Source of the DNA: a bacterium
Lineage (GTDB): Bacteria > Zhuqueibacterota > QNDG01 > JAFGCO01
Assembly: GCA_016932575.1 (NCBI GenBank)
Contig: JAFGCO010000002.1
Coordinates: forward strand, 80,625 to 144,624
DNA: 64,000 nucleotides
Direction: 5' to 3'
Shown here: positions 1 to 64,000 of the stretch, one piece after another
Numbering within the stretch: position 1 is the stretch's first letter
Layout of the letters: each line of letters opens with the position of its first letter
Position numbers and translations under genes: made by a program
The notes under the pieces: generated by a model
Databases searched by the model: none
Seen by the model: only the letters and a program-made list of their open reading frames with translations
What the model was told of the DNA's origin: nothing

Positions 1-1
1 T

Positions 2-1978
2 GACCGTGCCTCCGATAATTTAATTGAAAACAATATTTTTGACTATTTGCAGGGCAAGATGATGACCGCAGTGGGTGTATGCGGTAATGTGTATGCATAC
101 AATTACGGGCGTGTGACATTGGATGACCTGGGCGATTATGAGGATATGCATGCGGATCTGTCCGCGCACGGCCATCATGCGAATATGAATCTGTTTGAGG
201 GGAATTCGTGTAACAGGGCGCATGTCGATACCTACTGGGGAAGCAATGCGAACTATATATTTTTAAGAAACAAAATGCTTTGCCCTGATGGATATATTCG
301 AAGCAGCGTGCCTGTCGGCATTGAAAAAAACAATCCGGAGATGACTTTTATTGCAAATGTCCTGCATCATGAAAATTCACTGGAAGACCGGATTGTATGG
401 GTATTTCCGGATGATCCGGATGATTTCAGCGATCCGGATCTGACCATGAGCACCCTGATTTGTCATGGAAATTATGATTACATGAGTGAGAACGTACAGT
501 GGGATCCAGATATTGAAAATCATGATATTCCGGATTCGTATTATCTGGACAGCAAACCCGATTTTTTCACGAACGCGCCCTGGGGCGATACGCCCTGGCC
601 CAATATTGGCCCGGATCTGCTGCATGCCCGTATTCTGCCCGCCCAGCAAAGATTTTGCGATCTAAACGGGATCACGCCTCCGTCTCCACCTTCCGGCTTA
701 TCTGCGGTGGCGTTAAACAATCAAATCACTTTGAATTGGTCAGATAACAGTCATGATGAACAGGGATTCCGTATCGAACAAAGTATGGATGGGAATCATT
801 TCAGTCGCATCGCGGTCACGATGGCCGATTCTTCTCATTATACAGTCACCGGACTTACACCCTGGACAACTTACACTTATCGTGTTTGCAGTTTTAATGA
901 CATCCCTGGAAATTCTGTTTATTCCAATACCGCTTCCGCGACCACACAAGAAGCGGTTCCATTAGAACTGACCGCCTGGTTTCCTTATAACGGCGATGCG
1001 AATGATGCCAGTTCCAATGATTATCATGGTGAAGTTCATGGTGCTGTTTTATCTTCAGGACATTCCAGCCAGTCTTATTCATTTGACGGGCTCGATGATT
1101 ACATAGAATCACCCGGATGGGATCCGGATGGCTGGGGACCGATCACGTCTCCGGTCCATGGGGATAACCAGGCGTTTACGGTAACAGCCTGGATCAACCC
1201 TGCTGATGCCGACAAAAACAACTGGGTGTTGAGCGATAATTCCACATGGGGAGATTTTGTATTTGGTGTTCATGATTCCCGACCGTTTATCCGATATTTC
1301 TGCAATCTTATCGAAGGAGGATATCAGAGATATATGCTGGAAGCGGTCGAAACAGCAACTGTGGAAACTGGTGTTTTTACACACATTGCCGCGAGCTACG
1401 ATCCATTGAACAATATTGTCCGATTGTATTTAAATGGACAACAAGTCGCGATCGACAGGGTGAATCACCCTCTCGGTCCTGTCAGTTTCGATCATCTCTT
1501 TGTCGGATGCGGAGGATATTCAACCGGTGTGATCGAATATTTTGAGGGGATGATTGATGACGTACGGATCTATGCCTCGACATTATCTCAGACACAGATT
1601 CAAAGCCTGGCTGAGACTGATGTAAAGCTTCAGATTAAAATATTTTTAGAAGGACCGTACCATTCAGGAACGATGGGAACCGATCTGCAGACAGGCGGCC
1701 ATATCCCCCTGCAATCTCCGTACGACGCCACCACCCTCTCTTCGATTCCCGCGGATGTTGTGGACTGGGTATTGGTTGAAATTCGGTCACACGCGGACGG
1801 ATCCGGAGACAATTACAGCCAGAGCGCGTTCGTCAGACAGGATGGCATGGTTTTGGATATAAACGGATCCGAATATCTTTCCATGACAGCGCCGGAAGGC
1901 AATTATTATATCACAATCCGGCATCGTAATCATTTATCGGTGATGAGCGATGTTCCGGTATTTCTCAGTGCGAACTGA
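2..1978 (+). CDS. Secreted beta-helix / fibronectin III / LamG protein, 5' end outside window
   Basis: The reading frame is open to the first base of the window, so the gene starts upstream; a TTG at 47 is an internal codon rather than a convincing start. The first ~200 visible residues look like the end of a right-handed beta-helix of the pectate-lyase type (segments such as NLFEGN and YIFLRN). A fibronectin type III domain follows (about nt 676-950), then a LamG/concanavalin-like domain with the FDGLDDYIE and FTVTAWI signatures (about nt 965-1610). The last ~118 residues (from nt 1624) form a domain that recurs in the next two genes. This looks like an extracellular polysaccharide-binding or -degrading protein. 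The enzymatic activity cannot be fixed because the N-terminus is missing. Confidence 0.85.
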   Translation, partial: DRASDNLIENNIFDYLQGKMMTAVGVCGNVYAYNYGRVTLDDLGDYEDMHADLSAHGHHANMNLFEGNSCNRAHVDTYWGSNANYIFLRNKMLCPDGYIRSSVPVGIEKNNPEMTFIANVLHHENSLEDRIVWVFPDDPDDFSDPDLTMSTLICHGNYDYMSENVQWDPDIENHDIPDSYYLDSKPDFFTNAPWGDTPWPNIGPDLLHARILPAQQRFCDLNGITPPSPPSGLSAVALNNQITLNWSDNSHDEQGFRIEQSMDGNHFSRIAVTMADSSHYTVTGLTPWTTYTYRVCSFNDIPGNSVYSNTASATTQEAVPLELTAWFPYNGDANDASSNDYHGEVHGAVLSSGHSSQSYSFDGLDDYIESPGWDPDGWGPITSPVHGDNQAFTVTAWINPADADKNNWVLSDNSTWGDFVFGVHDSRPFIRYFCNLIEGGYQRYMLEAVETATVETGVFTHIAASYDPLNNIVRLYLNGQQVAIDRVNHPLGPVSFDHLFVGCGGYSTGVIEYFEGMIDDVRIYASTLSQTQIQSLAETDVKLQIKIFLEGPYHSGTMGTDLQTGGHIPLQSPYDATTLSSIPADVVDWVLVEIRSHADGSGDNYSQSAFVRQDGMVLDINGSEYLSMTAPEGNYYITIRHRNHLSVMSDVPVFLSAN

Positions 1979-2014
1979 ACTAAAAATCATCTGTTCAAAA
2001 AAGGGGGTTATGCA

Positions 2015-3313
2015 TTGAAAGTAATCGAAACTGTCAAAATACGAAAATACTACAGATTTTTCTTGTTATTCTGTATGGCCATGCCCGGAGCCTGTAATTT
2101 ATATGCACAAATCATCATTGACCACACATGCACGGATATCAATAAAATTCCTGTCTCTGCTATTGAATCGGCCAAGGATAGCTTGCATATTGCATATGAT
2201 CATACCTCTCATGGCAGTCAGCTTATTACCGGGATGAATCCACTGGACACCTTTATGGGAGGCCATGGCATTTATGTATGGAGTGAAGGCGGCGGATCCG
2301 GTTTGCTTGATATTGACGATTATTTCAGTCCGGTCAAAGATCTTGGATATGAAACCAGCTGGCCGCCGGCCACCCGAACGTATCTGGAGAACCCGACCAA
2401 CGCCGATGTTAATGTGATCATGTGGTCCTGGTGCAATATCTACGGCCATAATATTCAGGGTTATCTGGACAGCATGGAAGTGCTGATCAGTGATTACGGG
2501 CCAGGTGGGACAAAAATCCTGGACGGCACCCGGACCGTACCGGTTACCTTTGTTTTCATGACCGGTCATACAAATATGGAAATCAGTCAAAATGAATGGA
2601 CATTCAATGCCAACAAGCAGATCCGGCAGCATTGCATTGCAAACAACCGGGTATTGTATGATTTCTTTGATATTGAAAATTATAATCCGGACGGGACTTA
2701 TTTTGGAGACGGAGATCCTAATACAGCGGATTATGGAACCTATAACGGAAATAATCATCTGGATGATGACTGTTCCTATGACTCTACAGAAACATCAAGG
2801 GGCAACTGGGCGATCGCATGGCAAAGTACCCATTCGCAAGGAGTGGACTGGTATTCCTGTTCTGCGGTCCATTCACAGCCGTTAAACGGGAATTTAAAAG
2901 CCTATGCCTGCTGGTGGATGTTTGCAAGGCTTGCGGGCTGGATCGGCCCCGACACGGTTTCGGTAAAAATCAAAGTCTTTTTAGAGGGTCCGTACAACAA
3001 TGGAACCATGAATACAGATTTGCAGACTGCCGGATATCTGCCTCTGGAATCCCCTTATGATACCACCACTGTCTCCACCATTCCTGCGGATGTTGTGGAC
3101 TGGGTGCAGGTAGAATTGCGCTCAGAAGCGGATGGATCCGGGGACAATTACACAAAAAGTGCATTTTTAAGAAACGACGGAATGATTTTGGACGGGGACG
3201 GATCGGAAACCATCGCATTCAATGCCCCGGAAAATGATTATTTCATTGCTGTGAAACACCGGAATCATCTGTCGATCATGAGTGATAGTGCAGTACTCCT
3301 TGAAAAACAATAA
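2015..3313 (+). CDS. Secreted SGNH-hydrolase-like protein with shared C-terminal domain
   Basis: 432 residues. The start is TTG at 2015, placed by the AGGGGG ribosome site at about 2002; the ATG five bases upstream runs into a stop. A signal peptide covers the first ~31 residues, ending near LYAQ. The body resembles secreted SGNH/GDSL-like proteins I know only as hypotheticals: a DHTSHGSQ block near the N-terminus, VFMTGHT in the middle, YDFFDIE, and a late AVHSQPLNGN block whose His could be catalytic. The last ~118 residues (from about nt 2959) repeat the C-terminal domain of the preceding gene. A role as an extracellular esterase is an inference. The gene sits 36 bp after its neighbour and is probably co-transcribed with it. 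Confidence 0.75.
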   Translation: MKVIETVKIRKYYRFFLLFCMAMPGACNLYAQIIIDHTCTDINKIPVSAIESAKDSLHIAYDHTSHGSQLITGMNPLDTFMGGHGIYVWSEGGGSGLLDIDDYFSPVKDLGYETSWPPATRTYLENPTNADVNVIMWSWCNIYGHNIQGYLDSMEVLISDYGPGGTKILDGTRTVPVTFVFMTGHTNMEISQNEWTFNANKQIRQHCIANNRVLYDFFDIENYNPDGTYFGDGDPNTADYGTYNGNNHLDDDCSYDSTETSRGNWAIAWQSTHSQGVDWYSCSAVHSQPLNGNLKAYACWWMFARLAGWIGPDTVSVKIKVFLEGPYNNGTMNTDLQTAGYLPLESPYDTTTVSTIPADVVDWVQVELRSEADGSGDNYTKSAFLRNDGMILDGDGSETIAFNAPENDYFIAVKHRNHLSIMSDSAVLLEKQ

Positions 3314-3323
3314 TTAAATTCCT

Positions 3324-5177
3324 ATGAGTATTTATTCAGTAAAAATCAACCTGTATCAGTGTATTGCCCTTTTATTTTTAAGCCTATTTTCACCGGTGAT
3401 GGCAGCGCTTTATTATGTGGATCTGAATCACCCCAATGCCTCTGATACAAATCCCGGAAACGATCCAGGTGCACCCTGGGAAACCATTCAAAAAGCCGGC
3501 AATACCGCAATGGCAGAGGATACTGTCTATATTAGATCGGGAACCTATAATGAACGAATCATACCTCAGTATTCGGGCCTGCCGGATCAATTCATCACGT
3601 TTATGGCCTATCCTGGGGATTTACCTGTATTGGATGGTACCGGACTTGGAGGCTGGTGGGGTATTTTCAGCATTTATGGAAAAGACTGGATTCGTCTTGA
3701 GGATTTGGAGATTCGAAGTAACGACACAGGCTGGGGCATTTTGATTGAACATGACGGCAGTGAAGACGCTTCACACATTCAATTACAAAATCTGACTGTG
3801 CATTATACAGCAGGAGAATGCATACAAATCAGGGGAAATGCTCATGATATCACAATAACCGATTGTACGGTCCATGACGGTTTGGGACCCTATTCCGGCA
3901 TAGATATATATCGCTGGAACAGCGGACGACCCCATCATGTTACAGTCACAGGCTGTACTGCTTATCTTTTTGATAATGGATACCCGGGAGCCGGTATTGG
4001 AAGTGAAATGGCTGATGACTTAATTGTAACCGGCAATACAGTCTACAACAGCAAAATCGGCATTGATATTGGAAGCGGAGACCGGAACATCATCACAGAT
4101 AATATTATTTATGACTGTGAAACCGGCATAGCACTAAGCTCCAATGAAGATTCGGAGGTTAGCCATAATCTGGTTCACGATATTATTGATGAAGGATTTT
4201 ACAGTTATTACTGGAGTGCCAACGGAGAGGCTCATGCCAGGAATGTCTGGCATGACAATGTGGTTTATAATATCGGCTGGGGCTTCTATGAAAGCAATGT
4301 CAAGGGCAGCAGCGGCAGTGAGGGGCCAACGAGCCATCACCGCTATTACAACAATCTGCTCTACAATATCACTCGCGGATTCTATTTTAAAGGCACCACA
4401 GACCTGAAATTCTGGAACAATACCGTGTACATGAATCATGGCTACAGTGCCGTTCAATTGGTGGATGGCGCCATCAATGCAGATATTCGTAACAACATAT
4501 TGAGTACCAGCGGCAGTGTTTCACCAATCTCAATTGATGGAACATCAGGCACTGGCGCCAATATCGATTATAACTGCTATCACAATCGTTCCGGCACCTC
4601 AGGTGGTCCTGGATCCCATTCTGTATCGGGAAATCCGCTATTTATTTCACCCGCTTCTTCAGATTTCCATTTACAGCCTGAATCACCGTGCATTAATTCC
4701 GGAATCAATTTTTCTGCACTTTTTGTTCATGATCTGGACACGCTTCCACGTCCGATCGGTTCAGAATGGGATATGGGGTGCTATGAATATGCCTCGCCTT
4801 ATGTTCTGATCTCAATGAAAATTTTTCTTGAAGGACCTTATCTTTCCGGAATCATGTCAACAGATCTGAGCACACAGGATTATATACCAACAACATCACC
4901 CTACAGTGAAGATCCAAGAGAAGCCTCTGCCATTCCAAACGATATTGTCGACTGGGTACTGATTCAACTCCGAACAGATATAGAGGGTCCGGTGATTTTG
5001 TCAAAAAGTGTTTTTTTGAAAAATGACGGAAATCTTGTGTCTGATGATGGTCTGACATCTGAAATCATTTTAAATGTACCTGAAGGTGATTATTTCATTG
5101 TGGTGAAGCATCGTAACCATTTACCGGTCATTACACCTGAAGCGGTTCATTTAAACGCATCAGAAGTCAGCCTGTAA
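3324..5177 (+). CDS. Secreted right-handed beta-helix protein with shared C-terminal domain
   Basis: 617 residues, ATG start 10 bp after the previous stop. An N-terminal signal peptide (hydrophobic IALLFLSLFSPVMA) is followed by a long run of parallel beta-helix coils (many N-x-I/V-x-x-N steps such as IVTGNTVYNS and ITDNIIYD). The helix ends in a RPIGSEWDMGCYEY motif, typical of choice-of-anchor Q-like/PbH1 proteins. The final ~118 residues (from nt 4804) match the tail of the two upstream genes. Beta-helix proteins of this kind are usually polysaccharide lyases, hydrolases or adhesins; no catalytic residues are assigned here. This is the last gene of the leftmost cluster and converges on the sensor kinase. 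Confidence 0.8.
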   Translation: MSIYSVKINLYQCIALLFLSLFSPVMAALYYVDLNHPNASDTNPGNDPGAPWETIQKAGNTAMAEDTVYIRSGTYNERIIPQYSGLPDQFITFMAYPGDLPVLDGTGLGGWWGIFSIYGKDWIRLEDLEIRSNDTGWGILIEHDGSEDASHIQLQNLTVHYTAGECIQIRGNAHDITITDCTVHDGLGPYSGIDIYRWNSGRPHHVTVTGCTAYLFDNGYPGAGIGSEMADDLIVTGNTVYNSKIGIDIGSGDRNIITDNIIYDCETGIALSSNEDSEVSHNLVHDIIDEGFYSYYWSANGEAHARNVWHDNVVYNIGWGFYESNVKGSSGSEGPTSHHRYYNNLLYNITRGFYFKGTTDLKFWNNTVYMNHGYSAVQLVDGAINADIRNNILSTSGSVSPISIDGTSGTGANIDYNCYHNRSGTSGGPGSHSVSGNPLFISPASSDFHLQPESPCINSGINFSALFVHDLDTLPRPIGSEWDMGCYEYASPYVLISMKIFLEGPYLSGIMSTDLSTQDYIPTTSPYSEDPREASAIPNDIVDWVLIQLRTDIEGPVILSKSVFLKNDGNLVSDDGLTSEIILNVPEGDYFIVVKHRNHLPVITPEAVHLNASEVSL

Positions 5178-5209
5178 TCAGTTACATCATCCAATGATTT
5201 ATAAGGATA

Positions 5210-8200
5210 TTATTCCAATGAAAAATAAAATACAGCACCCTGATTCAATTTTCCTTCGGCCCATACACGACCGCCATGTTTTCGAATAATGCGTTGAACC
5301 GTTGAAAGACCGATACCTGTTCCTTCAAATTCACAATGCTGACGTTGAAACGGTTCAAACAGCTGATCTGCATAATCCATGTTAAAACCAATACCATTAT
5401 CGCGAATAAAAAATACCCAGCCGGTCTCCATCTTCATTCTTTTAAATTCAATTTTTGGATCTGGTGTTTTGGATGTGAATTTCCAGGCATTGTTTAAAAG
5501 ATTATTCAGAGCAAGAGTCAGTAAATTTTTATCCGCGTGAACGATCATATTGGATTCGATGAAAACATTGACATCGCGTTTGGGTTCCTTGGTTTTCAGC
5601 TCCTGTACAATTTCTTCTGCAAGTTCACTGACATTGGTACTCTCTTTCTTGAGATTCACCAATGAGACTCTTGACAATTTCAATAAATCATCGATGAGCT
5701 GATTCATATGATTAGAGGCAACAGTAATTCTTTCCAAGCAATGAATCGCGTTATCATTGAGCTTATTTTTACGGTCTTCACGTATAATTTGACCATATCC
5801 CTGCATGGCTCTGAGCGGCGCCCGCAAGTCATGAGAAACCATATAGGTAAATGCTTCCAATTCCCGGTTAGAATTTTCCAGTTCAGCGGTGCGGTCACGT
5901 ACACGTTGTTCAAGTTTACGGTTCACCCTGTGAATATGATTGATTCTTGATTTATAAATGATAACCGTGATGGTGATCAGTATAATAATGGAAATCAGTC
6001 TGAACCAAAGCTGCTCCCAGAAGGGCGGGATGATCCTGATGTACAAGGATGAACCTGCCTCATTCCATACATCATCATTATTGGATGCCTTGACTTTAAA
6101 ATGGTACATTCCGGAAGGCAAATTGGTGTAAGTCACAAAATTTCTGTTTCCGACATAATTCCAGTCTCTTTCAAATCCCTCCATAATATAGGCATATTTG
6201 TTATTCTCAGGGTAGCTGTAATTTAATGCCGCAAATTCAAAAGAAATCACGCTTTCATGATGCGACAAAATAAGCGTGTCCAATTCTGTAATCGACTTAT
6301 TCAGATGAAATGAATCAATGGAATCGGTTCCGATGGGCACCGTCTGATTAAACAACTTGAAGTCTGTCATGACAACAGGCGGAATAAACTGGTTTTTATA
6401 AATGCTGTCAGGATGAAAAATGTTAAAACCGTTCACGCCGCCAAACAACATCCGTCCGTCATCGGTTTTAAAACACGAATTCACACAATATTCATCACTC
6501 TGAAGTCCATGACTTTTATTAAAATTCTGGAATGTTTCCGTATTCGGATCAAACTTTGAAATTCCATTTAAAGTTGAAATCCACAAATTGCCATGTTCAT
6601 CTTCTAATATTCCCTGAATCGCATTGCTTGGTAAACCATGCTTTTCCTGATAGCAGACAACTGAGTTATTCTGTAAATCCAGCCGGTTCAAACCCACGGT
6701 CGTTCCAAACCAGAGATTCCCCTTCATATCTTCATGAATTGACAGTACCCGGTTGCCGATTATACTATTGGGATCTTCGGGATCATGTTTAAAATGAGTA
6801 AATATTTCATTCTCCCTGTCAAATCGATTAACTCCTTCATCTGTTCCAATCCATAAAAAGCCATTTTGATCTTCACAAATTGACCAGATGTAATCATTAC
6901 TCAAACTGTTGGGATTCGCGGGATTATGACGATAATGAATAAAACGATCATTTTCTCTGTCATATTTATTCAGACCGCCCGAATAGGTTCCGATCCACAA
7001 AAGACCGGATCTGTCGACAAATAATCGCCAGGCATTGTGATAACTGATGCTGTATGGATCCGCGGATTCTGGCATATATCTGTAAAATCGGCCTGTTTCC
7101 GGAATGAAACGATTTAATCCAATCTCTGTACCAATCCAAAGTTGTCCCAACGGATCTTCGCAAAGTGATTTAACACTGTTGTTACTAAGACTGTTTGGAT
7201 TATTGGCCTGATATATATAATGGACGAATGTTTCATTTTTCAAATTAAAACGATTCAATCCTCCCCCCCCTGTTCCCAGCCAAATGATTCCCCTTTTATC
7301 CTGAATGATTGAAAATACTCTGTTATTGTTCAAACTGTTGCGATGCTCTGTTTCATTTTTATAATGACTGAACTTCTGTTTTTGCGGATCATATTTATTG
7401 ATGCCTTCATAATCTGTTCCGATCCATAGAATATTGGTTTTGTCTCGATAGATTGAATAAATGAAATTGCCGCTGATACTTGTAGGATTGGTCGGATTAT
7501 ATACATAATGAAAAAATATTTTCGTCTGCACATCTAAAATATCAAGTCCACCTCCCCATGTTCCAATATATAGTTTTCCTGATTCATCTGCGAAAAGTGA
7601 TCGAATAATTTGATGATTAATACTCTGCGGATTTGAAGGATTGTGACTAAATCTTATAAATGTATTCGTCTTACGATTATACAGATTTAAACCACCCCCC
7701 CATGTGCCTGCCCAGACATTATCCTTTGGATCCACATATATCACTGAAACATCATTGTTGCTCAAACTCTTTGGATTTCCGGAATCATGTTGATAATGAT
7801 CATATTGATTATTTTCTGGATCAAATTTACTGACGCCACCAGCCGTACCAATCCACAGATTGCCTGAAGAATCTTCGGATAAAGATGAAATTCTGTTGTC
7901 GATCAGAGAATTCTGCTGATTCGGATCATGCTGGTGATGGATAAAACATTGATTTTCTCTGTCGAATCGATCCAGTCCGCCCTCCCAGGAGGCGATCCAT
8001 AAATTATCGGACCGATCCTCATAAATACAACGTATCACATTATTGCTGATACTGGTAACATCTGAAGGATCTGCCGTAAATTTATAAAATCGTTCCATAT
8101 GCCTGTCATATAAATTAAGCCCGCCTTCAAATGTACCAATCCACAAATTTTCATATCTGTCCTCATAAATCGTGGAAATACTGTTCTGACTGATTGAATA

Positions 8201-8437
8201 GGGATTTGACGGATCGTGTTTGAAAACTTTGAAATGGATGCCGTCATATCGATTTAATCCGTCATAAGTTCCAAACCAAATAAAACCACGGCTGTCCTGA
8301 CAAATGCTTGTTATGGTGCTTTGCGAAAGCCCCTTTTCAATGGATATTCTCTCAAAAGACATTTTGAAATTTTTTGAGTAGACATTCAAAAGGAAAAGAA
8401 TAGACCATATTAAATTCAACGAGGGATGTTTTGACAT
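5210..8437 (-). CDS. Two-component sensor histidine kinase with 14-blade extracellular propeller
   Basis: 1075 residues. A short N-terminal hydrophobic export signal is followed by about fourteen Reg_prop repeats (pattern EDxxGxLWIGTxxGGLNxYD), enough for two seven-bladed propellers. A Y_Y_Y domain follows (about residues 725-810), then one membrane helix near 817 and a coiled linker. The HisKA box carries the phospho-acceptor His in SHDLRAP near residue 869. A HATPase_c domain ends the protein (NNLLNNAWKFT, DNGIGF, GTGIGLS). In Bacteroidota such receptors sense polysaccharide fragments and usually carry a receiver plus AraC domain; this one stops at the ATPase, so it needs a separate response regulator, absent from the window. 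It converges on the secreted beta-helix genes, which may be its regulon. Confidence 0.9.
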   Translation of the reverse strand: MSKHPSLNLIWSILFLLNVYSKNFKMSFERISIEKGLSQSTITSICQDSRGFIWFGTYDGLNRYDGIHFKVFKHDPSNPYSISQNSISTIYEDRYENLWIGTFEGGLNLYDRHMERFYKFTADPSDVTSISNNVIRCIYEDRSDNLWIASWEGGLDRFDRENQCFIHHQHDPNQQNSLIDNRISSLSEDSSGNLWIGTAGGVSKFDPENNQYDHYQHDSGNPKSLSNNDVSVIYVDPKDNVWAGTWGGGLNLYNRKTNTFIRFSHNPSNPQSINHQIIRSLFADESGKLYIGTWGGGLDILDVQTKIFFHYVYNPTNPTSISGNFIYSIYRDKTNILWIGTDYEGINKYDPQKQKFSHYKNETEHRNSLNNNRVFSIIQDKRGIIWLGTGGGGLNRFNLKNETFVHYIYQANNPNSLSNNSVKSLCEDPLGQLWIGTEIGLNRFIPETGRFYRYMPESADPYSISYHNAWRLFVDRSGLLWIGTYSGGLNKYDRENDRFIHYRHNPANPNSLSNDYIWSICEDQNGFLWIGTDEGVNRFDRENEIFTHFKHDPEDPNSIIGNRVLSIHEDMKGNLWFGTTVGLNRLDLQNNSVVCYQEKHGLPSNAIQGILEDEHGNLWISTLNGISKFDPNTETFQNFNKSHGLQSDEYCVNSCFKTDDGRMLFGGVNGFNIFHPDSIYKNQFIPPVVMTDFKLFNQTVPIGTDSIDSFHLNKSITELDTLILSHHESVISFEFAALNYSYPENNKYAYIMEGFERDWNYVGNRNFVTYTNLPSGMYHFKVKASNNDDVWNEAGSSLYIRIIPPFWEQLWFRLISIIILITITVIIYKSRINHIHRVNRKLEQRVRDRTAELENSNRELEAFTYMVSHDLRAPLRAMQGYGQIIREDRKNKLNDNAIHCLERITVASNHMNQLIDDLLKLSRVSLVNLKKESTNVSELAEEIVQELKTKEPKRDVNVFIESNMIVHADKNLLTLALNNLLNNAWKFTSKTPDPKIEFKRMKMETGWVFFIRDNGIGFNMDYADQLFEPFQRQHCEFEGTGIGLSTVQRIIRKHGGRVWAEGKLNQGAVFYFSLE

Positions 8438-8535
8438 GATGATATCCTATATTCCCTGCAATATGGAAATCAATTTACACACAAATTGATTTATTCAAAT
8501 ATCATGCCCTTACTGTTTAAAATATGTATTTTTTT

Positions 8536-8564
8536 TGGATATCAATAAATGATTTCAATGTCAA
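8536..8564 (-). promoter_or_regulatory. Candidate promoter of the sensor kinase
   Basis: On the minus strand, TTGACA (8564-8559) lies 17 bp before TATCCA (8541-8536), giving a leader of about 90 nt. The -35 box is perfect and the -10 box is weak. Confidence 0.4.
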
Positions 8565-8591
8565 TGTAAAAATGACCTGCTATTTATTTAT

Positions 8592-8637
8592 AAAAAATAA
8601 TCCGTAAAAGGAATAATAACCATCTCCTCTACGGATT
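8592..8637 (-). terminator. Possible terminator after the GyrI-like gene
   Basis: The inverted repeat AATCCGTA / TACGGATT (8599-8606 and 8630-8637) lies just after the stop codon at 8654. On the minus strand it is followed by ATTTTTTAT. The 23-nt loop is long for an intrinsic terminator. Confidence 0.45.
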
Positions 8638-8653
8638 AAAGGTCTGATTTCTG

Positions 8654-9211
8654 TTATTCAGCGTTCTGAACAGGCACCAAAATTTCAATTTGTCCGATCC
8701 AATTGCCGGATTCATTTCGTGTCGGCATGGACAGATATATCTCCTGAAGGGGCCCTGCTTCCCTGTAACCATTTTTCGAAATCCAGCTGAAAATTTGTCC
8801 GATGGCCGACTGCAAGCCTTCATCATAAGCCCCTTCATAGATAAGCGAAGCAAGCGATGTATACGGATATTTTTTCAGTATCAATGGAGCAGCGACACTG
8901 TCCACATCGGTAACTGCGACACCGATTTCCCATCTAAGAGAATCTTCCTGGGCATTGGCAGGACCATTATAATAAATTCCGGATGGATAATCCGAAAGCA
9001 TGATTCCCTGAACACCAGCTGCCTGATAAAGTGCACCAAATGCCTGTTCATGTTGTTCATAGCTGCCCCTCATTTCAATAGCGGCATATGAATACGGTAC
9101 AATAGTTTTTAACTGAACCATTTCCCCGGTTTGTGTCGTATCCGCATCCTGTGCATACATCCCTATGGTTGCTAACAACATCGGCATGATTACCAGCATC
9201 CTCTTTCCCAT
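8654..9211 (-). CDS. Secreted GyrI-like small-molecule-binding protein
   Basis: 185 residues with an ideal AAGGAGG ribosome site four bases before the ATG. The first ~20 residues form a signal peptide ending near GMYAQ. The remainder matches the GyrI-like / AraC effector-binding fold: YAAIEMRGSYEQ at the start, a PSGIYYN strand, RWEIGVAV, then ASLIYEGAYDEG, and a C-terminal EIYLSMP strand. This fold usually binds hydrophobic cations or small ligands in the cytoplasm as part of a regulator, so an exported stand-alone copy is less common. It lies 74 bp downstream of the MMPL export operon and could be its last gene, but a separate promoter cannot be excluded. Ligand unknown. Confidence 0.75.
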   Translation of the reverse strand: MGKRMLVIMPMLLATIGMYAQDADTTQTGEMVQLKTIVPYSYAAIEMRGSYEQHEQAFGALYQAAGVQGIMLSDYPSGIYYNGPANAQEDSLRWEIGVAVTDVDSVAAPLILKKYPYTSLASLIYEGAYDEGLQSAIGQIFSWISKNGYREAGPLQEIYLSMPTRNESGNWIGQIEILVPVQNAE

Positions 9212-9285
9212 TTTTCCTCCTTTTCGTGATTTTACATAACGCTGTTCAATGACTTCCTGAACTTTTCTTAAAAGAAAGGGATTGT

Positions 9286-10071
9286 TTATTCTCTCTCCAG
9301 ATACCGTATTGTAAAATAGTCATCCTTAATATCTGGATTGAACAGTATTTTCTCATTAATAAGCTCTGATCTCCGACCATTTTGAAGGTTCTTCATTTCA
9401 AGGTGTACGGCACGAAATCGGTGAAGTTGCGTATCAAGCTCTTTTATTTCGTGAATAAACAGTTCTTTCTGCAATTCATCGTCAATGTCATAATAAACCG
9501 CCTTGCGTATCACAAAATCCGATTTGCCGATGAATGTGATCCGTTTTGAAAAACCGTTTTCATCTGCGATTTCCTCATCATTCGGAATCCACTCAATTTG
9601 ATAACAGAAGACTCCGTTCACCTCTTCATCATCCAACAATTTAAACTTGAAATCGTCTAGCGTGGGTGGCGTCATGTCTGCATATGAAAATTCAGATCCC
9701 ATAAAGTTTTTTGCTTTGTCACTGCTGACGATGCGGCGGGTTTTTCTAAGGGCCGGCATATAAAGCCAGATATCATCATCCCCTTCTTTATAGTCAAATG
9801 TCATCAGACCCGTACCTTTCACATCTGCAGGCTCAAGAAACCGGATTAATCGTTTTTCTGTATTTCCATTATCGCTCAGTTTGGAGATTTGAGCGATTTT
9901 TCGTACACGGACATTGCCTTTGTCATCATAAATTTTCATGGTCGCCACGGCTTCGAGTCCCTTCACCCGAACAGCATCCTGTGCCCGGTCTGCAATTTGC
10001 AAAGCAGTAAGATTTTGAGAAAATAAATAGAACGGGAATAACAAAAACGTAAGATGAATAACAGCTTTCAT
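9286..10071 (-). CDS. LolA-like outer-membrane lipoprotein-sorting protein
   Basis: 261 residues, ATG preceded by AAAGGAG. A signal peptide (AVIHLTFLLFPFYLFSQ) leads into a LolA-like periplasmic domain of the type annotated as outer membrane lipoprotein-sorting protein. Recognisable blocks include IADRAQDAVR, RLIRFLEPADVKGTG, DDIWLYMPALRKTRRI and GSEFSYADM. Such proteins are typically encoded beside MMPL/RND permeases and are thought to carry a hydrophobic substrate between permease and outer membrane. Here the permease gene ends 34 bp upstream. It is not the LolA of the general lipoprotein pathway, judging by sequence blocks and context. The substrate is unknown. Confidence 0.85.
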   Translation of the reverse strand: MKAVIHLTFLLFPFYLFSQNLTALQIADRAQDAVRVKGLEAVATMKIYDDKGNVRVRKIAQISKLSDNGNTEKRLIRFLEPADVKGTGLMTFDYKEGDDDIWLYMPALRKTRRIVSSDKAKNFMGSEFSYADMTPPTLDDFKFKLLDDEEVNGVFCYQIEWIPNDEEIADENGFSKRITFIGKSDFVIRKAVYYDIDDELQKELFIHEIKELDTQLHRFRAVHLEMKNLQNGRRSELINEKILFNPDIKDDYFTIRYLERE

Positions 10072-10105
10072 TAAAAACTCCTTTCATATTTAAGCAGATT
10101 TATCC

Positions 10106-12382
10106 TCATTTCACTGTCGGTTCAAGAAACTTCGGTTTTATTACAAGACATAACGCTGGAATCAATACAAGTGCACCGATTAAACATGCAAGAATAGAAA
10201 CAACGACCAGGAATCCAAAGAAACGTACAGGCAAAAATGATGAAATCAATAATACAGAAAAACCGACAATCACAGAAAATGCATTAAAAATAATACCTCG
10301 ACCAGTGGTTAAAAGGGTCTTATGCACCGCTTCAGCATATGCAAGACCAGATCGGTATTCTTCTCGATAGCGCCAGAGAAAATGAATGGTATAGTCGATC
10401 CCAACACCAATCATAATCGAACTAAGTAACGCAGTAGCGATGTTTAATTCAATTTGGAAAAGACCCATAAGCCCAAATAAAAGAAGCATTGATAGTGCAA
10501 GAGGAATTACGGAAACAAAACCGGCAGTCACAGAACGAAATAAAAGCATTAACAAAACTGACACCAGCATCATCGCAAGAAAAAGTGAAACAATCTGCCC
10601 ATTCACAACAGCATGAGCCAAATCCGAAAGCACAACCCCGAAACCGCCTATCAGCAATACATCCCTGTCTCCCTTGAGAATCTCCTGCATGCGATCGACC
10701 ACCTGATTAAGAACAATCGTGCTTGTTTTATTAATGCGGGCAGTAACCACCGCATGTTTATACGGAAAATCAACCATCTTTTCAAAGTCTCCCGGGTCTC
10801 CGCTCATTGAATAAAGTTCAAAATACTGGGCAACCGCATTCCGATTGTCTGGAATTTTATCAAAATTCGCTTCATTGGAATCATGCAATGCCCGACTCAT
10901 CTGCCGAACTACCCGGGCAACAGAAACTGTGTTGCCCACCTCATTCATGGATTCCAATCGTTTCTCCATACGATCGATTTTATGTAAAAGGACTGGATCC
11001 TTAATATCTCCTTCATACACAATTGAAATATTTTGTGAGCCACCCAGATGTGTATCGATTAAATTCGTAGAGACCACAACAGGATCATCCTTTTCATAGT
11101 AACTGGAGGGATTCGTATCCACAACCACTCGAAAAATGCCCATTCCTGCAACAACGGCAAGAATCATGGCAAAAATTAAAATACTTTTTGGATGTTTTGA
11201 AACCACATCCCCAAAAAACCAGAGAAGACGTTCCAGTAAGGGTTTATTTTTGTGACCCTCGTCCATGGTAATGAATACGGGCCGTGACCGGGGCATCATG
11301 GAGAGTACAGCAGGAATAAAAAACAGGCTGGCTGCCAGTGCAAAAACAATTCCCATGGCTGCAAGCACGCCCAGTTGTTTTGCAGGCACAAGAATATGAC
11401 TACCGAGGCAGAGTATGCCTGCCATAGTAGTCAGACCGGTTAAAAGAACCGGACGGCTGAGACTCTGAAACAAAAGCTTTGCGATATTTTTTCTTGAATA
11501 TTTATTCTGCGGAAGATTATATTCCTGGTATTTTGCGATAAGATGAATACCGTAATCATTGGCAACCGCAACCAGAAAAATAGGCAAAATAATGGTAATG
11601 ATATGGATTTTCCATCCGAAAACCGGAATAAATCCCATGGCAAAAAGAATTGACATAATCACAACCAGAAACGGCAGAATGACCCCCCTGATTCTGCGAA
11701 AACATACGTAAAGAAAAACAAGCATAATCAGAATTGCCGCAGGCATGAGTCGTTTTAAATCCTGTTTAATCTTCACTCCCATTTGTACACGGCTGTAAGG
11801 AAGACCGCCAATGAGTATGTTTTCAGGACCTTCGATTTCATCGATAATCGACTGAACAGCGGGGACAACTTCCTGATCACTGACATCATCCTTCAGCATG
11901 GCAATAACCGAAGTAACCGTAAAATCTTTTGAGACGACATTACCATAAACAATGTCATTGAGACGGATTTCTTGCCGTAATAATTCTTTTTCTTTATTAT
12001 TTTTCGGAATCCTTTTCACAGCCGGGTCCACAATCATGGCGCCACTTTCACCTTTAATTGATTTTAAATCAAAGAGCGACATTACTTTATCCACACCCTC
12101 GACGCGATTGACTTTTTTTGCGATCTTGCGGACCTTCCTCAAAGTCCCCGGATTCAGTATATCATCGGTCTGCACCAATACCATCAGCATTTCCGTTCCA
12201 CCAAACAATTCATCGATTTTATCTGTATTCAGCCGGGATGTCATATTCGCAGGAAGCTGACTTTTCATATCGGTATCAATTTCTGTTCTGGGAATTTGGA
12301 TGCTAAGCACAATAGTGATAAGTACAAATCCAACAATAATCGGCCATCGGTAAAGAATAATCTTATCAGACAAATTTTTCAA
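10106..12382 (-). CDS. MMPL/RND-family export permease
   Basis: 758 residues from a TTG start at 12382, chosen because AAAGGAG lies six bases before it; an upstream TTG at 12400 would add six residues. The protein has the RND-superfamily duplicated plan: one helix (RWPIIVGFVLITIVL), a large periplasmic loop, then five more helices, and the same again. The sterol-sensing-like bundles contain VAVANDYGIHLIAKYQEY and GVGIDYTIHFLWRYREEY, whose acidic residues fit proton relay. The length is typical of MMPL-type lipid or hydrophobic-compound exporters. Barrel, TetR regulator, permease and LolA-like genes lie in a row on the same strand, so export across both membranes is likely. The substrate cannot be read from sequence. 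Confidence 0.88.
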   Translation of the reverse strand: MKNLSDKIILYRWPIIVGFVLITIVLSIQIPRTEIDTDMKSQLPANMTSRLNTDKIDELFGGTEMLMVLVQTDDILNPGTLRKVRKIAKKVNRVEGVDKVMSLFDLKSIKGESGAMIVDPAVKRIPKNNKEKELLRQEIRLNDIVYGNVVSKDFTVTSVIAMLKDDVSDQEVVPAVQSIIDEIEGPENILIGGLPYSRVQMGVKIKQDLKRLMPAAILIMLVFLYVCFRRIRGVILPFLVVIMSILFAMGFIPVFGWKIHIITIILPIFLVAVANDYGIHLIAKYQEYNLPQNKYSRKNIAKLLFQSLSRPVLLTGLTTMAGILCLGSHILVPAKQLGVLAAMGIVFALAASLFFIPAVLSMMPRSRPVFITMDEGHKNKPLLERLLWFFGDVVSKHPKSILIFAMILAVVAGMGIFRVVVDTNPSSYYEKDDPVVVSTNLIDTHLGGSQNISIVYEGDIKDPVLLHKIDRMEKRLESMNEVGNTVSVARVVRQMSRALHDSNEANFDKIPDNRNAVAQYFELYSMSGDPGDFEKMVDFPYKHAVVTARINKTSTIVLNQVVDRMQEILKGDRDVLLIGGFGVVLSDLAHAVVNGQIVSLFLAMMLVSVLLMLLFRSVTAGFVSVIPLALSMLLLFGLMGLFQIELNIATALLSSIMIGVGIDYTIHFLWRYREEYRSGLAYAEAVHKTLLTTGRGIIFNAFSVIVGFSVLLISSFLPVRFFGFLVVVSILACLIGALVLIPALCLVIKPKFLEPTVK

Positions 12383-12419
12383 ATTGATCTCCTTTTTCAA
12401 TCAATCCTGTGTTAATTAA

Positions 12420-13040
12420 CTAAATCGCTATCGACTTGATACCTGAAACACCTTCTAAAAACAAGGAACATATGGTTTCTGTGTATCGCTGATAATAGGA
12501 TTCATCTGGCTCAATCTGAAAAAGATGCTGTATCACAGGACGCAGCCTGAATTGAGTCAGAATTGCACTGATCAATGATGGCCCGACAATTGAAAACAAC
12601 TGGCGATCTTCCGGATCGATCCCAAATCGAATCATCATTCCACTCATTTTTTGTATCAGTTCACCAATCCGTTTTGCCTTAATCTCTGAAACTTCAGGGA
12701 CATCCAGAGGTAGTTCATTATACACCATCAGAAACAATTCTGTGTTGTCACGAATGAATTGTATCAATTTTTGAACCAATTGCCGAAAACATGTTTCTGG
12801 AGTCAGTGCGGCATTATTAATATCATCAAAAATCGGCAGATATCGATCAAAAAAATACTCAAATATTTCTTTTAAAATACCCACCTTGCCATTAAAATAG
12901 TAAGAAATCATTGCCAAATTCACATTGGCTTCATTTGCGATCTCACGAACACCCACACCTGTGTATCCCTTTTTTGAAAACAGGGCGATAGAAACGTCCA
13001 GAATTCGCTGCCGCGCATTCTGCTTTTCAACCTCAGCCAT
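12420..13040 (-). CDS. TetR/AcrR-family transcriptional regulator
   Basis: 206 residues. The N-terminal TetR helix-turn-helix is clear (RILDVSIALFSKKGYTG ... VREIANEANVNLAMISYYF), followed by a divergent ligand-binding half. A GGGAG site precedes the ATG, nine bases after the stop of the barrel gene; the permease start follows 37 bp after its own stop. The position inside the operon and the palindrome under the operon promoter (14374-14389) point to an autoregulatory repressor of this export operon. The inducer is unknown. Confidence 0.9.
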   Translation of the reverse strand: MAEVEKQNARQRILDVSIALFSKKGYTGVGVREIANEANVNLAMISYYFNGKVGILKEIFEYFFDRYLPIFDDINNAALTPETCFRQLVQKLIQFIRDNTELFLMVYNELPLDVPEVSEIKAKRIGELIQKMSGMMIRFGIDPEDRQLFSIVGPSLISAILTQFRLRPVIQHLFQIEPDESYYQRYTETICSLFLEGVSGIKSIAI

Positions 13041-13049
13041 AAAAACTCC

Positions 13050-14357
13050 CTAAAAGGATGCCTTGAATTCAATAAATCCTGAATTGAGGGCACGATCTAT
13101 TGATCCAAACAATGTATTATCGTCTCCGATATAGATATCTCCCCCTGCCACAAGGATCAATTCATCAGCCAATTGATAGGTTATCTTCGGACGAATGTAT
13201 GCTTCTTTGGTTGTATAATTCACCAGCCCTAACGCTTCAACGGTTAATGTCTCATGAAAGAATGTGTATGCAGGCCGGAATGAAAAACCATGACTGAATT
13301 CATGCTGCTGCATGGAAATCATTCGGTTTTTCAGGTAAATTTCATCTGTAACTCTTCCACGGACATAATCCTCGAAATCCAGAACATACCGTCCGATATA
13401 CTGCAAAATGAGACTGAAATTCCCCCATGCATGATCTCCACCAATGACATACTGCAAATCGGGATTTGGGACATGCATATTTTTGGAATAATCTTTTACA
13501 GGATCACGATAGGCCAGCTCACTCCTCAATCCGAAACCGCTTAAAACAGTTGAGAAATCCATTCCAAAAACTTGCATTTGATAGGGAAGCGGCATAACAG
13601 TGATCAGATAATTCCCTTCTGCATCCAGTACAGCCTTTGCATCAATACCCGGCAATGGCATGAATCCGCGCATATATGAAACGGATGAACCAAAGGATGA
13701 AAAATCGATATCTATTTTCGAAGCAAATGTGCTGTTATCAAATTCGGGTTTAAGCGTCATTGCATCAGACAATTGAACCTGATCGGGCAGCTCAAATAGA
13801 TGGATCGGAAGCACCGAAGCTGCATATTGCGGCACCCAGATTAATTCAATACGAAACGGAGTTATGTTAAAAAAAGAACGGATGAGAAAATTACTTAAAC
13901 GACGGTCATCGTCATCCGCAGAGCGGATCAACATGTTTTGGGGAGTTAAATTATTGGTCGGATTATATCCATCTGCACGTCCCCAGACAACAATCTGTTC
14001 TCCGACGCGTATATCAAATGGCCCCGGATAAAGATTGATGTATGCTTCTCTCAAAATGATTTCCTGAATTGGTTTGTTAAATTCATAACCCTTCCGCATT
14101 CGAATCTCTGCAAAACCATTTCCCCATTCCCCTTTCCGCGCACGCAACTTCAATCCCAATTCCCCGTATCCTGCTTTGCTTTCATAATCATCATTGTTAA
14201 TTTGAAAACCGCCAAAATACACACCGCGAACAAATCCATTCAGTTCATATTTAGATGCAGTGACAGAATCTGCCCGACTCTCAACAGCCGAATCAAACAG
14301 CCCCTGTGCGTTGATAACGAATGACAAAAGAAGAAACAGCATACAATTCCGTTTCAT
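13050..14357 (-). CDS. Outer-membrane beta-barrel (DUF1302-like) of the MMPL export operon
   Basis: 435 residues from ATG 14357, which has GGAGG five bases upstream; an in-frame start 12 nt further upstream is less well placed. The signal peptide ends near INAQG. The rest is rich in alternating amphipathic strands and aromatic girdle residues, with RVGEQIVVWGRADGYNPTNN, a block typical of DUF1302-like proteins that accompany RND/MMPL permeases. The C-terminus ends in a strand with terminal Phe (GFIEFKASF), as expected for BAM-assembled barrels. It is the first gene of the operon, directly downstream of the promoter/operator at 14374-14416. Role inferred: outer-membrane channel or acceptor for the MMPL substrate. 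Confidence 0.8.
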   Translation of the reverse strand: MKRNCMLFLLLSFVINAQGLFDSAVESRADSVTASKYELNGFVRGVYFGGFQINNDDYESKAGYGELGLKLRARKGEWGNGFAEIRMRKGYEFNKPIQEIILREAYINLYPGPFDIRVGEQIVVWGRADGYNPTNNLTPQNMLIRSADDDDRRLSNFLIRSFFNITPFRIELIWVPQYAASVLPIHLFELPDQVQLSDAMTLKPEFDNSTFASKIDIDFSSFGSSVSYMRGFMPLPGIDAKAVLDAEGNYLITVMPLPYQMQVFGMDFSTVLSGFGLRSELAYRDPVKDYSKNMHVPNPDLQYVIGGDHAWGNFSLILQYIGRYVLDFEDYVRGRVTDEIYLKNRMISMQQHEFSHGFSFRPAYTFFHETLTVEALGLVNYTTKEAYIRPKITYQLADELILVAGGDIYIGDDNTLFGSIDRALNSGFIEFKASF

Positions 14358-14373
14358 AAAAACCTCCAATTAT

Positions 14374-14416
14374 TCAAACGTTCGTTTAATATAATGGAAC
14401 AGCATTTAAATGTCAA
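14374..14416 (-). promoter_or_regulatory. Promoter and TetR-type operator of the export operon
   Basis: Minus strand: TTGACA (14416-14411), 17-bp spacer, TATATT (14393-14388). Immediately downstream is the palindrome AAACGAACGTTT (14387-14376), which fits the usual TetR-family operator pattern and overlaps the expected transcription start. The operon encodes a TetR protein, so autorepression is likely. Confidence 0.7.
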
Positions 14417-14507
14417 GTATTATTATGCTTTTTGGTATGAATATTCTGTAAATGAATGAATGATTGGAATGAATCGAAGTCTATCATATGCTCTCATTAT
14501 TTTTTAA

Positions 14508-14536
14508 GTGAAATTGAATTATAGTTATTGTATATT
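14508..14536 (+). promoter_or_regulatory. Candidate promoter of the membrane-TPR gene
   Basis: GTGAAA (14508-14513), 17 bp, TATATT (14531-14536), 28 bp before the ATG at 14565. It also argues against any start codon near 14508. Confidence 0.4.
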
Positions 14537-14564
14537 GAAAAAACATATAAATTTGGAGCGTTCG

Positions 14565-16442
14565 ATGCTTAAACCTGTTTCAAAAGAAAATATATATGAT
14601 TTGATATCGCGATCCCTGCCTTTTCTGATGGGTATCTTTGCCTTGATACTCTACGAATTTACAAATACTTCAGGTCTTTACTGGACCCATATCAATTCAA
14701 TCCATAATCCCGGTATATTGAATTGGCACCTGACTGAAATACTATTTGAAAAAGTTTATCTGCTCTCAAAAATCATCATACCGGATCATCCCATGTATTT
14801 TTATCAAATCATCATGTCATGTATTGCTGCACTCACTTGTGCAGGAGCAACCACATTATCGATACAGAATTCCAGGAATGATGTTCAATATCCGAGAGAT
14901 CTGATTATTCCAGTTGTCATCGCACTTTTTTTTACAATAAGTCCCTTTTTCTGGCTAATTGCCAATCAGGGCCATTTTCTGCTATTCGGTGCCTGCCTGA
15001 TCATTTGGTCTCTTGTATTATGGAACCGATTCTTTCTTTTAGACCACTCCCGGTGGAATGCATATTTCGGATCCGTTATATTTGGCGTATGCATAGGGCT
15101 ATATCCCCCGATTGCTGTTATGATAACTATGCCGATTACCCTTGGATTATTGAAAAAATTAAGATACTCCTCCTCATTCAATATTGATTTAAAATTAATC
15201 ATATCGATTATTTTTTATTTATTAATTGGATTCGTCGGAGCCTTTTTAGTGACAGTATCAGATCTGGGATATTCCGGACTCTCAAGTTTTTCATGGTCGG
15301 TCTCTGAAACATCTTTATGCTCGAGTCCACTGATTATACATTCCGGAATACAACAGCTATCAAGGCTCATTCGTGAAAATATTGGCATTCCGGGATTGAT
15401 TCTGGTCATTGTTTTTCTTTTCATTCGATATAAAAAACGGGAATTTTCTGTTTCGACTCCCGGTTTTGTCACAGCCATTGCACTGTTATATATGTTAGCA
15501 TTGAGGTTTTCACTTGGCACAACAGCTTATCTTCCTGAAAATCACAATTTGCTTTTTATAGCGGTTTTATTTCTCATGATTCCAATCTATACATCATCAC
15601 TTCGTTTTATCATGCATCGACTTCCCCATTCTCTCACCTGGATATGCCTTGTAGTCCCATTGGTCTTTCTCATCGTATTTTTACCGAAGTACAATCTTTC
15701 GAACGATACCACTTATACAGTTTTTGATAAAATCACACGTAATACCTTTTCATCCGATGATGGAACATATCCCTCTTTGCTTCATTATAACGGAACCGAA
15801 TGGGATTCGATTCAGGAATCAACCGTAATTCAATGGTATGATCAATGCATGAAGCATCTTACGCCCCAGCATTTTTCCATGGAAACACTCAATCCGGTTT
15901 CAAAAAACCATCTTGCAAGAATGTGGGGAACATTGGGAGAGCTTTGTCTTACAAAATCAAAAAAGCCGATTAATAATAAAATAAAACTTCCGTGGCAAAA
16001 TATGGCTTTACGTTCTTTTATTTATGCGTATGAACTGGATCATCATTCATGGAAAGCATCACTCTATACAGATCGAATTGCCAGCATTGCCGGAAAAATG
16101 GGCAATTATATTCATTTGGTGAATTATTCTATTAAAACCATTCAATTAAATCCATATCATTTTGATGCAAATCAGAGGCTTTATCAAATAAACCGTCATA
16201 TGGGCAACCAGCATAAATCTCTTAATTACTTAAGACGCATGATGAAATCCAGACCGGACAGTCTGGAAATAAGAATAGAACTTGTTCGATGCTATTTGGA
16301 TTACAATTTTCCCCATCATGCACGTTTGAATTATGACATTACACGAAAAGAGGGTCTCATACCATTACCGGAATTGGAAATACAGCTTCCACCTTCAAGA
16401 AAAACACGATGGATCCCCAGGAATCCCTTGATCATACATTGA
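14565..16442 (+). CDS. Polytopic membrane protein with C-terminal TPR-like region
   Basis: 625 residues. The ATG at 14565 is chosen for its GGAG site; an upstream extension to 14508 would run through the promoter. About ten to twelve hydrophobic helices fill the first ~400 residues (for example FLMGIFALILYEF and LVVPLVFLIVFL). The last ~200 residues are soluble and look like degenerate TPR helices (MALRSFIYAYELD, KTIQLNPYHFDANQRLYQIN). This plan resembles DUF2723/GT39-like membrane glycosyltransferases with TPR tails, but I see no catalytic acidic pair in the first loop, so the family call is weak. It lies upstream of the ECF sigma gene but has its own promoter. Confidence 0.6.
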   Translation: MLKPVSKENIYDLISRSLPFLMGIFALILYEFTNTSGLYWTHINSIHNPGILNWHLTEILFEKVYLLSKIIIPDHPMYFYQIIMSCIAALTCAGATTLSIQNSRNDVQYPRDLIIPVVIALFFTISPFFWLIANQGHFLLFGACLIIWSLVLWNRFFLLDHSRWNAYFGSVIFGVCIGLYPPIAVMITMPITLGLLKKLRYSSSFNIDLKLIISIIFYLLIGFVGAFLVTVSDLGYSGLSSFSWSVSETSLCSSPLIIHSGIQQLSRLIRENIGIPGLILVIVFLFIRYKKREFSVSTPGFVTAIALLYMLALRFSLGTTAYLPENHNLLFIAVLFLMIPIYTSSLRFIMHRLPHSLTWICLVVPLVFLIVFLPKYNLSNDTTYTVFDKITRNTFSSDDGTYPSLLHYNGTEWDSIQESTVIQWYDQCMKHLTPQHFSMETLNPVSKNHLARMWGTLGELCLTKSKKPINNKIKLPWQNMALRSFIYAYELDHHSWKASLYTDRIASIAGKMGNYIHLVNYSIKTIQLNPYHFDANQRLYQINRHMGNQHKSLNYLRRMMKSRPDSLEIRIELVRCYLDYNFPHHARLNYDITRKEGLIPLPELEIQLPPSRKTRWIPRNPLIIH

Positions 16443-16522
16443 TTTTCATTGATACAAATTGAAATAATTAAGGAATATAATGTGCATATTTGTTGTCTAA
16501 TAACCAAACACATGGAGTATAA

Positions 16523-17104
16523 ATGTTGACTGATGCCCAACTGATTCAGGCATCCATTGATGGAGATGACGCCGCTTTTAAAATGATTGTTAAAAAATAT
16601 GAATCAAGGATTGCTGCCACGATTATTGGCATGCTTGGTCCGGGTCAGGATGCGGAAGATGCGGGACAGCAAACGTTTATTCGATTTTATGAAAGCATGC
16701 GTCAATTTAAAGGAAAATCTTCCGTGAGTACTTATTTAACACGAATTGCCATAAATTTATCATTAAATATTCTAAAGCGCCGAAAACGACAGAGAGAACG
16801 ATTTCTTCATCCGGTTTTTGGAGAAAAAGAAATTGTCGCCTCAAATGCAAATGAATATGATGATCAGAAGGAAATCATACACCAGGCCATTCAGCAATTG
16901 AGTCCCGAATTTCGATCTGTCATTGTACTGCGCTTTTTAAAAGAACATTCTATCAAAGAGATTTCTGAAATTCTGGGTATTCCCCAGGGAACGGTTTTAT
17001 CCAGACTGGCCCGTGGACAAAAAAAGCTAAGAACGCTTTTAGACCCCTTATTGGGAGAAAATGATGTCAGACAAGATGTACAATCTGTTGCTCAAATCAT
17101 TTGA
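16523..17104 (+). CDS. ECF-type RNA polymerase sigma factor
   Basis: 193 residues with the standard two-domain ECF plan. Region 2 contains DAEDAGQQTFIRFYES and the FKGKSSVSTYLTRIAINL block. Region 4 contains LSPEFRSVIVLRFLKEHS and an HTH ending GTVLSRLARGQKKLR. The start has a GGAG site. Its last 44 nt overlap the next gene, whose product is a single-span membrane protein, the arrangement expected for a sigma/anti-sigma pair. A Spy-like periplasmic protein follows, suggesting a cell-envelope or metal stress response. Self-regulation is likely but no operator was identified. Confidence 0.92.
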   Translation: MLTDAQLIQASIDGDDAAFKMIVKKYESRIAATIIGMLGPGQDAEDAGQQTFIRFYESMRQFKGKSSVSTYLTRIAINLSLNILKRRKRQRERFLHPVFGEKEIVASNANEYDDQKEIIHQAIQQLSPEFRSVIVLRFLKEHSIKEISEILGIPQGTVLSRLARGQKKLRTLLDPLLGENDVRQDVQSVAQII

Positions 17105-17486
17105 TACCGACTTATCAGACGATGAGCAAATTAAATTGGAAACTGCCCTTAAACAATCGGCAGAATTGCGATTTGAAAAAGATCGTCTTTTAAAAATCCG
17201 TCATGCATTGCGCCATGTACTCTATACTCGTTTTCAACCGTTTTTTGCCGATCGTGTGATAGCGAGAATCCAATCGGTTAAAACCAGTAACAGTATTGAT
17301 CTCTTTTTCGAATCACTGAAAACAGCGTTTCGTACGCTGGTAATTCCTGTCGCCCTGCTTATCATTGGTTTTATGTCGTATAACGCCATTCACCGCAATC
17401 AATCATTTTTATCTTCATTGTTTCCCCAGGAGGAAGCATCATTGGAGCAGGCTCTGGATCCTGCATGGACATTTTTTCAGGAGTAA
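17061..17486 (+). CDS. Probable anti-sigma factor, single membrane span
   Basis: 141 residues, start codons ATG-ATG at 17061/17064 after GGGAG, inside the end of the sigma gene in another frame, so translation is probably coupled. The cytoplasmic N-terminal part (~90 residues) is helical and charged. One membrane segment lies around residues 92-112 (LVIPVALLIIGFMSYNAI), with a short periplasmic tail. It lacks the HxxxCxxC signature of zinc-binding anti-sigma factors. The assignment rests on position, overlap and topology rather than on a recognised domain. Confidence 0.7.
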   Translation: MMSDKMYNLLLKSFDTDLSDDEQIKLETALKQSAELRFEKDRLLKIRHALRHVLYTRFQPFFADRVIARIQSVKTSNSIDLFFESLKTAFRTLVIPVALLIIGFMSYNAIHRNQSFLSSLFPQEEASLEQALDPAWTFFQE

Positions 17487-17489
17487 ATC

Positions 17490-17942
17490 ATGAAAACGAT
17501 GACTAAAACAGTTGTTTTGCTGATCCTGACCTTTGTACTGGGTGTCATAAGCGGAGCGGTGCTTCAGGGATTTCTCATACGCCAGCACATTAAAAAATTT
17601 AACAGGCATATGCGCACCCCTGAAGGTTTTATTGAACGATTTGAGAGGATAATCGATCCCACGGATGAACAGAGAAAAGAAATCAGAGCCATATTAGAAA
17701 AGCATCATCAAAAAATGATGCAGTTTCATAAGGAATTCCCTATGCATATGGATTCATTAAAAACAGATCTGGATTCTATTCTCACTGAAGAGCAAAAGGA
17801 AAAACTTAAAAAAATGAGACCATTTATAAAGAAAAAACAACCGGATAAGGATTTGAAAAGATGGCACAGATGGAAAGAAAAAGATTCTGATTCTCATCCA
17901 CCTTTTCCTCCACCCCCTCCGCCTTCACCCTTAGAAAAATAA
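17490..17942 (+). CDS. Spy/CpxP-like periplasmic metal-sensor-type protein
   Basis: 150 residues, three bases after the anti-sigma gene. The N-terminal hydrophobic segment (TVVLLILTFVLGVISGAVL) is probably an uncleaved anchor. The body is all-helical with DPTDEQRKEI and a LTEEQ box, which matches the LTxxQ pattern of Spy/CpxP/ZraP periplasmic chaperones. Many Met, His and Lys residues lie between them (HHQKMMQFHKEFPMHMD). The tail is a Pro-rich run. In related systems such proteins bind metals or misfolded proteins and feed back on envelope-stress sigma factors; here that is inferred from the operon. Confidence 0.75.
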   Translation: MKTMTKTVVLLILTFVLGVISGAVLQGFLIRQHIKKFNRHMRTPEGFIERFERIIDPTDEQRKEIRAILEKHHQKMMQFHKEFPMHMDSLKTDLDSILTEEQKEKLKKMRPFIKKKQPDKDLKRWHRWKEKDSDSHPPFPPPPPPSPLEK

Positions 17943-17960
17943 CGAATGATTTATTCATGA

Positions 17961-17990
17961 AAAAGCCATCCTTATTGGATGGCTTTTTTT
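17961..17990 (+). terminator. Intrinsic terminator of the sigma operon
   Basis: The stem AAAAGCCATCC / GGATGGCTTTT with a five-base loop is followed by a T run. It lies 18 bp after the Spy-like gene. Confidence 0.9.
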
Positions 17991-17991
17991 A

Positions 17992-18019
17992 TTGACTTTA
18001 TCATTCAGTGTATTATATT
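17992..18019 (+). promoter_or_regulatory. Candidate promoter of the ferritin-like gene
   Basis: TTGACT (17992-17997), 16 bp, TATATT (18014-18019), directly behind the terminator and about 37 bp before the start codon. Confidence 0.6.
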
Positions 18020-18056
18020 GAAACGTTTACTAAATGCATTCAAATAGGAGGATAAA

Positions 18057-18569
18057 ATGGGAAAACGAGGCATTGAAATCCTGGGCGTGGATGTTCAGGA
18101 ATTAATTAAAATGTTGAATGCCGCACTTTCTGAAGAGTGGCTGGCTTACTATCAGTACTGGATCGGCGCTCGGGTCATGGAAGGCCCGATGCGCAGCGAA
18201 ATTGAACCGGAGCTGCTCGTGCATGCGAATGAAGAACTCAATCATGCCGTCATGGTAGTGAATCGGATTATTCAATTGGGCGGAACGCCTGTGCTGACAC
18301 CGCAGGATTGGATAAAACTGGGCTCATGCGGATATGATGCGCCCACAGATCCCTATGTTGAAGCGATACTGGATCAAAATTTAAATGGTGAACGATGTGC
18401 GATTGAACGATATCAGGGTATTGCAGAGTTTACGCAGGGAAAGGATCATGCAACACATCAGATGGCAACCCAGATCCTGAATGATGAACTCGAGCATGAA
18501 CAGGAGATTGAAGACTGGATTATGGATATCCAGCGAATGAAGGAAGATTTGAAAAAATTGAAATTATAA
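18057..18569 (+). CDS. Ferritin-like di-iron protein (bacterioferritin/DPS-like)
   Basis: 170 residues with a strong GGAGG site. The four-helix ferritin-like fold is indicated by paired metal-ligand motifs: Glu26/27 in LSEEWLAYYQYW, Glu60-x-x-His63 in HANEELNHA, a Glu in NGERCAIERYQ, and DELEHEQEIEDW near the C-terminus. Such proteins store or oxidise iron or detoxify peroxide. The sequence is of the stand-alone ferritin-like type common in anaerobes and is not a rubrerythrin, since no rubredoxin domain follows. It has its own promoter, and a second ferritin-like gene faces it. Confidence 0.85.
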   Translation: MGKRGIEILGVDVQELIKMLNAALSEEWLAYYQYWIGARVMEGPMRSEIEPELLVHANEELNHAVMVVNRIIQLGGTPVLTPQDWIKLGSCGYDAPTDPYVEAILDQNLNGERCAIERYQGIAEFTQGKDHATHQMATQILNDELEHEQEIEDWIMDIQRMKEDLKKLKL

Positions 18570-18575
18570 TGGATA

Positions 18576-18608
18576 AAACCTGGCAGGTTGGATAAACCTG
18601 CCAGGTTT
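18576..18608. terminator. Perfect hairpin between convergent ferritin-like genes
   Basis: A 14-bp perfect stem, AAACCTGGCAGGTT / AACCTGCCAGGTTT, with a five-base loop lies seven bases after the ferritin-like stop. The flanking A/T tracts are short, so it may be a bidirectional terminator or an mRNA-end hairpin. Confidence 0.6.
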
Positions 18609-18630
18609 ATGAAAAACAATAAGATGCCGT

Positions 18631-19113
18631 CTATTCTTCTATCTTTTTTAATAATTCACTCCATAAATTCAAATGTACGATCTCATCCTGCCGGTCTTTA
18701 TCAATCATTTGATAGGTCGAATCATCCCAGGGAGCCGATTCGAGTAATTCCTGATAATGAGCAATGGCTTTCGATTCGGTCCAGATTCCAGCTTTTAATA
18801 TCATTCTTTTACCTAAAATTTTTGATCCGGTACCAATAACAGCGCCAACTATCCAAAATGCCCAGCGATACCAGGCAGGTTTAAATTCATATTCATAGAG
18901 TTTGACAAGATAATCCTGAACATGGCCTATCTCATTTTTCATGGCGGCTATCAAGCTGACTTTTAATTCGGGAAAACGATTGGAGATATGAAAACGATAT
19001 ACATTGACGGCCATGATTTCCAAGTTATGAAGATCCAACAATGATTTTCTGATTTGCTTTTTTTCAGTCAGAGATAATTTCTGACCCCGCAGTTTTATGT
19101 TTTTATCGAACAT
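18631..19113 (-). CDS. COQ7-like ferritin-superfamily protein
   Basis: 160 residues. Two halves each carry ferritin-like di-iron ligands: a Glu in LHNLEIMAVNVYRFH with ExxH in MKNEIGHVQDY, then a Glu in TESKAIAHYQELL with ExxH in RQDEIVHLNLW. A hydrophobic stretch between them (WAFWIVGAVIGTGSKILG) resembles the membrane-associated region of demethoxyubiquinone hydroxylase COQ7. A true COQ7 hydroxylase is not certain; it may be a generic di-iron oxidase. It starts 27 bp after the cdsA stop on the same strand and faces the other ferritin-like gene. Confidence 0.7.
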   Translation of the reverse strand: MFDKNIKLRGQKLSLTEKKQIRKSLLDLHNLEIMAVNVYRFHISNRFPELKVSLIAAMKNEIGHVQDYLVKLYEYEFKPAWYRWAFWIVGAVIGTGSKILGKRMILKAGIWTESKAIAHYQELLESAPWDDSTYQMIDKDRQDEIVHLNLWSELLKKIEE

Positions 19114-19140
19114 CTTTATCCTCTGAAATGAAAAATTTTT

Positions 19141-19968
19141 TTATCCGATTCCGAACAATCTCATTGAAAGATACACAAGCGGTGTGACAATAAGCGGACT
19201 GTCGAACCGGTCCAGAAAGCCGCCATGGCCGGGAAGCAGACCGGATGAATCCTTGACTCCCGCGTCCCGTTTTATGAATGATTCGATCAGATCGCCGATT
19301 TGACCGAATGAACCGACAATCGCGCCCAATATGATCGAATGCAGCAGGGATGTATGCGGCACAAACAGAAATCGGATAAAAATGGCCGAAGGAACACTGA
19401 CGACAAATCCGGCGATCGCCCCCTCCCAGGTTTTTTTCGGACTGATTTTCTTGAAGAGAGGATGACGTCCAAATTTGGAGCCCCAAAAATACGCGGCCGT
19501 GTCGCACAGCCAGATGGTAAAAAATATCTGCATCACCAGCCAACCGCCGGTAATGTGTGAAAATCCCGCTGTTTTCGGAAATTGTCGAATCAGTATAAGC
19601 GATGAAAAAAAGGAGAGATAGAGCCACCCAAAAATGGTAATCGCAATATTGATAATTGGATGAGATTTATTCCGAAACATTTCACAAATCATACAAGAAG
19701 TTAAAGCAATGAAAATAACGGGATAAATATATTTTAGCTGGAATAAATACACCGATAAAGTCATCAGAATCACAGAGCCGATACCAAGAATAATATTTGG
19801 AGAAAATCCCTTGTTTTTGTATAGCTGATAAAATTCCGACAATGCCACAGTCTCTATAATGAGCACAACAATCACCATCCATATCTTTCCCAACAAAGTA
19901 CACACAAGAATCGCAGGAATACCGACTCCTGCAACAATCAACCTAAATCCCAATTCACGCATATTCAT
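19141..19968 (-). CDS. cdsA: Phosphatidate cytidylyltransferase
   Basis: 275 residues from ATG 19968, preceded by GGAG; a longer frame to 20058 would add an unlikely charged extension. CdsA makes CDP-diacylglycerol from CTP and phosphatidate in the inner membrane. The CTP-transferase signature is intact near the C-terminus (KRDAGVKD then PGHGGFLDRFD), with SPKKTWEG further upstream. About eight hydrophobic helices precede and interleave these motifs, as usual for the family. It stands between clpC and the COQ7-like gene on the minus strand. Confidence 0.93.
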   Translation of the reverse strand: MNMRELGFRLIVAGVGIPAILVCTLLGKIWMVIVVLIIETVALSEFYQLYKNKGFSPNIILGIGSVILMTLSVYLFQLKYIYPVIFIALTSCMICEMFRNKSHPIINIAITIFGWLYLSFFSSLILIRQFPKTAGFSHITGGWLVMQIFFTIWLCDTAAYFWGSKFGRHPLFKKISPKKTWEGAIAGFVVSVPSAIFIRFLFVPHTSLLHSIILGAIVGSFGQIGDLIESFIKRDAGVKDSSGLLPGHGGFLDRFDSPLIVTPLVYLSMRLFGIG

Positions 19969-20217
19969 TACATACAACTCCAAAATTGATGGATGTGCCG
20001 GACTGAAAGTAAATATCATTAATTCAGATCGATGTAATAAAATCAGAGCATCGTTCATTTGAATGATGTATTTATCAAGCTGACCAGCATGATTGAAATA
20101 CGGAAAAGCGCGGTAAAATTAATAATACCACGCACACCAGGATGATACAATCAAGTCAAATAAAAAATGAAATTTATTTAATGGTTGACAAAGTACAGGA
20201 AGATAAACATGGTCCCA

Positions 20218-22707
20218 TTAATTTGTATCTTCCGAATTAACTTCTTTTGGTGTTTCTTCTGCTTGCTTTTTAGAAGGCTTTTTTTCAGATTTCATTAACA
20301 TGAATTTAAGTTTGTCATCTTCGACCTTGACTTCAATTTTACTGCCTTCCGGATATTTGTCCCGCAAAATTTCTTCCGCAAGAGGATCTTCCAAATATTT
20401 TCTTATGGTCCGTCGTATCTGGCGGGCGCCATACACTGGATCATACCCAAGATCTGCTAAAAATTCTTTTGCCTCTTGTGTCAGTGACACAGAGATATTC
20501 CGATCCTTGATACCGACCAATGATTCATCCATTAAAATATCAATAATATCAATGATATGATCTCTATTCAATGAGCGGAAAACAGCGACTTCATCAATCC
20601 GATTGATAAATTCTGGACTGAACAATTTTTTTGTTTCCTCTATCATCGATGACCGCATCGATTCATAATCAATCTCGCCCTCTTTCCTGCTGAATCCCAA
20701 TCCTCCTTTTTGAACCGATCGCGTTCCCAAATTTGAAGTCATGATCAAAATCGTATTTTTAAAATCAACCTTGCGTCCCAAGCCATCAGTAAGTCTCCCC
20801 TCATCCAATATCTGCAAAAGCAGATTAAATACATCCGGATGTGCTTTCTCAATTTCATCAAGCAAAACGACAGAGTATGGATGGCGCCGCACTTTTTCTG
20901 TCAATTGTCCGCCCTCTTCATACCCTACATACCCTGGAGGTGCGCCAGTCATTCGTGATACAGAAAATTTTTCCATAAATTCGGACATATCCACACGGAT
21001 TAAAGCACTTTCATCATCAAACAGATAGGTCGCCAGCACACGGGCCAGATATGTCTTGCCAACACCTGTCGGCCCCAGAAATATAAATGATCCGATAGGA
21101 CGATTGGGATCTTTCAAACCGGCTCTTGTACGCTGAATCGCCCGGCTCAGCAGATTGACCACCTCATCCTGTCCGACGACTTTTTCCTTTAAAGCATTTG
21201 CCATATTTAATAATTTTTCAGACTCAGACTGTGCAACGCGTGAAACAGGGATACCCGTCATCATAGAAATCACTTCAAATACATCCTCGTCTTTCACTTC
21301 TGCCAAAACTTCCCCTTCTTCCGCTTCCCATCGGTTTTTCGCTTCATCAAGTTCAACAATCAATCGTTTTTCCCGATCCCGCAGAACTGCAGCTTTCTCA
21401 AATTCCTGGTTATGAATGACATTTTCCTTTTCTGAACGTATAACCTTCAATCTTTCTTCGAGCATGGTTATTTCACGCGGGACGGATATGTTTGCCAAAT
21501 GCACTTTGGCACCTGCTTCGTCCATAACATCAATGGCCTTATCCGGTAAAAATTTATCCGAGATATACCTATCTGAATAATAGACAGCAGCATCAATCGC
21601 GTTATCTGTATATTGAACACGGTGATGTTTTTCGTAACGTCCCTGTAATCCCTTTAAAATTGCCAATGTATCTTCAACAGAGGGTGGTTCGACCATAACT
21701 TTCTGAAAACGTCTTTCAAGCGCACCGTCTTTCTCTATATATTGACGATATTCATCCAGCGTTGTTGCTCCGATGCACTGCAGTTCACCTCTTGCAAGAG
21801 CCGGTTTGAACATATTTGAAGCATCCAGAGAACCTGAAGCACCGCCTGCACCCACAATGGTATGCAATTCGTCAATGAACAATATCACATTCTTTGACTT
21901 GACCAGTTCATTCATGATGGCTTTCATGCGTTCTTCAAACTGTCCCCGATATTTTGTACCGGCAACAATTGAACCTAAATCCAGAGTGACGACACGTTTA
22001 TTATGCAATACTCGGGATACTTTCTTTTCGTTAATTCGCATGGCAAGCCCTTCTGCAATGGCTGTCTTGCCTACACCGGGTTCTCCTATCAGAACGGGAT
22101 TATTCTTCTTTCTTCTTGAAAGTATTTGTGCAACACGCTGAATTTCATCATCTCTGCCAATCACAGGATCAAGTTCATTTTTCTGAGACAATTCGGTTAA
22201 ATCCCGGCCAAAGTGATCCAGCGCCGGAGTTTGTGATTTGGCTTTGGGCGCTGCCCGGGATACACTTGTTCCCTTCATAATATTTTCAAGCTCATCACGA
22301 ACATTCTCATACATGATATCAAAACTTTGCAGGACCTGAGCAGCAACACCTTCCGAATCCCGTAATAAGGCCAGCAAAAGATGTTCTGTCCCTATGGTGT
22401 TTGATTTAAATCTTTCCGCTTCAGCGGCTGCCACGCGCAGGACACGTTCTGCCCGTTTGGTAAATGGTATCGTGCCATCTGTAATCGTACCACCAGTTGA
22501 CCGAACCGCATCTTCCACTGCCTTTTTTATTTCATCGAGATCAAGATTGATATTCTGTAAAATTTCAACACCGATTCCTCCACCTTCACGAATCAAACCC
22601 AAAAGAAGATGCTCAGTACCAATATAATCATGTCCCAGCCGAATCGCTTCTTCTCTGGAAAGTTGGATAACCACTTGAACGCGCTGGGAAAAATTATTTC
22701 GTATCAT
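20218..22707 (-). CDS. clpC: ClpC-type AAA+ unfoldase
   Basis: 829 residues. Two Clp N repeats (about residues 1-145) precede the first AAA+ module (Walker A GEPGVGKT near 209, Walker [10 protein letters not shown]). The middle domain contains a UVR motif ([14 protein letters not shown] near 440), which marks ClpC rather than ClpA or ClpB. The second AAA+ module has GPTGVGKT near 547. A charged C-terminal tail follows the D2 small domain. ClpC unfolds substrates for ClpP, whose gene is not in the window. The 171-bp upstream gap holds no promoter I would defend. Confidence 0.96.
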
Positions 22708-22878
22708 CTACAATTCCTTATCAGTCAGTATTTATTGATATCTTTAGCAAATTTCAAGCCATTCAATAATATTAAACGACAAGATCAAAAATAACGTTTC
22801 AGTCTCTTAATTTTTCACTCACCAAGAATAATCTACTCAATTACTGAACCAATATCAACCACAAAATGAAATCAAAAA

Positions 22879-23580
22879 TTACATTTTGGACTTAATTTGA
22901 CCATCCATCAGTTCAATAACACGATCTGCCTTATCAGCCAATTCATGGTTGTGGGTAACAACAACAAATGTTTTCCCGGTACGACGAACCAGTTCCCACA
23001 TGAGTTGATGAAGCGCTTCACTGTTTTTTAGATCCAAATTACCCGAAGGTTCGTCTGCTAAAATGATTTTCGGATCGTTCATTAAAGCGCGTGCAAATGC
23101 GACACGTTGTTGTTCACCACCGGAAAGTTCACGCGGACGATGATATAACCGCTTATCCAGACCAACCTGTTGCAACAAAAGGTTCGCCCGGGCCATTGCT
23201 TCATCTTCACTTTTCCTGAGGATCAATCCGGGCATAGCCACATTTTCAATCGCAGTAAATTCAGGAAGCAAATGGTGAAACTGAAATACAAATCCGATAT
23301 GTTGATTTCTGAAATGAGCAAGTTGAATATCTGTCATTTTAAATATATCGGTTTTATATAAAAAAACGTGTCCCTGAGTTGGTCGATCCAGTGTGCCCAG
23401 AATGTGAAGCAATGTGCTTTTTCCGGCTCCGGAATGGCCTACGATGGCAAGAATTTCTCCTTCATGAACTGAGATTTCAATATTCTTCAATACACGGAGA
23501 ATCTGTGCTCGATTTACCTGATACTCTTTATGAATCTGTTTTGCACTGAGTAAAATGTGACGTGACTTGGACAGTTTCAA
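22879..23580 (-). CDS. lolD: Lipoprotein-releasing ABC transporter ATPase
   Basis: 233 residues. All ABC motifs are present: Walker [10 protein letters not shown]-loop [12 protein letters not shown], signature [15 protein letters not shown], Walker [12 protein letters not shown] and the switch His in VVTHNHELA. The [10 protein letters not shown] stretch is typical of LolD. The start is TTG with AGGAG just before it, seven bases after the permease stop, so the two are co-transcribed. With LolC it extracts lipoproteins from the inner membrane for transfer to the outer membrane; this window encodes several lipoproteins that could be clients. Confidence 0.9.
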
Positions 23581-23586
23581 TATCTC

Positions 23587-24834
23587 CTATTCATAGCGAA
23601 TGGCTTTTACAGGGTCCAAACTCGCGGCTCTTCGTGCAGGATATACGGCTGCGAGCAAACAAAGTCCGATAGCGGCAATACCAATGGCGATGAAATCGAC
23701 CGGTTGCATCCTGACAGGGAGTGTGCTTAAAAAATAAACATCTCCGGGCAGTGAAATAAAATGATAAGTCTGCTGAGCCCAGCACAAACCAAATCCGATT
23801 AATTCTCCCAAAATCGTACCAAATATTCCCACCACAAGTCCTTCAAATAAAAATATTCTCATAACGCTTCTTGAAGTGCTCCCCATTGATTTTAAAATCC
23901 CGATTTCCCGGGTTTTTTCCATGACGACCATAATCAGCGTACTGATGATATTAAACGCTGCCACTAAAATGATCAGACACAAGATAATGAACATAGCAAT
24001 TTTTTCAAGCTGCATCCATGAAAATAAATTTTTACGCATATCAAACCAGGATAAGGCAAAATATGGAAATCCCAACCGTTCATCAATTTTTTCGATTACC
24101 TGATTGGCATGATATACATCGCTTAATCGAATTTCGATACCGGATACCTTTTCACCGAATTTAAACAATTTTTGTGCAGCTTCAATTGATATGTAAGCGT
24201 AACTGTTGTCATATTCAAACATACCAGTTTCAAAATATCCGGTCACCACAAACGGCATGACTTCCGGCACCTGAAACATCGATCGGACACCCTTGGGGCT
24301 CATAATAACAACCACATCATTGGTATCCGCGAAAATTTGATCTGCAAGATACCGTCCCAGTACGATGCCATAGCGCTTTCTTCCATCGCTCAGTCGGATT
24401 TGATTAAGATTTAACTCGCCATAAATGATATTCTGATCCAGATCAGAAACATCACCCAGTGTCGACGGATCTGCTGCCTTTACGATCACACCCGCGGAAT
24501 AGTCACTATGCCGAATCATTCCTTTATCCAGTATGTAGGGAGACATTCCTGTTATCTCAGGAATATCACGAATTATTTCCTGCACAGCCCGGTAGTCCTC
24601 AATACCCCGGTCATGAAAAGTCCGCAAGCGGATATGCGTGTCAAAACCAAGAATCCGATCCCTGACTTCAGATTCAAAGCCGTTCATCACCGATAAAACG
24701 ATGATCAATGCCGCAACACCAATAGTAACACCCAGAATCGAAATATAGGTAATGGTGTTAATAAATCCGGTTTTCCGCCTTGATTTCAAATACCGACGCG
24801 CAATAAACAGCTCATATGATAGTAATCGTCTCAT
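23587..24834 (-). CDS. lolC: Lipoprotein-releasing ABC transporter permease (LolC/LolE family)
   Basis: 415 residues. The N-terminal block ELFIARRYLKSRRK ... ISILGVTIGVAALIIVLSVMNGFE is diagnostic of LolC/LolE. A periplasmic MacB-PCD-like domain separates the first helix from three C-terminal FtsX-type helices. The C-terminus YPARRAASLDPVKAIRYE is typical. Only one permease gene is present, so the complex is probably a homodimer, as in many non-proteobacterial lineages. The ATPase gene follows directly. Confidence 0.92.
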   Translation of the reverse strand: MRRLLSYELFIARRYLKSRRKTGFINTITYISILGVTIGVAALIIVLSVMNGFESEVRDRILGFDTHIRLRTFHDRGIEDYRAVQEIIRDIPEITGMSPYILDKGMIRHSDYSAGVIVKAADPSTLGDVSDLDQNIIYGELNLNQIRLSDGRKRYGIVLGRYLADQIFADTNDVVVIMSPKGVRSMFQVPEVMPFVVTGYFETGMFEYDNSYAYISIEAAQKLFKFGEKVSGIEIRLSDVYHANQVIEKIDERLGFPYFALSWFDMRKNLFSWMQLEKIAMFIILCLIILVAAFNIISTLIMVVMEKTREIGILKSMGSTSRSVMRIFLFEGLVVGIFGTILGELIGFGLCWAQQTYHFISLPGDVYFLSTLPVRMQPVDFIAIGIAAIGLCLLAAVYPARRAASLDPVKAIRYE

Positions 24835-24895
24835 TTTTATGATAGAAATATGCTATTTCTCTTCCTTTATCTTCGATCCATTCCTTTGTGTTGTA

Positions 24896-26179
24896 CTATT
24901 TTTCAATCAGCATTTTCTTTGCAGACATTGCGTATGGTGTCTGTAAACAGTAAATATATAAACCGCTGCATAATTCAGAAGCATTTATATTTAGAGAATA
25001 ATGTCCTGACTGTTGATACTCATGATCCACAGGGGATTTAACCAATTTGCCGTTCATGTCGTAAATATTCACTGAAACAGAGGTATTTGCTGACAATGTA
25101 TAGAAAATTGTCGTGACCGGATTGAAGGGATTGGGATAATTCTGGTAAAGATCGAACGTTATTGGAAATACCTCTTCGTTATCGATACCCGTGCCTGGCG
25201 GAGAATACAAAAATGTCTCCCCGCTGGTCGAACTGTCTTCTTTCAAACCGCCGAAGACAATCACCTGATTCCCATATATCGCCGCTGCTGATTTTGTAAC
25301 AGCAAGGGGCATATCCATTTCCTGCATCCACGATTCTGTTGTAAAATCGAATTTCCACGTATCATTGAGTATACTGCCCGAACCCGACATCACGTAAGCG
25401 CATTGATCGGTCTGTGTGACCGCAGCAAATTTTCTGGCGCATGGATGCGGAACCGTCCTCGGAATCGTTGTCCATTGGTCCTCGGCGATGTTGTAGTAAA
25501 AATCAACTTCCCAATAACTCAGAACATAGGCTTTATCACCGTGTTTGGCCACGGCGGCGCCTTCCAGCGGTCCCAAGCAATCCTGTAATCGTTCCCAGGT
25601 TTGAGTGTGCAGATTGTATCGCCATAAATCATTCATAACGCCCGTCGCACCGACGCCACCGACAATGTACAAATAGTCCTCATGGGTAAAAGAAGCATGA
25701 TTCCGGCGTGCTGGCGGGGGATTGTTTGCGGGAATCTCAGGAATATAATTATTATCAGTAAAAGTGACCAGATCGTTGAGCAGGTCTCCTTCGTCATTCT
25801 CCCCTCCGAAAAGTACAAACCGGCCGTCGGATAATTGAACGATGCTGTGCCCGTATCTGGGTTCGGGTTTATCGCTTTCCGGTTCGATCTGATTCCAGCT
25901 GCCATTTTTAAAAGTATATGTATCATTAAAGTAATCACCCGCTGAATTTTTACCTCCAACCAGCATGACCGTGCCATCAGGCTGTTGAACCATGCCGTGT
26001 CCATATCGTGCATCAGGTGAATTCTGTGGTACGATTTGATTCCACTCCTGACTCAGTACCGGCAGAACAAATATAAGTAGTAGTAGCGGTGCAGACAAAA
26101 GAAAGTCAATCGATATAAATCTTCCTTTCGTTTGAACAGCACAAACGTCTGGCCTTTTCCATTTTAAAGATCCCGTCAT
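24896..26179 (-). CDS. Secreted kelch-repeat protein with type IX sorting domain
   Basis: 427 residues with a GGAGGAG site at the ATG. A long basic n-region precedes the hydrophobic signal (LLSAPLLLLIFVLPVLS). About six kelch blades follow (for example YGHGMVQQPDGTVMLVGG and YGHSIVQLSDGRFVLFGG), forming one propeller. The last ~75 residues are a type IX secretion C-terminal sorting domain: YQNYPNPFNPVTTI, then VSVNIYDMNGKLV, then ASELCSGLYIY. This predicts passage through the outer membrane and cell-surface attachment. It is inserted between lolC and lysS and is unrelated to them in function. Ligand unknown. Confidence 0.88.
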   Translation of the reverse strand: MTGSLKWKRPDVCAVQTKGRFISIDFLLSAPLLLLIFVLPVLSQEWNQIVPQNSPDARYGHGMVQQPDGTVMLVGGKNSAGDYFNDTYTFKNGSWNQIEPESDKPEPRYGHSIVQLSDGRFVLFGGENDEGDLLNDLVTFTDNNYIPEIPANNPPPARRNHASFTHEDYLYIVGGVGATGVMNDLWRYNLHTQTWERLQDCLGPLEGAAVAKHGDKAYVLSYWEVDFYYNIAEDQWTTIPRTVPHPCARKFAAVTQTDQCAYVMSGSGSILNDTWKFDFTTESWMQEMDMPLAVTKSAAAIYGNQVIVFGGLKEDSSTSGETFLYSPPGTGIDNEEVFPITFDLYQNYPNPFNPVTTIFYTLSANTSVSVNIYDMNGKLVKSPVDHEYQQSGHYSLNINASELCSGLYIYCLQTPYAMSAKKMLIEK

Positions 26180-26371
26180 ATCTCCTCCCCCGTTTATCGT
26201 TTAGGAATTGCACCTTGAAACAAATTGTATTGAAAGTCTGAGACCTTCCTATTTATGCACCGAAACAGAATACTCCGGATCCAAATTTACTTTTCAATCG
26301 CACAATATATTTTATGCATACTGGATAAGTTTCAAACATCTAATTATTTGAGGTAATAACCTGATCCCCGA

Positions 26372-27868
26372 TCACGATTTTTCAGGCCGCATGTGGGGAA
26401 ATAAAATAACATCCCGTATCGATGATGCATTGGTAAGCAGCATAACCAACCGATCAACACCAATACCCAATCCTGCCGTGGGCGGCATGCCATACTCCAA
26501 AGCGCGAAGGTAGTCTTCATCGATGACCATGGCCTCTTCATCTCCTTCAGCCCGAAGGGCAGCCTGATTTTCGAACCGTTCACGTTGATCGATCGGATCA
26601 TTTAATTCACTAAATGCATTACACAGCTCCTTGCCTCCTGCATACCCTTCAAATCGCTCAACAAGTCCGGCTTTTTTACGATGTTTCTTTGCAAGCGGAG
26701 ATAATTCAACAGGATAATCGCATATGAACGTGGGATGAAATAATTTCGGTTCCACAAATTCACTGAATATGGTGTCGAGCATATTCGCTTTACTGGCTGA
26801 TGGATCTATTTCAATTTTCAATTTATCAATGATTTTTCGGAGTTCCTTTTCATCTTTTCCGTAACAATCTTCTCCGGTTTCCATTTTTATACTTTCAAAA
26901 AAACCAATACGAGTCCATGGTTTTGCGAAATCCAATATTTGACCCTGATAAGAAATTTTTGTGTTATTGAAAACCTCCTGACAAATGCTCCGAATCATGT
27001 CTTCAACCAGATCCATCATATACTGATAATCCTGATAAGCCACATAAAGTTCCATCATTGTGAATTCAGGATTATGGTCCCGATCCATGCCTTCATTGCG
27101 AAAATCCTTCGCAATTTCAAACACCCCGTCAAATCCACCCACAATCAACCGTTTAAGATAAAGCTCGTCTGCAATGCGAAGGTATAAATCCACATCCAAC
27201 GCGTTGTGATGAGTAATAAAGGGACGTGCAAATGCACCGCCGTAAATGGACTGTAAAACCGGTGTCTCCACTTCGATAAATCCCTGATTTTCAAGATACC
27301 GGCGCATAACCGAAATTATTCTGGATCTGGCAATGAAAACGTTTTTAACATCTGGATTTACAATTAAATCAACATAGCGCTGCCTGTATCGCAATTCCTT
27401 ATCACTGAACTGGTCGTAAATGATTTTTTCATCATCCTCTATTTTTTCTTTCACAACAGGCAAAGGACGCAAAGTTTTTGCCAGGAGTTCAATCGATTCG
27501 CACACAATGGTTATTTCACCGGTTTTTGTCCGGAACACATTCCCACAAATACCAATAAAATCACCAATATCAAGCAATTTAAAAAGCGTATATGCTGATT
27601 CGCCTGTTTTATCCTGTTTTAAATAAATTTGAATGCGGCCTGTTTTGTCCATTATATGACCGAAACTGGCTTTACCCATCCTTCGAATAGACATCAAACG
27701 ACCACTGACCGCAACATGAAATCCTTCTCCCCGGGTATCAAACTGTTCAATAATATCTTGTGCAAAATCAGTTTGCGCGAAGGTATAAGCGTATGCCGTC
27801 TGATTTATTTCTAAAATTTTATTCAGCTTATCAAGACGCTGTTTTCTTAATTCATCCAAAGGTTCCAA
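26372..27868 (-). CDS. lysS: Lysyl-tRNA synthetase, class II
   Basis: 498 residues, the usual length for bacterial LysS. The start is TTG at 27868 with GGAGG seven bases upstream. An N-terminal OB-fold anticodon-binding domain (FHVAVSGRLMSIRRMGK) precedes the class II catalytic core: motif 2 region FRNEGMDRDHNPEFTMMELY and motif 3 GLGIGVDRLVMLLTN. It charges tRNA-Lys with lysine. It lies downstream of prfB with a 76-bp gap, probably in the same transcript. Confidence 0.96.
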   Translation of the reverse strand: MEPLDELRKQRLDKLNKILEINQTAYAYTFAQTDFAQDIIEQFDTRGEGFHVAVSGRLMSIRRMGKASFGHIMDKTGRIQIYLKQDKTGESAYTLFKLLDIGDFIGICGNVFRTKTGEITIVCESIELLAKTLRPLPVVKEKIEDDEKIIYDQFSDKELRYRQRYVDLIVNPDVKNVFIARSRIISVMRRYLENQGFIEVETPVLQSIYGGAFARPFITHHNALDVDLYLRIADELYLKRLIVGGFDGVFEIAKDFRNEGMDRDHNPEFTMMELYVAYQDYQYMMDLVEDMIRSICQEVFNNTKISYQGQILDFAKPWTRIGFFESIKMETGEDCYGKDEKELRKIIDKLKIEIDPSASKANMLDTIFSEFVEPKLFHPTFICDYPVELSPLAKKHRKKAGLVERFEGYAGGKELCNAFSELNDPIDQRERFENQAALRAEGDEEAMVIDEDYLRALEYGMPPTAGLGIGVDRLVMLLTNASSIRDVILFPHMRPEKS

Positions 27869-27944
27869 TCAATAGCCTCCCGGCTTGTATATTAAAACAG
27901 ATAATTGAAAAAGGTAGCATAATTAACACAGAAAACCAAATATT

Positions 27945-29043
27945 TTATTCGCTGAACTTCAATAAATATTCACGAATAAAGGTATCCAGATCACCATCCA
28001 TGACCTGTTGAATATTCGATGTCTCGATATTGGTGCGATGATCTTTTACCATATTGTATGGATGAAATACATACGACCGTATCTGACTTCCCCAGGCAAT
28101 GTCTTTTTTCTGAGATTCAATCGCCTCTTTTTTCTTGTTTTCTTCTTCCTTTTCTTTCTGATACAGACGCGCAGCGAGAATCTTCATCGCATTGGCCTTG
28201 TTTTGATGCTGTGATCGTTCATTCTGACATTGCACAACAATGCCGGTGGGAATATGTGTGATGCGTACAGCCGAGCTTGTTTTATTCACATGTTGTCCTC
28301 CGGCTCCGGAAGCCCTGTACGTATCAATACGTAAATCACTGGGATTAATTTCGATATCAATATCTTCATCCAGTTCAGGATAGACAAACACCGAAGCAAA
28401 TGAAGTATGGCGCCGTTTATTGGAATCAAAAGGAGAAATGCGTACCAGACGATGCACACCGGCTTCTGCTTTTAAATATCCGTATGCCGAATCACCGACA
28501 ACTTCCAATGAAACACTCTTGATACCGGCTTCATCTCCGTCCTGATGATCCATAACGTGTGTTTCAAAGCCGCGTCGCTGGCAATAGCGTAAATACATAC
28601 GAAAGAGCATCTCTGCCCAATCCTGTGATTCTGTCCCCCCCGCACCGGGATGGATTGTTAAAATCGCATTTCTTGTATCATCATCTCCGCCCAGCATACG
28701 GCGAAATTCCAGATTGGCAATATCCTTTTCCATCCTGTCCAAACTTTCTGCCACTTCATCAAATGTTTTTTTATCATTTTCTTCTTTGGCAAGTTCTAAA
28801 AAAACAGTTATATCTTCAAGTTTGCCCTGCACATTTATCCAGGTTTCGGTCCATGACTTTAATTTGGTTATTTCTTTTAATACAGATTGCGCCTTTTCAT
28901 TGTCATTCCAAAAATCAGGCTCCTGCGTTATTTTTTCCAGTTGATCTATTTTTTCCTGCTTATCGTCAATGTCAAAGATGCCTCCGTAAATCATCCAACC
29001 GTGATTGATATGAGTTGAGCCCATTGAGTAATTCGTCATACAT
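27945..29043 (-). CDS. prfB: Peptide chain release factor 2, programmed +1 frameshift
   Basis: The true start is ATG 29043, in a different frame from the main body. The zero frame gives 23 codons ending ...RRHL, then UGA (28974-28972). The slippery CTT-TGA-C (28977-28971) is preceded at the correct distance by the internal Shine-Dalgarno GGAGG. A +1 shift joins it to DIDDKQEK and yields 365 residues. The SPF tripeptide (ISPFDSNKRR) identifies RF2 and its UGA specificity; the GGQ loop is in GAGGQHVNKTSSAVR. This is the classical autoregulatory circuit: low RF2 causes a pause at UGA and favours the shift. A frame-naive reading would start at about 29039 and produce a false N-terminus. Confidence 0.95.
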
Positions 29044-29085
29044 TGCTTGCTCCTCTTCTCTTATTTTATTCCGCAAAACAGGATC

Positions 29086-29114
29086 AATATACAGATTGTA
29101 TAAACTGTTGTCAA
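29086..29114 (-). promoter_or_regulatory. Promoter of prfB
   Basis: Minus strand TTGACA (29114-29109), 17-bp spacer, TATATT (29091-29086). Transcription would start about 35 nt before the ATG at 29043. Both boxes are near consensus. Confidence 0.7.
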
Positions 29115-29215
29115 GGCGATCAATGATAAAAAAATGAATTCAGGAATATTCACAAAAAGCCGAACACTGTTTGTTTATGAATTTCAATGTGAAGTCAAGA
29201 TGCATCTAAAACCAA

Positions 29216-30481
29216 TCACCGTTTCAATGCCCGGTGGCCGATATCTTTACGATAATATGCACCATCAAAAGCAATTTTCCCAACGGCCCGATAAGCCCTT
29301 TCCCGTGCCTGTAAAAATGTTTTTCCAGTCGCAGTAACACCCAACACGCGTCCACCTGAAGTGATTATCTGGTCATTTTCTTTTTTCGTAGCCGCATGAA
29401 ATACCATAACATCCTGGTTGACATCGTCCAGACCATAAATTTGCTTTCCCTTTTGATAAGATCCCGGATACCCACCGGACGCCATGACAACGCAGATGCA
29501 GGATCTGGGAGTAATTTTGGGCATTTTGGTTTTTAAACGACCTTCGGCGACTTCCATCATTAAATCGACAAGATCGGTTTTTAAAAGGGGAATAATGGCC
29601 TGAATTTCCGGATCGCCAAATCTGCAGTTGTATTCAACAATTTTTGGACCCGCTTTTGTTATCATCAATCCGGCGTACAACACACCCTGATATAGCCGGT
29701 TTTCTGTTTTCATCCCCTCAATTGTCGGACGAATAATTTCTTCTTCAATACGGTGTAATAATGCATCATCCACTACAGGTGCCGGTGCATAAGCCCCCAT
29801 ACCACCTGTATTCGGACCTTTGTCTCCTTCAAACACGGCTTTATGATCTTGAGCAGCCGGAAGTGTTACAAATCGTTCGCCATCTGTAATGGCCAGGATG
29901 GAAGCTTCTTCTCCCTCCATGTACTCTTCAATCACCAGCCGATTCCCGGCATCACCAAATTTCTTTGCCTCCATAATGTCTTCTATTCCCTGAAATGCCT
30001 CACTTCGGTTTTGACAGATTAAAACACCTTTGCCGGCAGCCAGCCCATCGGCTTTGAGTACGTAGGGCGGCTGATTGTCATGTATGTATTGTACAGCCTC
30101 TTCCGAATTATCAAATGTTTGATAATCGGATGTAGGAATATTATATTTTGACAAGAAATTCTTCGTAAAAGCCTTACTGCCTTCCAGCACGGCTGCTTCT
30201 TTGCTGGGCCCGAAAACAGCCAGTCCACGCTGTTTAAACGCATCCGCAATACCCAACGTCAATGGTAATTCCGGACCGACAACAGTCAAATCAATCGACT
30301 TTTTAAATGCAAAACCGGTCAGGGCTTTAAAATCTGTCACATCAATATCCACACAGTCGGCCAGGTCACCGATACCACCGTTTCCTGGGGCGCAATAAAT
30401 TTTTTCTATATATGGACTTTGGGCAATTTTCCAGACCAAAGCATGTTCTCTGCCTCCGCTTCCAATGACCAAAATTTTCAT
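29216..30481 (-). CDS. purD: Phosphoribosylamine-glycine ligase
   Basis: 421 residues, the standard GARS length. The N-terminal motif [18 protein letters not shown], the ATP-grasp central region ([15 protein letters not shown]) and [17 protein letters not shown] are all intact. It joins glycine to phosphoribosylamine in purine synthesis. The ATG overlaps the uvrB stop by four bases (ATGA), so translation is coupled. No other purine gene is nearby. Confidence 0.96.
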
Positions 30482-32496
30482 CGCCTTCTCCTTGCATATT
30501 GAACTTGTCGTTTTTTCACCGATTTTTCGCGTAACCTTTGAATCTCATCACGAAGTTCAGCTGCTCGTTCAAAATCCAAACGTTCTGCCGACGCAAGCAT
30601 TTCAAGCTCAAGTTTTTCCAGAAGATCTTCCTTTTCCAGTTTTGATAAATTATTGAACGAGGATTCACTCAGGATTTCCACATGTTTTTCATCTGCGACA
30701 GATGTGACGGAAAGAATGGCATCCACAGATTTATATATGGTTTCAGGCATAATATGATGCCTTTTGTTATATAACTGCTGTATTTTTCTTCTGCGGTTGG
30801 TTTCGTATACCAATTTTTGTATAGAATCGGTGATATTATCCGCATATAAAACAACTCTGCCCTGAACATTACGGGCAGCGCGGCCTGCTGTTTGGATCAA
30901 TGATCTCTCTGAGCGCAGAAATCCCTCTTTATCTGCATCGAGTATCGCCACCATAGAAACTTCGGGCAGATCCAGGCCTTCTCGTAAAAGATTGATACCT
31001 ACCAGTACATCAAACTCACCCAACCTGAGTCCCCTGAGAATTTCCACGCGATCCAAAGCGTTGATCTCCGAATGCAGATATCGAACCCTAATATCCATTT
31101 CACCCAGATACTCGGATAAATTTTCAGCCATACGTTTGGTTAAAGTTGTGACCAGAACGCGCTCACTATTTTCAACGCGCTGTCTGATTTCATGAATCAA
31201 ATCATCGATCTGTCCCTTCGTGGGCCGAATGACAACTTCCGGATCCATCAATCCAGTCGGTCGGATAATCTGTTCAACGATAACGCCCCCGGATTTTTCC
31301 AGCTCATAGTCCGCAGGAGTTGCAGATACAAAAATAACCTGAGGACTCATGGATTCAAATTCATCGAATTTAAGCGGGCGATTATCCAGTGCAGACGGCA
31401 GACGAAAACCATGCTCTACCAGGGTTGTTTTCCTGGATCGGTCTCCATTGTACATGGCACGAATTTGCGGAACGGTTACATGAGATTCGTCAATCATGAT
31501 TAAAAAATCATCCGGAAAATAATCCAGCAGGCAAAAGGGACGAAATCCGGGTTCACGCCCAGCAAGATGACGAGAGTAATTTTCAATGCCATTACAATAT
31601 CCAATTTCCTTCATCATTTCAATATCGTACAGCGTTCTTGATTCCAGTCGCTGCGCTTCGAGTAATTTACTCTGAGATTTAAAATATTTCAACCGGTCCT
31701 GAAGTTCTTGTTGAATACTCGTTATCGCAGCCTTTAACTTGGGAGATGTCGTGACAAAATGTTTCGCCGGATAAACAGATATCACAGGCTTTTCTTCCAG
31801 CACTTCTCCGGTCAGCGGATTAATTTCCATAATATTATCCACCCTGTCTCCCCAAAGCTCTATACGGATCGCATGATTTTCATATGCAGGAAAAATTTCC
31901 ACAACATCGCCACGAACCCGGAATGTCCCCCTGTGAAAATCCAGGTCATTTCGTGAATAATGAATATCGATCAGTCGTTCAAGAATTTGACGGCGGCCAA
32001 AGGTCTTATCTTTTTGAATAAAAAGAAATTGATCCTGAAAATCCTGAGGGGAGCCCAAACCATAGATACAGGACACCGACGCCACAATAATAACATCATC
32101 CCGCTGCATTAAACTGCTTGTGGCTTTGAGCCGCAAACGATCTATTTCCTGATTAATGGATGAATCTTTTTCAATATAAGTATCCGATTTGGGGATGTAT
32201 GCTTCCGGCTGATAATAATCATAATAGCTGATAAAATATTCAACAGCATTATTCGGAAAAAATCCTTTGAATTCACCATAGAGCTGGGCAGCCAACGTCT
32301 TGTTATGAGAAATCACCAATGTGGGTTTTCCGATATTGGCAATGACATGGGCCATCGTGAAGGTTTTACCAGAACCGGTTACTCCCAATAACGTTTGAAA
32401 CCGGCTCTTTTTTTCAAGCCCTTCTGTCAGGGAACGAATGGCTTTGGGTTGATCCCCTTTCGGCTCAAAGTCTGAAACTATTTGAAAGATAGCCAT
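30478..32496 (-). CDS. uvrB: Excinuclease ABC subunit B
   Basis: 672 residues. Walker A is GVTGSGKT near residue 40. The beta-hairpin region is [12 protein letters not shown], the helicase motifs include [11 protein letters not shown] and TAGRAARN, and a C-terminal UVR motif is present ([15 protein letters not shown]). UvrB verifies DNA damage after loading by UvrA and recruits UvrC. It heads a transcript with purD, from the promoter at 32566-32594. LexA is also encoded in the window, but I see no clear shared operator between the two promoters. Confidence 0.97.
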
Positions 32497-32565
32497 GTCT
32501 TAGTAAAAGTTATTAATTCGTGTTGTACGGATTAAATTTGAGTCATCCGTAATAGGAATTCAAAT

Positions 32566-32594
32566 AATTTACAGGATATTCTGAGGAATGTCAA
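32566..32594 (-). promoter_or_regulatory. Promoter of uvrB-purD
   Basis: Minus strand TTGACA (32594-32589), 17 bp, TAAATT (32571-32566), leaving a leader of about 65 nt before the uvrB ATG. A divergent promoter lies 15 bp away. Confidence 0.7.
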
Positions 32595-32608
32595 GATCAA
32601 TAACGTAC

Positions 32609-32637
32609 TTGACAATGTCCATAAAATATCGTAAACT
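32609..32637 (+). promoter_or_regulatory. Promoter of the 32.7-kb lipoprotein gene
   Basis: Plus strand TTGACA (32609-32614), 17 bp, TAAACT (32632-32637), about 47 bp before the ATG at 32685. It is back to back with the uvrB promoter. Confidence 0.7.
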
Positions 32638-32684
32638 TAAACCTTGAAATTCAATAGACAAACGACAAGACAAGAGCGTTCAAT

Positions 32685-33836
32685 ATGAAAAAACTGTATT
32701 ATATTTTTGGATTCATTGGACTGATTACATTGATACAATGTACACAGAAAAAAGCCAATCCCATTGGATCCGAATATTTCGATAATCAGGATTTGGCTGA
32801 AGTCAAACATCAAACATTTTATGCCTCGAGTACAGACACATCTTTTTATGTGCCCGCACAAAACGGAACCGGAGAGTTTTTATATATGGGTACGATGGGA
32901 GATATCCATGCAGGCTCATTTATCCGATTTACCGATATAGAAGACACATCTGATATAGACAGTGCCGTGGTATTGCTGAAAGTCTATCGTATCGAAAACA
33001 ATAATGACATTCCCGCTGAGATCAATGTATATAAGATAACATCATCCTGGGATGATTTAACAATGACTTCAGATGATTTCGATGCTACCATGATTGGAGA
33101 TTGCCTGGGCAGCATCCATGTCAGTTCAGATTCAACAGATTCGCTTTTTTTTAAACTGGATCCTGAACTGGTTTCTTTATGGATGGATACAACCACTTCT
33201 GATGCAAACTACGGGCTTTATCTTGATTCTGAGAATGATTTTATGCTGAATTGCTACAGCAGGGATATCAGCTCCGAAACCGGTGCGGGTCCGGAATTGC
33301 TTCTCTATTTTACGGAAGACAGTACACGGTATCCTGAGAATTATGAATCCACGAATGATATATTTATCGCTGATTCAAAAACACAGCCGAACGATATTCA
33401 TCTGATCATTGAAAGCGGTACGGCCTATCGTTCGTTTCTTGAATTCGATTTGTCATCATTCGTTCCCAATGCAATTATCAATCGTGCGATAATTACGCTG
33501 ACAGCAGATACAATGAAAACACTGCCGCTGTCAGATAAGTCAAAAGGCTTAACCGCCTGTTATCTGGATAGCGCCTTCGATGATCTCACGACGGTAGAAT
33601 GCGAATCACAAAACAGTTCGACAGGGATTTTTAAAGAAGGCAAAGGCACCATTTATTTTACATTTCAGATCCAAGAGATTATTTCAGATCAGTTAGACAA
33701 TATGGGATTTTTAATCAAGGGGCAATATGAATTTGCTGAATTATCACGGATGGTTTTTTACAGTCAAGCAGCCGATTCTTCTTTGCAACCCAGGCTGGAT
33801 GTCACATATACGCTGCCTCCGGTTAATCAACTTTGA
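32685..33836 (+). CDS. Lipoprotein with DNRLRE-like domains
   Basis: 383 residues. The lipobox TLIQC places the modified Cys at residue 19. The mature part appears to hold two copies of a beta-sandwich of the DNRLRE/CBM96-like type: SFIRFTDIEDTSDIDSAVVLLKVYR early, and RSFLEFDLSSFVPNAIINRAII late. Such domains are common on secreted carbohydrate-binding proteins. The next gene, encoding an outer-membrane protein, starts 15 bp downstream, so the two probably form an outer-membrane pair. Function unknown. Confidence 0.75.
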   Translation: MKKLYYIFGFIGLITLIQCTQKKANPIGSEYFDNQDLAEVKHQTFYASSTDTSFYVPAQNGTGEFLYMGTMGDIHAGSFIRFTDIEDTSDIDSAVVLLKVYRIENNNDIPAEINVYKITSSWDDLTMTSDDFDATMIGDCLGSIHVSSDSTDSLFFKLDPELVSLWMDTTTSDANYGLYLDSENDFMLNCYSRDISSETGAGPELLLYFTEDSTRYPENYESTNDIFIADSKTQPNDIHLIIESGTAYRSFLEFDLSSFVPNAIINRAIITLTADTMKTLPLSDKSKGLTACYLDSAFDDLTTVECESQNSSTGIFKEGKGTIYFTFQIQEIISDQLDNMGFLIKGQYEFAELSRMVFYSQAADSSLQPRLDVTYTLPPVNQL

Positions 33837-33851
33837 TAAATGGAGCGTTTC

Positions 33852-35069
33852 ATGAAATTGACTTCAATTTTACTGTTCATTTTTAATACTTTTTCATTTA
33901 TTCAGGCAGGATCTGTTCACTCTTCAGAGGGATTAGGTCTGCCCCTCCTGCCAGCCAATGGTCAAAGTATGGGCATGGGAGGTGTATCCATCGCAGTTCC
34001 GGATGAATTTAATCTGCCCAGAGTCAATCCGGCAGGATTGTATGCCATCCAACTCTCTCGTTTTGCGATTCAATATCGCTATGAGTCCAATAAATACAAG
34101 ACCGATGAAGGATCAGCCCGTTCACCGCATTCCAATTTTGACGGCTTTATATTCGGAATACCAATCGCCTCCCGCTGTGCTTTGGCTTTCGGGCTGAAAC
34201 CCTATTCCCAGGTTAATTATAAAACCTCGCTTTCAAATCAGGTGAACAACACATCTTTCAGTCAAATTGTCAGTGGTTCTGGAGGATTAAACACACTGGA
34301 TCTTTCAGGATCTCTGAAATTATTGAAATCCCTGGCCATTGGTATTTCCTGCCATTTTTACTTTGGCCTGATCGAAAAAAACTGGTTGGTCGATTTTACT
34401 GAAAGTCAATATTATACGACAAAGGATACTTATGCCACAAAAGCAACAGGCTATGGAACGACTGTCGGATTACAATATGAACCAATATCGGGCCTGATAT
34501 TAGGCACTGTATTCAAGCCTTCAACGAAACTCAAATCAAAAACCTATCTTGATTATAAGGCCATTGAGGACAATTCTGAAACGACATATATCTATTATCG
34601 TGATACATTAAACGGACATATTGATATTCCCGCTTCCATCGGTTTTGGTTTAGGATGGCGCATTAATAACAGATTGCGACTCGGCTCGGACATGATATAT
34701 ACTGATTGGAAAAGCATGAAAATAAATGATCATACGTCAGATAATACACAATCTGTCATGCAATATGCTTTTGGCTTCGAATACCATGCTTCACATAATC
34801 CCTATGCCTCTCTTTTTAAAAAATGTGTTTATAGGGCAGGATTCTCCTATCATCCCTTATATATCAAAAACGAAACAAACGATTCGATTCATGAGTGGTG
34901 GGTGACAACCGGTATCAGTATTCCAATCTGGAACAATTCTTCACGGGCAAATATTGCGATTGGTTATGGACAACGCGGTTCTCAGGATGCAAATGGTTTG
35001 TCTGAAAAATTGTTACGAATCATCCTTTCACTTGATGCTGGAGAAAAATGGTTTGTACGAAGGCGTTAA
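33852..35069 (+). CDS. Outer-membrane protein of the PorV/FadL-like type
   Basis: 405 residues from ATG 33852, six bases after GGAG; the ATG at 33840 overlaps this ribosome site. The signal peptide ends near FIQAG. The N-terminal block GLPLLPANGQSMGMGGVSIAVPDEFNLPRVNPAGL is the hallmark of PorV/PorQ/OMPP1-type 14-stranded barrels, including the NPAxL turn. The remaining sequence is strand-rich (YGTTVGLQYEPISGLILGTVFKP and similar). PorV-type barrels help type IX cargo release in related phyla; whether this one does is inference. It is co-transcribed with the preceding lipoprotein. Confidence 0.75.
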   Translation: MKLTSILLFIFNTFSFIQAGSVHSSEGLGLPLLPANGQSMGMGGVSIAVPDEFNLPRVNPAGLYAIQLSRFAIQYRYESNKYKTDEGSARSPHSNFDGFIFGIPIASRCALAFGLKPYSQVNYKTSLSNQVNNTSFSQIVSGSGGLNTLDLSGSLKLLKSLAIGISCHFYFGLIEKNWLVDFTESQYYTTKDTYATKATGYGTTVGLQYEPISGLILGTVFKPSTKLKSKTYLDYKAIEDNSETTYIYYRDTLNGHIDIPASIGFGLGWRINNRLRLGSDMIYTDWKSMKINDHTSDNTQSVMQYAFGFEYHASHNPYASLFKKCVYRAGFSYHPLYIKNETNDSIHEWWVTTGISIPIWNNSSRANIAIGYGQRGSQDANGLSEKLLRIILSLDAGEKWFVRRR

Positions 35070-35082
35070 GTTAAAAAACAAC

Positions 35083-35111
35083 TTGATTTTTATACCAAAA
35101 TATTGTAAAAT
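35083..35111 (+). promoter_or_regulatory. Candidate promoter of the TPR lipoprotein gene
   Basis: TTGATT (35083-35088), 17 bp, TAAAAT (35106-35111), about 50 bp before the GTG start at 35164. Confidence 0.55.
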
Positions 35112-35163
35112 TACAATTCATTTATAAACGAATAGCATCATTAGGATTGCAAGGAGGATTTTC

Positions 35164-36435
35164 GTGCATAAAATCAAGCAATTAATCATTTTCGCAGGAT
35201 TATTAGGAATCCTGTCTATGTTGTTTTTAGTCAACAGTTGCGTCACAACTCCCCCAAAAGAATTAACCCCTGAACAGCGACAAGCGATCCAGGATTCTGT
35301 TATGCAAGCGAAAAAAGATTCACTGAATCTGCTTTGGAGCCTGGGTTATGAACACTACAAACAAAAAAGTTATGAAAACGCAAAAAAGTATTTTCGTAAA
35401 ATCGCATTCATGGATTTTATGGGATTAAAAGACCGTCGACTTCAAAAGGTATATCAATACCTGGGCACATGCTATATGCATCAAGAAACAGCCGATCCAG
35501 ACAGTGCAGAATGGTCTTATATTCGCGGTATAGAACAACTGCCTGACTATCCTTATAATTATGAAATGCTTGCTTATATATATAAAACCCGCGGAGAAAC
35601 AGAAAAAGCCATCGAAATGTACACCACACTTACGGGGCTGATTCCCGATACATCGCTTTACTGGGTAGAACTCGGGAAACTGCTCGTTCTTGAAAATAAC
35701 TGTGATGATGGAATTACCGCGCTCCGGGAAGGCGTGGCAAGGGAACCGGACAATTCTGATATTTTACAAACATTATCCGAATCTATGAAAGACTGTGGCG
35801 TGGATACCGAAGAAATCATCCAGTCACTTGAAGCACTTGTCAACCAGGAACCGGATAATATACAACATCGCATTGATTTGGCCAGAAATTATATGGATAT
35901 CTTTGAATTTAGAAAGGCCTCCGTGCATTTAGAGACTGCTTCAGCTCTTGAGCCAGAGAATCTTACCGTTCTTGAACTCGTTGGCAAATGTTATCAAGAA
36001 ATCGGCCAATACAGCAAAGCTGTGGATGCTTATAATAAAATTTTAACGATTCAACCCAAAAATCTGGGTGCATTGTGCAATATGGCCATTGCATATTCAT
36101 CCAAGTCTCAATATACTGCTGCTCTTTCGCAGGTAAACAAGGCTAATGCGATAAATCCCGATTACGGTTATGTGTATATCACCAGAGGAATCATTTTTGA
36201 AACTGCTGCGGATAAATGCACGGAAGCCAAAGATGGAAAAATTGAATTTAGTGATAAATTGGCTTATGAACTTGCCTATAAAGAATACGTCAGAGCAACA
36301 AAAGACATATCAACCAAATCCGAAGCCAATAGAAGGATCGGATATGTCAAACCCTTGCTACCGACTCGAGCGGATATTTTTATGAACAAAGGGCAGATTC
36401 GGCCTGAAGGATCCTGCTACGAATGGATTCCATAG
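35164..36435 (+). CDS. TPR-repeat lipoprotein
   Basis: 423 residues from a GTG start with AAGGAGG well placed. The lipobox VNSC puts the lipidated Cys at residue 26. The mature protein consists of about eight TPR units (for example GYEHYKQKSYENAKKYFRKI and KCYQEIGQYSKAVDAYNKIL), so it is a scaffold rather than an enzyme. The last ~60 residues (KLAYELAYKEYVRAT onward) continue the helical pattern. TPR lipoproteins often organise outer-membrane or cell-envelope assembly complexes; the partner is not evident here. Confidence 0.85.
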   Translation: MHKIKQLIIFAGLLGILSMLFLVNSCVTTPPKELTPEQRQAIQDSVMQAKKDSLNLLWSLGYEHYKQKSYENAKKYFRKIAFMDFMGLKDRRLQKVYQYLGTCYMHQETADPDSAEWSYIRGIEQLPDYPYNYEMLAYIYKTRGETEKAIEMYTTLTGLIPDTSLYWVELGKLLVLENNCDDGITALREGVAREPDNSDILQTLSESMKDCGVDTEEIIQSLEALVNQEPDNIQHRIDLARNYMDIFEFRKASVHLETASALEPENLTVLELVGKCYQEIGQYSKAVDAYNKILTIQPKNLGALCNMAIAYSSKSQYTAALSQVNKANAINPDYGYVYITRGIIFETAADKCTEAKDGKIEFSDKLAYELAYKEYVRATKDISTKSEANRRIGYVKPLLPTRADIFMNKGQIRPEGSCYEWIP

Positions 36436-36798
36436 TGTATAACAATAATCATATTTGATTTGTGCCAGAAGTAGTCTGTCAGAAATTATTATTCTTTAAT
36501 GTAACTGTATAATTCTTTATTAGGACATGCCAAATACAGCAATTGAGCGTTATTTATTGTCAGAGGACATTTTTCCAGCCTCTGGCAGACAGCAGAAGAA
36601 ATTCAAAACCTGTGCAGGATAAAATCATACATGGCCTTCAGAATGTTTGATTCTATATCATGACCGGAACCGTATTCAACGGATTTCTGTTATGCTTAAG
36701 AAATTACGGTGGATATAAAGTTAAAAACAGGCGATTATCAAATACCATAATGGGACATATGTCCCATTTGCTGTATATAGTAAGAAAAGGAGAATTCC
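36436..36798. other. 363-bp intergenic region upstream of glyA
   Basis: No gene is visible. It contains an inverted repeat CAGAGG / CCTCTG around 36563-36590 (weak) and a perfect 20-bp palindrome at 36749-36768 close to glyA. A candidate -10 TATAGT lies at 36776-36781. The rest is AT-rich without recognisable structure. Confidence 0.6.
36749..36768. promoter_or_regulatory. Perfect 20-bp palindrome, likely operator upstream of glyA
   Basis: AATGGGACAT / ATGTCCCATT is a perfect dyad with no spacer, 31 bp before the glyA start codon. It covers the position where a -35 box would lie for the candidate -10 TATAGT (36776-36781). That is typical for a dimeric regulator; the regulator is unidentified. 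Confidence 0.6.
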
Positions 36799-38100
36799 TT
36801 GCAGGCGATTAAAACAACAGATTCTGAAATGTTCTCGATTCTGCAATCAGAAATCAAACGTCAGAATCAAACACTGGAAATGATTGCATCAGAAAATTTT
36901 GTCAGTCTGGCCGTTCTCGAAACCGCAGGCAGTTTGATGACAAATAAATACGCGGAAGGGTATCCGGGTAAACGGTATTATGGAGGGTGTGAATTTATTG
37001 ATGAGGCGGAAAATCTGGCCCGTGAACGTGCGAAGATATTATTCAGGTGCGAATACGCGAATGTACAACCCCATGCGGGTTCTCAGGCAAATATGGCGGC
37101 TTACATGGTTTTTCTTAAACCAGGAGATACTGTGTTGGGTATGGATCTGGCACATGGCGGTCACCTGACTCATGGCAGTCCGGTAAATTTCTCTGGTCAA
37201 TTATATCATTTTGTCTCATATGGGGTTAATAAAAAAACGGGTACAATAGATTTTGATCAGGTATGGAATCAAGCAAAACAACATCGCCCCAAATTAATTG
37301 TAACAGGCGCGAGTGCATATCCAAGATTTATTGATTTTTCAAAATTTAGGGAAATCGCAGATAGTATTGGCGCCTATTTAATGGCTGATATCGCCCATCC
37401 TGCCGGACTTGTAGCTACACAGCTTCATCCCGATCCATTGCCTTATTGTGATATCGTGACCACAACAACTCATAAAACGCTTCGCGGTCCTCGCGGCGGC
37501 ATGATTCTGATGAACAAAGATCGGGAAAATCCAATGGGTATCCAGGCTGCTAAAAGCGGCAGAATTAAAATGATGTCGGAAATCATCAATAGCGCTGTTA
37601 TGCCTGGTATTCAGGGGGGCCCGCTCATGCACATCATTGCCGCCAAAGCCGTGGCTTTTAAAGAGAATCTTCTTCCGGAATATCATACCTACTGTGAACA
37701 GATCATTAAGAACACCCAATGTCTGGGGAACCAATTGATTGAAATGGATTACCATCTGGTTTCTGGCGGAACAGACAATCATCTCATTCTTCTGGATCTG
37801 TCGAACAATAACATTACAGGAAAAGCTGCAGAAATTGCTCTGGAAAAATCAGGCATTACGGTGAATAAAAATATGGTGCCCTTTGATACCAAAAGTCCGA
37901 TGGTCACAAGTGGAATTCGAATAGGAACACCAGCACTGACCACCCGGGGTATGAAAGAAAATGAAATGGAATTAATAGCCAGACTGATTCATCGTGTACT
38001 GAGTCAATCCGATGATGAGACAGTTATCCGGGATGTGCGTAAACAAGTCAGTGACCTTAGCGCACAATTTCCACTTTATCAATCATTACAGGAATCATAA
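36799..38100 (+). CDS. glyA: Serine hydroxymethyltransferase
   Basis: 433 residues. The start is TTG at 36799, six bases after AGGAG. The PLP-binding Lys is in [15 protein letters not shown]. The N-terminal MIASENFVS and [13 protein letters not shown] motifs are intact. It interconverts serine and glycine while making methylene-tetrahydrofolate. nrdR starts at the base after the glyA stop, and the rnf genes follow on the same strand. The 20-bp palindrome upstream may regulate this transcript. Confidence 0.97.
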
Positions 38101-38556
38101 ATGCGTTGTCCTTTTTGCGGTGATGATGATGACCGTGTATTGGATACACGATCCCGCGACGATGGATCTGCGATCCGAAGAAGACGGCTTTGTAATCATT
38201 GCAACAGGCGCTTCACCACGATTGAGGAAATAGAAAACAAAACACTTTCCGTTGTAAAATCAGACAATCGTCGTGAGGATTTTGATAGAGCCAAACTTCG
38301 CCGCAGTATAGAAATCGCCTGTACAAAACGTCCGATTTCTATTGAGCAAATCGACAGCATTGTAGACCGCGTCAATGCCAACATCGAAATGGATATGGTA
38401 TATGAAGTCCCCAGTCGGCGAATCGGCGAACTGGTCATTCGCTTTATCAGGGAACTTGATGAAGTGGCATATGTACGATTTGCTTCTGTCTATAGAAATT
38501 TCAAAGACAAGGAAGAATTTTTAAAAGAACTCAACGATCTGAAAAAGGACTTATAA
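38101..38556 (+). CDS. nrdR: Transcriptional repressor NrdR
   Basis: 151 residues, the expected length. Cys3, Cys6, Cys31 and Cys34 form the N-terminal zinc ribbon (MRCPFC ... CNHC). An ATP-cone covers about residues 49-139 (VVKSDNRREDFDRAKL). NrdR represses ribonucleotide reductase genes when dATP or ATP fills the cone. The start codon abuts the glyA stop, so translation is coupled. No nrd structural genes are in the window. Confidence 0.96.
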   Translation: MRCPFCGDDDDRVLDTRSRDDGSAIRRRRLCNHCNRRFTTIEEIENKTLSVVKSDNRREDFDRAKLRRSIEIACTKRPISIEQIDSIVDRVNANIEMDMVYEVPSRRIGELVIRFIRELDEVAYVRFASVYRNFKDKEEFLKELNDLKKDL

Positions 38557-38600
38557 AACGTCATTCACCGACCAATCTCCACTGCCTAAAGGGAGTCATA

Positions 38601-39920
38601 ATGCGATCTAAAACTTTCAGAGGCGGGATTCATCCCTCTGAATTTAAACATCTGACCGAACATAAAATTATCGAAAAGGCCTGTATACCTGAACGCGTAA
38701 TCGTTCCTCTTCAGCAGCATATCGGTGCTCCCACAGAATGCATTATTGAAAAAGATACACACGTTAAAGCCGGTCAGCCCCTTTCTAAAGCAATAAAATT
38801 AATTTCTGTTCCGGTCCATGCATCCATTTCAGGCCTGGTTAAATCGATCGAATTTCATCCCAATCCATTGGGAACAAAATCACTTGCAGTCACCATTGAA
38901 CATGATGGCAGCGATGATTCAACATTCACAGAACAGGATCCGGATATTAACAACATGGATCCGGACATACTGCTAAAGAAGATTAAAACCGCCGGCATTG
39001 CTGGAATGGGAGGCGCTTCGTTTCCCACCCATGTAAAACTTACCCCTCCTTCTGATAAAAAAATCAATACACTTCTTATTAACGGCGTTGAGTGTGAGCC
39101 CTTCCTGACAGCAGACCACCGTTTAATGCTCGAGAAGTCGGATGAAATCCTGAAAGGTATTCATATTCTTACACGGATATTGCGTGTCAGGCATACTATT
39201 ATCGGAATAGAAAAAAACAAGCCGGATGCCATACAATTGATGCAAAAAAAAACCAAGAGACTGAAAAAAATATCAGTCATTCCCCTGCCGGTTAAATATC
39301 CACAGGGAGGTGAGAAACAACTGATACAAGCCGCTCTAAATCGTCAAGTTCCATCAGGCGGCCTGCCAATGGATGTTGAATGCGTCGTTCAAAATGTCGG
39401 TACTGTCTTTGCGGTTTATGAAGCAATTTATTTTAATAAACCGCTTATTGAACGTGTCGTCACTGTGACCGGTCCTGGAATTACAGAACCAAAAAACATC
39501 TTGGCCAGAATCGGAACTCCTTTTAAAGACCTGATTGAATTTTGCGGAGGGTATACTCCGACCGCTTCAAAAATACTGAATGGCGGCCCAATGATGGGCA
39601 TTGCGCAGGTAACCGATGATGTCCCTGTTGTGAAGGGCACTTCCGGTATTCTTGTGCTGGATCAATTATCTTCCAAAATCCCCGAAGAAAGCACCTGTAT
39701 CTCCTGCGCACGATGTGTGGATATCTGCCCTATGAAACTCATGCCGAATCGAATAGCCAGCTATATCGAACATAATCGCATTGAAGATGCTGAAAAATAT
39801 GGTTTACTGGATTGTATCGAATGTGGATCCTGCACGTATATTTGCCCGGCGAAACGGCATCTTGTACACTATATCAAATTTGGCAAGATGCTTTACAATG
39901 AACGACGGGTATCATCTTGA
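38601..39920 (+). CDS. rnfC: Rnf complex subunit RnfC
   Basis: 439 residues with a GGGAG site. The N-terminal RnfC domain with FRGGIHPSEFKHLTEH precedes the NADH/FMN-binding Rossmann-like domain (GMGGASFPTHVKL and GVECEPFLTADHRLM). Near the C-terminus lie two [4Fe-4S] motifs: CISCARCVDICP and CIECGSCTYICPAK. It is the peripheral NADH-facing subunit of the ion-pumping ferredoxin:NAD oxidoreductase. Gene order here is C-D-G-E-A. Confidence 0.95.
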   Translation: MRSKTFRGGIHPSEFKHLTEHKIIEKACIPERVIVPLQQHIGAPTECIIEKDTHVKAGQPLSKAIKLISVPVHASISGLVKSIEFHPNPLGTKSLAVTIEHDGSDDSTFTEQDPDINNMDPDILLKKIKTAGIAGMGGASFPTHVKLTPPSDKKINTLLINGVECEPFLTADHRLMLEKSDEILKGIHILTRILRVRHTIIGIEKNKPDAIQLMQKKTKRLKKISVIPLPVKYPQGGEKQLIQAALNRQVPSGGLPMDVECVVQNVGTVFAVYEAIYFNKPLIERVVTVTGPGITEPKNILARIGTPFKDLIEFCGGYTPTASKILNGGPMMGIAQVTDDVPVVKGTSGILVLDQLSSKIPEESTCISCARCVDICPMKLMPNRIASYIEHNRIEDAEKYGLLDCIECGSCTYICPAKRHLVHYIKFGKMLYNERRVSS

Positions 39921-39946
39921 CAGACGATTGAGGAGGACTGTCTTTC

Positions 39947-40966
39947 ATGAATTTTAATATTAGCGCCTCTCCCCATCTTCGGGATGATCTATCAATATCA
40001 AAAATTATGTATGCGGTCATTTTAACGCTTATCCCTGCCGGAGCCTGGTCTGTATATATTTTTGGTTTAAAAGCCTTATGGCTTATTCTGATTGCTATTC
40101 TCTCTGCCATCGCAACCGAATGGATTTGTCAAAAATTAATGAGACGTCCCATAACACTATATGACGGCAGCGCTATATTAACCGGATTACTGCTTGCTTA
40201 TAATCTTCCCCCCTGCGTTCCGCTTTGGATACCGGCAGTCGGGGCATTTGTCGGTATTTTTATTGGAAAACAAATATTTGGCGGTTTAGGTTACAATCCC
40301 ATGAATCCGGCATTGATCGGTCGTGCATTTTTAATGGCCTCCTGGCCCGTTCATATGACTGTATTTAAAACCATTCCAAATGGAGAGCAATCATTATCCG
40401 GAATCGACTGTATCACAGGAGCAACTCCATTAACTGTATTTAAGGAAATGCGGGAGATCTTAATCAATCGCGCTGATTTTTTACCAGAACAGGTGACACA
40501 GGCCAACGAAACCATGTTTCAGCTCAATCGGTCATACTGGAAATTATTTTTCGGTAATACTGGTGGATGCATAGGAGAAGTTTCAGCCTTTCTAATTTTA
40601 CTCGGTGCCAGTTATCTACTATACAGACGCATTATCGGATGGAAAATACCACTTTCATATATCGGCACTGTAGCCATTTTAACTACTCTATTTGGAGGTA
40701 CCAATGGCTTATTCACAGGGAACGCACTCTTCCATATTTTAAGCGGAGGATTGTTTCTTGGGGCTTTTTATATGGCAACCGATATGGTCACTACTCCGGT
40801 TACCTTTTACGGACGTCTCTTGTTTGGTTTTGGATGTGGCGTATTAACGGTAATTATTCGATTATGGGGCGGTTATCCAGAAGGTGTATCTTATTCAATA
40901 TTATTGATGAATTTAACCACCCCTTTATTGGATAGGTATACAAAACCCAAAGTATTTGGAAGCTGA
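39947..40966 (+). CDS. rnfD: Rnf complex subunit RnfD
   Basis: 339 residues, about ten membrane helices. The conserved DGSAILTGLLLAYNLPP segment and GYNPMNPALIGRAF are present. The Thr in CITGATPLT is the expected covalent FMN attachment site. It is an integral subunit of the ion channel part of Rnf. It starts 26 bp after rnfC, and its end overlaps the region just before rnfG. Confidence 0.95.
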   Translation: MNFNISASPHLRDDLSISKIMYAVILTLIPAGAWSVYIFGLKALWLILIAILSAIATEWICQKLMRRPITLYDGSAILTGLLLAYNLPPCVPLWIPAVGAFVGIFIGKQIFGGLGYNPMNPALIGRAFLMASWPVHMTVFKTIPNGEQSLSGIDCITGATPLTVFKEMREILINRADFLPEQVTQANETMFQLNRSYWKLFFGNTGGCIGEVSAFLILLGASYLLYRRIIGWKIPLSYIGTVAILTTLFGGTNGLFTGNALFHILSGGLFLGAFYMATDMVTTPVTFYGRLLFGFGCGVLTVIIRLWGGYPEGVSYSILLMNLTTPLLDRYTKPKVFGS

Positions 40967-40973
40967 TTCCATT

Positions 40974-41546
40974 ATGAAAGAGATATTAAAATATGCACTG
41001 ATTCTGATGACTGTGACTCTAATTGCATCTGGGGCACTGGCACTCGTGAACAGTCTTACGGCCCCGAAAATTGAAGCACAAAAGCAGAAAGAATTACAGC
41101 AAGGTCTCAGCAATGTTTTGTGCAACGTTGATTATGGTATCATTGAAAAACAACAATTAAACGGTCACGTTTATTATACGGGATATGCCGATAAAGACAC
41201 GTCACAACTGTCCGGTTACGCATTTTCTGCATATGGATTAGGATATTCAAGTACAATCTGGATACTTGTCGGCATAGACACAGCCGGATTTATTACAGGA
41301 ATCAATATTCTGGATCAAAAAGAAACTCCGGGACTTGGGGCGCGTTGTACAGAAATAAAATCAGGTGAAAAAAATCCATGGTGGGTGGAACAATTTCGGA
41401 ATAAAAATGCCAAAACAATTTCCGTTGTAAAAGATGGTGGCACCATTGAATCAATTACAGGTGCCACAATTACTTCCAGAGCAATCACAAATGCGATATC
41501 AGAAAAATCAAAAATACTTTTACAGCAATTGAATAATCAGGGGTAA
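40974..41546 (+). CDS. rnfG: Rnf complex subunit RnfG
   Basis: 190 residues from ATG 40974, eight bases after the rnfD stop; a TTG at 40956 would extend into rnfD. One N-terminal helix anchors a periplasmic FMN-binding domain. The covalent flavin Thr lies in SITGATITSRA, and the ETPGLGARC block is typical. rnfE begins two bases after its stop. Confidence 0.94.
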   Translation: MKEILKYALILMTVTLIASGALALVNSLTAPKIEAQKQKELQQGLSNVLCNVDYGIIEKQQLNGHVYYTGYADKDTSQLSGYAFSAYGLGYSSTIWILVGIDTAGFITGINILDQKETPGLGARCTEIKSGEKNPWWVEQFRNKNAKTISVVKDGGTIESITGATITSRAITNAISEKSKILLQQLNNQG

Positions 41547-41548
41547 AT

Positions 41549-42154
41549 ATGCAACTAATGAAAGAATTCATCAAAGGAATAATCAGCGAAAATCCTGTGT
41601 TCCGCCTGATGCTGGGTCTTTGTCCTGTTTTGGCCACTTCTACCTCTGTAAATAACGCAATCGGTATGGGATTGGCAGTTATATTTGTACTTTTTTGTTC
41701 TAATGTAATCGTCTCACTTATTCGAAATTGGGTGCCTGCTAAAATTCGCATTCCGATTTATATCAGTATCATTGCGACCTTTGTAACAATCGTTGATCTT
41801 ACTATGGCAGGATATTTTCCGGAATTACATAAAAGTCTTGGTTTATTTATTCCTTTAATTGTTGTCAATTGTATTATCCTTGGACGCGCAGAAGCATTCG
41901 CGGGCAAGCACTCGGTTTTTTCATCAATTATAGATGCTCTTGGTATGGGTACTGGATTTACAATTGCCCTCACAGCCATTGCAACATTTCGAGAAATCCT
42001 GGGAAATGGTACCTGGCTGGGAATACCTGTATTGAGAACACATTTCGAACCTGTGTTATTAATGATTCTCTCTCCAGGTGCTTTTTTTACGATTGGTCTG
42101 CTCATTGGATTTTTAAACTGGCTTGAGCATTATCGTAAAATTCATCATTCATAA
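41549..42154 (+). CDS. rnfE: Rnf complex subunit RnfE
   Basis: 201 residues and six membrane helices. The segments NPVFRLMLGLCPVLATST and LGLFIPLIVVNCIILGRAEAF are characteristic, including the Cys residues thought to hold the membrane-embedded Fe-S centre together with RnfA. It is paired with rnfA, 15 bp downstream. Confidence 0.95.
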   Translation: MQLMKEFIKGIISENPVFRLMLGLCPVLATSTSVNNAIGMGLAVIFVLFCSNVIVSLIRNWVPAKIRIPIYISIIATFVTIVDLTMAGYFPELHKSLGLFIPLIVVNCIILGRAEAFAGKHSVFSSIIDALGMGTGFTIALTAIATFREILGNGTWLGIPVLRTHFEPVLLMILSPGAFFTIGLLIGFLNWLEHYRKIHHS

Positions 42155-42169
42155 TATGGGAGTTTCTTT

Positions 42170-42799
42170 ATGGAAATAAAGATGCTGCTCATCATCTCTG
42201 TAAGTGCCATTTTTGTCAGTAATTTTGTTTTACATCGATTTCTTGGATTGTGCCCTTATATCGGCGTTTCGAAAAATCTGGATTCCGCATTGGGCATGGG
42301 AATGGCTGTCATCTTTGTAATGAGCATAGCTTCTGCAGTAACCTGGATTATTTATTATTATTTTTTAGTAACATCTCCCATGAACTTTATCGCAAGATGG
42401 TTTCATATTGATCCGCCTGATCTCACCTTTTTACGGACCATTGCCTTTATTCTCGTTATAGCCACCCTGGTTCAATTCGTGGAAATGGTCATACAAAAAC
42501 TGAGTCCAGGCTTGTACCGCTCACTTGGAATTTATTTGCCATTAATTACAACAAACTGTGCCGTACTCGGTGTCTCTATCTTAAATATTGATAAAAATTA
42601 CAATTTTATTCAAAGCCTGGTGAATGGTTTTATGTCCGGTATTGGATTTACATTGGCCTTAATATTAATGGCGGGGCTACGGGAAAAACTGGATTTGGCC
42701 AATGTCCCAAAGGCTATGCGCGGTACTCCGATTGCATTTATTATGGCCGGCTGCATGGCTCTGGCCTTTCTCGGTTTTTCAGGATTAAAAATCGGATGA
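42170..42799 (+). CDS. rnfA: Rnf complex subunit RnfA
   Basis: 209 residues, six helices, homologous in plan to RnfE. The block NFVLHRFLGLCPYIGVSK and the later LPLITTNCAVLG carry the conserved Cys residues. In most bacteria rnfB lies immediately after rnfA or before rnfC. Here tatC follows after three bases and nrdR precedes rnfC, so no RnfB is encoded at this locus. Confidence 0.95.
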   Translation: MEIKMLLIISVSAIFVSNFVLHRFLGLCPYIGVSKNLDSALGMGMAVIFVMSIASAVTWIIYYYFLVTSPMNFIARWFHIDPPDLTFLRTIAFILVIATLVQFVEMVIQKLSPGLYRSLGIYLPLITTNCAVLGVSILNIDKNYNFIQSLVNGFMSGIGFTLALILMAGLREKLDLANVPKAMRGTPIAFIMAGCMALAFLGFSGLKIG

Positions 42800-42802
42800 T
42801 TC

Positions 42803-43573
42803 ATGCCACGAAAAAAAAAACATAATTCTAAAGAAATGCCATTTCTTGATCATCTCGAAGAACTCCGCTGGAGGATCTTGAAATGTCTGGGATCTGTTTT
42901 ATTATTTACACTTATTATATTTCCATTCAGCGAAAAATTACTCAATTTTTTAACTGCCCCGAATGACTGCCTGAAAAACCCTGCAGAAATTATCTTTTTA
43001 AAACCCACTGGTGCCTTGATTGTCCGTCTTGAGGCTTCATTGGTCGCAGGTCTGATCGCCTCTTCTGTTGTCATATTTTATCAAATGTGGCAATTTATTG
43101 CACCCGGGCTTCTGCCTAATGAAAAAAAATATTTTTTTCCGGGTTTGATCTCAACATTATTATGCTTTAGTGCAGGCATTGCTTTTTCCTATTGGGGATT
43201 GATTCCCATTGTTTTGCCCATTTTATATGGCATGGGCACGGATACAATCACAGCAAAAATTAATTTAAATGATTATATTGGTTTCGTCTTACGATTAATG
43301 ATCGTTTCAGGAATAATCTTTGAATTGCCCATTATTTCATTTCTTCTTACAAGAATCGGATTATTAACCCCGGCTTTTTTAAAAAAATACAGAAGATACG
43401 GCATTGTAATAATTTTTATATTTGCAGCGATTATCACACCTCCAGACCCTGCCAGTCAGATTGCAATGGCATTACCTTTGATTGTTTTATATGAAGTTAG
43501 TATTTTTGTTTCAAAAATTGCGATGAAGAAAAGAAAGGCCGCTGAAGCCGAGGCTGAAAAAGAAAACAAATAA
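42803..43573 (+). CDS. tatC: Sec-independent protein translocase TatC
   Basis: 256 residues with six predicted helices. The N-terminal EMPFLDHLEELRWRI signature and the conserved Glu/Pro loops are intact. TatC recognises twin-arginine signals in the inner membrane. It follows rnfA by three bases, so it may share the rnf transcript; no tatA or tatB is present. The C-terminus is highly charged. A strong bidirectional terminator follows. Confidence 0.95.
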   Translation: MPRKKKHNSKEMPFLDHLEELRWRILKCLGSVLLFTLIIFPFSEKLLNFLTAPNDCLKNPAEIIFLKPTGALIVRLEASLVAGLIASSVVIFYQMWQFIAPGLLPNEKKYFFPGLISTLLCFSAGIAFSYWGLIPIVLPILYGMGTDTITAKINLNDYIGFVLRLMIVSGIIFELPIISFLLTRIGLLTPAFLKKYRRYGIVIIFIFAAIITPPDPASQIAMALPLIVLYEVSIFVSKIAMKKRKAAEAEAEKENK

Positions 43574-43607
43574 AAAAGGTTGATTGTTATTACAATCAAC
43601 CTTTTTT
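43572..43607. terminator. Bidirectional terminator between tatC and the barrel-CpoB gene
   Basis: A 16-bp perfect stem, AAAAAAGGTTGATTGT / ACAATCAACCTTTTTT, has a four-base loop and A/T tracts on both sides. It serves the convergent genes tatC and the barrel-CpoB gene. Confidence 0.92.
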
Positions 43608-43634
43608 ATATATGAAGTTTGCTATAGTGATGAA

Positions 43635-45008
43635 TTACAATCTTCCAAGGTATCTCATGGCTTTTGGAGCATATTCGCTATCCGGATACCGATTGACCAA
43701 TTCCTGAAACTTTTTCCGGGCGTTTTCACTGTCCCCTATTTTCATACTGCAAAGTCCAGTCATGATCAGGGCATCATCGAATTTATAAGAGGATCGATAT
43801 TCCATCACTGTATTGAATGCCTGAATTGCTTTGGAATAATCACCCAATGCATTATAACATTCTCCAATCCAGTATTGGCAATTGCTGGCCAATTTATGAT
43901 TGGGATTACCGTTCATTAATGCATGAAATCCTGCAATAGCTTCCGGGTATTTTTTAGAATATACTTTCTGAAGTACCTGCTCATACTGGACTTTAAACTC
44001 CTGATTGCTCAATTGACCTGAGCTGATTCCGACATAATCGCCTGCCACATCTCCAGAAAGCGCAGCGATCACTTTTTCGTTCTCTTCAACCTTTGATTCT
44101 AATTGCTGTATTTGTTGAAAGCCATCATCCATTTCCTGACGCAATTTCTGAATACGATTCTGCAGGGTTTGAGCATTTCCTGAATAGGCAACATCTGATG
44201 ACTCGTCAAACAGTTCATTAAGTTCATCATCATATCCACCTGAAGAAGCGGCCATATCACCGCTCGCTTCTTCGGGAGCAAACAGAGCATCAAGATCATC
44301 AAACTCGCCTGAACTTCCGCTGTCTTTAAAGAGATCGTCCAGTGATGCCAATTCGTCATCTCCGAGTGGATATTCAATTTCATCCTTGAGCTGGGGACCT
44401 TCACGACCCGGAAGCCGATAAGAAATACCCGCCTTGGCTGCCCAATATTGAGGCTGCGGATCAGCATCGGAGGTTATCACAAATCTTAAATCACCGCTCG
44501 CCATAAATGTAACCTTCTCATTGATGGGTATTTCCGCCCCTCCGCCAATAAACATGGCTCCATCATAAGCACGATTTTCTGGATATGTATATGTATCATC
44601 TGTTTTTATGGTCTGTTGCCATCCAAATCCATACAATCCTGCCATCAGAAATGGAGAAAATTTATTTCCCGACCAGGGTTTGTATGCGGCTTTCACCTCA
44701 AATGTCGGAATAAAAGTTGTTCTGGAACTTTCAAAATTGGGTATTTTATATGAGTGATTGACCGTATTGATACCGGTTCCCAGTGTCAGAAAAAACCTTG
44801 GCGAAACATCGTACTTAAGGAAAAATTCAACACCCGGCCCAATGATTAATTCATCTTCGAGAGGGGTTCCCTTACCGTATGAAGCTTTGTCTTGCGTCAT
44901 ACCAACAAGATTCCCCCCGACAGCGTCTGGTTTGGTGATACTAAATCCTTTTGCAAAAACCAGTCCGCTGAAACATACGATAAACACTGCGATTGCTAGC
45001 CGTTTCAT
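43635..45008 (-). CDS. Fusion of outer-membrane beta-barrel and CpoB/YbgF-type TPR domain
   Basis: 457 residues from ATG 45008, seven bases after GGGAGGG; the ATG at 45014 is too close to it. The signal peptide ends near LVFAKG. Residues up to ~210 resemble a small OmpA-like barrel (PGVEFFLKYDVSPRFFLTLGTG). A very acidic linker (DDLFKDSG, FDDLDALFAPEE) and a coiled coil (LRQEMDDGFQQIQQLESKVEEN) follow. The last ~100 residues are TPR units of the tol-pal-associated CpoB/YbgF family (YEQVLQKVYSKKYPEAI, FQELVNRYPDSEYAPKA). CpoB links outer-membrane constriction with peptidoglycan synthesis; a barrel fused to it would fix that function in the outer membrane. Confidence 0.78.
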   Translation of the reverse strand: MKRLAIAVFIVCFSGLVFAKGFSITKPDAVGGNLVGMTQDKASYGKGTPLEDELIIGPGVEFFLKYDVSPRFFLTLGTGINTVNHSYKIPNFESSRTTFIPTFEVKAAYKPWSGNKFSPFLMAGLYGFGWQQTIKTDDTYTYPENRAYDGAMFIGGGAEIPINEKVTFMASGDLRFVITSDADPQPQYWAAKAGISYRLPGREGPQLKDEIEYPLGDDELASLDDLFKDSGSSGEFDDLDALFAPEEASGDMAASSGGYDDELNELFDESSDVAYSGNAQTLQNRIQKLRQEMDDGFQQIQQLESKVEENEKVIAALSGDVAGDYVGISSGQLSNQEFKVQYEQVLQKVYSKKYPEAIAGFHALMNGNPNHKLASNCQYWIGECYNALGDYSKAIQAFNTVMEYRSSYKFDDALIMTGLCSMKIGDSENARKKFQELVNRYPDSEYAPKAMRYLGRL

Positions 45009-45014
45009 GATCAT

Positions 45015-45368
45015 GCCCTCCCTAAGGCATTTAAATTTTCAAACTTTTCAAATTGATGTGTGCAAATTTCCTGCCAGAACATAATGATCAAGCACCTCGA
45101 AAAATTATTATATCTTATTTTTATTGAATTTAAATCCTTTTCAAACAAACAATGTCAATTTATTATTTTTTCAGACTGTCGTATTTTCAATCACAAATTG
45201 AAAAATATTCAAGAACTGATGATCAATGGATAACAATCATACAATTAAATATTTATCATGCTAATTTATAATATAATAAATAAAATGTCAAGAAAAATGT
45301 TTCATAATGATACATTTTGCCATTATATAATTGCTTGCGAAACTGATTAATTTTTCGTAGAATGAACC
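45015..45368. other. 354-bp AT-rich intergenic region with long leader
   Basis: No gene is visible between the divergently read barrel-CpoB and phosphorylase genes. The best promoter (45263-45291, minus strand) would give the barrel-CpoB mRNA a leader of about 250 nt. I saw no strong hairpin in that leader. Confidence 0.5.
45263..45291 (-). promoter_or_regulatory. Candidate promoter of the barrel-CpoB gene
   Basis: Minus strand TTGACA (45291-45286), 17 bp, TAAATT (45268-45263): the same boxes and spacing as the uvrB promoter. Confidence 0.6.
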
Positions 45369-46127
45369 ATGCGCTCAACAAATAGTCGAAACCATGATGC
45401 CATTTTAACACCGCGTCAATTTATCAGACAATTTGCACCCTCTTTATCTTCCATACAACTTCCGGATTTTTGCATATTCAGCTTGATCCCTCATCTTAAA
45501 CGATATTTCAGCACTCAACCGGTGACATCATCTCCTTTTGTTTTTAAATCAGTATTGTATTTTTTTGATAAGCCAGTGCCTCATGTCTTCATTTACGGTG
45601 GCATGGGCGCACCTGTCGCAGGATTGTCATTGGAAGTCAGCATTGAACTGGGAATACAAAACATACTCATACTCGGGACATGCGGTCTTTTAAATCACAA
45701 AATTCAATCCGGAGATGTTATTGTACCCGAGCGGTTTATACGGGAAGAGGGTACTTCATTGCATTATGTGCCTCAGGATATCTCAATTGAGACAAACAGC
45801 CGGTTGAACAAAATGATCTGTCATACTTTTCAGTCTCATCAAATTTCATGTTATCAAGGGCTGCATTGGACAACAGACGCGCCTTTCCGAGAGACAACTG
45901 ATAAAATCGCTCGATACTCTGGTCAGGGATGTCATTCTCTGGACATGGAATCTTCCGCACTGTTTGCGATCAGCCAATATTATCAGAAAAAAACTGCCGC
46001 AATTCTAATTGGAAGTGATCATCTGTCTGATACTGGATGGATACCACCACAGCCATCGTTTCAAGGAATCTCGGATCGAATCCAGGAAATAATTCCGCTT
46101 CTTCCCGAAATCCTTCAGGCCTTTTGA
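45369..46127 (+). CDS. Nucleoside phosphorylase-like protein (PNP/UDP family)
   Basis: 252 residues. The PNP_UDP_1 fold is recognised by VFIYGGMGAPVAGLSLEVSIELG, the ILILGTCGLL turn, GDVIVPERFIREEGTS and the late LDMESSALFAI, which holds the ribose-binding Glu. Catalysis would be phosphorolysis of a purine or uridine nucleoside. The Asp of ILIGSDHLSDTGW sits where the purine-recognising Asp occurs in PNPs, but substrate choice is not certain. The start has no good ribosome site. It converges on the hexuronate operon and seems unrelated to it. Confidence 0.78.
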   Translation: MRSTNSRNHDAILTPRQFIRQFAPSLSSIQLPDFCIFSLIPHLKRYFSTQPVTSSPFVFKSVLYFFDKPVPHVFIYGGMGAPVAGLSLEVSIELGIQNILILGTCGLLNHKIQSGDVIVPERFIREEGTSLHYVPQDISIETNSRLNKMICHTFQSHQISCYQGLHWTTDAPFRETTDKIARYSGQGCHSLDMESSALFAISQYYQKKTAAILIGSDHLSDTGWIPPQPSFQGISDRIQEIIPLLPEILQAF

Positions 46128-46147
46128 GCCTAAGATTTTGAACAAGC

Positions 46148-47245
46148 TCATCGAACAACCCGGGCGCTTCCTCCACTTACAATCCTCTCCACCTCAGAAA
46201 GCCTTGCCATAGTGGTATCTCCTGCTGTAGTCATTGCCAGCGCGCCATGCGCAGCGCCATATTCCACTGCTTTTTGAGCATCTCCGAATATCATCATTCC
46301 ATAAATAAATCCTGAGGCAAAACTGTCTCCGCCACCAACACGGTCCAATATTTCGAGTTCAGGTCGATATGTTGCCTGATAAAATTGACCATTATACCAG
46401 CAAACAGCTCCCCAGTCGTTGACTGTTGCGGTTTTCACACTCCTCAATGTGGTAGCCACTGCCCTGAAATTCGGATAAGCTTTTACGACTTTTTCGATCA
46501 TATGTTTAAAACTGTCTGTCTTTAACTCCGTTAGATTTTTATCAACACCCTTGACTTCAAATCCCAGACAAGCCGTAAAATCCTCTTCATTGCCAAGCAT
46601 CACATCCACATATTCGGCAATCTCCCGGTTGACTTCCTGTGCCTTCTTCTGCCCGCCTATGGATTTCCATAATGAAGGACGGTAATTTAAATCATAACTG
46701 ACAACGGTACCATACTTTTTTGCAGCTTTCATCGCCGCGATAATCACTTTTGGTGTGCCTTCTGAAAGTGCTGCATAAATTCCGCCTGTATGAAACCATT
46801 TTGTCCCTGTTTTACCAAAAATCTCATCCCAATCAAAATCATCGGCCTTCATCTGGCTTGCGGCGGTATGACCACGGTCCGAACATCCCAAAGCACCGCG
46901 TATTCCATAACCTCGCTCCGTGAAATTCAAGCCATTTCGGACATCCCTTCCAACACCATCATAAGGAATCCATCGTATAAATCGTGTATCCACACCACCC
47001 TGCAATATCAAATCTTCAAGCAGTTCTCCAACAGGATTTTTCGCAAATGCAGTCATAACTGCTGTTTTCATTCCAAAACAGCGTTTCAATCCGCGGGCGA
47101 CATTATATTCACCCCCACCTTCCCAGATTCTGAATTGCCTTGATGTATGGATGCGTCCTTCACCAGGATCCAGACGAAGCATAATCTCCCCCAATGAAAT
47201 CTCATCAAATGCACATTCAGACTCTGGCCTTATTGTTAATGACAT
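46148..47245 (-). CDS. kdgK: 2-keto-3-deoxygluconate kinase (PfkB family)
   Basis: 365 residues from ATG 47245 with GGAGGG upstream; a longer frame to 47356 would overlap larA and add a tail that does not fit the family. The N-terminal SLGEIMLRLDPG and the GGGEYNVARGL sugar-binding block fit KDG kinases. The phosphate-binding signature is DRVGGGDSFASG, with Gly for the usual Ala in GAGD and the catalytic Asp kept. It would make KDPG from KDG, the endpoint of hexuronate catabolism. It is the last gene of the minus-strand operon, 35 bp after larA. The aldolase KdgA is not in the window. Confidence 0.85.
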   Translation of the reverse strand: MSLTIRPESECAFDEISLGEIMLRLDPGEGRIHTSRQFRIWEGGGEYNVARGLKRCFGMKTAVMTAFAKNPVGELLEDLILQGGVDTRFIRWIPYDGVGRDVRNGLNFTERGYGIRGALGCSDRGHTAASQMKADDFDWDEIFGKTGTKWFHTGGIYAALSEGTPKVIIAAMKAAKKYGTVVSYDLNYRPSLWKSIGGQKKAQEVNREIAEYVDVMLGNEEDFTACLGFEVKGVDKNLTELKTDSFKHMIEKVVKAYPNFRAVATTLRSVKTATVNDWGAVCWYNGQFYQATYRPELEILDRVGGGDSFASGFIYGMMIFGDAQKAVEYGAAHGALAMTTAGDTTMARLSEVERIVSGGSARVVR

Positions 47246-47280
47246 GATATCACCCTCCAATAGACATGGTATATATGAGA

Positions 47281-48531
47281 TCACCTCTTCAGCCGATAAA
47301 GCATCTCTCCTGCTTTTTGCACATACAAATATCCTTCTGTTTCCCGGTTCATCCACTGTGCCGGATCAATTGAATCCGGATCGCGATATCCCAGATCAAT
47401 CAGTTCACACACTTCCCTGGAAATAGAGGTTGCCAAAGTCACCTGAATCCGGGGTGCTTCAATGCCGTTTCTGTATGTTCCAATCCCTTTCACATGCGTG
47501 GAATGGGCCAGTACGCCACCGGGAAAATTTTTAAACATGGACCATTGATTTAAAAAATAATCACGGACATGATAACCGATCTGTTTGATTTTGTCTCCAT
47601 GCGTAACAGATACTTCTGTTATATGGGGGGCGTAAATAATCACTTCTCCACCATCAGCCACCACAGGTTCCAGCTTATACATGCATTTGGCACCGGTCCA
47701 AAGGTCATCGTACATTTCTGGTGCGCATGATAAAACGCTTTTAAATGGATGCTCTTTCTCAACAATATGGAGCTTTTCAGAAAGATACGCTGCTTTTCTC
47801 CAGGCATCTTTTGAAGAGCCTGCGTATAATCCGGCAAGCTGATTTCCTTTCACCACAAGACTTATACAATGAACCGGAATATGCATAAATTCTGCAGAAC
47901 GATCAACAACCTGACGAACCGGCGTATCTGCTCTTCCGATGATTTCCATACTGGTAATCAGGGCGCCAAGCCAGTGGAACATATCAATAATTTCAGCACC
48001 TGAAATTCCGGGAAACAGATATTTATTCCCTCCTGAAAATCCGACAACTTCATGAGGAAATGTTGGACCAATAATGATGATTTGATCATAATCCATCACC
48101 ATTCGATTGATGGTCACGTTCACAGAATTGTTTAATAATCCACCGGAAATTTCCGACACATCCGATGCCTGTAACGTACCGATATGGATGAGCTGCTCCG
48201 GATCGTCCCAGTGATGGTTGAAAAATCGTGCCTTCGGATAATTGATTTTGCGTGCTTCCTGTGTTATCCCCATGCGTCTGTTGATCATGTCATCACTCAT
48301 AGGCGGGTGTGTGCCCAATGCGACAAGAAAATCCAGATGATTCATCTTTGGTGATAACAGTTCATAAATCACTCTGAACATCATATCAACAGGTGCTGTC
48401 CGGGTATGATCCGGAATAATAAATAACAGTCGCTGACCGTTTTCTAACAGCGCCTCGAACATTTCAGAGCAAATATTCCTGACTTCTTCTTCTGAAAGAA
48501 AACGGTCGCTATATCCTTTACCGATAAACAT
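47281..48531 (-). CDS. LarA-family nickel-pincer-nucleotide racemase/epimerase
   Basis: 416 residues of the lactate racemase (DUF2088) family. The key residues of LarA can be placed: Asp41 and Arg44 (DHTR), His75 (ALGTH), His160, Lys170 and His186. The 160-170-186 spacing equals that of His174, Lys184 (cofactor-linked) and His200 in Lactobacillus LarA. The enzyme should therefore carry the nickel-pincer nucleotide cofactor, made by LarB/C/E encoded elsewhere. Family members act on various alpha-hydroxy acids, including D-gluconate in at least one LarA homologue. Between 6-phosphogluconate dehydrogenase and KDG kinase, a 2-epimerisation of a sugar acid is more likely than lactate racemisation. 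This is inference from context. Confidence 0.82.
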   Translation of the reverse strand: MFIGKGYSDRFLSEEEVRNICSEMFEALLENGQRLLFIIPDHTRTAPVDMMFRVIYELLSPKMNHLDFLVALGTHPPMSDDMINRRMGITQEARKINYPKARFFNHHWDDPEQLIHIGTLQASDVSEISGGLLNNSVNVTINRMVMDYDQIIIIGPTFPHEVVGFSGGNKYLFPGISGAEIIDMFHWLGALITSMEIIGRADTPVRQVVDRSAEFMHIPVHCISLVVKGNQLAGLYAGSSKDAWRKAAYLSEKLHIVEKEHPFKSVLSCAPEMYDDLWTGAKCMYKLEPVVADGGEVIIYAPHITEVSVTHGDKIKQIGYHVRDYFLNQWSMFKNFPGGVLAHSTHVKGIGTYRNGIEAPRIQVTLATSISREVCELIDLGYRDPDSIDPAQWMNRETEGYLYVQKAGEMLYRLKR

Positions 48532-48645
48532 GATGTTCCTCTGCTTTTGTGAAATTCAATCCTGCCGGGACTTACGAGAAGAAACCGCAATGGAAGTATT
48601 TTAATCTTCCTTGTGGCCTTATCTTAAGGTATAGTTACAATATAT

Positions 48646-48668
48646 CCAGGATTCGCAGACAATCCTGG
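48646..48668 (-). other. Hairpin between gnd and larA
   Basis: A perfect 8-bp stem, CCAGGATT / AATCCTGG, has a seven-base loop and lies 80 bp after the gnd stop. There is no T tract on the minus strand, so it may be an mRNA-processing or attenuating hairpin rather than a full terminator. The rest of the 216-bp gap shows nothing further. Confidence 0.35.
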
Positions 48669-48747
48669 TAAAAATGCACCCCGACCTTGAATCAGTCGCA
48701 TGGTCGTACAAAAAACCGGCAGTATTTATTCAGTCGAATTAACAATT

Positions 48748-50199
48748 CTAGACAATATATGCACTCGAAGCTGTGTCTCCTCCATGTCCGGTCCAGTTGG
48801 TATGAAAAAATTCACCCCTCTGTTTATCGATCCTTTCATACATATGTGCACCAAAATAATCCCTCTGTGCCTGGAGCAGATTGGCAGGAAGCCGCTCGCT
48901 GCGATATCCATCATAATACGCAAGTGCGGCGCTTGTGGCCGGAACCGGTATGCCCAATTCAACAGCCGCCTTCACCATACGGCGCCATGCAGGTAATGCT
49001 TTGGTCACTTCTTCTTTGAAAAAGGGATCCAAAAGCAGATTGGTTAATGTGGGATTATGATCAAACGCTTCCTTAATCTTTCCTAAAAATATTGAACGAA
49101 TAATGCATCCCCCGCGCCACATCAGGGCAATACCGCCATAGTTCAGATTCCATTGATAATTTTCAGCAGCTGCCCGCATGAGCTGATACCCCTGTGCATA
49201 GCTGACGATTTTGGATGCATAGAGTGCCTGCTCCAAATCATTCACAAATTGGGATTGATCTCCTTCAAATTTTGATTCCGGTCCGATCAATTCCTTTGAA
49301 GCTGCCACACGTTCTTCTTTTAATGCAGACAGACAGCGTGCAAATACCGCCTCTCCGATTAATGTAAGCGGCTGTCCCAGATTCAGAGCCTCGACTGCAG
49401 TCCATTTCCCCGTTCCTTTCTGACCGGCCTTATCAAGAATCAAATCAATAACATAATTGCCATCTTTATCCTGATATGCAAGAATATCACGGGTAATTTC
49501 AATTAAATAGCTGTCCAGTTTGCCCTGATTCCATGCGGAAAATACCTGATGCATCTCATCATTGGACATACCGAGACCAAACTTCATCATCTGATAGATT
49601 TCTGTAATCATCTGCATATCACCGTACTCAATGCCATTATGAACCATTTTAACAAAATGGCCGGCTCCATTCTCGCCCACCCAGTCGCAGCATGGCTCTC
49701 CTTTTTCTGTTTTTGCCGAGATTGTCTGAAAAATGTTTTTCACATGAGGCCAGGCCTTCGGAGATCCACCGGGCATCATGGACGGTCCTTTCAGGGCGCC
49801 CTCTTCTCCGCCTGAAACACCGGTGCCTATGTAAAGCAACCCTTTGGATTCAACATACGCTGTTCTTCGAATTGTATCCGGAAAATGACTGTTGCCTCCG
49901 TCAATCAGAATATCGCCTTCCTCAAGATGCGGAATAATTTTTTCAATAAAATCGTCCACTGGTTTCCCCGCCTTGACCAGAAGCATGACTTTCCGGGGAC
50001 GTTTCAGGCTTGCCGTCAACTCTTCAATGGAATGGCATCCTTTGATGTTTTTCCCTTTGGCACGCCCCTCGACAAACCGGTCAACCTTTTCTACAGTACG
50101 ATTAAAAACAGCCACCGAGAATCCTTTGGACTCCATATTCATGACAAGATTCTCACCCATCACTGCCAGACCGATTAATCCGAAATCAAATTGACTCAT
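48748..50199 (-). CDS. gnd: 6-phosphogluconate dehydrogenase, decarboxylating
   Basis: 483 residues, the long dimeric form. The N-terminal nucleotide motif GLIGLAVMGENLVMN is followed by FNRT, whose Arg fits NADP recognition. The substrate-binding IGTGVSGGEEGA and the KMVHNGIEYGDMQ signature with catalytic Lys are intact, as is GQKGTGKWT near the middle. It oxidises 6-phosphogluconate to ribulose 5-phosphate. Placed inside a sugar-acid operon, it would handle a gluconate branch once a kinase phosphorylates it; no gluconate kinase is seen. The Thermotoga hexuronate cluster also contains a gene of this family next to uxaE, as far as I recall. Confidence 0.94.
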   Translation of the reverse strand: MSQFDFGLIGLAVMGENLVMNMESKGFSVAVFNRTVEKVDRFVEGRAKGKNIKGCHSIEELTASLKRPRKVMLLVKAGKPVDDFIEKIIPHLEEGDILIDGGNSHFPDTIRRTAYVESKGLLYIGTGVSGGEEGALKGPSMMPGGSPKAWPHVKNIFQTISAKTEKGEPCCDWVGENGAGHFVKMVHNGIEYGDMQMITEIYQMMKFGLGMSNDEMHQVFSAWNQGKLDSYLIEITRDILAYQDKDGNYVIDLILDKAGQKGTGKWTAVEALNLGQPLTLIGEAVFARCLSALKEERVAASKELIGPESKFEGDQSQFVNDLEQALYASKIVSYAQGYQLMRAAAENYQWNLNYGGIALMWRGGCIIRSIFLGKIKEAFDHNPTLTNLLLDPFFKEEVTKALPAWRRMVKAAVELGIPVPATSAALAYYDGYRSERLPANLLQAQRDYFGAHMYERIDKQRGEFFHTNWTGHGGDTASSAYIV

Positions 50200-50295
50200 T
50201 TTTTCCTCCGCTAGTACTTGTATGTTATTCTGTTAAAAGGTAATTACCAGACAAAACAAGACACATTTTTATCATGGATCAGGATATGATAAATT

Positions 50296-51072
50296 TTAAA
50301 TTGTCATGGCGGTAAATCCGCCATCAATCCGGATCAGGGCACCTGTCACAAACGACGAAGCCTTTTCCGAAGCCAGCCATATAACCGCACCAACCAGTTC
50401 TTCCGGTTCTCCGAAGCGATTCATTGGCGTATGTCGCATGATATCATTGGTACGTTCTTCTGTCAGTAATTTTCGATTTTGCTCCGCAGGGAAAAAACCC
50501 GGAGCAATGGCATTCACACGAACGCCTTTCATTCCCCATTCCCTGGCCAGATTTTGCGTCAGATTATTTAAACCGGCTTTGCTGACAGCATAAGTAAAAA
50601 CGCGGGAAAGCGGCGGTCCGGAAGACGCAGATGAAATATTGATGATGCTCCCTGAACCCTGCTGTACCATCTGTTTACCAAAAATCTGGCACGCCATAAA
50701 AATACCTTTGAGATTCACCTGGATAATTTTATCCCATTCTTTTTCGGTAATTTCGAAAAACGGAGTCCCGGAATTAATTCCCGGAGCATTAATCAGAATA
50801 TCTGCTTTTCCCCATTTATTTAATATTTTATCCAAAACGTTTTCAAGATCGGATTTTTTCGAGACATCGGCCTCAAGAGCAAGGGTTTCAATACCCAGGG
50901 ATTCCATTGGCTTCGTTCTTTCTCTGGCATTTTCGCAATTCAAATCAACAATTGCCAAATTGGCTCCGGCCTTTGCCAGTCCATCTGCCATGGCACCGCC
51001 CAGGACTCCTCCCCCGCCAATGACAACGGCAACTTTGCCTGTCAATCCGAATTTTTCTTCAATATAACTCAT
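50296..51072 (-). CDS. SDR-family oxidoreductase, probable fructuronate reductase
   Basis: 258 residues. The cofactor motif is IGGGGVLGGAMADG, with Asp43 at the end of the second strand suggesting NAD over NADP. The catalytic set is Ser148/150 (ISSASS), Tyr161 and Lys165 (YAVSK). The GGGGVLGG start resembles Bacteroidota SDRs annotated as D-mannonate oxidoreductase. With UxaE next to it, reduction of fructuronate to mannonate is the best fit, replacing the long-chain UxuB. Gluconate 5-dehydrogenase activity is the main alternative. The gene starts 40 bp after uxaE. Confidence 0.78.
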   Translation of the reverse strand: MSYIEEKFGLTGKVAVVIGGGGVLGGAMADGLAKAGANLAIVDLNCENARERTKPMESLGIETLALEADVSKKSDLENVLDKILNKWGKADILINAPGINSGTPFFEITEKEWDKIIQVNLKGIFMACQIFGKQMVQQGSGSIINISSASSGPPLSRVFTYAVSKAGLNNLTQNLAREWGMKGVRVNAIAPGFFPAEQNRKLLTEERTNDIMRHTPMNRFGEPEELVGAVIWLASEKASSFVTGALIRIDGGFTAMTI

Positions 51073-51112
51073 AAAAACCCCTTTTTGCTATTCATTTTAT
51101 TAAAAAACTTTA

Positions 51113-52357
51113 TCAGTCAATAAACAGAGGTTTGATATGGCGCTTCAGAAGATTTTCAGTCACATGGCGGCTGACAACTTCCTGATTTTGATCCAATGCA
51201 TTTAAATACAGGTCTCCCTTTTCAGCCGCAACTTTGTAGGCAACATGGAGCAGCTGCCTGAAATGCATATTATATTCAGGATGGGTCTGATCATGCCGTA
51301 ATGCATCAGCGTATTGCCTGCCGCTCCACTGCTGTACATTGTCAGGATCCGGCAACCGCCCTGCATCAATATCAATGACAGTGAAGTAAGGCTTACAAAG
51401 TTCATCAAACCGCCCGAAGGCTGTTTGATAAATGTCTTTGGCAATCTGTAATCCTTCTCCACCGGATTCCGCAAGACCGATCAATTCCTCCAGCCATGAT
51501 GTTCCGGCAGTCTTTAAATGAACACCCGCCTGAAATTTGCGTATTGTGCGCCGGATGATTGGATAAAGCATGAATTTATCGCTGCCGGAATGGATACTGA
51601 GCTTTAACCGGGCCGGCAAACCAAAATGTTGAACCGCATGTTCAATAACAGCTATATCGGCTTCGAATTCTTCCGCAAATTTATCCGGATTGCCTACATA
51701 ATCCACGCCCTTGTTGAACCGGCCGCTGAATTTTGGTGCAATGGTCTGTACAGGAAGTTCCTCCGCGTGAATCATCGCCAGGATCAACAGCAATTCCTGG
51801 GGCGATTGCGGAGAATCAGTTTCATCCATGCTGACCTCAGTGACAAATGGTTCGGGCTTTCTTCCTTTTATATGGCGGTAAATCCTTCCGGCTTCCTGAA
51901 CAGCAAATAAATATTTTTCTGCCGTATGATACAAAAAATCCGAATCGATTTTTATTTTCTCAGTCAGATTTCTGATCGATAAATTCCCGATCAGGGATGA
52001 ATGCCTGTCCGCAAAGGCCTGAATGTCCGTCTGTTCTGCTTTTTCACCGATTGCATCGGCAACATCCATAGTGAAAAAATTACTGAAAGGAATAAAATCA
52101 TCAACAGTATTCATGTTGATATGATCCGCATCCACATAATATGCATCTTTCCATCCCAGGCTTTTTACAGAGCTGTCTGCTTCCATACGCACTGTTTCCG
52201 GTGTGGTACCGATAATTTGATGTTCCCGGAATGATTTGTTCCATACCGGCGCAATAAGGATTCCCTGTTCTCTGGCCAGTATCATGGCTTTCAGCTGGGC
52301 ATTTCCCTGTTTTCCGAAGCGATCCCCGATCCCCATCGATATTGTTTGCAGTTTCAA
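51113..52357 (-). CDS. uxaE: Tagaturonate/fructuronate 3-epimerase (UxaE family)
   Basis: 414 residues. The start is TTG at 52357 with AGGAGG seven bases upstream. I recognise the UxaE family by SMGIGDRFGKQGNAQLKA, YYVDADHINM, the VSMDETDSPQSPQELL block and KLSIHSGSDKF, whose Asp/His residues are candidates for metal and substrate binding. In Thermotoga this enzyme interconverts D-tagaturonate and D-fructuronate, so galacturonate can join the glucuronate branch without UxaA/UxaB. It sits between its regulator and the SDR that would act next. The isomerase UxaC is not in the window. Confidence 0.88.
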   Translation of the reverse strand: MKLQTISMGIGDRFGKQGNAQLKAMILAREQGILIAPVWNKSFREHQIIGTTPETVRMEADSSVKSLGWKDAYYVDADHINMNTVDDFIPFSNFFTMDVADAIGEKAEQTDIQAFADRHSSLIGNLSIRNLTEKIKIDSDFLYHTAEKYLFAVQEAGRIYRHIKGRKPEPFVTEVSMDETDSPQSPQELLLILAMIHAEELPVQTIAPKFSGRFNKGVDYVGNPDKFAEEFEADIAVIEHAVQHFGLPARLKLSIHSGSDKFMLYPIIRRTIRKFQAGVHLKTAGTSWLEELIGLAESGGEGLQIAKDIYQTAFGRFDELCKPYFTVIDIDAGRLPDPDNVQQWSGRQYADALRHDQTHPEYNMHFRQLLHVAYKVAAEKGDLYLNALDQNQEVVSRHVTENLLKRHIKPLFID

Positions 52358-52388
52358 AAGACAGCCTCCTTATATGAATGGATATTTA

Positions 52389-53489
52389 CTAACTGATTGT
52401 TTGAACTCCGCATGAGTCTCTGATGATTAATTTCGGTTTTAATATTTTACGATGTACATATTCATGATTTTCAATCTGATGGTTCAGCATAAGCATTGTT
52501 TGTAAGGCGATTTCATCGGCAGGCTGCCGGATGGTCGTTAAAGTAACCGGAGGCGGCACATCAAATTCAACATCGTCAAATCCGATCAGCGCCACATCCT
52601 CCGGAATTTTCAATCCCGCTTCGGTTAACGCACGTTCAAAACCCAGAGCGGAATGATCGTTAAAAGCAAATATTCCGTCCGGCCTTTCATGCCGTTTTAA
52701 AAATTCTTTCCCGACCTGATAACCGGATTGAAAATCCTGACCGGGAGCTTCAAAATGAAATTCAAATGGGGACTGATAATCGATAGAATATGATTTTAAC
52801 GCTTTTATAAATCCTTTCCTCCGCAATTTTCCCAGAGGATTTCCACGCTCTGCATTCAGGAAACCGGGCTGTCTGCATCCGTACCGAATCAGAAATTCCG
52901 TAGCCAGAAATGCTCCTTGTTCATGATCGGTCCCCACATAATGAATCAATGGATCTTCCACATAAGATACCATAACGTAGGGAAAGCTGGATTTATGCAG
53001 TTCAAAAATCGAATCCGAAACCTGGTTTGTGTGTTCTGTCGAAGCGATAATCAGACCTTTTACTTCCAAATCCTGAAAATGACGGATTTGATCATCTTCC
53101 TTTTTTACATTGTCCGAAGAATAAGACACCAGAAGGCGATACCCAAAATCAACCACTCTGGATTCAATGTGGTGAAGAATTCCGGTAAAGAACGGATTGG
53201 AAAAATTTGTCAGTACAAACCCCAAATTCCCCGCAGTAGGAGGTGTGGCAAATTGTCCAGGATCCGCGACAAAGGTGCCTCTTCCCACCCGACCGTACAC
53301 GTATCCGTCGCGAATCAGATCGGCGATTGCATTCTTTACGGTGATTAAACTGACATCGTACGTTTTTGTTAATTCGGCATTGGATGGAAGCTGATCACCA
53401 GGATTTAAATATCCTGCCCCGATTTGACGTTTGATATCTTCAATAATCTGCTTATAGAGCGGTATTTGTTTTGTATGATCAATTGCCAA
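52389..53489 (-). CDS. GntR-type HTH / LacI-type sensor regulator of the hexuronate locus
   Basis: 366 residues. The start is TTG at 53489. The N-terminus is a GntR winged helix (PLYKQIIEDIKRQIGAGYL ... YDVSLITVKNAIADL). It is fused to a periplasmic-binding-protein-like sensor (GFVLTNFSNPFFTGIL ... PDGIFAFNDHSALGFERAL ... EDVALIGFDDVEFD). This is the AraR architecture. The dyad and tandem repeats at 53502-53544 cover its own promoter, so autorepression is likely, with a hexuronate or sugar-acid intermediate as inducer. It is the first gene of the minus-strand operon and is divergent from the symporter gene. Confidence 0.9.
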   Translation of the reverse strand: MAIDHTKQIPLYKQIIEDIKRQIGAGYLNPGDQLPSNAELTKTYDVSLITVKNAIADLIRDGYVYGRVGRGTFVADPGQFATPPTAGNLGFVLTNFSNPFFTGILHHIESRVVDFGYRLLVSYSSDNVKKEDDQIRHFQDLEVKGLIIASTEHTNQVSDSIFELHKSSFPYVMVSYVEDPLIHYVGTDHEQGAFLATEFLIRYGCRQPGFLNAERGNPLGKLRRKGFIKALKSYSIDYQSPFEFHFEAPGQDFQSGYQVGKEFLKRHERPDGIFAFNDHSALGFERALTEAGLKIPEDVALIGFDDVEFDVPPPVTLTTIRQPADEIALQTMLMLNHQIENHEYVHRKILKPKLIIRDSCGVQTIS

Positions 53490-53501
53490 TCCGCATCCCC
53501 T

Positions 53502-53557
53502 GGTATAAATGGTATATTAGGTATATTAAGTATACGATATACTTCATGAAAAATCAA
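53502..53557 (-). promoter_or_regulatory. Regulator promoter with operator dyad and 9-bp tandem repeats
   Basis: Minus strand TTGATT (53557-53552), 17 bp, TATACT (53534-53529). The -10 lies inside a perfect dyad AAGTATA-CGA-TATACTT (53528-53544). Downstream, over the expected transcription start, are three direct repeats beginning GGTATA at 53502, 53511 and 53520, exactly 9 bp apart. A second dyad GTATA-N5-TATAC overlaps at 53521-53535. This density suggests cooperative binding by the adjacent GntR/LacI-type regulator. Confidence 0.7.
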
Positions 53558-53645
53558 GTGTTTTTTTATTTAAAACTTAAAATTTTGTAATACTTTATGT
53601 ATTGAACATGAAATTACAGATGTTTGAATAAAACGAAAAAATAAA

Positions 53646-53674
53646 TTGATTTAGTTTTATTTTCATATTATATT
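53646..53674 (+). promoter_or_regulatory. Candidate promoter of the symporter gene
   Basis: TTGATT (53646-53651), 17 bp, TATATT (53669-53674), about 57 bp before the ATG at 53731. The dyad region lies roughly 100 bp upstream. Confidence 0.55.
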
Positions 53675-53730
53675 GATCTGAATTCCATGTCATCTGCATC
53701 CTATTATATCAAGCAGGGAAGGACTCGACT

Positions 53731-55761
53731 ATGCAGTTCAGCATATTTGATATTCTGGTCTTCTTTGGTTTCATTGTCTGTGTGATCACTGTTGGAATTT
53801 TAAAAAGCCGGAAAGAAAAAACAGGTGAGGATTATTTTCTTGCAGGCCGCGGTCTGATGTGGTGGCTGATTGGTTTTTCATTGATCGCCGCCAACATTTC
53901 AACCGAACAATTTGTTGGAATGAGCGGCAATGCAGCCAGCCATGTGGGATTGGCCATTGCCAGTTATGAATGGATGGCCGCGATTACACTGGTTGTGGTT
54001 GCATTTGCATTTCTTCCCTATTTTCTGCGTGCAGGCATTTTCACCATGCCTGAATTTTTAGAGGTGCGGTATAACAGTGCCTCACGATCAATCATGGCCA
54101 TCGCAACGCTTTTTATTTATATGCTCCTTCTGGGTTCTGTGACATATTCCGGTGCGCTGACTATTCGAACTTTAGCCGGAAAAATGGGCTACAATGTTCC
54201 TTTAGGAATGGGCTCGCTGATTATTGGAATGATCGCCATGCTCTATGTGGCTGCCGGAGGTTTGAAAGCATGCGCCTGGGCGGATTTGATTCAAGGCAGC
54301 GCGCTGATTCTCGGCGGGGCAGTTATTCTTTATTTTGCTTTCAGCAAACTTGGTGCAGCCAATGAGGCTGCTCAAATCATCAATGTCAAAACGGGCGCAG
54401 TAACCCTGAAGTCCCTGCCTGCAAGCCAGGGAGCCTTGTCGCGCTTCTGGGAACTCAATAAAGTCCGTATGAACATGTTTCTCCCGGCGGATGATCCCAT
54501 TCTTCCATGGACGGCATTGCTGCTGGGCTTATGGATTCCCAATTTTTATTACTGGGGACTGAACCAATATATTACCCAGAGAACCCTGGGATCCGCTTCT
54601 CTGGCTGAAGGTCAAAAGGGTATTGTATTCGCTTCATTTCTTAAACTGATTATTCCCTTTGTCATCGTTGTTCCCGGAATTATCGCGTTTAATCTGTTTT
54701 CTGTGGATATGCAGAAAGAAGCCATTCGGGACAATACTACGGTGATGACGAAATACTACAAGGCCAATCCGGAAACACAGTGGATCAATGTTGTTGAATC
54801 TCCTGCAGATTCAGCCATTGCACAATGGCAGCCGGGCCGTTTTATGGTGGCCGTGTTTCATGATGAAGCGGATGTCGAAGTGCTGAAAACACATAATCCC
54901 TATGTTTTACCCATAACCAAATCCGAATTCACCAATATTCAAACCGCGGAATACACGGTTTTCTGCACAGATGACAAAGCCTGGAAAAGCGTGTTTCCCT
55001 CACTGGCAGAGGAAGTCAGTGCCTACAACGAACAAATTGAAGCATCTGCAGCGCATACCGGACAGCTCACGTCTACAGAGAAGTTTATTGCCTATAAATA
55101 CGATACTGCCATGGCCCAATTGCTGGGCAATGTGCTTCCTCAGGGAGTGGGACTGGTCGGCTTCGTTCTCGCGGCGCTTCTGGGTGCTGTGGTCAGTTCA
55201 CTGGCTGCCATGCTCAATGCGTCCTCAACCATTTTTACAATGGATATTTATAAAAAATATTTATCACCGGATGCCTCCCAGAAATCCATCGTATTCCTGG
55301 GCCGGATCTGTGTGGTCGGCTTTTCTCTGATTGCCATTTTCCTTGCTCCACAGCTGGGTAATCCCAAAATCAGTAACAGCATCTTCACCATTATCCAGGA
55401 AGGTCAGGGATTCATCTCGCCTGGTATTCTGGCTGTTTTCGCCTTTGGTTTGCTCATTCGAAAAGCGCCTCCGATTTCTGGTGTGATTGGTCTACTAACG
55501 AACATTGCCGCTTATGGTATACTGAAATGGACATTACCTGAAATTCAGTTTTTAAACCGCATGGCAATTTGTTTTGGATTGTGCATTGTGGTGATGGGGA
55601 TTGTATCTCTGATCAAACCTCTGGATCAGCCTGTACAATTCACGGCAAAAACCAAACTGAGCCTCAATTCGTCCCGAGGCGCACGCATCGCGGGATTCAT
55701 TGTGGTCGGATTGACCCTGATGCTTTATTTCCTGTTCAGTCCGGCGGGTTTATTGCGTTAA
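53731..55761 (+). CDS. Sodium/solute symporter (SSS/SGLT family) with extra soluble insertion
   Basis: 676 residues, longer than the usual ~500-550. The start ATG follows GGAAGGA. The N-terminal half is classical SGLT: DYFLAGRGLMWWLIGFSLIAANIS and TMPEFLEVRYN. Between about residues 330 and 455 a soluble stretch of roughly 120 residues interrupts the helices (FHDEADVEVLKTHNPYVL, VFCTDDKAWKSVFP). The pattern then resumes with GFVLAALLGAVVSSLAAMLNASSTIFTMDIY, which carries the expected sodium-site Ser residues. Uptake of a hexuronate or oligosaccharide product is inferred from the locus. Confidence 0.9.
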   Translation: MQFSIFDILVFFGFIVCVITVGILKSRKEKTGEDYFLAGRGLMWWLIGFSLIAANISTEQFVGMSGNAASHVGLAIASYEWMAAITLVVVAFAFLPYFLRAGIFTMPEFLEVRYNSASRSIMAIATLFIYMLLLGSVTYSGALTIRTLAGKMGYNVPLGMGSLIIGMIAMLYVAAGGLKACAWADLIQGSALILGGAVILYFAFSKLGAANEAAQIINVKTGAVTLKSLPASQGALSRFWELNKVRMNMFLPADDPILPWTALLLGLWIPNFYYWGLNQYITQRTLGSASLAEGQKGIVFASFLKLIIPFVIVVPGIIAFNLFSVDMQKEAIRDNTTVMTKYYKANPETQWINVVESPADSAIAQWQPGRFMVAVFHDEADVEVLKTHNPYVLPITKSEFTNIQTAEYTVFCTDDKAWKSVFPSLAEEVSAYNEQIEASAAHTGQLTSTEKFIAYKYDTAMAQLLGNVLPQGVGLVGFVLAALLGAVVSSLAAMLNASSTIFTMDIYKKYLSPDASQKSIVFLGRICVVGFSLIAIFLAPQLGNPKISNSIFTIIQEGQGFISPGILAVFAFGLLIRKAPPISGVIGLLTNIAAYGILKWTLPEIQFLNRMAICFGLCIVVMGIVSLIKPLDQPVQFTAKTKLSLNSSRGARIAGFIVVGLTLMLYFLFSPAGLLR

Positions 55762-55854
55762 CATAACAGATTTTGGCAAATGATTTGCAAATTCAAAGAA
55801 TTTGTCAATAGTATTAAAAACATTGATATTGTGAAATCTCTTTTGATAGCCAGG

Positions 55855-55886
55855 GCACTGTCAGAAGGTTGGGGCAGTGCTTCTTT
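55855..55886 (+). terminator. Weak hairpin after the symporter gene
   Basis: The stem GCACTG / CAGTGC (55855-55860 and 55875-55880) is followed by TTCTTT. Six base pairs with a 14-base loop make it at best a partial terminator before the next gene at 55914. Confidence 0.3.
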
Positions 55887-55913
55887 ATGTCAGCGCTTTT
55901 AAGGAGCCGATTC

Positions 55914-56633
55914 ATGAAAAAAATCGTCAAAATGATCGTTTTTTGGGGTATCATCGGGCTTGTATGCGCCCTGTACTTCATTCAATGCACGCGATCCCCT
56001 GTCGAAAATTCTGAGTCAGAATCATTGAATAAAGCAACATCCGTTCAGGATACTATCATCCTCAGCAATTTTACTCTTACCTATGACAATGGCGGCGTTC
56101 TCATTGAATGGGGTATTGCTTTTGAAGAAAATGTCCTTGGATTTCATCTCTGGCGCTCTGAAGAAAACGATTCCTTCGGCATACGCATCAATCCCGCACT
56201 GATCCCGCTTGATGGAGCGTTGTCCTATCTTGATTTAACCGCATTGAACAATACTGGTTACTGCTATCAGCTCGAGGTGGTTTATCTCGATGGCGCCTCT
56301 GAAAAACTGGTCCATGCGGTTGCATGTATATCACCACCTGAAGTAGCCGAAAAAGAAGTATTACCGGCTTCTTTTGCACTCAGTCAAAATTATCCGAATC
56401 CGTTCAATTGCGTAACAACCATCCAATTCGTCCTGCCCACTACGGAATACGTTCAAATGACTGTTTATTCCATGGCCCGAAAGAAAGTCAGTATCCTGAT
56501 TGATGATCCGCTCTCAGCCGGATGTCATTGTGTCCGATTTGATGCGTCCGGTCTGGACGAAGGCATGTATTTATGCGAACTGAAGGCAGGCGGGGAAACC
56601 CGCGTCATTTCCATGCTCTATGTAAAGGATTAG
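55914..56633 (+). CDS. Lipoprotein-like secreted protein with type IX sorting domain
   Basis: 239 residues from ATG 55914 with AAGGAG upstream; an earlier ATG at 55869 lacks one. The export signal has a possible lipobox (YFIQC, Cys25). Residues ~40-140 look like a fibronectin III-type domain (FTLTYDNGGVLIEWGIAFEEN, GFHLWRSEEN). The last ~80 residues are a type IX C-terminal sorting domain (LSQNYPNPFN, later YSMARKKV, and GMYLCELKAGG). A lipobox together with a sorting domain is odd; one of the two signals may be unused. It may display a sugar-acid-locus surface protein; function unknown. Confidence 0.78.
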   Translation: MKKIVKMIVFWGIIGLVCALYFIQCTRSPVENSESESLNKATSVQDTIILSNFTLTYDNGGVLIEWGIAFEENVLGFHLWRSEENDSFGIRINPALIPLDGALSYLDLTALNNTGYCYQLEVVYLDGASEKLVHAVACISPPEVAEKEVLPASFALSQNYPNPFNCVTTIQFVLPTTEYVQMTVYSMARKKVSILIDDPLSAGCHCVRFDASGLDEGMYLCELKAGGETRVISMLYVKD

Positions 56634-56635
56634 CC

Positions 56636-57352
56636 ATGAAACCCCATTTCATTTCATTTTTTCTGTTATTCTGTTCCAGCGCTTTGATTTCTGCAGGCGC
56701 CGTATCCAAATCCTCAATGGAATTTCAGGCAGGCTTTACCTACATGCTTCTGGGAGATCTCAATCAAAGCATCAACATGCTTCAGGAATCCGGACTCAAG
56801 TACAATGAAATGCATTCTGGCGCTGATTTTCAGATTGTATACCGCCATCCCTATCAAAAACAAAAAGAGTTATTGTGTGGAGGCGGCTGCATAGTGGCTT
56901 TTGCAATTCCTGTTGTGAAAATCCCATGCATATCAGAAACATACGATGAACTGGGTACAATTAAAATGACACACTTTCTTTTATGTACAGATACTTATGC
57001 TCTCATTGGCGGAACCCGTTATTTCATCAAAGAAGAATCCCTGAAACTGGGAATCTCTTCAGCATTGACTCTGCATTGGGCCATGTTTCACGAATCCGGA
57101 AGCACTGAAAAGATATGCATGGGGGCCCTGTGCAAAACCTATGATTACAGTAATACAGCCCATGGATTCGGAATCGGCGGAGAAATCGCGATGCATCCGG
57201 TCATTTACCTGAATCCGACACTGCAATTATCTTCAGATATCGGCTTCCGATATGCCAATATCGGACACTTTCAGTCAGACTGGACAGGCAAGGATTTTTC
57301 ACTGAATTTTACGGGCACTTTTTTGCGTCTGGGCCTGTGTTGGCAGATATAA
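56636..57352 (+). CDS. Putative outer-membrane beta-barrel protein
   Basis: 238 residues from ATG 56636, two bases after the previous stop; an upstream in-frame start would overlap that gene. The signal peptide ends near LISAGAV. The remainder alternates hydrophobic and polar residues with repeated Gly and aromatic positions (GGEIAMHPVIYLNPTLQLSSDIGFRYA) and ends NFTGTFLRLGLCWQI, consistent with a small 8-stranded barrel. No family is recognised. It is tightly coupled to the sorting-domain lipoprotein, so both may work in surface capture of the locus's substrate. Confidence 0.6.
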   Translation: MKPHFISFFLLFCSSALISAGAVSKSSMEFQAGFTYMLLGDLNQSINMLQESGLKYNEMHSGADFQIVYRHPYQKQKELLCGGGCIVAFAIPVVKIPCISETYDELGTIKMTHFLLCTDTYALIGGTRYFIKEESLKLGISSALTLHWAMFHESGSTEKICMGALCKTYDYSNTAHGFGIGGEIAMHPVIYLNPTLQLSSDIGFRYANIGHFQSDWTGKDFSLNFTGTFLRLGLCWQI

Positions 57353-57416
57353 AACTTCGAACAGCATGTCAATGTCATTTACTTTAGCCTTTATGAATTT
57401 TCGGACAGCATAAGCC

Positions 57417-58412
57417 ATGATTATTGAACAACGGGCATTCGCACGTGCCGGGCTTTTGGGCAATCCGTCGGACGGATATTTCGGAAAAACCATTTCGATC
57501 ATTGTGCGTAATTTTGGTGCACATGTTTCCCTTTACGAATCCCCGGAACTGCATATTGAACCTCAGATTGAAGATATCAACGCTTACAGGAATATTTATC
57601 ATCTTGTCGAATCCGTACAGCAAACCGGGTATTACGGCGGGGCACGGCTTTTAAAAGCCGCCATTAAAACGTTTTTTGAATACTGCATATCCCGGGGGCA
57701 TAAATTCTCGCATAAAAACTTCACCATCCGTTACCGGTCCTCGATTCCCCGTCAGGTGGGTCTTGCGGGCTCCAGTGCCATTATTACCGCGGCCATGCGG
57801 GCTTTAATGCAGTTTTATCATATCCGGATTCCTCAGGAGATCCTGCCAAATATTGTGCTGGCTGCTGAAACAAATGAACTGGGTATTAATGCCGGCCTTC
57901 AGGATCGTGTGATTCAAACCTATGAAGGTTGTGTCTATATGAATTTTGACAAGTCTCTGATGGAATCACAGGGATATGGAGAATACGAACAGCTTGATCC
58001 GCGAAATTTGCCCAAACTGTTTATTGCCTATCGAACCGATCTGAGCAAGGTATCGGGCAAAGTCTTAAACACGGTGCGCGCCCGGTGGGAGAAAAAAGAT
58101 TCTGAAGTTATTGAAACACTGAACCGGATCGCAGACATTGCCGAGCAGGGGAAAAAAGCCATTAAAGACCGTGATTACAAACGCCTCCATGACCTGATGA
58201 ATGAAAACTTCGATTGCCGCTCAAAGATTATGACAATCACCGACAAAAACTGGGCTCTCGTGAATACAGCACGTCAATGCGGCGCATCTGCAAAATTTAC
58301 CGGAAGCGGCGGTTCGGTCATTGGAATTTACCAGGATGATTTAATGTTAAACAAACTGGCAGTTGAACTGAAAAAAGTGAATGCCCGGGTAATCAAACCG
58401 TATATTTCATAA
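57417..58412 (+). CDS. GHMP kinase resembling plant glucuronokinase
   Basis: 331 residues. GHMP motif 1 is ARAGLLGNPSDGYFGKTIS (residues 9-27), motif 2 PRQVGLAGSSAI (111-122) and motif 3 KFTGSGGSVIG near 300; Asp163 (LQDRV) is the likely catalytic base. The NPSDxYxGKTIS start, GYYGGARLL, NFTIRYRSSIPRQVGLAGSSA and ELGINAGLQDRVIQTYEG stretches resemble Arabidopsis glucuronokinase closely, as I recall it. That enzyme makes glucuronate 1-phosphate. galU starts 18 bp downstream, giving a plausible two-step route to UDP-glucuronate. The start is an ATG that overlaps no other gene. Other GHMP sugar-1-kinases remain possible. Confidence 0.8.
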   Translation: MIIEQRAFARAGLLGNPSDGYFGKTISIIVRNFGAHVSLYESPELHIEPQIEDINAYRNIYHLVESVQQTGYYGGARLLKAAIKTFFEYCISRGHKFSHKNFTIRYRSSIPRQVGLAGSSAIITAAMRALMQFYHIRIPQEILPNIVLAAETNELGINAGLQDRVIQTYEGCVYMNFDKSLMESQGYGEYEQLDPRNLPKLFIAYRTDLSKVSGKVLNTVRARWEKKDSEVIETLNRIADIAEQGKKAIKDRDYKRLHDLMNENFDCRSKIMTITDKNWALVNTARQCGASAKFTGSGGSVIGIYQDDLMLNKLAVELKKVNARVIKPYIS

Positions 58413-58430
58413 TTTGGGAGTGTTTAAAAT

Positions 58431-59306
58431 ATGGTGAAAAAAGCTGTGATTCCTGCTGCAGGACTGGGCACGCGATTTCTGCCGGCCACAAAAGTGCAGC
58501 CCAAAGAGATGCTGCCCATTATTGATACCCCTACCATTCAATATGTCGTTCAGGAGGCTGTGGACGCCGGTATTGAAGATATTCTGGTCATCACGGGAAA
58601 AGGGAAACGCGCCATCGAAGACCATTTTGACCGAAATTTTGAACTTGAAAATCATCTGGAAGATAAAGGCTCCGAAGCGGCTTATGCCGAAATCCGGCGT
58701 TTGGCCGATATGGCCAATATTCACTTCATCCGGCAAAAAGAAATGAATGGACTCGGTGATGCCATTGCCCAGGCACGCTGGCATACAGGAAGCGATCCCT
58801 TTGTTGTGCTTCTCGGAGACACGGTAATGAAATCTGTTATTCCCGTCACGCGCCAGTTGATCGATATCTATGAACAATATCAGTGTTCCATTCTTGGGGT
58901 TGAGACAGTGCCAAAAGAGAAGGTATCGCGATATGGCATACTCGGCGGAAATAAAATCAGTGAACATATTATGGAAGTCACCGAGCTGATTGAAAAACCG
59001 GATCCGAAAGAGGCACCTTCCAATTTTGCAGTTGCAGCCAGATATATTTTGACTCCTGAGATTTACAAGGCGATCGCTGAAACCCCCAGAGGCAAAAACA
59101 ACGAAATTCAGATCACCGATGCCCTGAAAATTTTAATGCAGCGTGAGAAAATCATTGCCTATAAATTTGAGGGAAAACGGTACGACATAGGCAATAAACT
59201 GGATTATTTAAAAACCACCATTGAATTTGCAATGGAAAGGAAAGAATTTTCCAAACCTCTGATGAAATTCATCAAGACTTTAAGCGGTAAAAGGTCCAAA
59301 TCATAA
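58431..59306 (+). CDS. galU: UTP-sugar-1-phosphate uridylyltransferase (GalU family)
   Basis: 291 residues, typical GalU length. The N-terminal PAAGLGTRFLPATKVQPKEML motif binds UTP, and VVLLGDTVMKSVIP holds the metal Asp. ELIEKPDPKEAPSNFAVAARYIL and GKRYDIGNKLDYL are conserved. GalU makes UDP-glucose from glucose 1-phosphate. Directly downstream of a glucuronokinase-like gene, it may instead or also accept glucuronate 1-phosphate. Sequence alone does not decide substrate choice. It starts 18 bp after the kinase and 26 bp before dctP. Confidence 0.92.
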   Translation: MVKKAVIPAAGLGTRFLPATKVQPKEMLPIIDTPTIQYVVQEAVDAGIEDILVITGKGKRAIEDHFDRNFELENHLEDKGSEAAYAEIRRLADMANIHFIRQKEMNGLGDAIAQARWHTGSDPFVVLLGDTVMKSVIPVTRQLIDIYEQYQCSILGVETVPKEKVSRYGILGGNKISEHIMEVTELIEKPDPKEAPSNFAVAARYILTPEIYKAIAETPRGKNNEIQITDALKILMQREKIIAYKFEGKRYDIGNKLDYLKTTIEFAMERKEFSKPLMKFIKTLSGKRSKS

Positions 59307-59332
59307 CAGACAGAAGACAAAGGAGATTGTTT

Positions 59333-60304
59333 ATGAAACGATTTTTCAGCATCCTTTTGTCACTGGGAATCATTTTTATATCCTGCCAGACCCGATCCCG
59401 GGTAACGGTGCTGAAGCTTGCTCATGCTCTGGATATTACGCATCCGGTGCATAAAGGCATGGTTGTCATGGCTGAAAAGCTTCAGGAAAAATCCGGGGGT
59501 AAAATGCAGGTGGATATATATCCCAGCGGACAATTGGGAAACGAACGTGAGCTGATCGAGATGCTTCAGATCGGCAGCCTTGCCATGACAAAAGTATCCA
59601 CTGCACCTTTGGAATCTTTCGTGCCCGAAATGAAAATTTTCGGTGTTCCCTATTTATTCCGTGATGAGGCACATCGATGGAAAGTGCTGAACGGTGAGAT
59701 TGGTAAAAAACTGCTTCTGGCAGGACAGAATTATCTGGTCCGGGGATTATGCTATTATGATGCCGGAAGCAGGAGTTTCTACACGAAAAATCAGCCGATC
59801 AGAACGCCTGATGATTTGAGTGGATTAAAAATACGCGTGATGAAAAGTATCACTTCAATGGAAATGGTAAAGAGTCTCGGCGGATCCGCGACACCTATCC
59901 CGTGGGGAGAACTGTATACGGCGCTTCAGCAAGGGGTTGTCGATGGAGCCGAAAACAATCCACCTAGTTTTCACCTCTCGCGCCATTATGAGGTATGCAA
60001 GTATTACAGTCTGGATGAGCACACATCGGTTCCTGATATTCTGCTGATGAGCAGGACTGTCTGGGAGCGCCTGACGCCCGAGGAACAAAAATGGCTCCAT
60101 GAAGCGGTGGATGAATCCATACCTGCGCAGAGACAGTTCTGGAAAGAAGCCGTGGATGAAGCACTGAAAGTCGTGCAGGAGGCAGACGTTCAGATCATCT
60201 ATCCGGATAAAACTCCGTTCCGGGAAAAAGTGAAATCCATGCACGAATCATACAAAGGAACACCGATTTACGATTTGATTCAAGAAATTAAAGCCATCGA
60301 ATAA
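59333..60304 (+). CDS. dctP: TRAP transporter solute-binding protein (DctP family)
   Basis: 323 residues from ATG 59333, seven bases after AGGAG; a TTG two codons earlier is less well placed. The lipobox IFISC (Cys18) predicts a membrane-anchored binding protein. The DctP fold is recognised by MQVDIYPSGQLGNERELIEML, the selectivity-Arg region LSGLKIRVMKS, and ALQQGVVDGAENNPPSF. The conserved Arg of LKIRVM would pair with a substrate carboxylate, so a sugar acid fits. It is the first gene of dctPQM and is likely in the same transcript as the glucuronokinase and galU genes. Confidence 0.93.
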   Translation: MKRFFSILLSLGIIFISCQTRSRVTVLKLAHALDITHPVHKGMVVMAEKLQEKSGGKMQVDIYPSGQLGNERELIEMLQIGSLAMTKVSTAPLESFVPEMKIFGVPYLFRDEAHRWKVLNGEIGKKLLLAGQNYLVRGLCYYDAGSRSFYTKNQPIRTPDDLSGLKIRVMKSITSMEMVKSLGGSATPIPWGELYTALQQGVVDGAENNPPSFHLSRHYEVCKYYSLDEHTSVPDILLMSRTVWERLTPEEQKWLHEAVDESIPAQRQFWKEAVDEALKVVQEADVQIIYPDKTPFREKVKSMHESYKGTPIYDLIQEIKAIE

Positions 60305-60318
60305 ATGAGGACAATCCC

Positions 60319-60831
60319 ATGTTAAAATTTATTGATATTGTCAACAAAGTTGTTTCAAAAATTTTGATTGTGCTGATGGCCGCCATTGTCCTTGATGTCA
60401 CCTGGCAGGTGGTCACCCGCTTTATTTTACGGAATCCCAGTTCATTTACCGAAGAACTGGCCGGTTTCTTATTAATCTGGATCGGCCTTTTAGGCGCGAG
60501 TCACGCGCTCTATACAAAATCACATCTGGGAATCGATATATTGACCTACAAACTCACAGGTGTCAAACGGCAGATTGTGGAAATGGCTGTTAATGCGTTT
60601 GTCTTTCTTTTCGCACTGTTTGTTATGGTCATCGGAGGATTAAAACTGGTAAACCTGACACTCAGGCTGAACCAAATATCGCCAGGCATAAAAATCCCCA
60701 TGGGGTATGTATATACGGTGCTCCCCATATCGGGAATACTCATGATGCTTTATGCGTTTGGATTTATTTTAAAAGCGATAAAAGGAGCCGATGAGGCATC
60801 GGCCAAGCATCAAATCAGCGCATTGGATTAA
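60319..60831 (+). CDS. dctQ: TRAP transporter small membrane subunit (DctQ)
   Basis: 170 residues and four predicted helices (ILIVLMAAIVLDVTWQVVTRF, FLLIWIGLLGASHALY, AVNAFVFLFALFVMVIGG and a final one). The FTEELAGFLLIWIGLLGA block is the family hallmark. It bridges the binding protein and the large subunit. It starts 14 bp after dctP. Confidence 0.93.
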   Translation: MLKFIDIVNKVVSKILIVLMAAIVLDVTWQVVTRFILRNPSSFTEELAGFLLIWIGLLGASHALYTKSHLGIDILTYKLTGVKRQIVEMAVNAFVFLFALFVMVIGGLKLVNLTLRLNQISPGIKIPMGYVYTVLPISGILMMLYAFGFILKAIKGADEASAKHQISALD

Positions 60832-60864
60832 ACATGAAATTCGAAAAATAAGGAGAGAGACCTC

Positions 60865-62160
60865 ATGGAACTTTCCGTGATTGTCCTGATAGTCAGCTTT
60901 GTTACACTTTTATTGCTGAGCGTGCCAATCGCGATTGCCATTGGTATTACAACCATACTCACTATGCTGTTTACAATTCCGCCGGATCCGGCCATTACCA
61001 CAGTTGCGCAGCAGATGGCCACTGGAATTAACAGTTTTGCCCTGCTCGCGATTCCATTTTTTATTCTTTCAGGATTGCTGATGGGCCGTGGCGGTATCGC
61101 CCGCCGTCTGGTGGATTTTGCGAAAGTGCTGGTTGGCATGTTTCCCGGTGGACTGGCCTATGTGAATGTACTTGCCTGTATGTTTTTCGGCGCCATTTCC
61201 GGATCGGCCGCTGCAGCCACCTCGGCGATCGGTGGCTTTATGGTTCCTATGATGAATAAAGAGGGATATGAAAAGAATTTCAACACGGCTGTCACGGTTA
61301 CCGGTGCCACTACCGGTCTTTTAATTCCACCCAGCAATGTATTGATCGTTTACTCGCTGGCAAGCGGAGGCGTTTCAATTGCCGCCCTGTTTATTGCAGG
61401 CTATCTGCCGGGCATTCTGGTGGGGCTGGGATTGATGGGCGTATGTGCTGTCGTGGCCTTAATTAAAAAATATCCGGTTGGCGAGCGGGTAGGCTTTGTC
61501 GATGCCCTTAAAAAACTTCTTGATGCAATTCCGAGTCTGCTGCTGATTGTCATCGTTATTGGCGGTATCATTGCCGGATATTTCACCGCAACCGAAGCCA
61601 GCGCTGTAGCAGTCCTGTATTCATTACTGCTTTCCGTACTGTTCTATCGTGAAGTAAAAATCAAACAATTACCCGAAATTCTGTTGAAAACTGTGGAAAC
61701 CACTGCAATCGTCATGTTGCTCATCGGCACATCCAAAGCCATGTCCTGGATTCTGTCCTATGAAAACATACCTCAAAACATAAGCGCGGCACTGATTGGT
61801 TTTTCAGAAAGCAAATTCGTCATTCTGCTGATGATCAATTTAATTCTGCTGATTGTAGGAACTTTTATGGACATGACCCCGGCGATTTTGATATTTACCC
61901 CCATTTTTTTACCGATTGTTACCCAATTGGGAATCACCCCTCTTCACTTCGGAATTGTCATGGTGCTGAACCTTTGCATCGGTCTGTGCACACCACCGGT
62001 CGGATCGGTTCTGTTCCTCGGCTGCAGCATCGGAAAAACCACCATTGCCAGAGTCACAAAATCCCTGCTGCCGTTTTATGCTGTCATGGTGGCGGCCCTG
62101 CTGCTGGTCACCTACATTCCATGGATCGCCGAAGTACTGCCCCGCGCATTCGGATACTGA
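60865..62160 (+). CDS. dctM: TRAP transporter large membrane subunit (DctM)
   Basis: 431 residues with about twelve helices. The sodium-coupled elevator core shows VLACMFFGAISGSAAAATSAIGGFMVPMM and TGATTGLLIPPSNVLIVYSLA; a second repeat contains GTFMDMTPAILIFTPIFLPI and LNLCIGLCTPPVGSVLFLG. A GGAG site precedes the ATG. It completes a DctPQM system that would import the locus substrate with sodium. A strong terminator follows. Confidence 0.95.
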   Translation: MELSVIVLIVSFVTLLLLSVPIAIAIGITTILTMLFTIPPDPAITTVAQQMATGINSFALLAIPFFILSGLLMGRGGIARRLVDFAKVLVGMFPGGLAYVNVLACMFFGAISGSAAAATSAIGGFMVPMMNKEGYEKNFNTAVTVTGATTGLLIPPSNVLIVYSLASGGVSIAALFIAGYLPGILVGLGLMGVCAVVALIKKYPVGERVGFVDALKKLLDAIPSLLLIVIVIGGIIAGYFTATEASAVAVLYSLLLSVLFYREVKIKQLPEILLKTVETTAIVMLLIGTSKAMSWILSYENIPQNISAALIGFSESKFVILLMINLILLIVGTFMDMTPAILIFTPIFLPIVTQLGITPLHFGIVMVLNLCIGLCTPPVGSVLFLGCSIGKTTIARVTKSLLPFYAVMVAALLLVTYIPWIAEVLPRAFGY

Positions 62161-62188
62161 TTCTAGAATTATTTGTTATGACATAATG

Positions 62189-62225
62189 ACCTTCAGAAGG
62201 CGGTTGCCCTTCTGAAGGTTTTTTT
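62189..62225 (+). terminator. Intrinsic terminator after dctM
   Basis: A 12-bp stem, ACCTTCAGAAGG / CCTTCTGAAGGT, with a seven-base loop is followed by T7. It ends the sugar-acid operon. Confidence 0.93.
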
Positions 62226-62234
62226 AAAAACCAC

Positions 62235-62263
62235 TTGACTTATACCTTTTTTATACCTACCTT
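62235..62263 (+). promoter_or_regulatory. lexA promoter with a direct repeat
   Basis: TTGACT (62235-62240), 17 bp, TACCTT (62258-62263) would place the start of transcription within a few bases of the ATG at 62273. The 8-mer TTATACCT occurs at 62240-62247 and 62251-62258, 11 bp apart, between and over the boxes. It may be a LexA operator, though it does not match known SOS boxes. Confidence 0.45.
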
Positions 62264-62272
62264 TCTTTTGCC

Positions 62273-62869
62273 ATGCTGACAGAAAAACAACAGGCTGTAT
62301 ACCGGTACCTTCAACGGTATATCGAGGCCAGGGGATTCGCTCCCTCGTACGACGAGATCCGGCAGCATTTCGGATTTCAGTCCTTTCAGTCGGTTCAGAA
62401 GCACCTTCGGCAACTCGAGCGAAAGGGATATATCCGTACGGGACGCAAAAACCAGAAGCGGGCCATCCGCCTCACTGAACACGGCGGGACAACCGTGGTG
62501 CTGCCCATGGCCGGTCTGGTGGCGGCAGGCAGCCCCATCGAGCCGGTCGAACAGCGGGAAACCGCGGATGTGCCTGAAGAAATGCTGGGTTCAGGTGAAT
62601 ACTTTGCACTCAGGGTCACCGGTAACTCCATGATTGAGGAAGGCATTTTTGACGGAGACACCATTGTCGTCCGGCGGCAATCCGTTGCGGAAAACGGACA
62701 AACCGTGGTAGCCCTGGTGGACGGCGAAGCCACCGTGAAAAAGTATTATCGCCGGGGTCAAGAAATTGAACTTCGTCCCGCCAATCCTGTCATGACCTCC
62801 ATCAGGGTACGCCAGGGGGATTTCGCGATACAGGGAGTGGTAGCCGGTCTGATGCGAAAGTATCGGTGA
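62273..62869 (+). CDS. lexA: LexA repressor
   Basis: 198 residues. The N-terminal winged helix is the LexA DNA-binding domain (LTEKQQAVYRYLQRYIE ... PSYDEIRQHFGF). The cleavage site Ala-Gly lies in GLVAAGSPIEP. The S24-type catalytic dyad is the Ser of VTGNSMIEEGIFDGD and the Lys in DGEATVKKYYR. LexA represses SOS genes and cleaves itself when RecA is activated. Its GC content is clearly above that of the rnf-tat block. No SOS gene follows directly; a transposase-like gene does. Confidence 0.95.
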   Translation: MLTEKQQAVYRYLQRYIEARGFAPSYDEIRQHFGFQSFQSVQKHLRQLERKGYIRTGRKNQKRAIRLTEHGGTTVVLPMAGLVAAGSPIEPVEQRETADVPEEMLGSGEYFALRVTGNSMIEEGIFDGDTIVVRRQSVAENGQTVVALVDGEATVKKYYRRGQEIELRPANPVMTSIRVRQGDFAIQGVVAGLMRKYR

Positions 62870-63239
62870 TGTACAAGAACACAATCGAAGAAATGAAAAG
62901 TTAGTGCTTCTCCGAACGGGAAAAGCACCGGGGATAAAAAATGACAAAGCAAATAACAAAAACTCCCGGAGCACTTCGAAAAAGCATGACCGATGCCGAG
63001 AAATTATTAAACGGGAATCCAGCTCCCGGAATCCCCCCAGCAGAGACTGCTGAAGAAAACGGACTGAAGCGACCGAACACCTCCGGGAGGTTTTCTCAGC
63101 AAATTCGGAAACTGAGAAAATTCAATGCAAAAGGCCTCCCGGAGGTGTCCCCGAAACATTTTCAACAGTCTTGCAGGGACGGGAATAAGGGTTGCCATCT
63201 CAGGACGTTATTTATCAATGCCATTGAAGATGCATAACC
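62870..63239. other. 370-bp palindrome-rich region between lexA and the transposase-like gene
   Basis: It carries several CTCCCGGAG-like inverted repeats at 62963-62971, 63023-63030, 63079-63091 and 63135-63145, and the nested stem described separately. A 98-codon frame (62941-63237) crosses all of them but lacks a ribosome site and any recognisable domain, so I do not call a gene. Confidence 0.6.
63079..63146. repeat. Nested palindrome, REP/BIME-like
   Basis: ACCTCCGGGAGG (63079-63090) and its reverse complement CCTCCCGGAGGT (63135-63146) can pair over 12 bp. Inside, TTTTCTCAG (63091-63099) pairs with CTGAGAAAA (63112-63120). Each outer arm is also a palindrome by itself (ACCTCC-G-GGAGGT and CCTCC-C-GGAGG). 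The arrangement lies 94 bp before a RAYT/Y1-type gene, as REP elements often do. Confidence 0.65.
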
Positions 63240-63758
63240 ATGAATCATCCACTCACCCAAATCTGGATCCATGCCATCTGGAGCACACGTGACCGGCTGC
63301 CTTTGATGAAAAAAAACTTTCGCACGCAGCTCGACACGTATCTGCGGTACAAGCTTCAGGAAATGGGCTGCCTGGTGCGTATAATCAACGGCACGGTAGA
63401 TCACATGCACGCCTTGTTCCAGTTGCCCCATGAAAGGCCCCTGACCCGTCTGATGGATCACATCAAAGGCGAATCCTCCCGCTGGATCAATCAGCAGCGG
63501 TTTCTCCAAACGCCGTTTTCCTGGGAGACGGGTTACTGCGCCCTGTCTGTCAGCGGCTCTGTGGTGCCACGGGTCGAAGCATTCATCCGGGATCAGACAC
63601 TGCTTCACCAGAAAATGACATTTGACCAGGAATACCGCCAGTTTCTGACCAAATGCGGGTTCATCGAACAGGGATGGATACCTTCAGAGATAGAAAAGCA
63701 CAAAAGGCCTGTCCCGGTCACCGCCCAAGAGATCGAATGGGAGTCACCCTCCCATTGA
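63240..63758 (+). CDS. Y1/RAYT-like (IS200-type) transposase homologue, catalytic Tyr replaced
   Basis: 172 residues of the Y1 HUH transposase family (PF01797-like). The HUH metal-binding motif is intact (DHMHAL, His55 and His57). The segment FSWETGYCALSVSGSVVPRVEAFIRDQ aligns with the family's YIxxQ helix, but Phe115 occupies the position of the catalytic Tyr. DNA nicking by the usual phosphotyrosine mechanism should therefore be lost, unless another Tyr takes over. A simple Tyr-to-Phe mutation in a decaying copy is an alternative to domestication, but the frame is otherwise whole. No IS ends are visible; palindromes lie upstream. Confidence 0.8.
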   Translation: MNHPLTQIWIHAIWSTRDRLPLMKKNFRTQLDTYLRYKLQEMGCLVRIINGTVDHMHALFQLPHERPLTRLMDHIKGESSRWINQQRFLQTPFSWETGYCALSVSGSVVPRVEAFIRDQTLLHQKMTFDQEYRQFLTKCGFIEQGWIPSEIEKHKRPVPVTAQEIEWESPSH

Positions 63759-63948
63759 TCCCCTCCCGTCAAGGGAAGGGAAAACTGTTCTCGTCGGCTC
63801 CTGCAAAAGCGGCTGAAAATAACACAAAATAATAGAGTGAGCGATGTAAAGAATACTACAATGAACAAAAATCATAAACAAACAATACCCCACTAAACAG
63901 AAATCCATAATACCGGGGCTGTATCAAAAGTTAAAAAAACAGGATAAA

Positions 63949-63987
63949 CCACGGAGTTCACAGAGGAGGCACAGAGAACACAAAGGA
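63949..63987. repeat. CACGGAG/CACAGAG-type genomic repeat at the right edge
   Basis: Imperfect short repeats with a period near 9-12 bp (CCACGGAGTT, CACAGAGGAGG, CACAGAGAA, CACAAAGGA) resemble a repeat common near mobile genes and GxxExxY-family genes in environmental bacterial genomes. It runs toward the window end. The preceding 63759-63948 shows no gene. Confidence 0.55.
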
Positions 63988-64000
63988 TTAATAATATTCA

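Follow-up and report, generated by a model that had tools for sequence, protein, structure and literature searches.

The window, that is, the whole 64,000-nucleotide stretch of DNA that was analyzed, contains five genes on the forward strand that encode a GHMP kinase, a GalU-family uridylyltransferase, and a three-component TRAP importer, with short gaps between all of them (Table 1). According to the original prediction, the kinase gene lies 18 bp upstream of the galU gene, in a hexuronate locus with a TRAP importer. Open reading frames with an 18-bp gap between them were found at exactly the predicted coordinates, and the TRAP genes follow at 59327-62160. The neighborhood encodes UxaE, an SDR oxidoreductase, 6-phosphogluconate dehydrogenase, a LarA-like enzyme, a PfkB sugar kinase, a regulator, and an SSF symporter; it is a hexuronate locus, as had been claimed. 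The hairpin after the last TRAP gene is the strongest of eight terminator-like hairpins in the window, where the number of hairpins does not exceed that in shuffled sequences; its position fits a single kinase-GalU-TRAP transcription unit. No Rfam elements were found within the 64-kb window.

Table 1. Features of the kinase-GalU locus (positions in the window)
Feature	Position	Strand	Basis
PfkB sugar kinase, KDG/KDGal kinase type	46148..47356	-	No equivalog over cut-off
LarA-like nickel-pincer enzyme	47281..48531	-	NF052594, 190.7 bits (cut-off 500)
6-Phosphogluconate dehydrogenase (Gnd)	48748..50199	-	TIGR00873, 765 bits
SDR, best NCBIfam match D-mannonate oxidoreductase	50296..51072	-	284.1 vs. 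cut-off 281
UxaE (tagaturonate epimerase family)	51113..52357	-	Pfam PF16257, 4e-54
GntR/LacI-type regulator	52389..53489	-	Pfam/NCBIfam
Sodium:solute symporter (SSF), 676 aa, second importer of the locus	53731..55761	+	Pfam/NCBIfam
GHMP kinase, glucuronokinase-like (331 aa)	57417..58412	+	ORF calls, Pfam, NCBIfam
GalU-family uridylyltransferase (291 aa), proposed UDP-glucuronate pyrophosphorylase	58431..59306	+	TIGR01099
Codon of GalU Thr131, aligned with YngB Asp134	58821..58823	+	Alignment
TRAP solute-binding protein, uronate-type	59327..60304	+	PF03480; best solved matches 4x8r, 4n8y, 4n91
TRAP small membrane subunit	60319..60831	+	ORF; cluster kept beside kinase in other loci
TRAP large membrane subunit	60865..62160	+	ORF; cluster kept beside kinase in other loci
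Terminator-like hairpin with a 13-pair stem followed by Ts	62188..62220	+	3' end of kinase-GalU-TRAP unit

The SSF symporter matches its family in two stretches, which suggests an insert of approximately 140 residues in the middle of the protein. The LarA-like protein is nearest to a putative hexonate epimerase family, far below the cut-off, and probably has a different LarA-type activity. Between the symporter and kinase genes there are two overlapping open reading frames, 55869-56633, with a weak match to a secretion-sorting tail (Por_Secre_tail) just below the cut-off, and 56573-57352, with no Pfam match.

The kinase is a member of the GHMP superfamily, since both Pfam domains, GHMP_kinases_N (PF00288) and GHMP_kinases_C (PF08544), score above their cut-offs. 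Its characteristic motifs are (i) the ATP loop GLAGSSA at residues 115-121, (ii) the sugar-side motif GNPSD at residues 15-19, and (iii) the base-region motif LQDR at residues 161-164. The catalytic positions R10, N16, D19, E151, and D163 show no variation among 43 kinase homologs, and R164 is almost invariant. In a profile search against GHMP subfamilies, proposed as a check of the original prediction, the protein scored far below every curated NCBIfam equivalog: the best match, mevalonate kinase, reached 76.8 bits (cut-off 163), HddA 39 bits (cut-off 600), and galactokinase 27.6 bits (cut-off 443). By sequence, the nearest solved structures are those of mevalonate and heptose kinases, which are only distantly related, and no plant or animal glucuronokinase was found among its PDB sequence matches. 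The AlphaFold2 model (pLDDT 90.8) is best superimposed on sugar-1-kinases, with Z-scores of 32.6 for galactokinase 1pie and 32.1 for heptokinase WcbL; mevalonate kinases score approximately one unit lower. Rather than grouping with heptose or galactose kinases, an outcome that would have spoken for a different function, the kinase forms a separate clade in a tree with the other GHMP kinases of its genome, which are of the heptose, galactose, and mevalonate types.

Long sequence blocks had been described as common to this protein and plant glucuronokinase. All four quoted blocks (NPSDGYFGKTIS, GYYGGARLL, IPRQVGLAGSSA, and LQDRV) are present in the kinase; the plant side is represented by a provisional, approximate version of the Arabidopsis glucuronokinase sequence. 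Its identity to the window kinase is 44% over 324 aa, and its identity to two relatives of that kinase, L071 and L065, is 47-48%. In the tree, this provisional sequence groups with the bacterial kinase clade with a support of 98/99, a value that applies to this query only. Of 20 positions at which the window kinase differs from the consensus of the bacterial family, the provisional sequence matches the consensus at 12 and the window kinase at 4; together with its greater similarity to L065 and L071, this suggests that it was not copied from the window kinase. The likeness to plant glucuronokinase, as it rests on the provisional sequence, is regarded here as a lead.

Comparison of genomes demonstrated that the kinase and GalU genes are paired beyond chance. 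Within the phylum of the window (KSB1-like; a relative at 82% identity carries the label candidate division KSB1), the kinase is present in 29 of the 82 sampled genomes. GalU above the TIGR01099 cut-off is present in 15, and in all 15 it abuts the kinase (Fisher's exact test, 8e-9, with the kinship of genomes ignored). No canonical GalU was found in those of the 82 genomes that lack the kinase. An even sample of 149 Bacteroidia genomes, with a GalU threshold of E <= 1e-60, yielded GalU in seven genomes, six of them with the kinase abutting; the kinase was likewise found in seven, with GalU beside it in six, and the seventh kinase is a partial gene. The window GalU is the only canonical GalU of its genome, and in 12 other genomes from the first contig scan the sole GalU over the cut-off is the neighbor of the kinase. 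A profile search in other bacteria revealed both gene orders, the kinase preceding GalU in L140, L142, and L147, and GalU preceding the kinase in L146, L151, L152, L154, L155, and L157. Some of these pairs overlap by a few bases, one pair is located on a plasmid of Rufibacter tibetensis, and in every linked locus examined the two proteins are encoded by separate open reading frames. The adjacency survey called for by the original prediction thus shows a conserved pairing, and its recurrence in both gene orders is strong evidence for a common function of the two enzymes.

The second enzyme of the pair scores 375 bits with the GalU model TIGR01099 (cut-off 326.8). In the GalU-family protein YngB, Asp134, Gly172, Glu191, and Val204 contact glucose, and Asp133 holds Mg (PMC7961091). 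The equivalent of Asp134 in the Pseudomonas UDP-glucose pyrophosphorylase, D131, also contacts glucose, and the D131A mutant is almost inactive, whereas the Klebsiella enzyme has Val at this position and nevertheless handles UDP-glucose synthesis well (PMC11796359). The ordinary UDP-glucose pyrophosphorylases that have been tested show little activity with glucuronate-1-phosphate (PMC12203929). All 43 kinase-linked GalUs have Thr or Ser at the Asp134 position (Thr131 in the window protein), and a second, more distant nucleotidyltransferase encoded beside one pair has Thr. Of 12 other GalU-like sequences, nine have Asp at the same position, two have His, and one has Val. Like canonical GalU and YngB, the linked proteins retain the UTP- and Mg-site residues (YngB Gly110, Asp133, Glu191, and Lys192), and most of them also have Asp in place of His113 and a small residue at position 205. 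Replacement of the glucose-contacting Asp by Thr or Ser in kinase-linked GalUs, while the unlinked ones mostly keep Asp, is the new observation of this work. The linked GalUs largely form one clade, so that the count of 43 of 43 does not represent 43 events, but maybe one to three.

The absence of this Asp distinguishes the window GalU from the UDP-glucose type, although some true GalUs have Val and thus the distinction is not strict. By itself, the change from Asp to Thr is no proof of altered substrate specificity, because the Klebsiella enzyme, with Val, works on glucose. We propose that the loss of a negative charge beside the sugar would suit a substrate bearing a carboxylate. Alternatively, the GalU might be an ordinary UDP-glucose pyrophosphorylase that merely lies beside the kinase, whose product would go elsewhere. 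Passing the GalU equivalog cut-off, being the sole canonical GalU of the genome, and the existence of Klebsiella-type GalUs without Asp all agree with that explanation. We nevertheless consider it very unlikely in view of the uniform Thr/Ser at the sugar site and the strict neighbor relation across several phyla and in both gene orders; besides, UDP-glucose must be made otherwise in the phylum members that have neither the kinase nor a canonical GalU. On balance, the kinase-linked GalUs seem to constitute a distinct and widespread family of dedicated UDP-glucuronate pyrophosphorylases that is marked by Thr/Ser in place of Asp. Together with the kinase, they would form a bacterial salvage pathway that is present in many phyla, is sometimes plasmid-borne, and is annotated everywhere as a housekeeping GalU and a 'GHMP kinase'.

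Some kinases have no GalU partner, which weakens the case for a dedicated pair. Approximately 13 phylum kinases that form a sub-branch (L074-L086, 47-54% identity) come from genomes with no canonical GalU, and their genes neighbor those for SfsA, nitroreductase, carbamoyltransferase, and MutY. The search for a partner nucleotidyltransferase of this branch found only distant paralogs of another type, with His at the Asp134 position in the readable ones. In the Aminicenantes locus L051, the kinase gene is accompanied by TRAP genes, and the GalU of that genome is encoded elsewhere and keeps Asp. A first scan of viral contigs gave no kinase match; a profile scan of IMG/VR revealed the kinase on two phage-like contigs, L138:5001-6020 (46% identity) and L139:3755-4741 (38%), neither of which has GalU near it. 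L138 also carries QueC/D/E-like genes, as identified by eye, and a second GHMP kinase.

Two other GalU-like proteins were observed in the genome of the window. The first one (L006:1228-3153, contig C18) is a 641-aa fusion of a galactokinase/mevalonate-kinase-like GHMP domain with a GalU-like domain in which His is aligned with Asp134; this protein may represent a further kinase-uridylyltransferase, of unspecified sugar. In relatives, GalU-like matches occur in similarly long open reading frames of 640-780 aa. The second one (L054:1498-2427, contig C62) is a 309-aa protein with a GDH motif, and its gene directly follows L054:29-1417, whose product carries an L-fucose isomerase C-terminal domain.

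Genes for uronate utilization recur around the kinase. UxaC (glucuronate isomerase) is encoded beside the pair or in its vicinity in L063, L064, L065, and L066, UxaE in L037, L063, L065, and L067, and KduI in L067; TRAP genes are located near the kinase gene in the window and in L037, L051, L061, L067, L068, and L070. The TRAP binding protein of the window matches the DctP family (PF03480) at 1e-81, and its closest solved matches are 4x8r, 4n8y, and 4n91, of which 4n8y contains galacturonate and the other two contain glucuronate (PMC11668362, PMC7660916). Kinship with the binding proteins of the TRAP hexuronate importers Apre_1383, Bpro_3107, and STM3169 extends to the ligand positions, where Arg149, Arg170, Asn210, and Asp230 are kept, and uronate binding is predicted; in contrast to STM3169, the window protein has Ala-Leu in place of Asn35/Gln36. 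The structural model of this protein had a pLDDT of 41 and was left out of the analysis.

The same two enzymatic steps might physiologically serve D-galacturonate, or both uronates, and yield UDP-galacturonate. UxaC acts on both glucuronate and galacturonate, UxaE of the locus belongs to the tagaturonate epimerase family, and the second-best match of the TRAP binding protein is a galacturonate complex. The known plant galacturonokinase, however, belongs to a different branch, near galactokinase. Moreover, galacturonate is not accepted by the zebrafish glucuronokinase, which is reported to be a homolog of the Arabidopsis enzyme (PMC3938481). We regard a role in galacturonate salvage as possible but unlikely.

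A distant kinase subfamily with 27-31% identity and the motif GNPTDGYGG is represented by L087, L151, L152, L154, L155, and L157; it is paired, in the reversed order, with a Ser-type GalU, and L087 has QDA in place of QDR. The pairs in L087 and L151 are placed among glycan genes and not among genes of uronate catabolism, and the structural neighbors of the window kinase include galactokinase, heptokinase, and fucokinase. Both facts would agree with a kinase acting on another sugar or sugar acid (heptose, fucose, or another aldose), in which case the pair would provide a different UDP-sugar for glycans. This appears highly improbable given the repeated linkage of the close kinase family to UxaC, UxaE, and TRAP genes, the separation of its clade from the heptose-type kinase of the genome, and, as a lead only, its strong likeness to the provisional plant glucuronokinase sequence.

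We conclude that the pair is probably dedicated to the salvage of glucuronate via glucuronate-1-phosphate to UDP-glucuronate, judging from sequence kinship and gene context. In the proposed pathway, (i) the TRAP importer would bring the hexuronate into the cell, (ii) the GHMP kinase would phosphorylate D-glucuronate at O1 at the expense of ATP, and (iii) the GalU-family enzyme, with a sugar site that may accept the extra carboxylate owing to the change from Asp to Thr131, would convert glucuronate-1-phosphate and UTP to UDP-glucuronate and pyrophosphate. The remaining imported uronate would be burned via the divergent UxaE, SDR, and KDG-type genes, and the cell might thus choose freely between burning glucuronate and building with it. 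The original reading as a glucuronokinase-GalU salvage pathway is partly supported, by the separate kinase clade, the conserved adjacency to GalU and uronate genes, and the changed sugar site of GalU; its plant comparison stays with the provisional sequence.

To our knowledge, reports of a direct shortcut from glucuronate to UDP-glucuronate are confined to plants and some animals, and our search of the literature available without subscription found no bacterial glucuronokinase pathway. Plants combine glucuronokinase (GLCAK) with a broad-specificity UDP-sugar pyrophosphorylase (USP) of another family. The proposed bacterial pathway would proceed through the same intermediates with a GHMP-fold kinase, and in this respect its description as plant-style holds. 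The second enzyme departs from the plant scheme: its only Pfam matches are the NTP_transferase family PF00483 and PF12804, rather than the UDPGP type of plant USP, and the two genes are adjacent to each other and accompanied by a TRAP importer. Myo-inositol oxygenase, which would provide a plant-style feed, had no match in the genome of the window, in a search whose control matched nowhere.

The zebrafish protein DrGKUP, which has counterparts in relatives of zebrafish, is a fusion of glucuronokinase with a bacterial-type nucleotidyltransferase; its kinase is proven and strictly glucuronate-specific, its pyrophosphorylase produced only traces of UDP-glucuronate after 70 h, and its prokaryotic homologs were described as pyrophosphorylase only (PMC3938481). 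The bacterial pair comprises the same two protein types with the same proposed pathway, and its GalU is a closer counterpart of the GKUP N-terminal domain than of plant USP. Unlike in the animal protein, where the nucleotidyltransferase is N-terminal, the bacterial genes are separate and the kinase is usually first. The fucokinase/GDP-fucose pyrophosphorylase FKP of Bacteroides similarly combines a GHMP 1-kinase with a nucleotidyltransferase for salvage of a free sugar, but it is fused, forms a GDP product, and has 14-15% identity. The window pair would work like the plant and animal routes, but with a GalU-family partner encoded in an operon.

In bacteria, UDP-glucose dehydrogenase is the accepted source of UDP-glucuronate. 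The lack of this enzyme as a reason for salvage was considered and rejected, as a Ugd-like gene was found in the genome of the window. UDP-glucuronate therefore need not derive from salvage, which would be a second route. If the proposed function is correct, growth on uronates from algal or plant polysaccharides or mucus would be linked to the building of capsule and exopolysaccharide, bypassing glucose. A group of genes now annotated as 'GalU' would require reannotation, and a one-residue hypothesis for sugar-1-phosphate specificity would be available. The second step has barely been demonstrated with the animal fusion enzyme, so that the bacterial pair would make it directly testable, and the pair may also become a practical source of enzymes for UDP-glucuronate synthesis.
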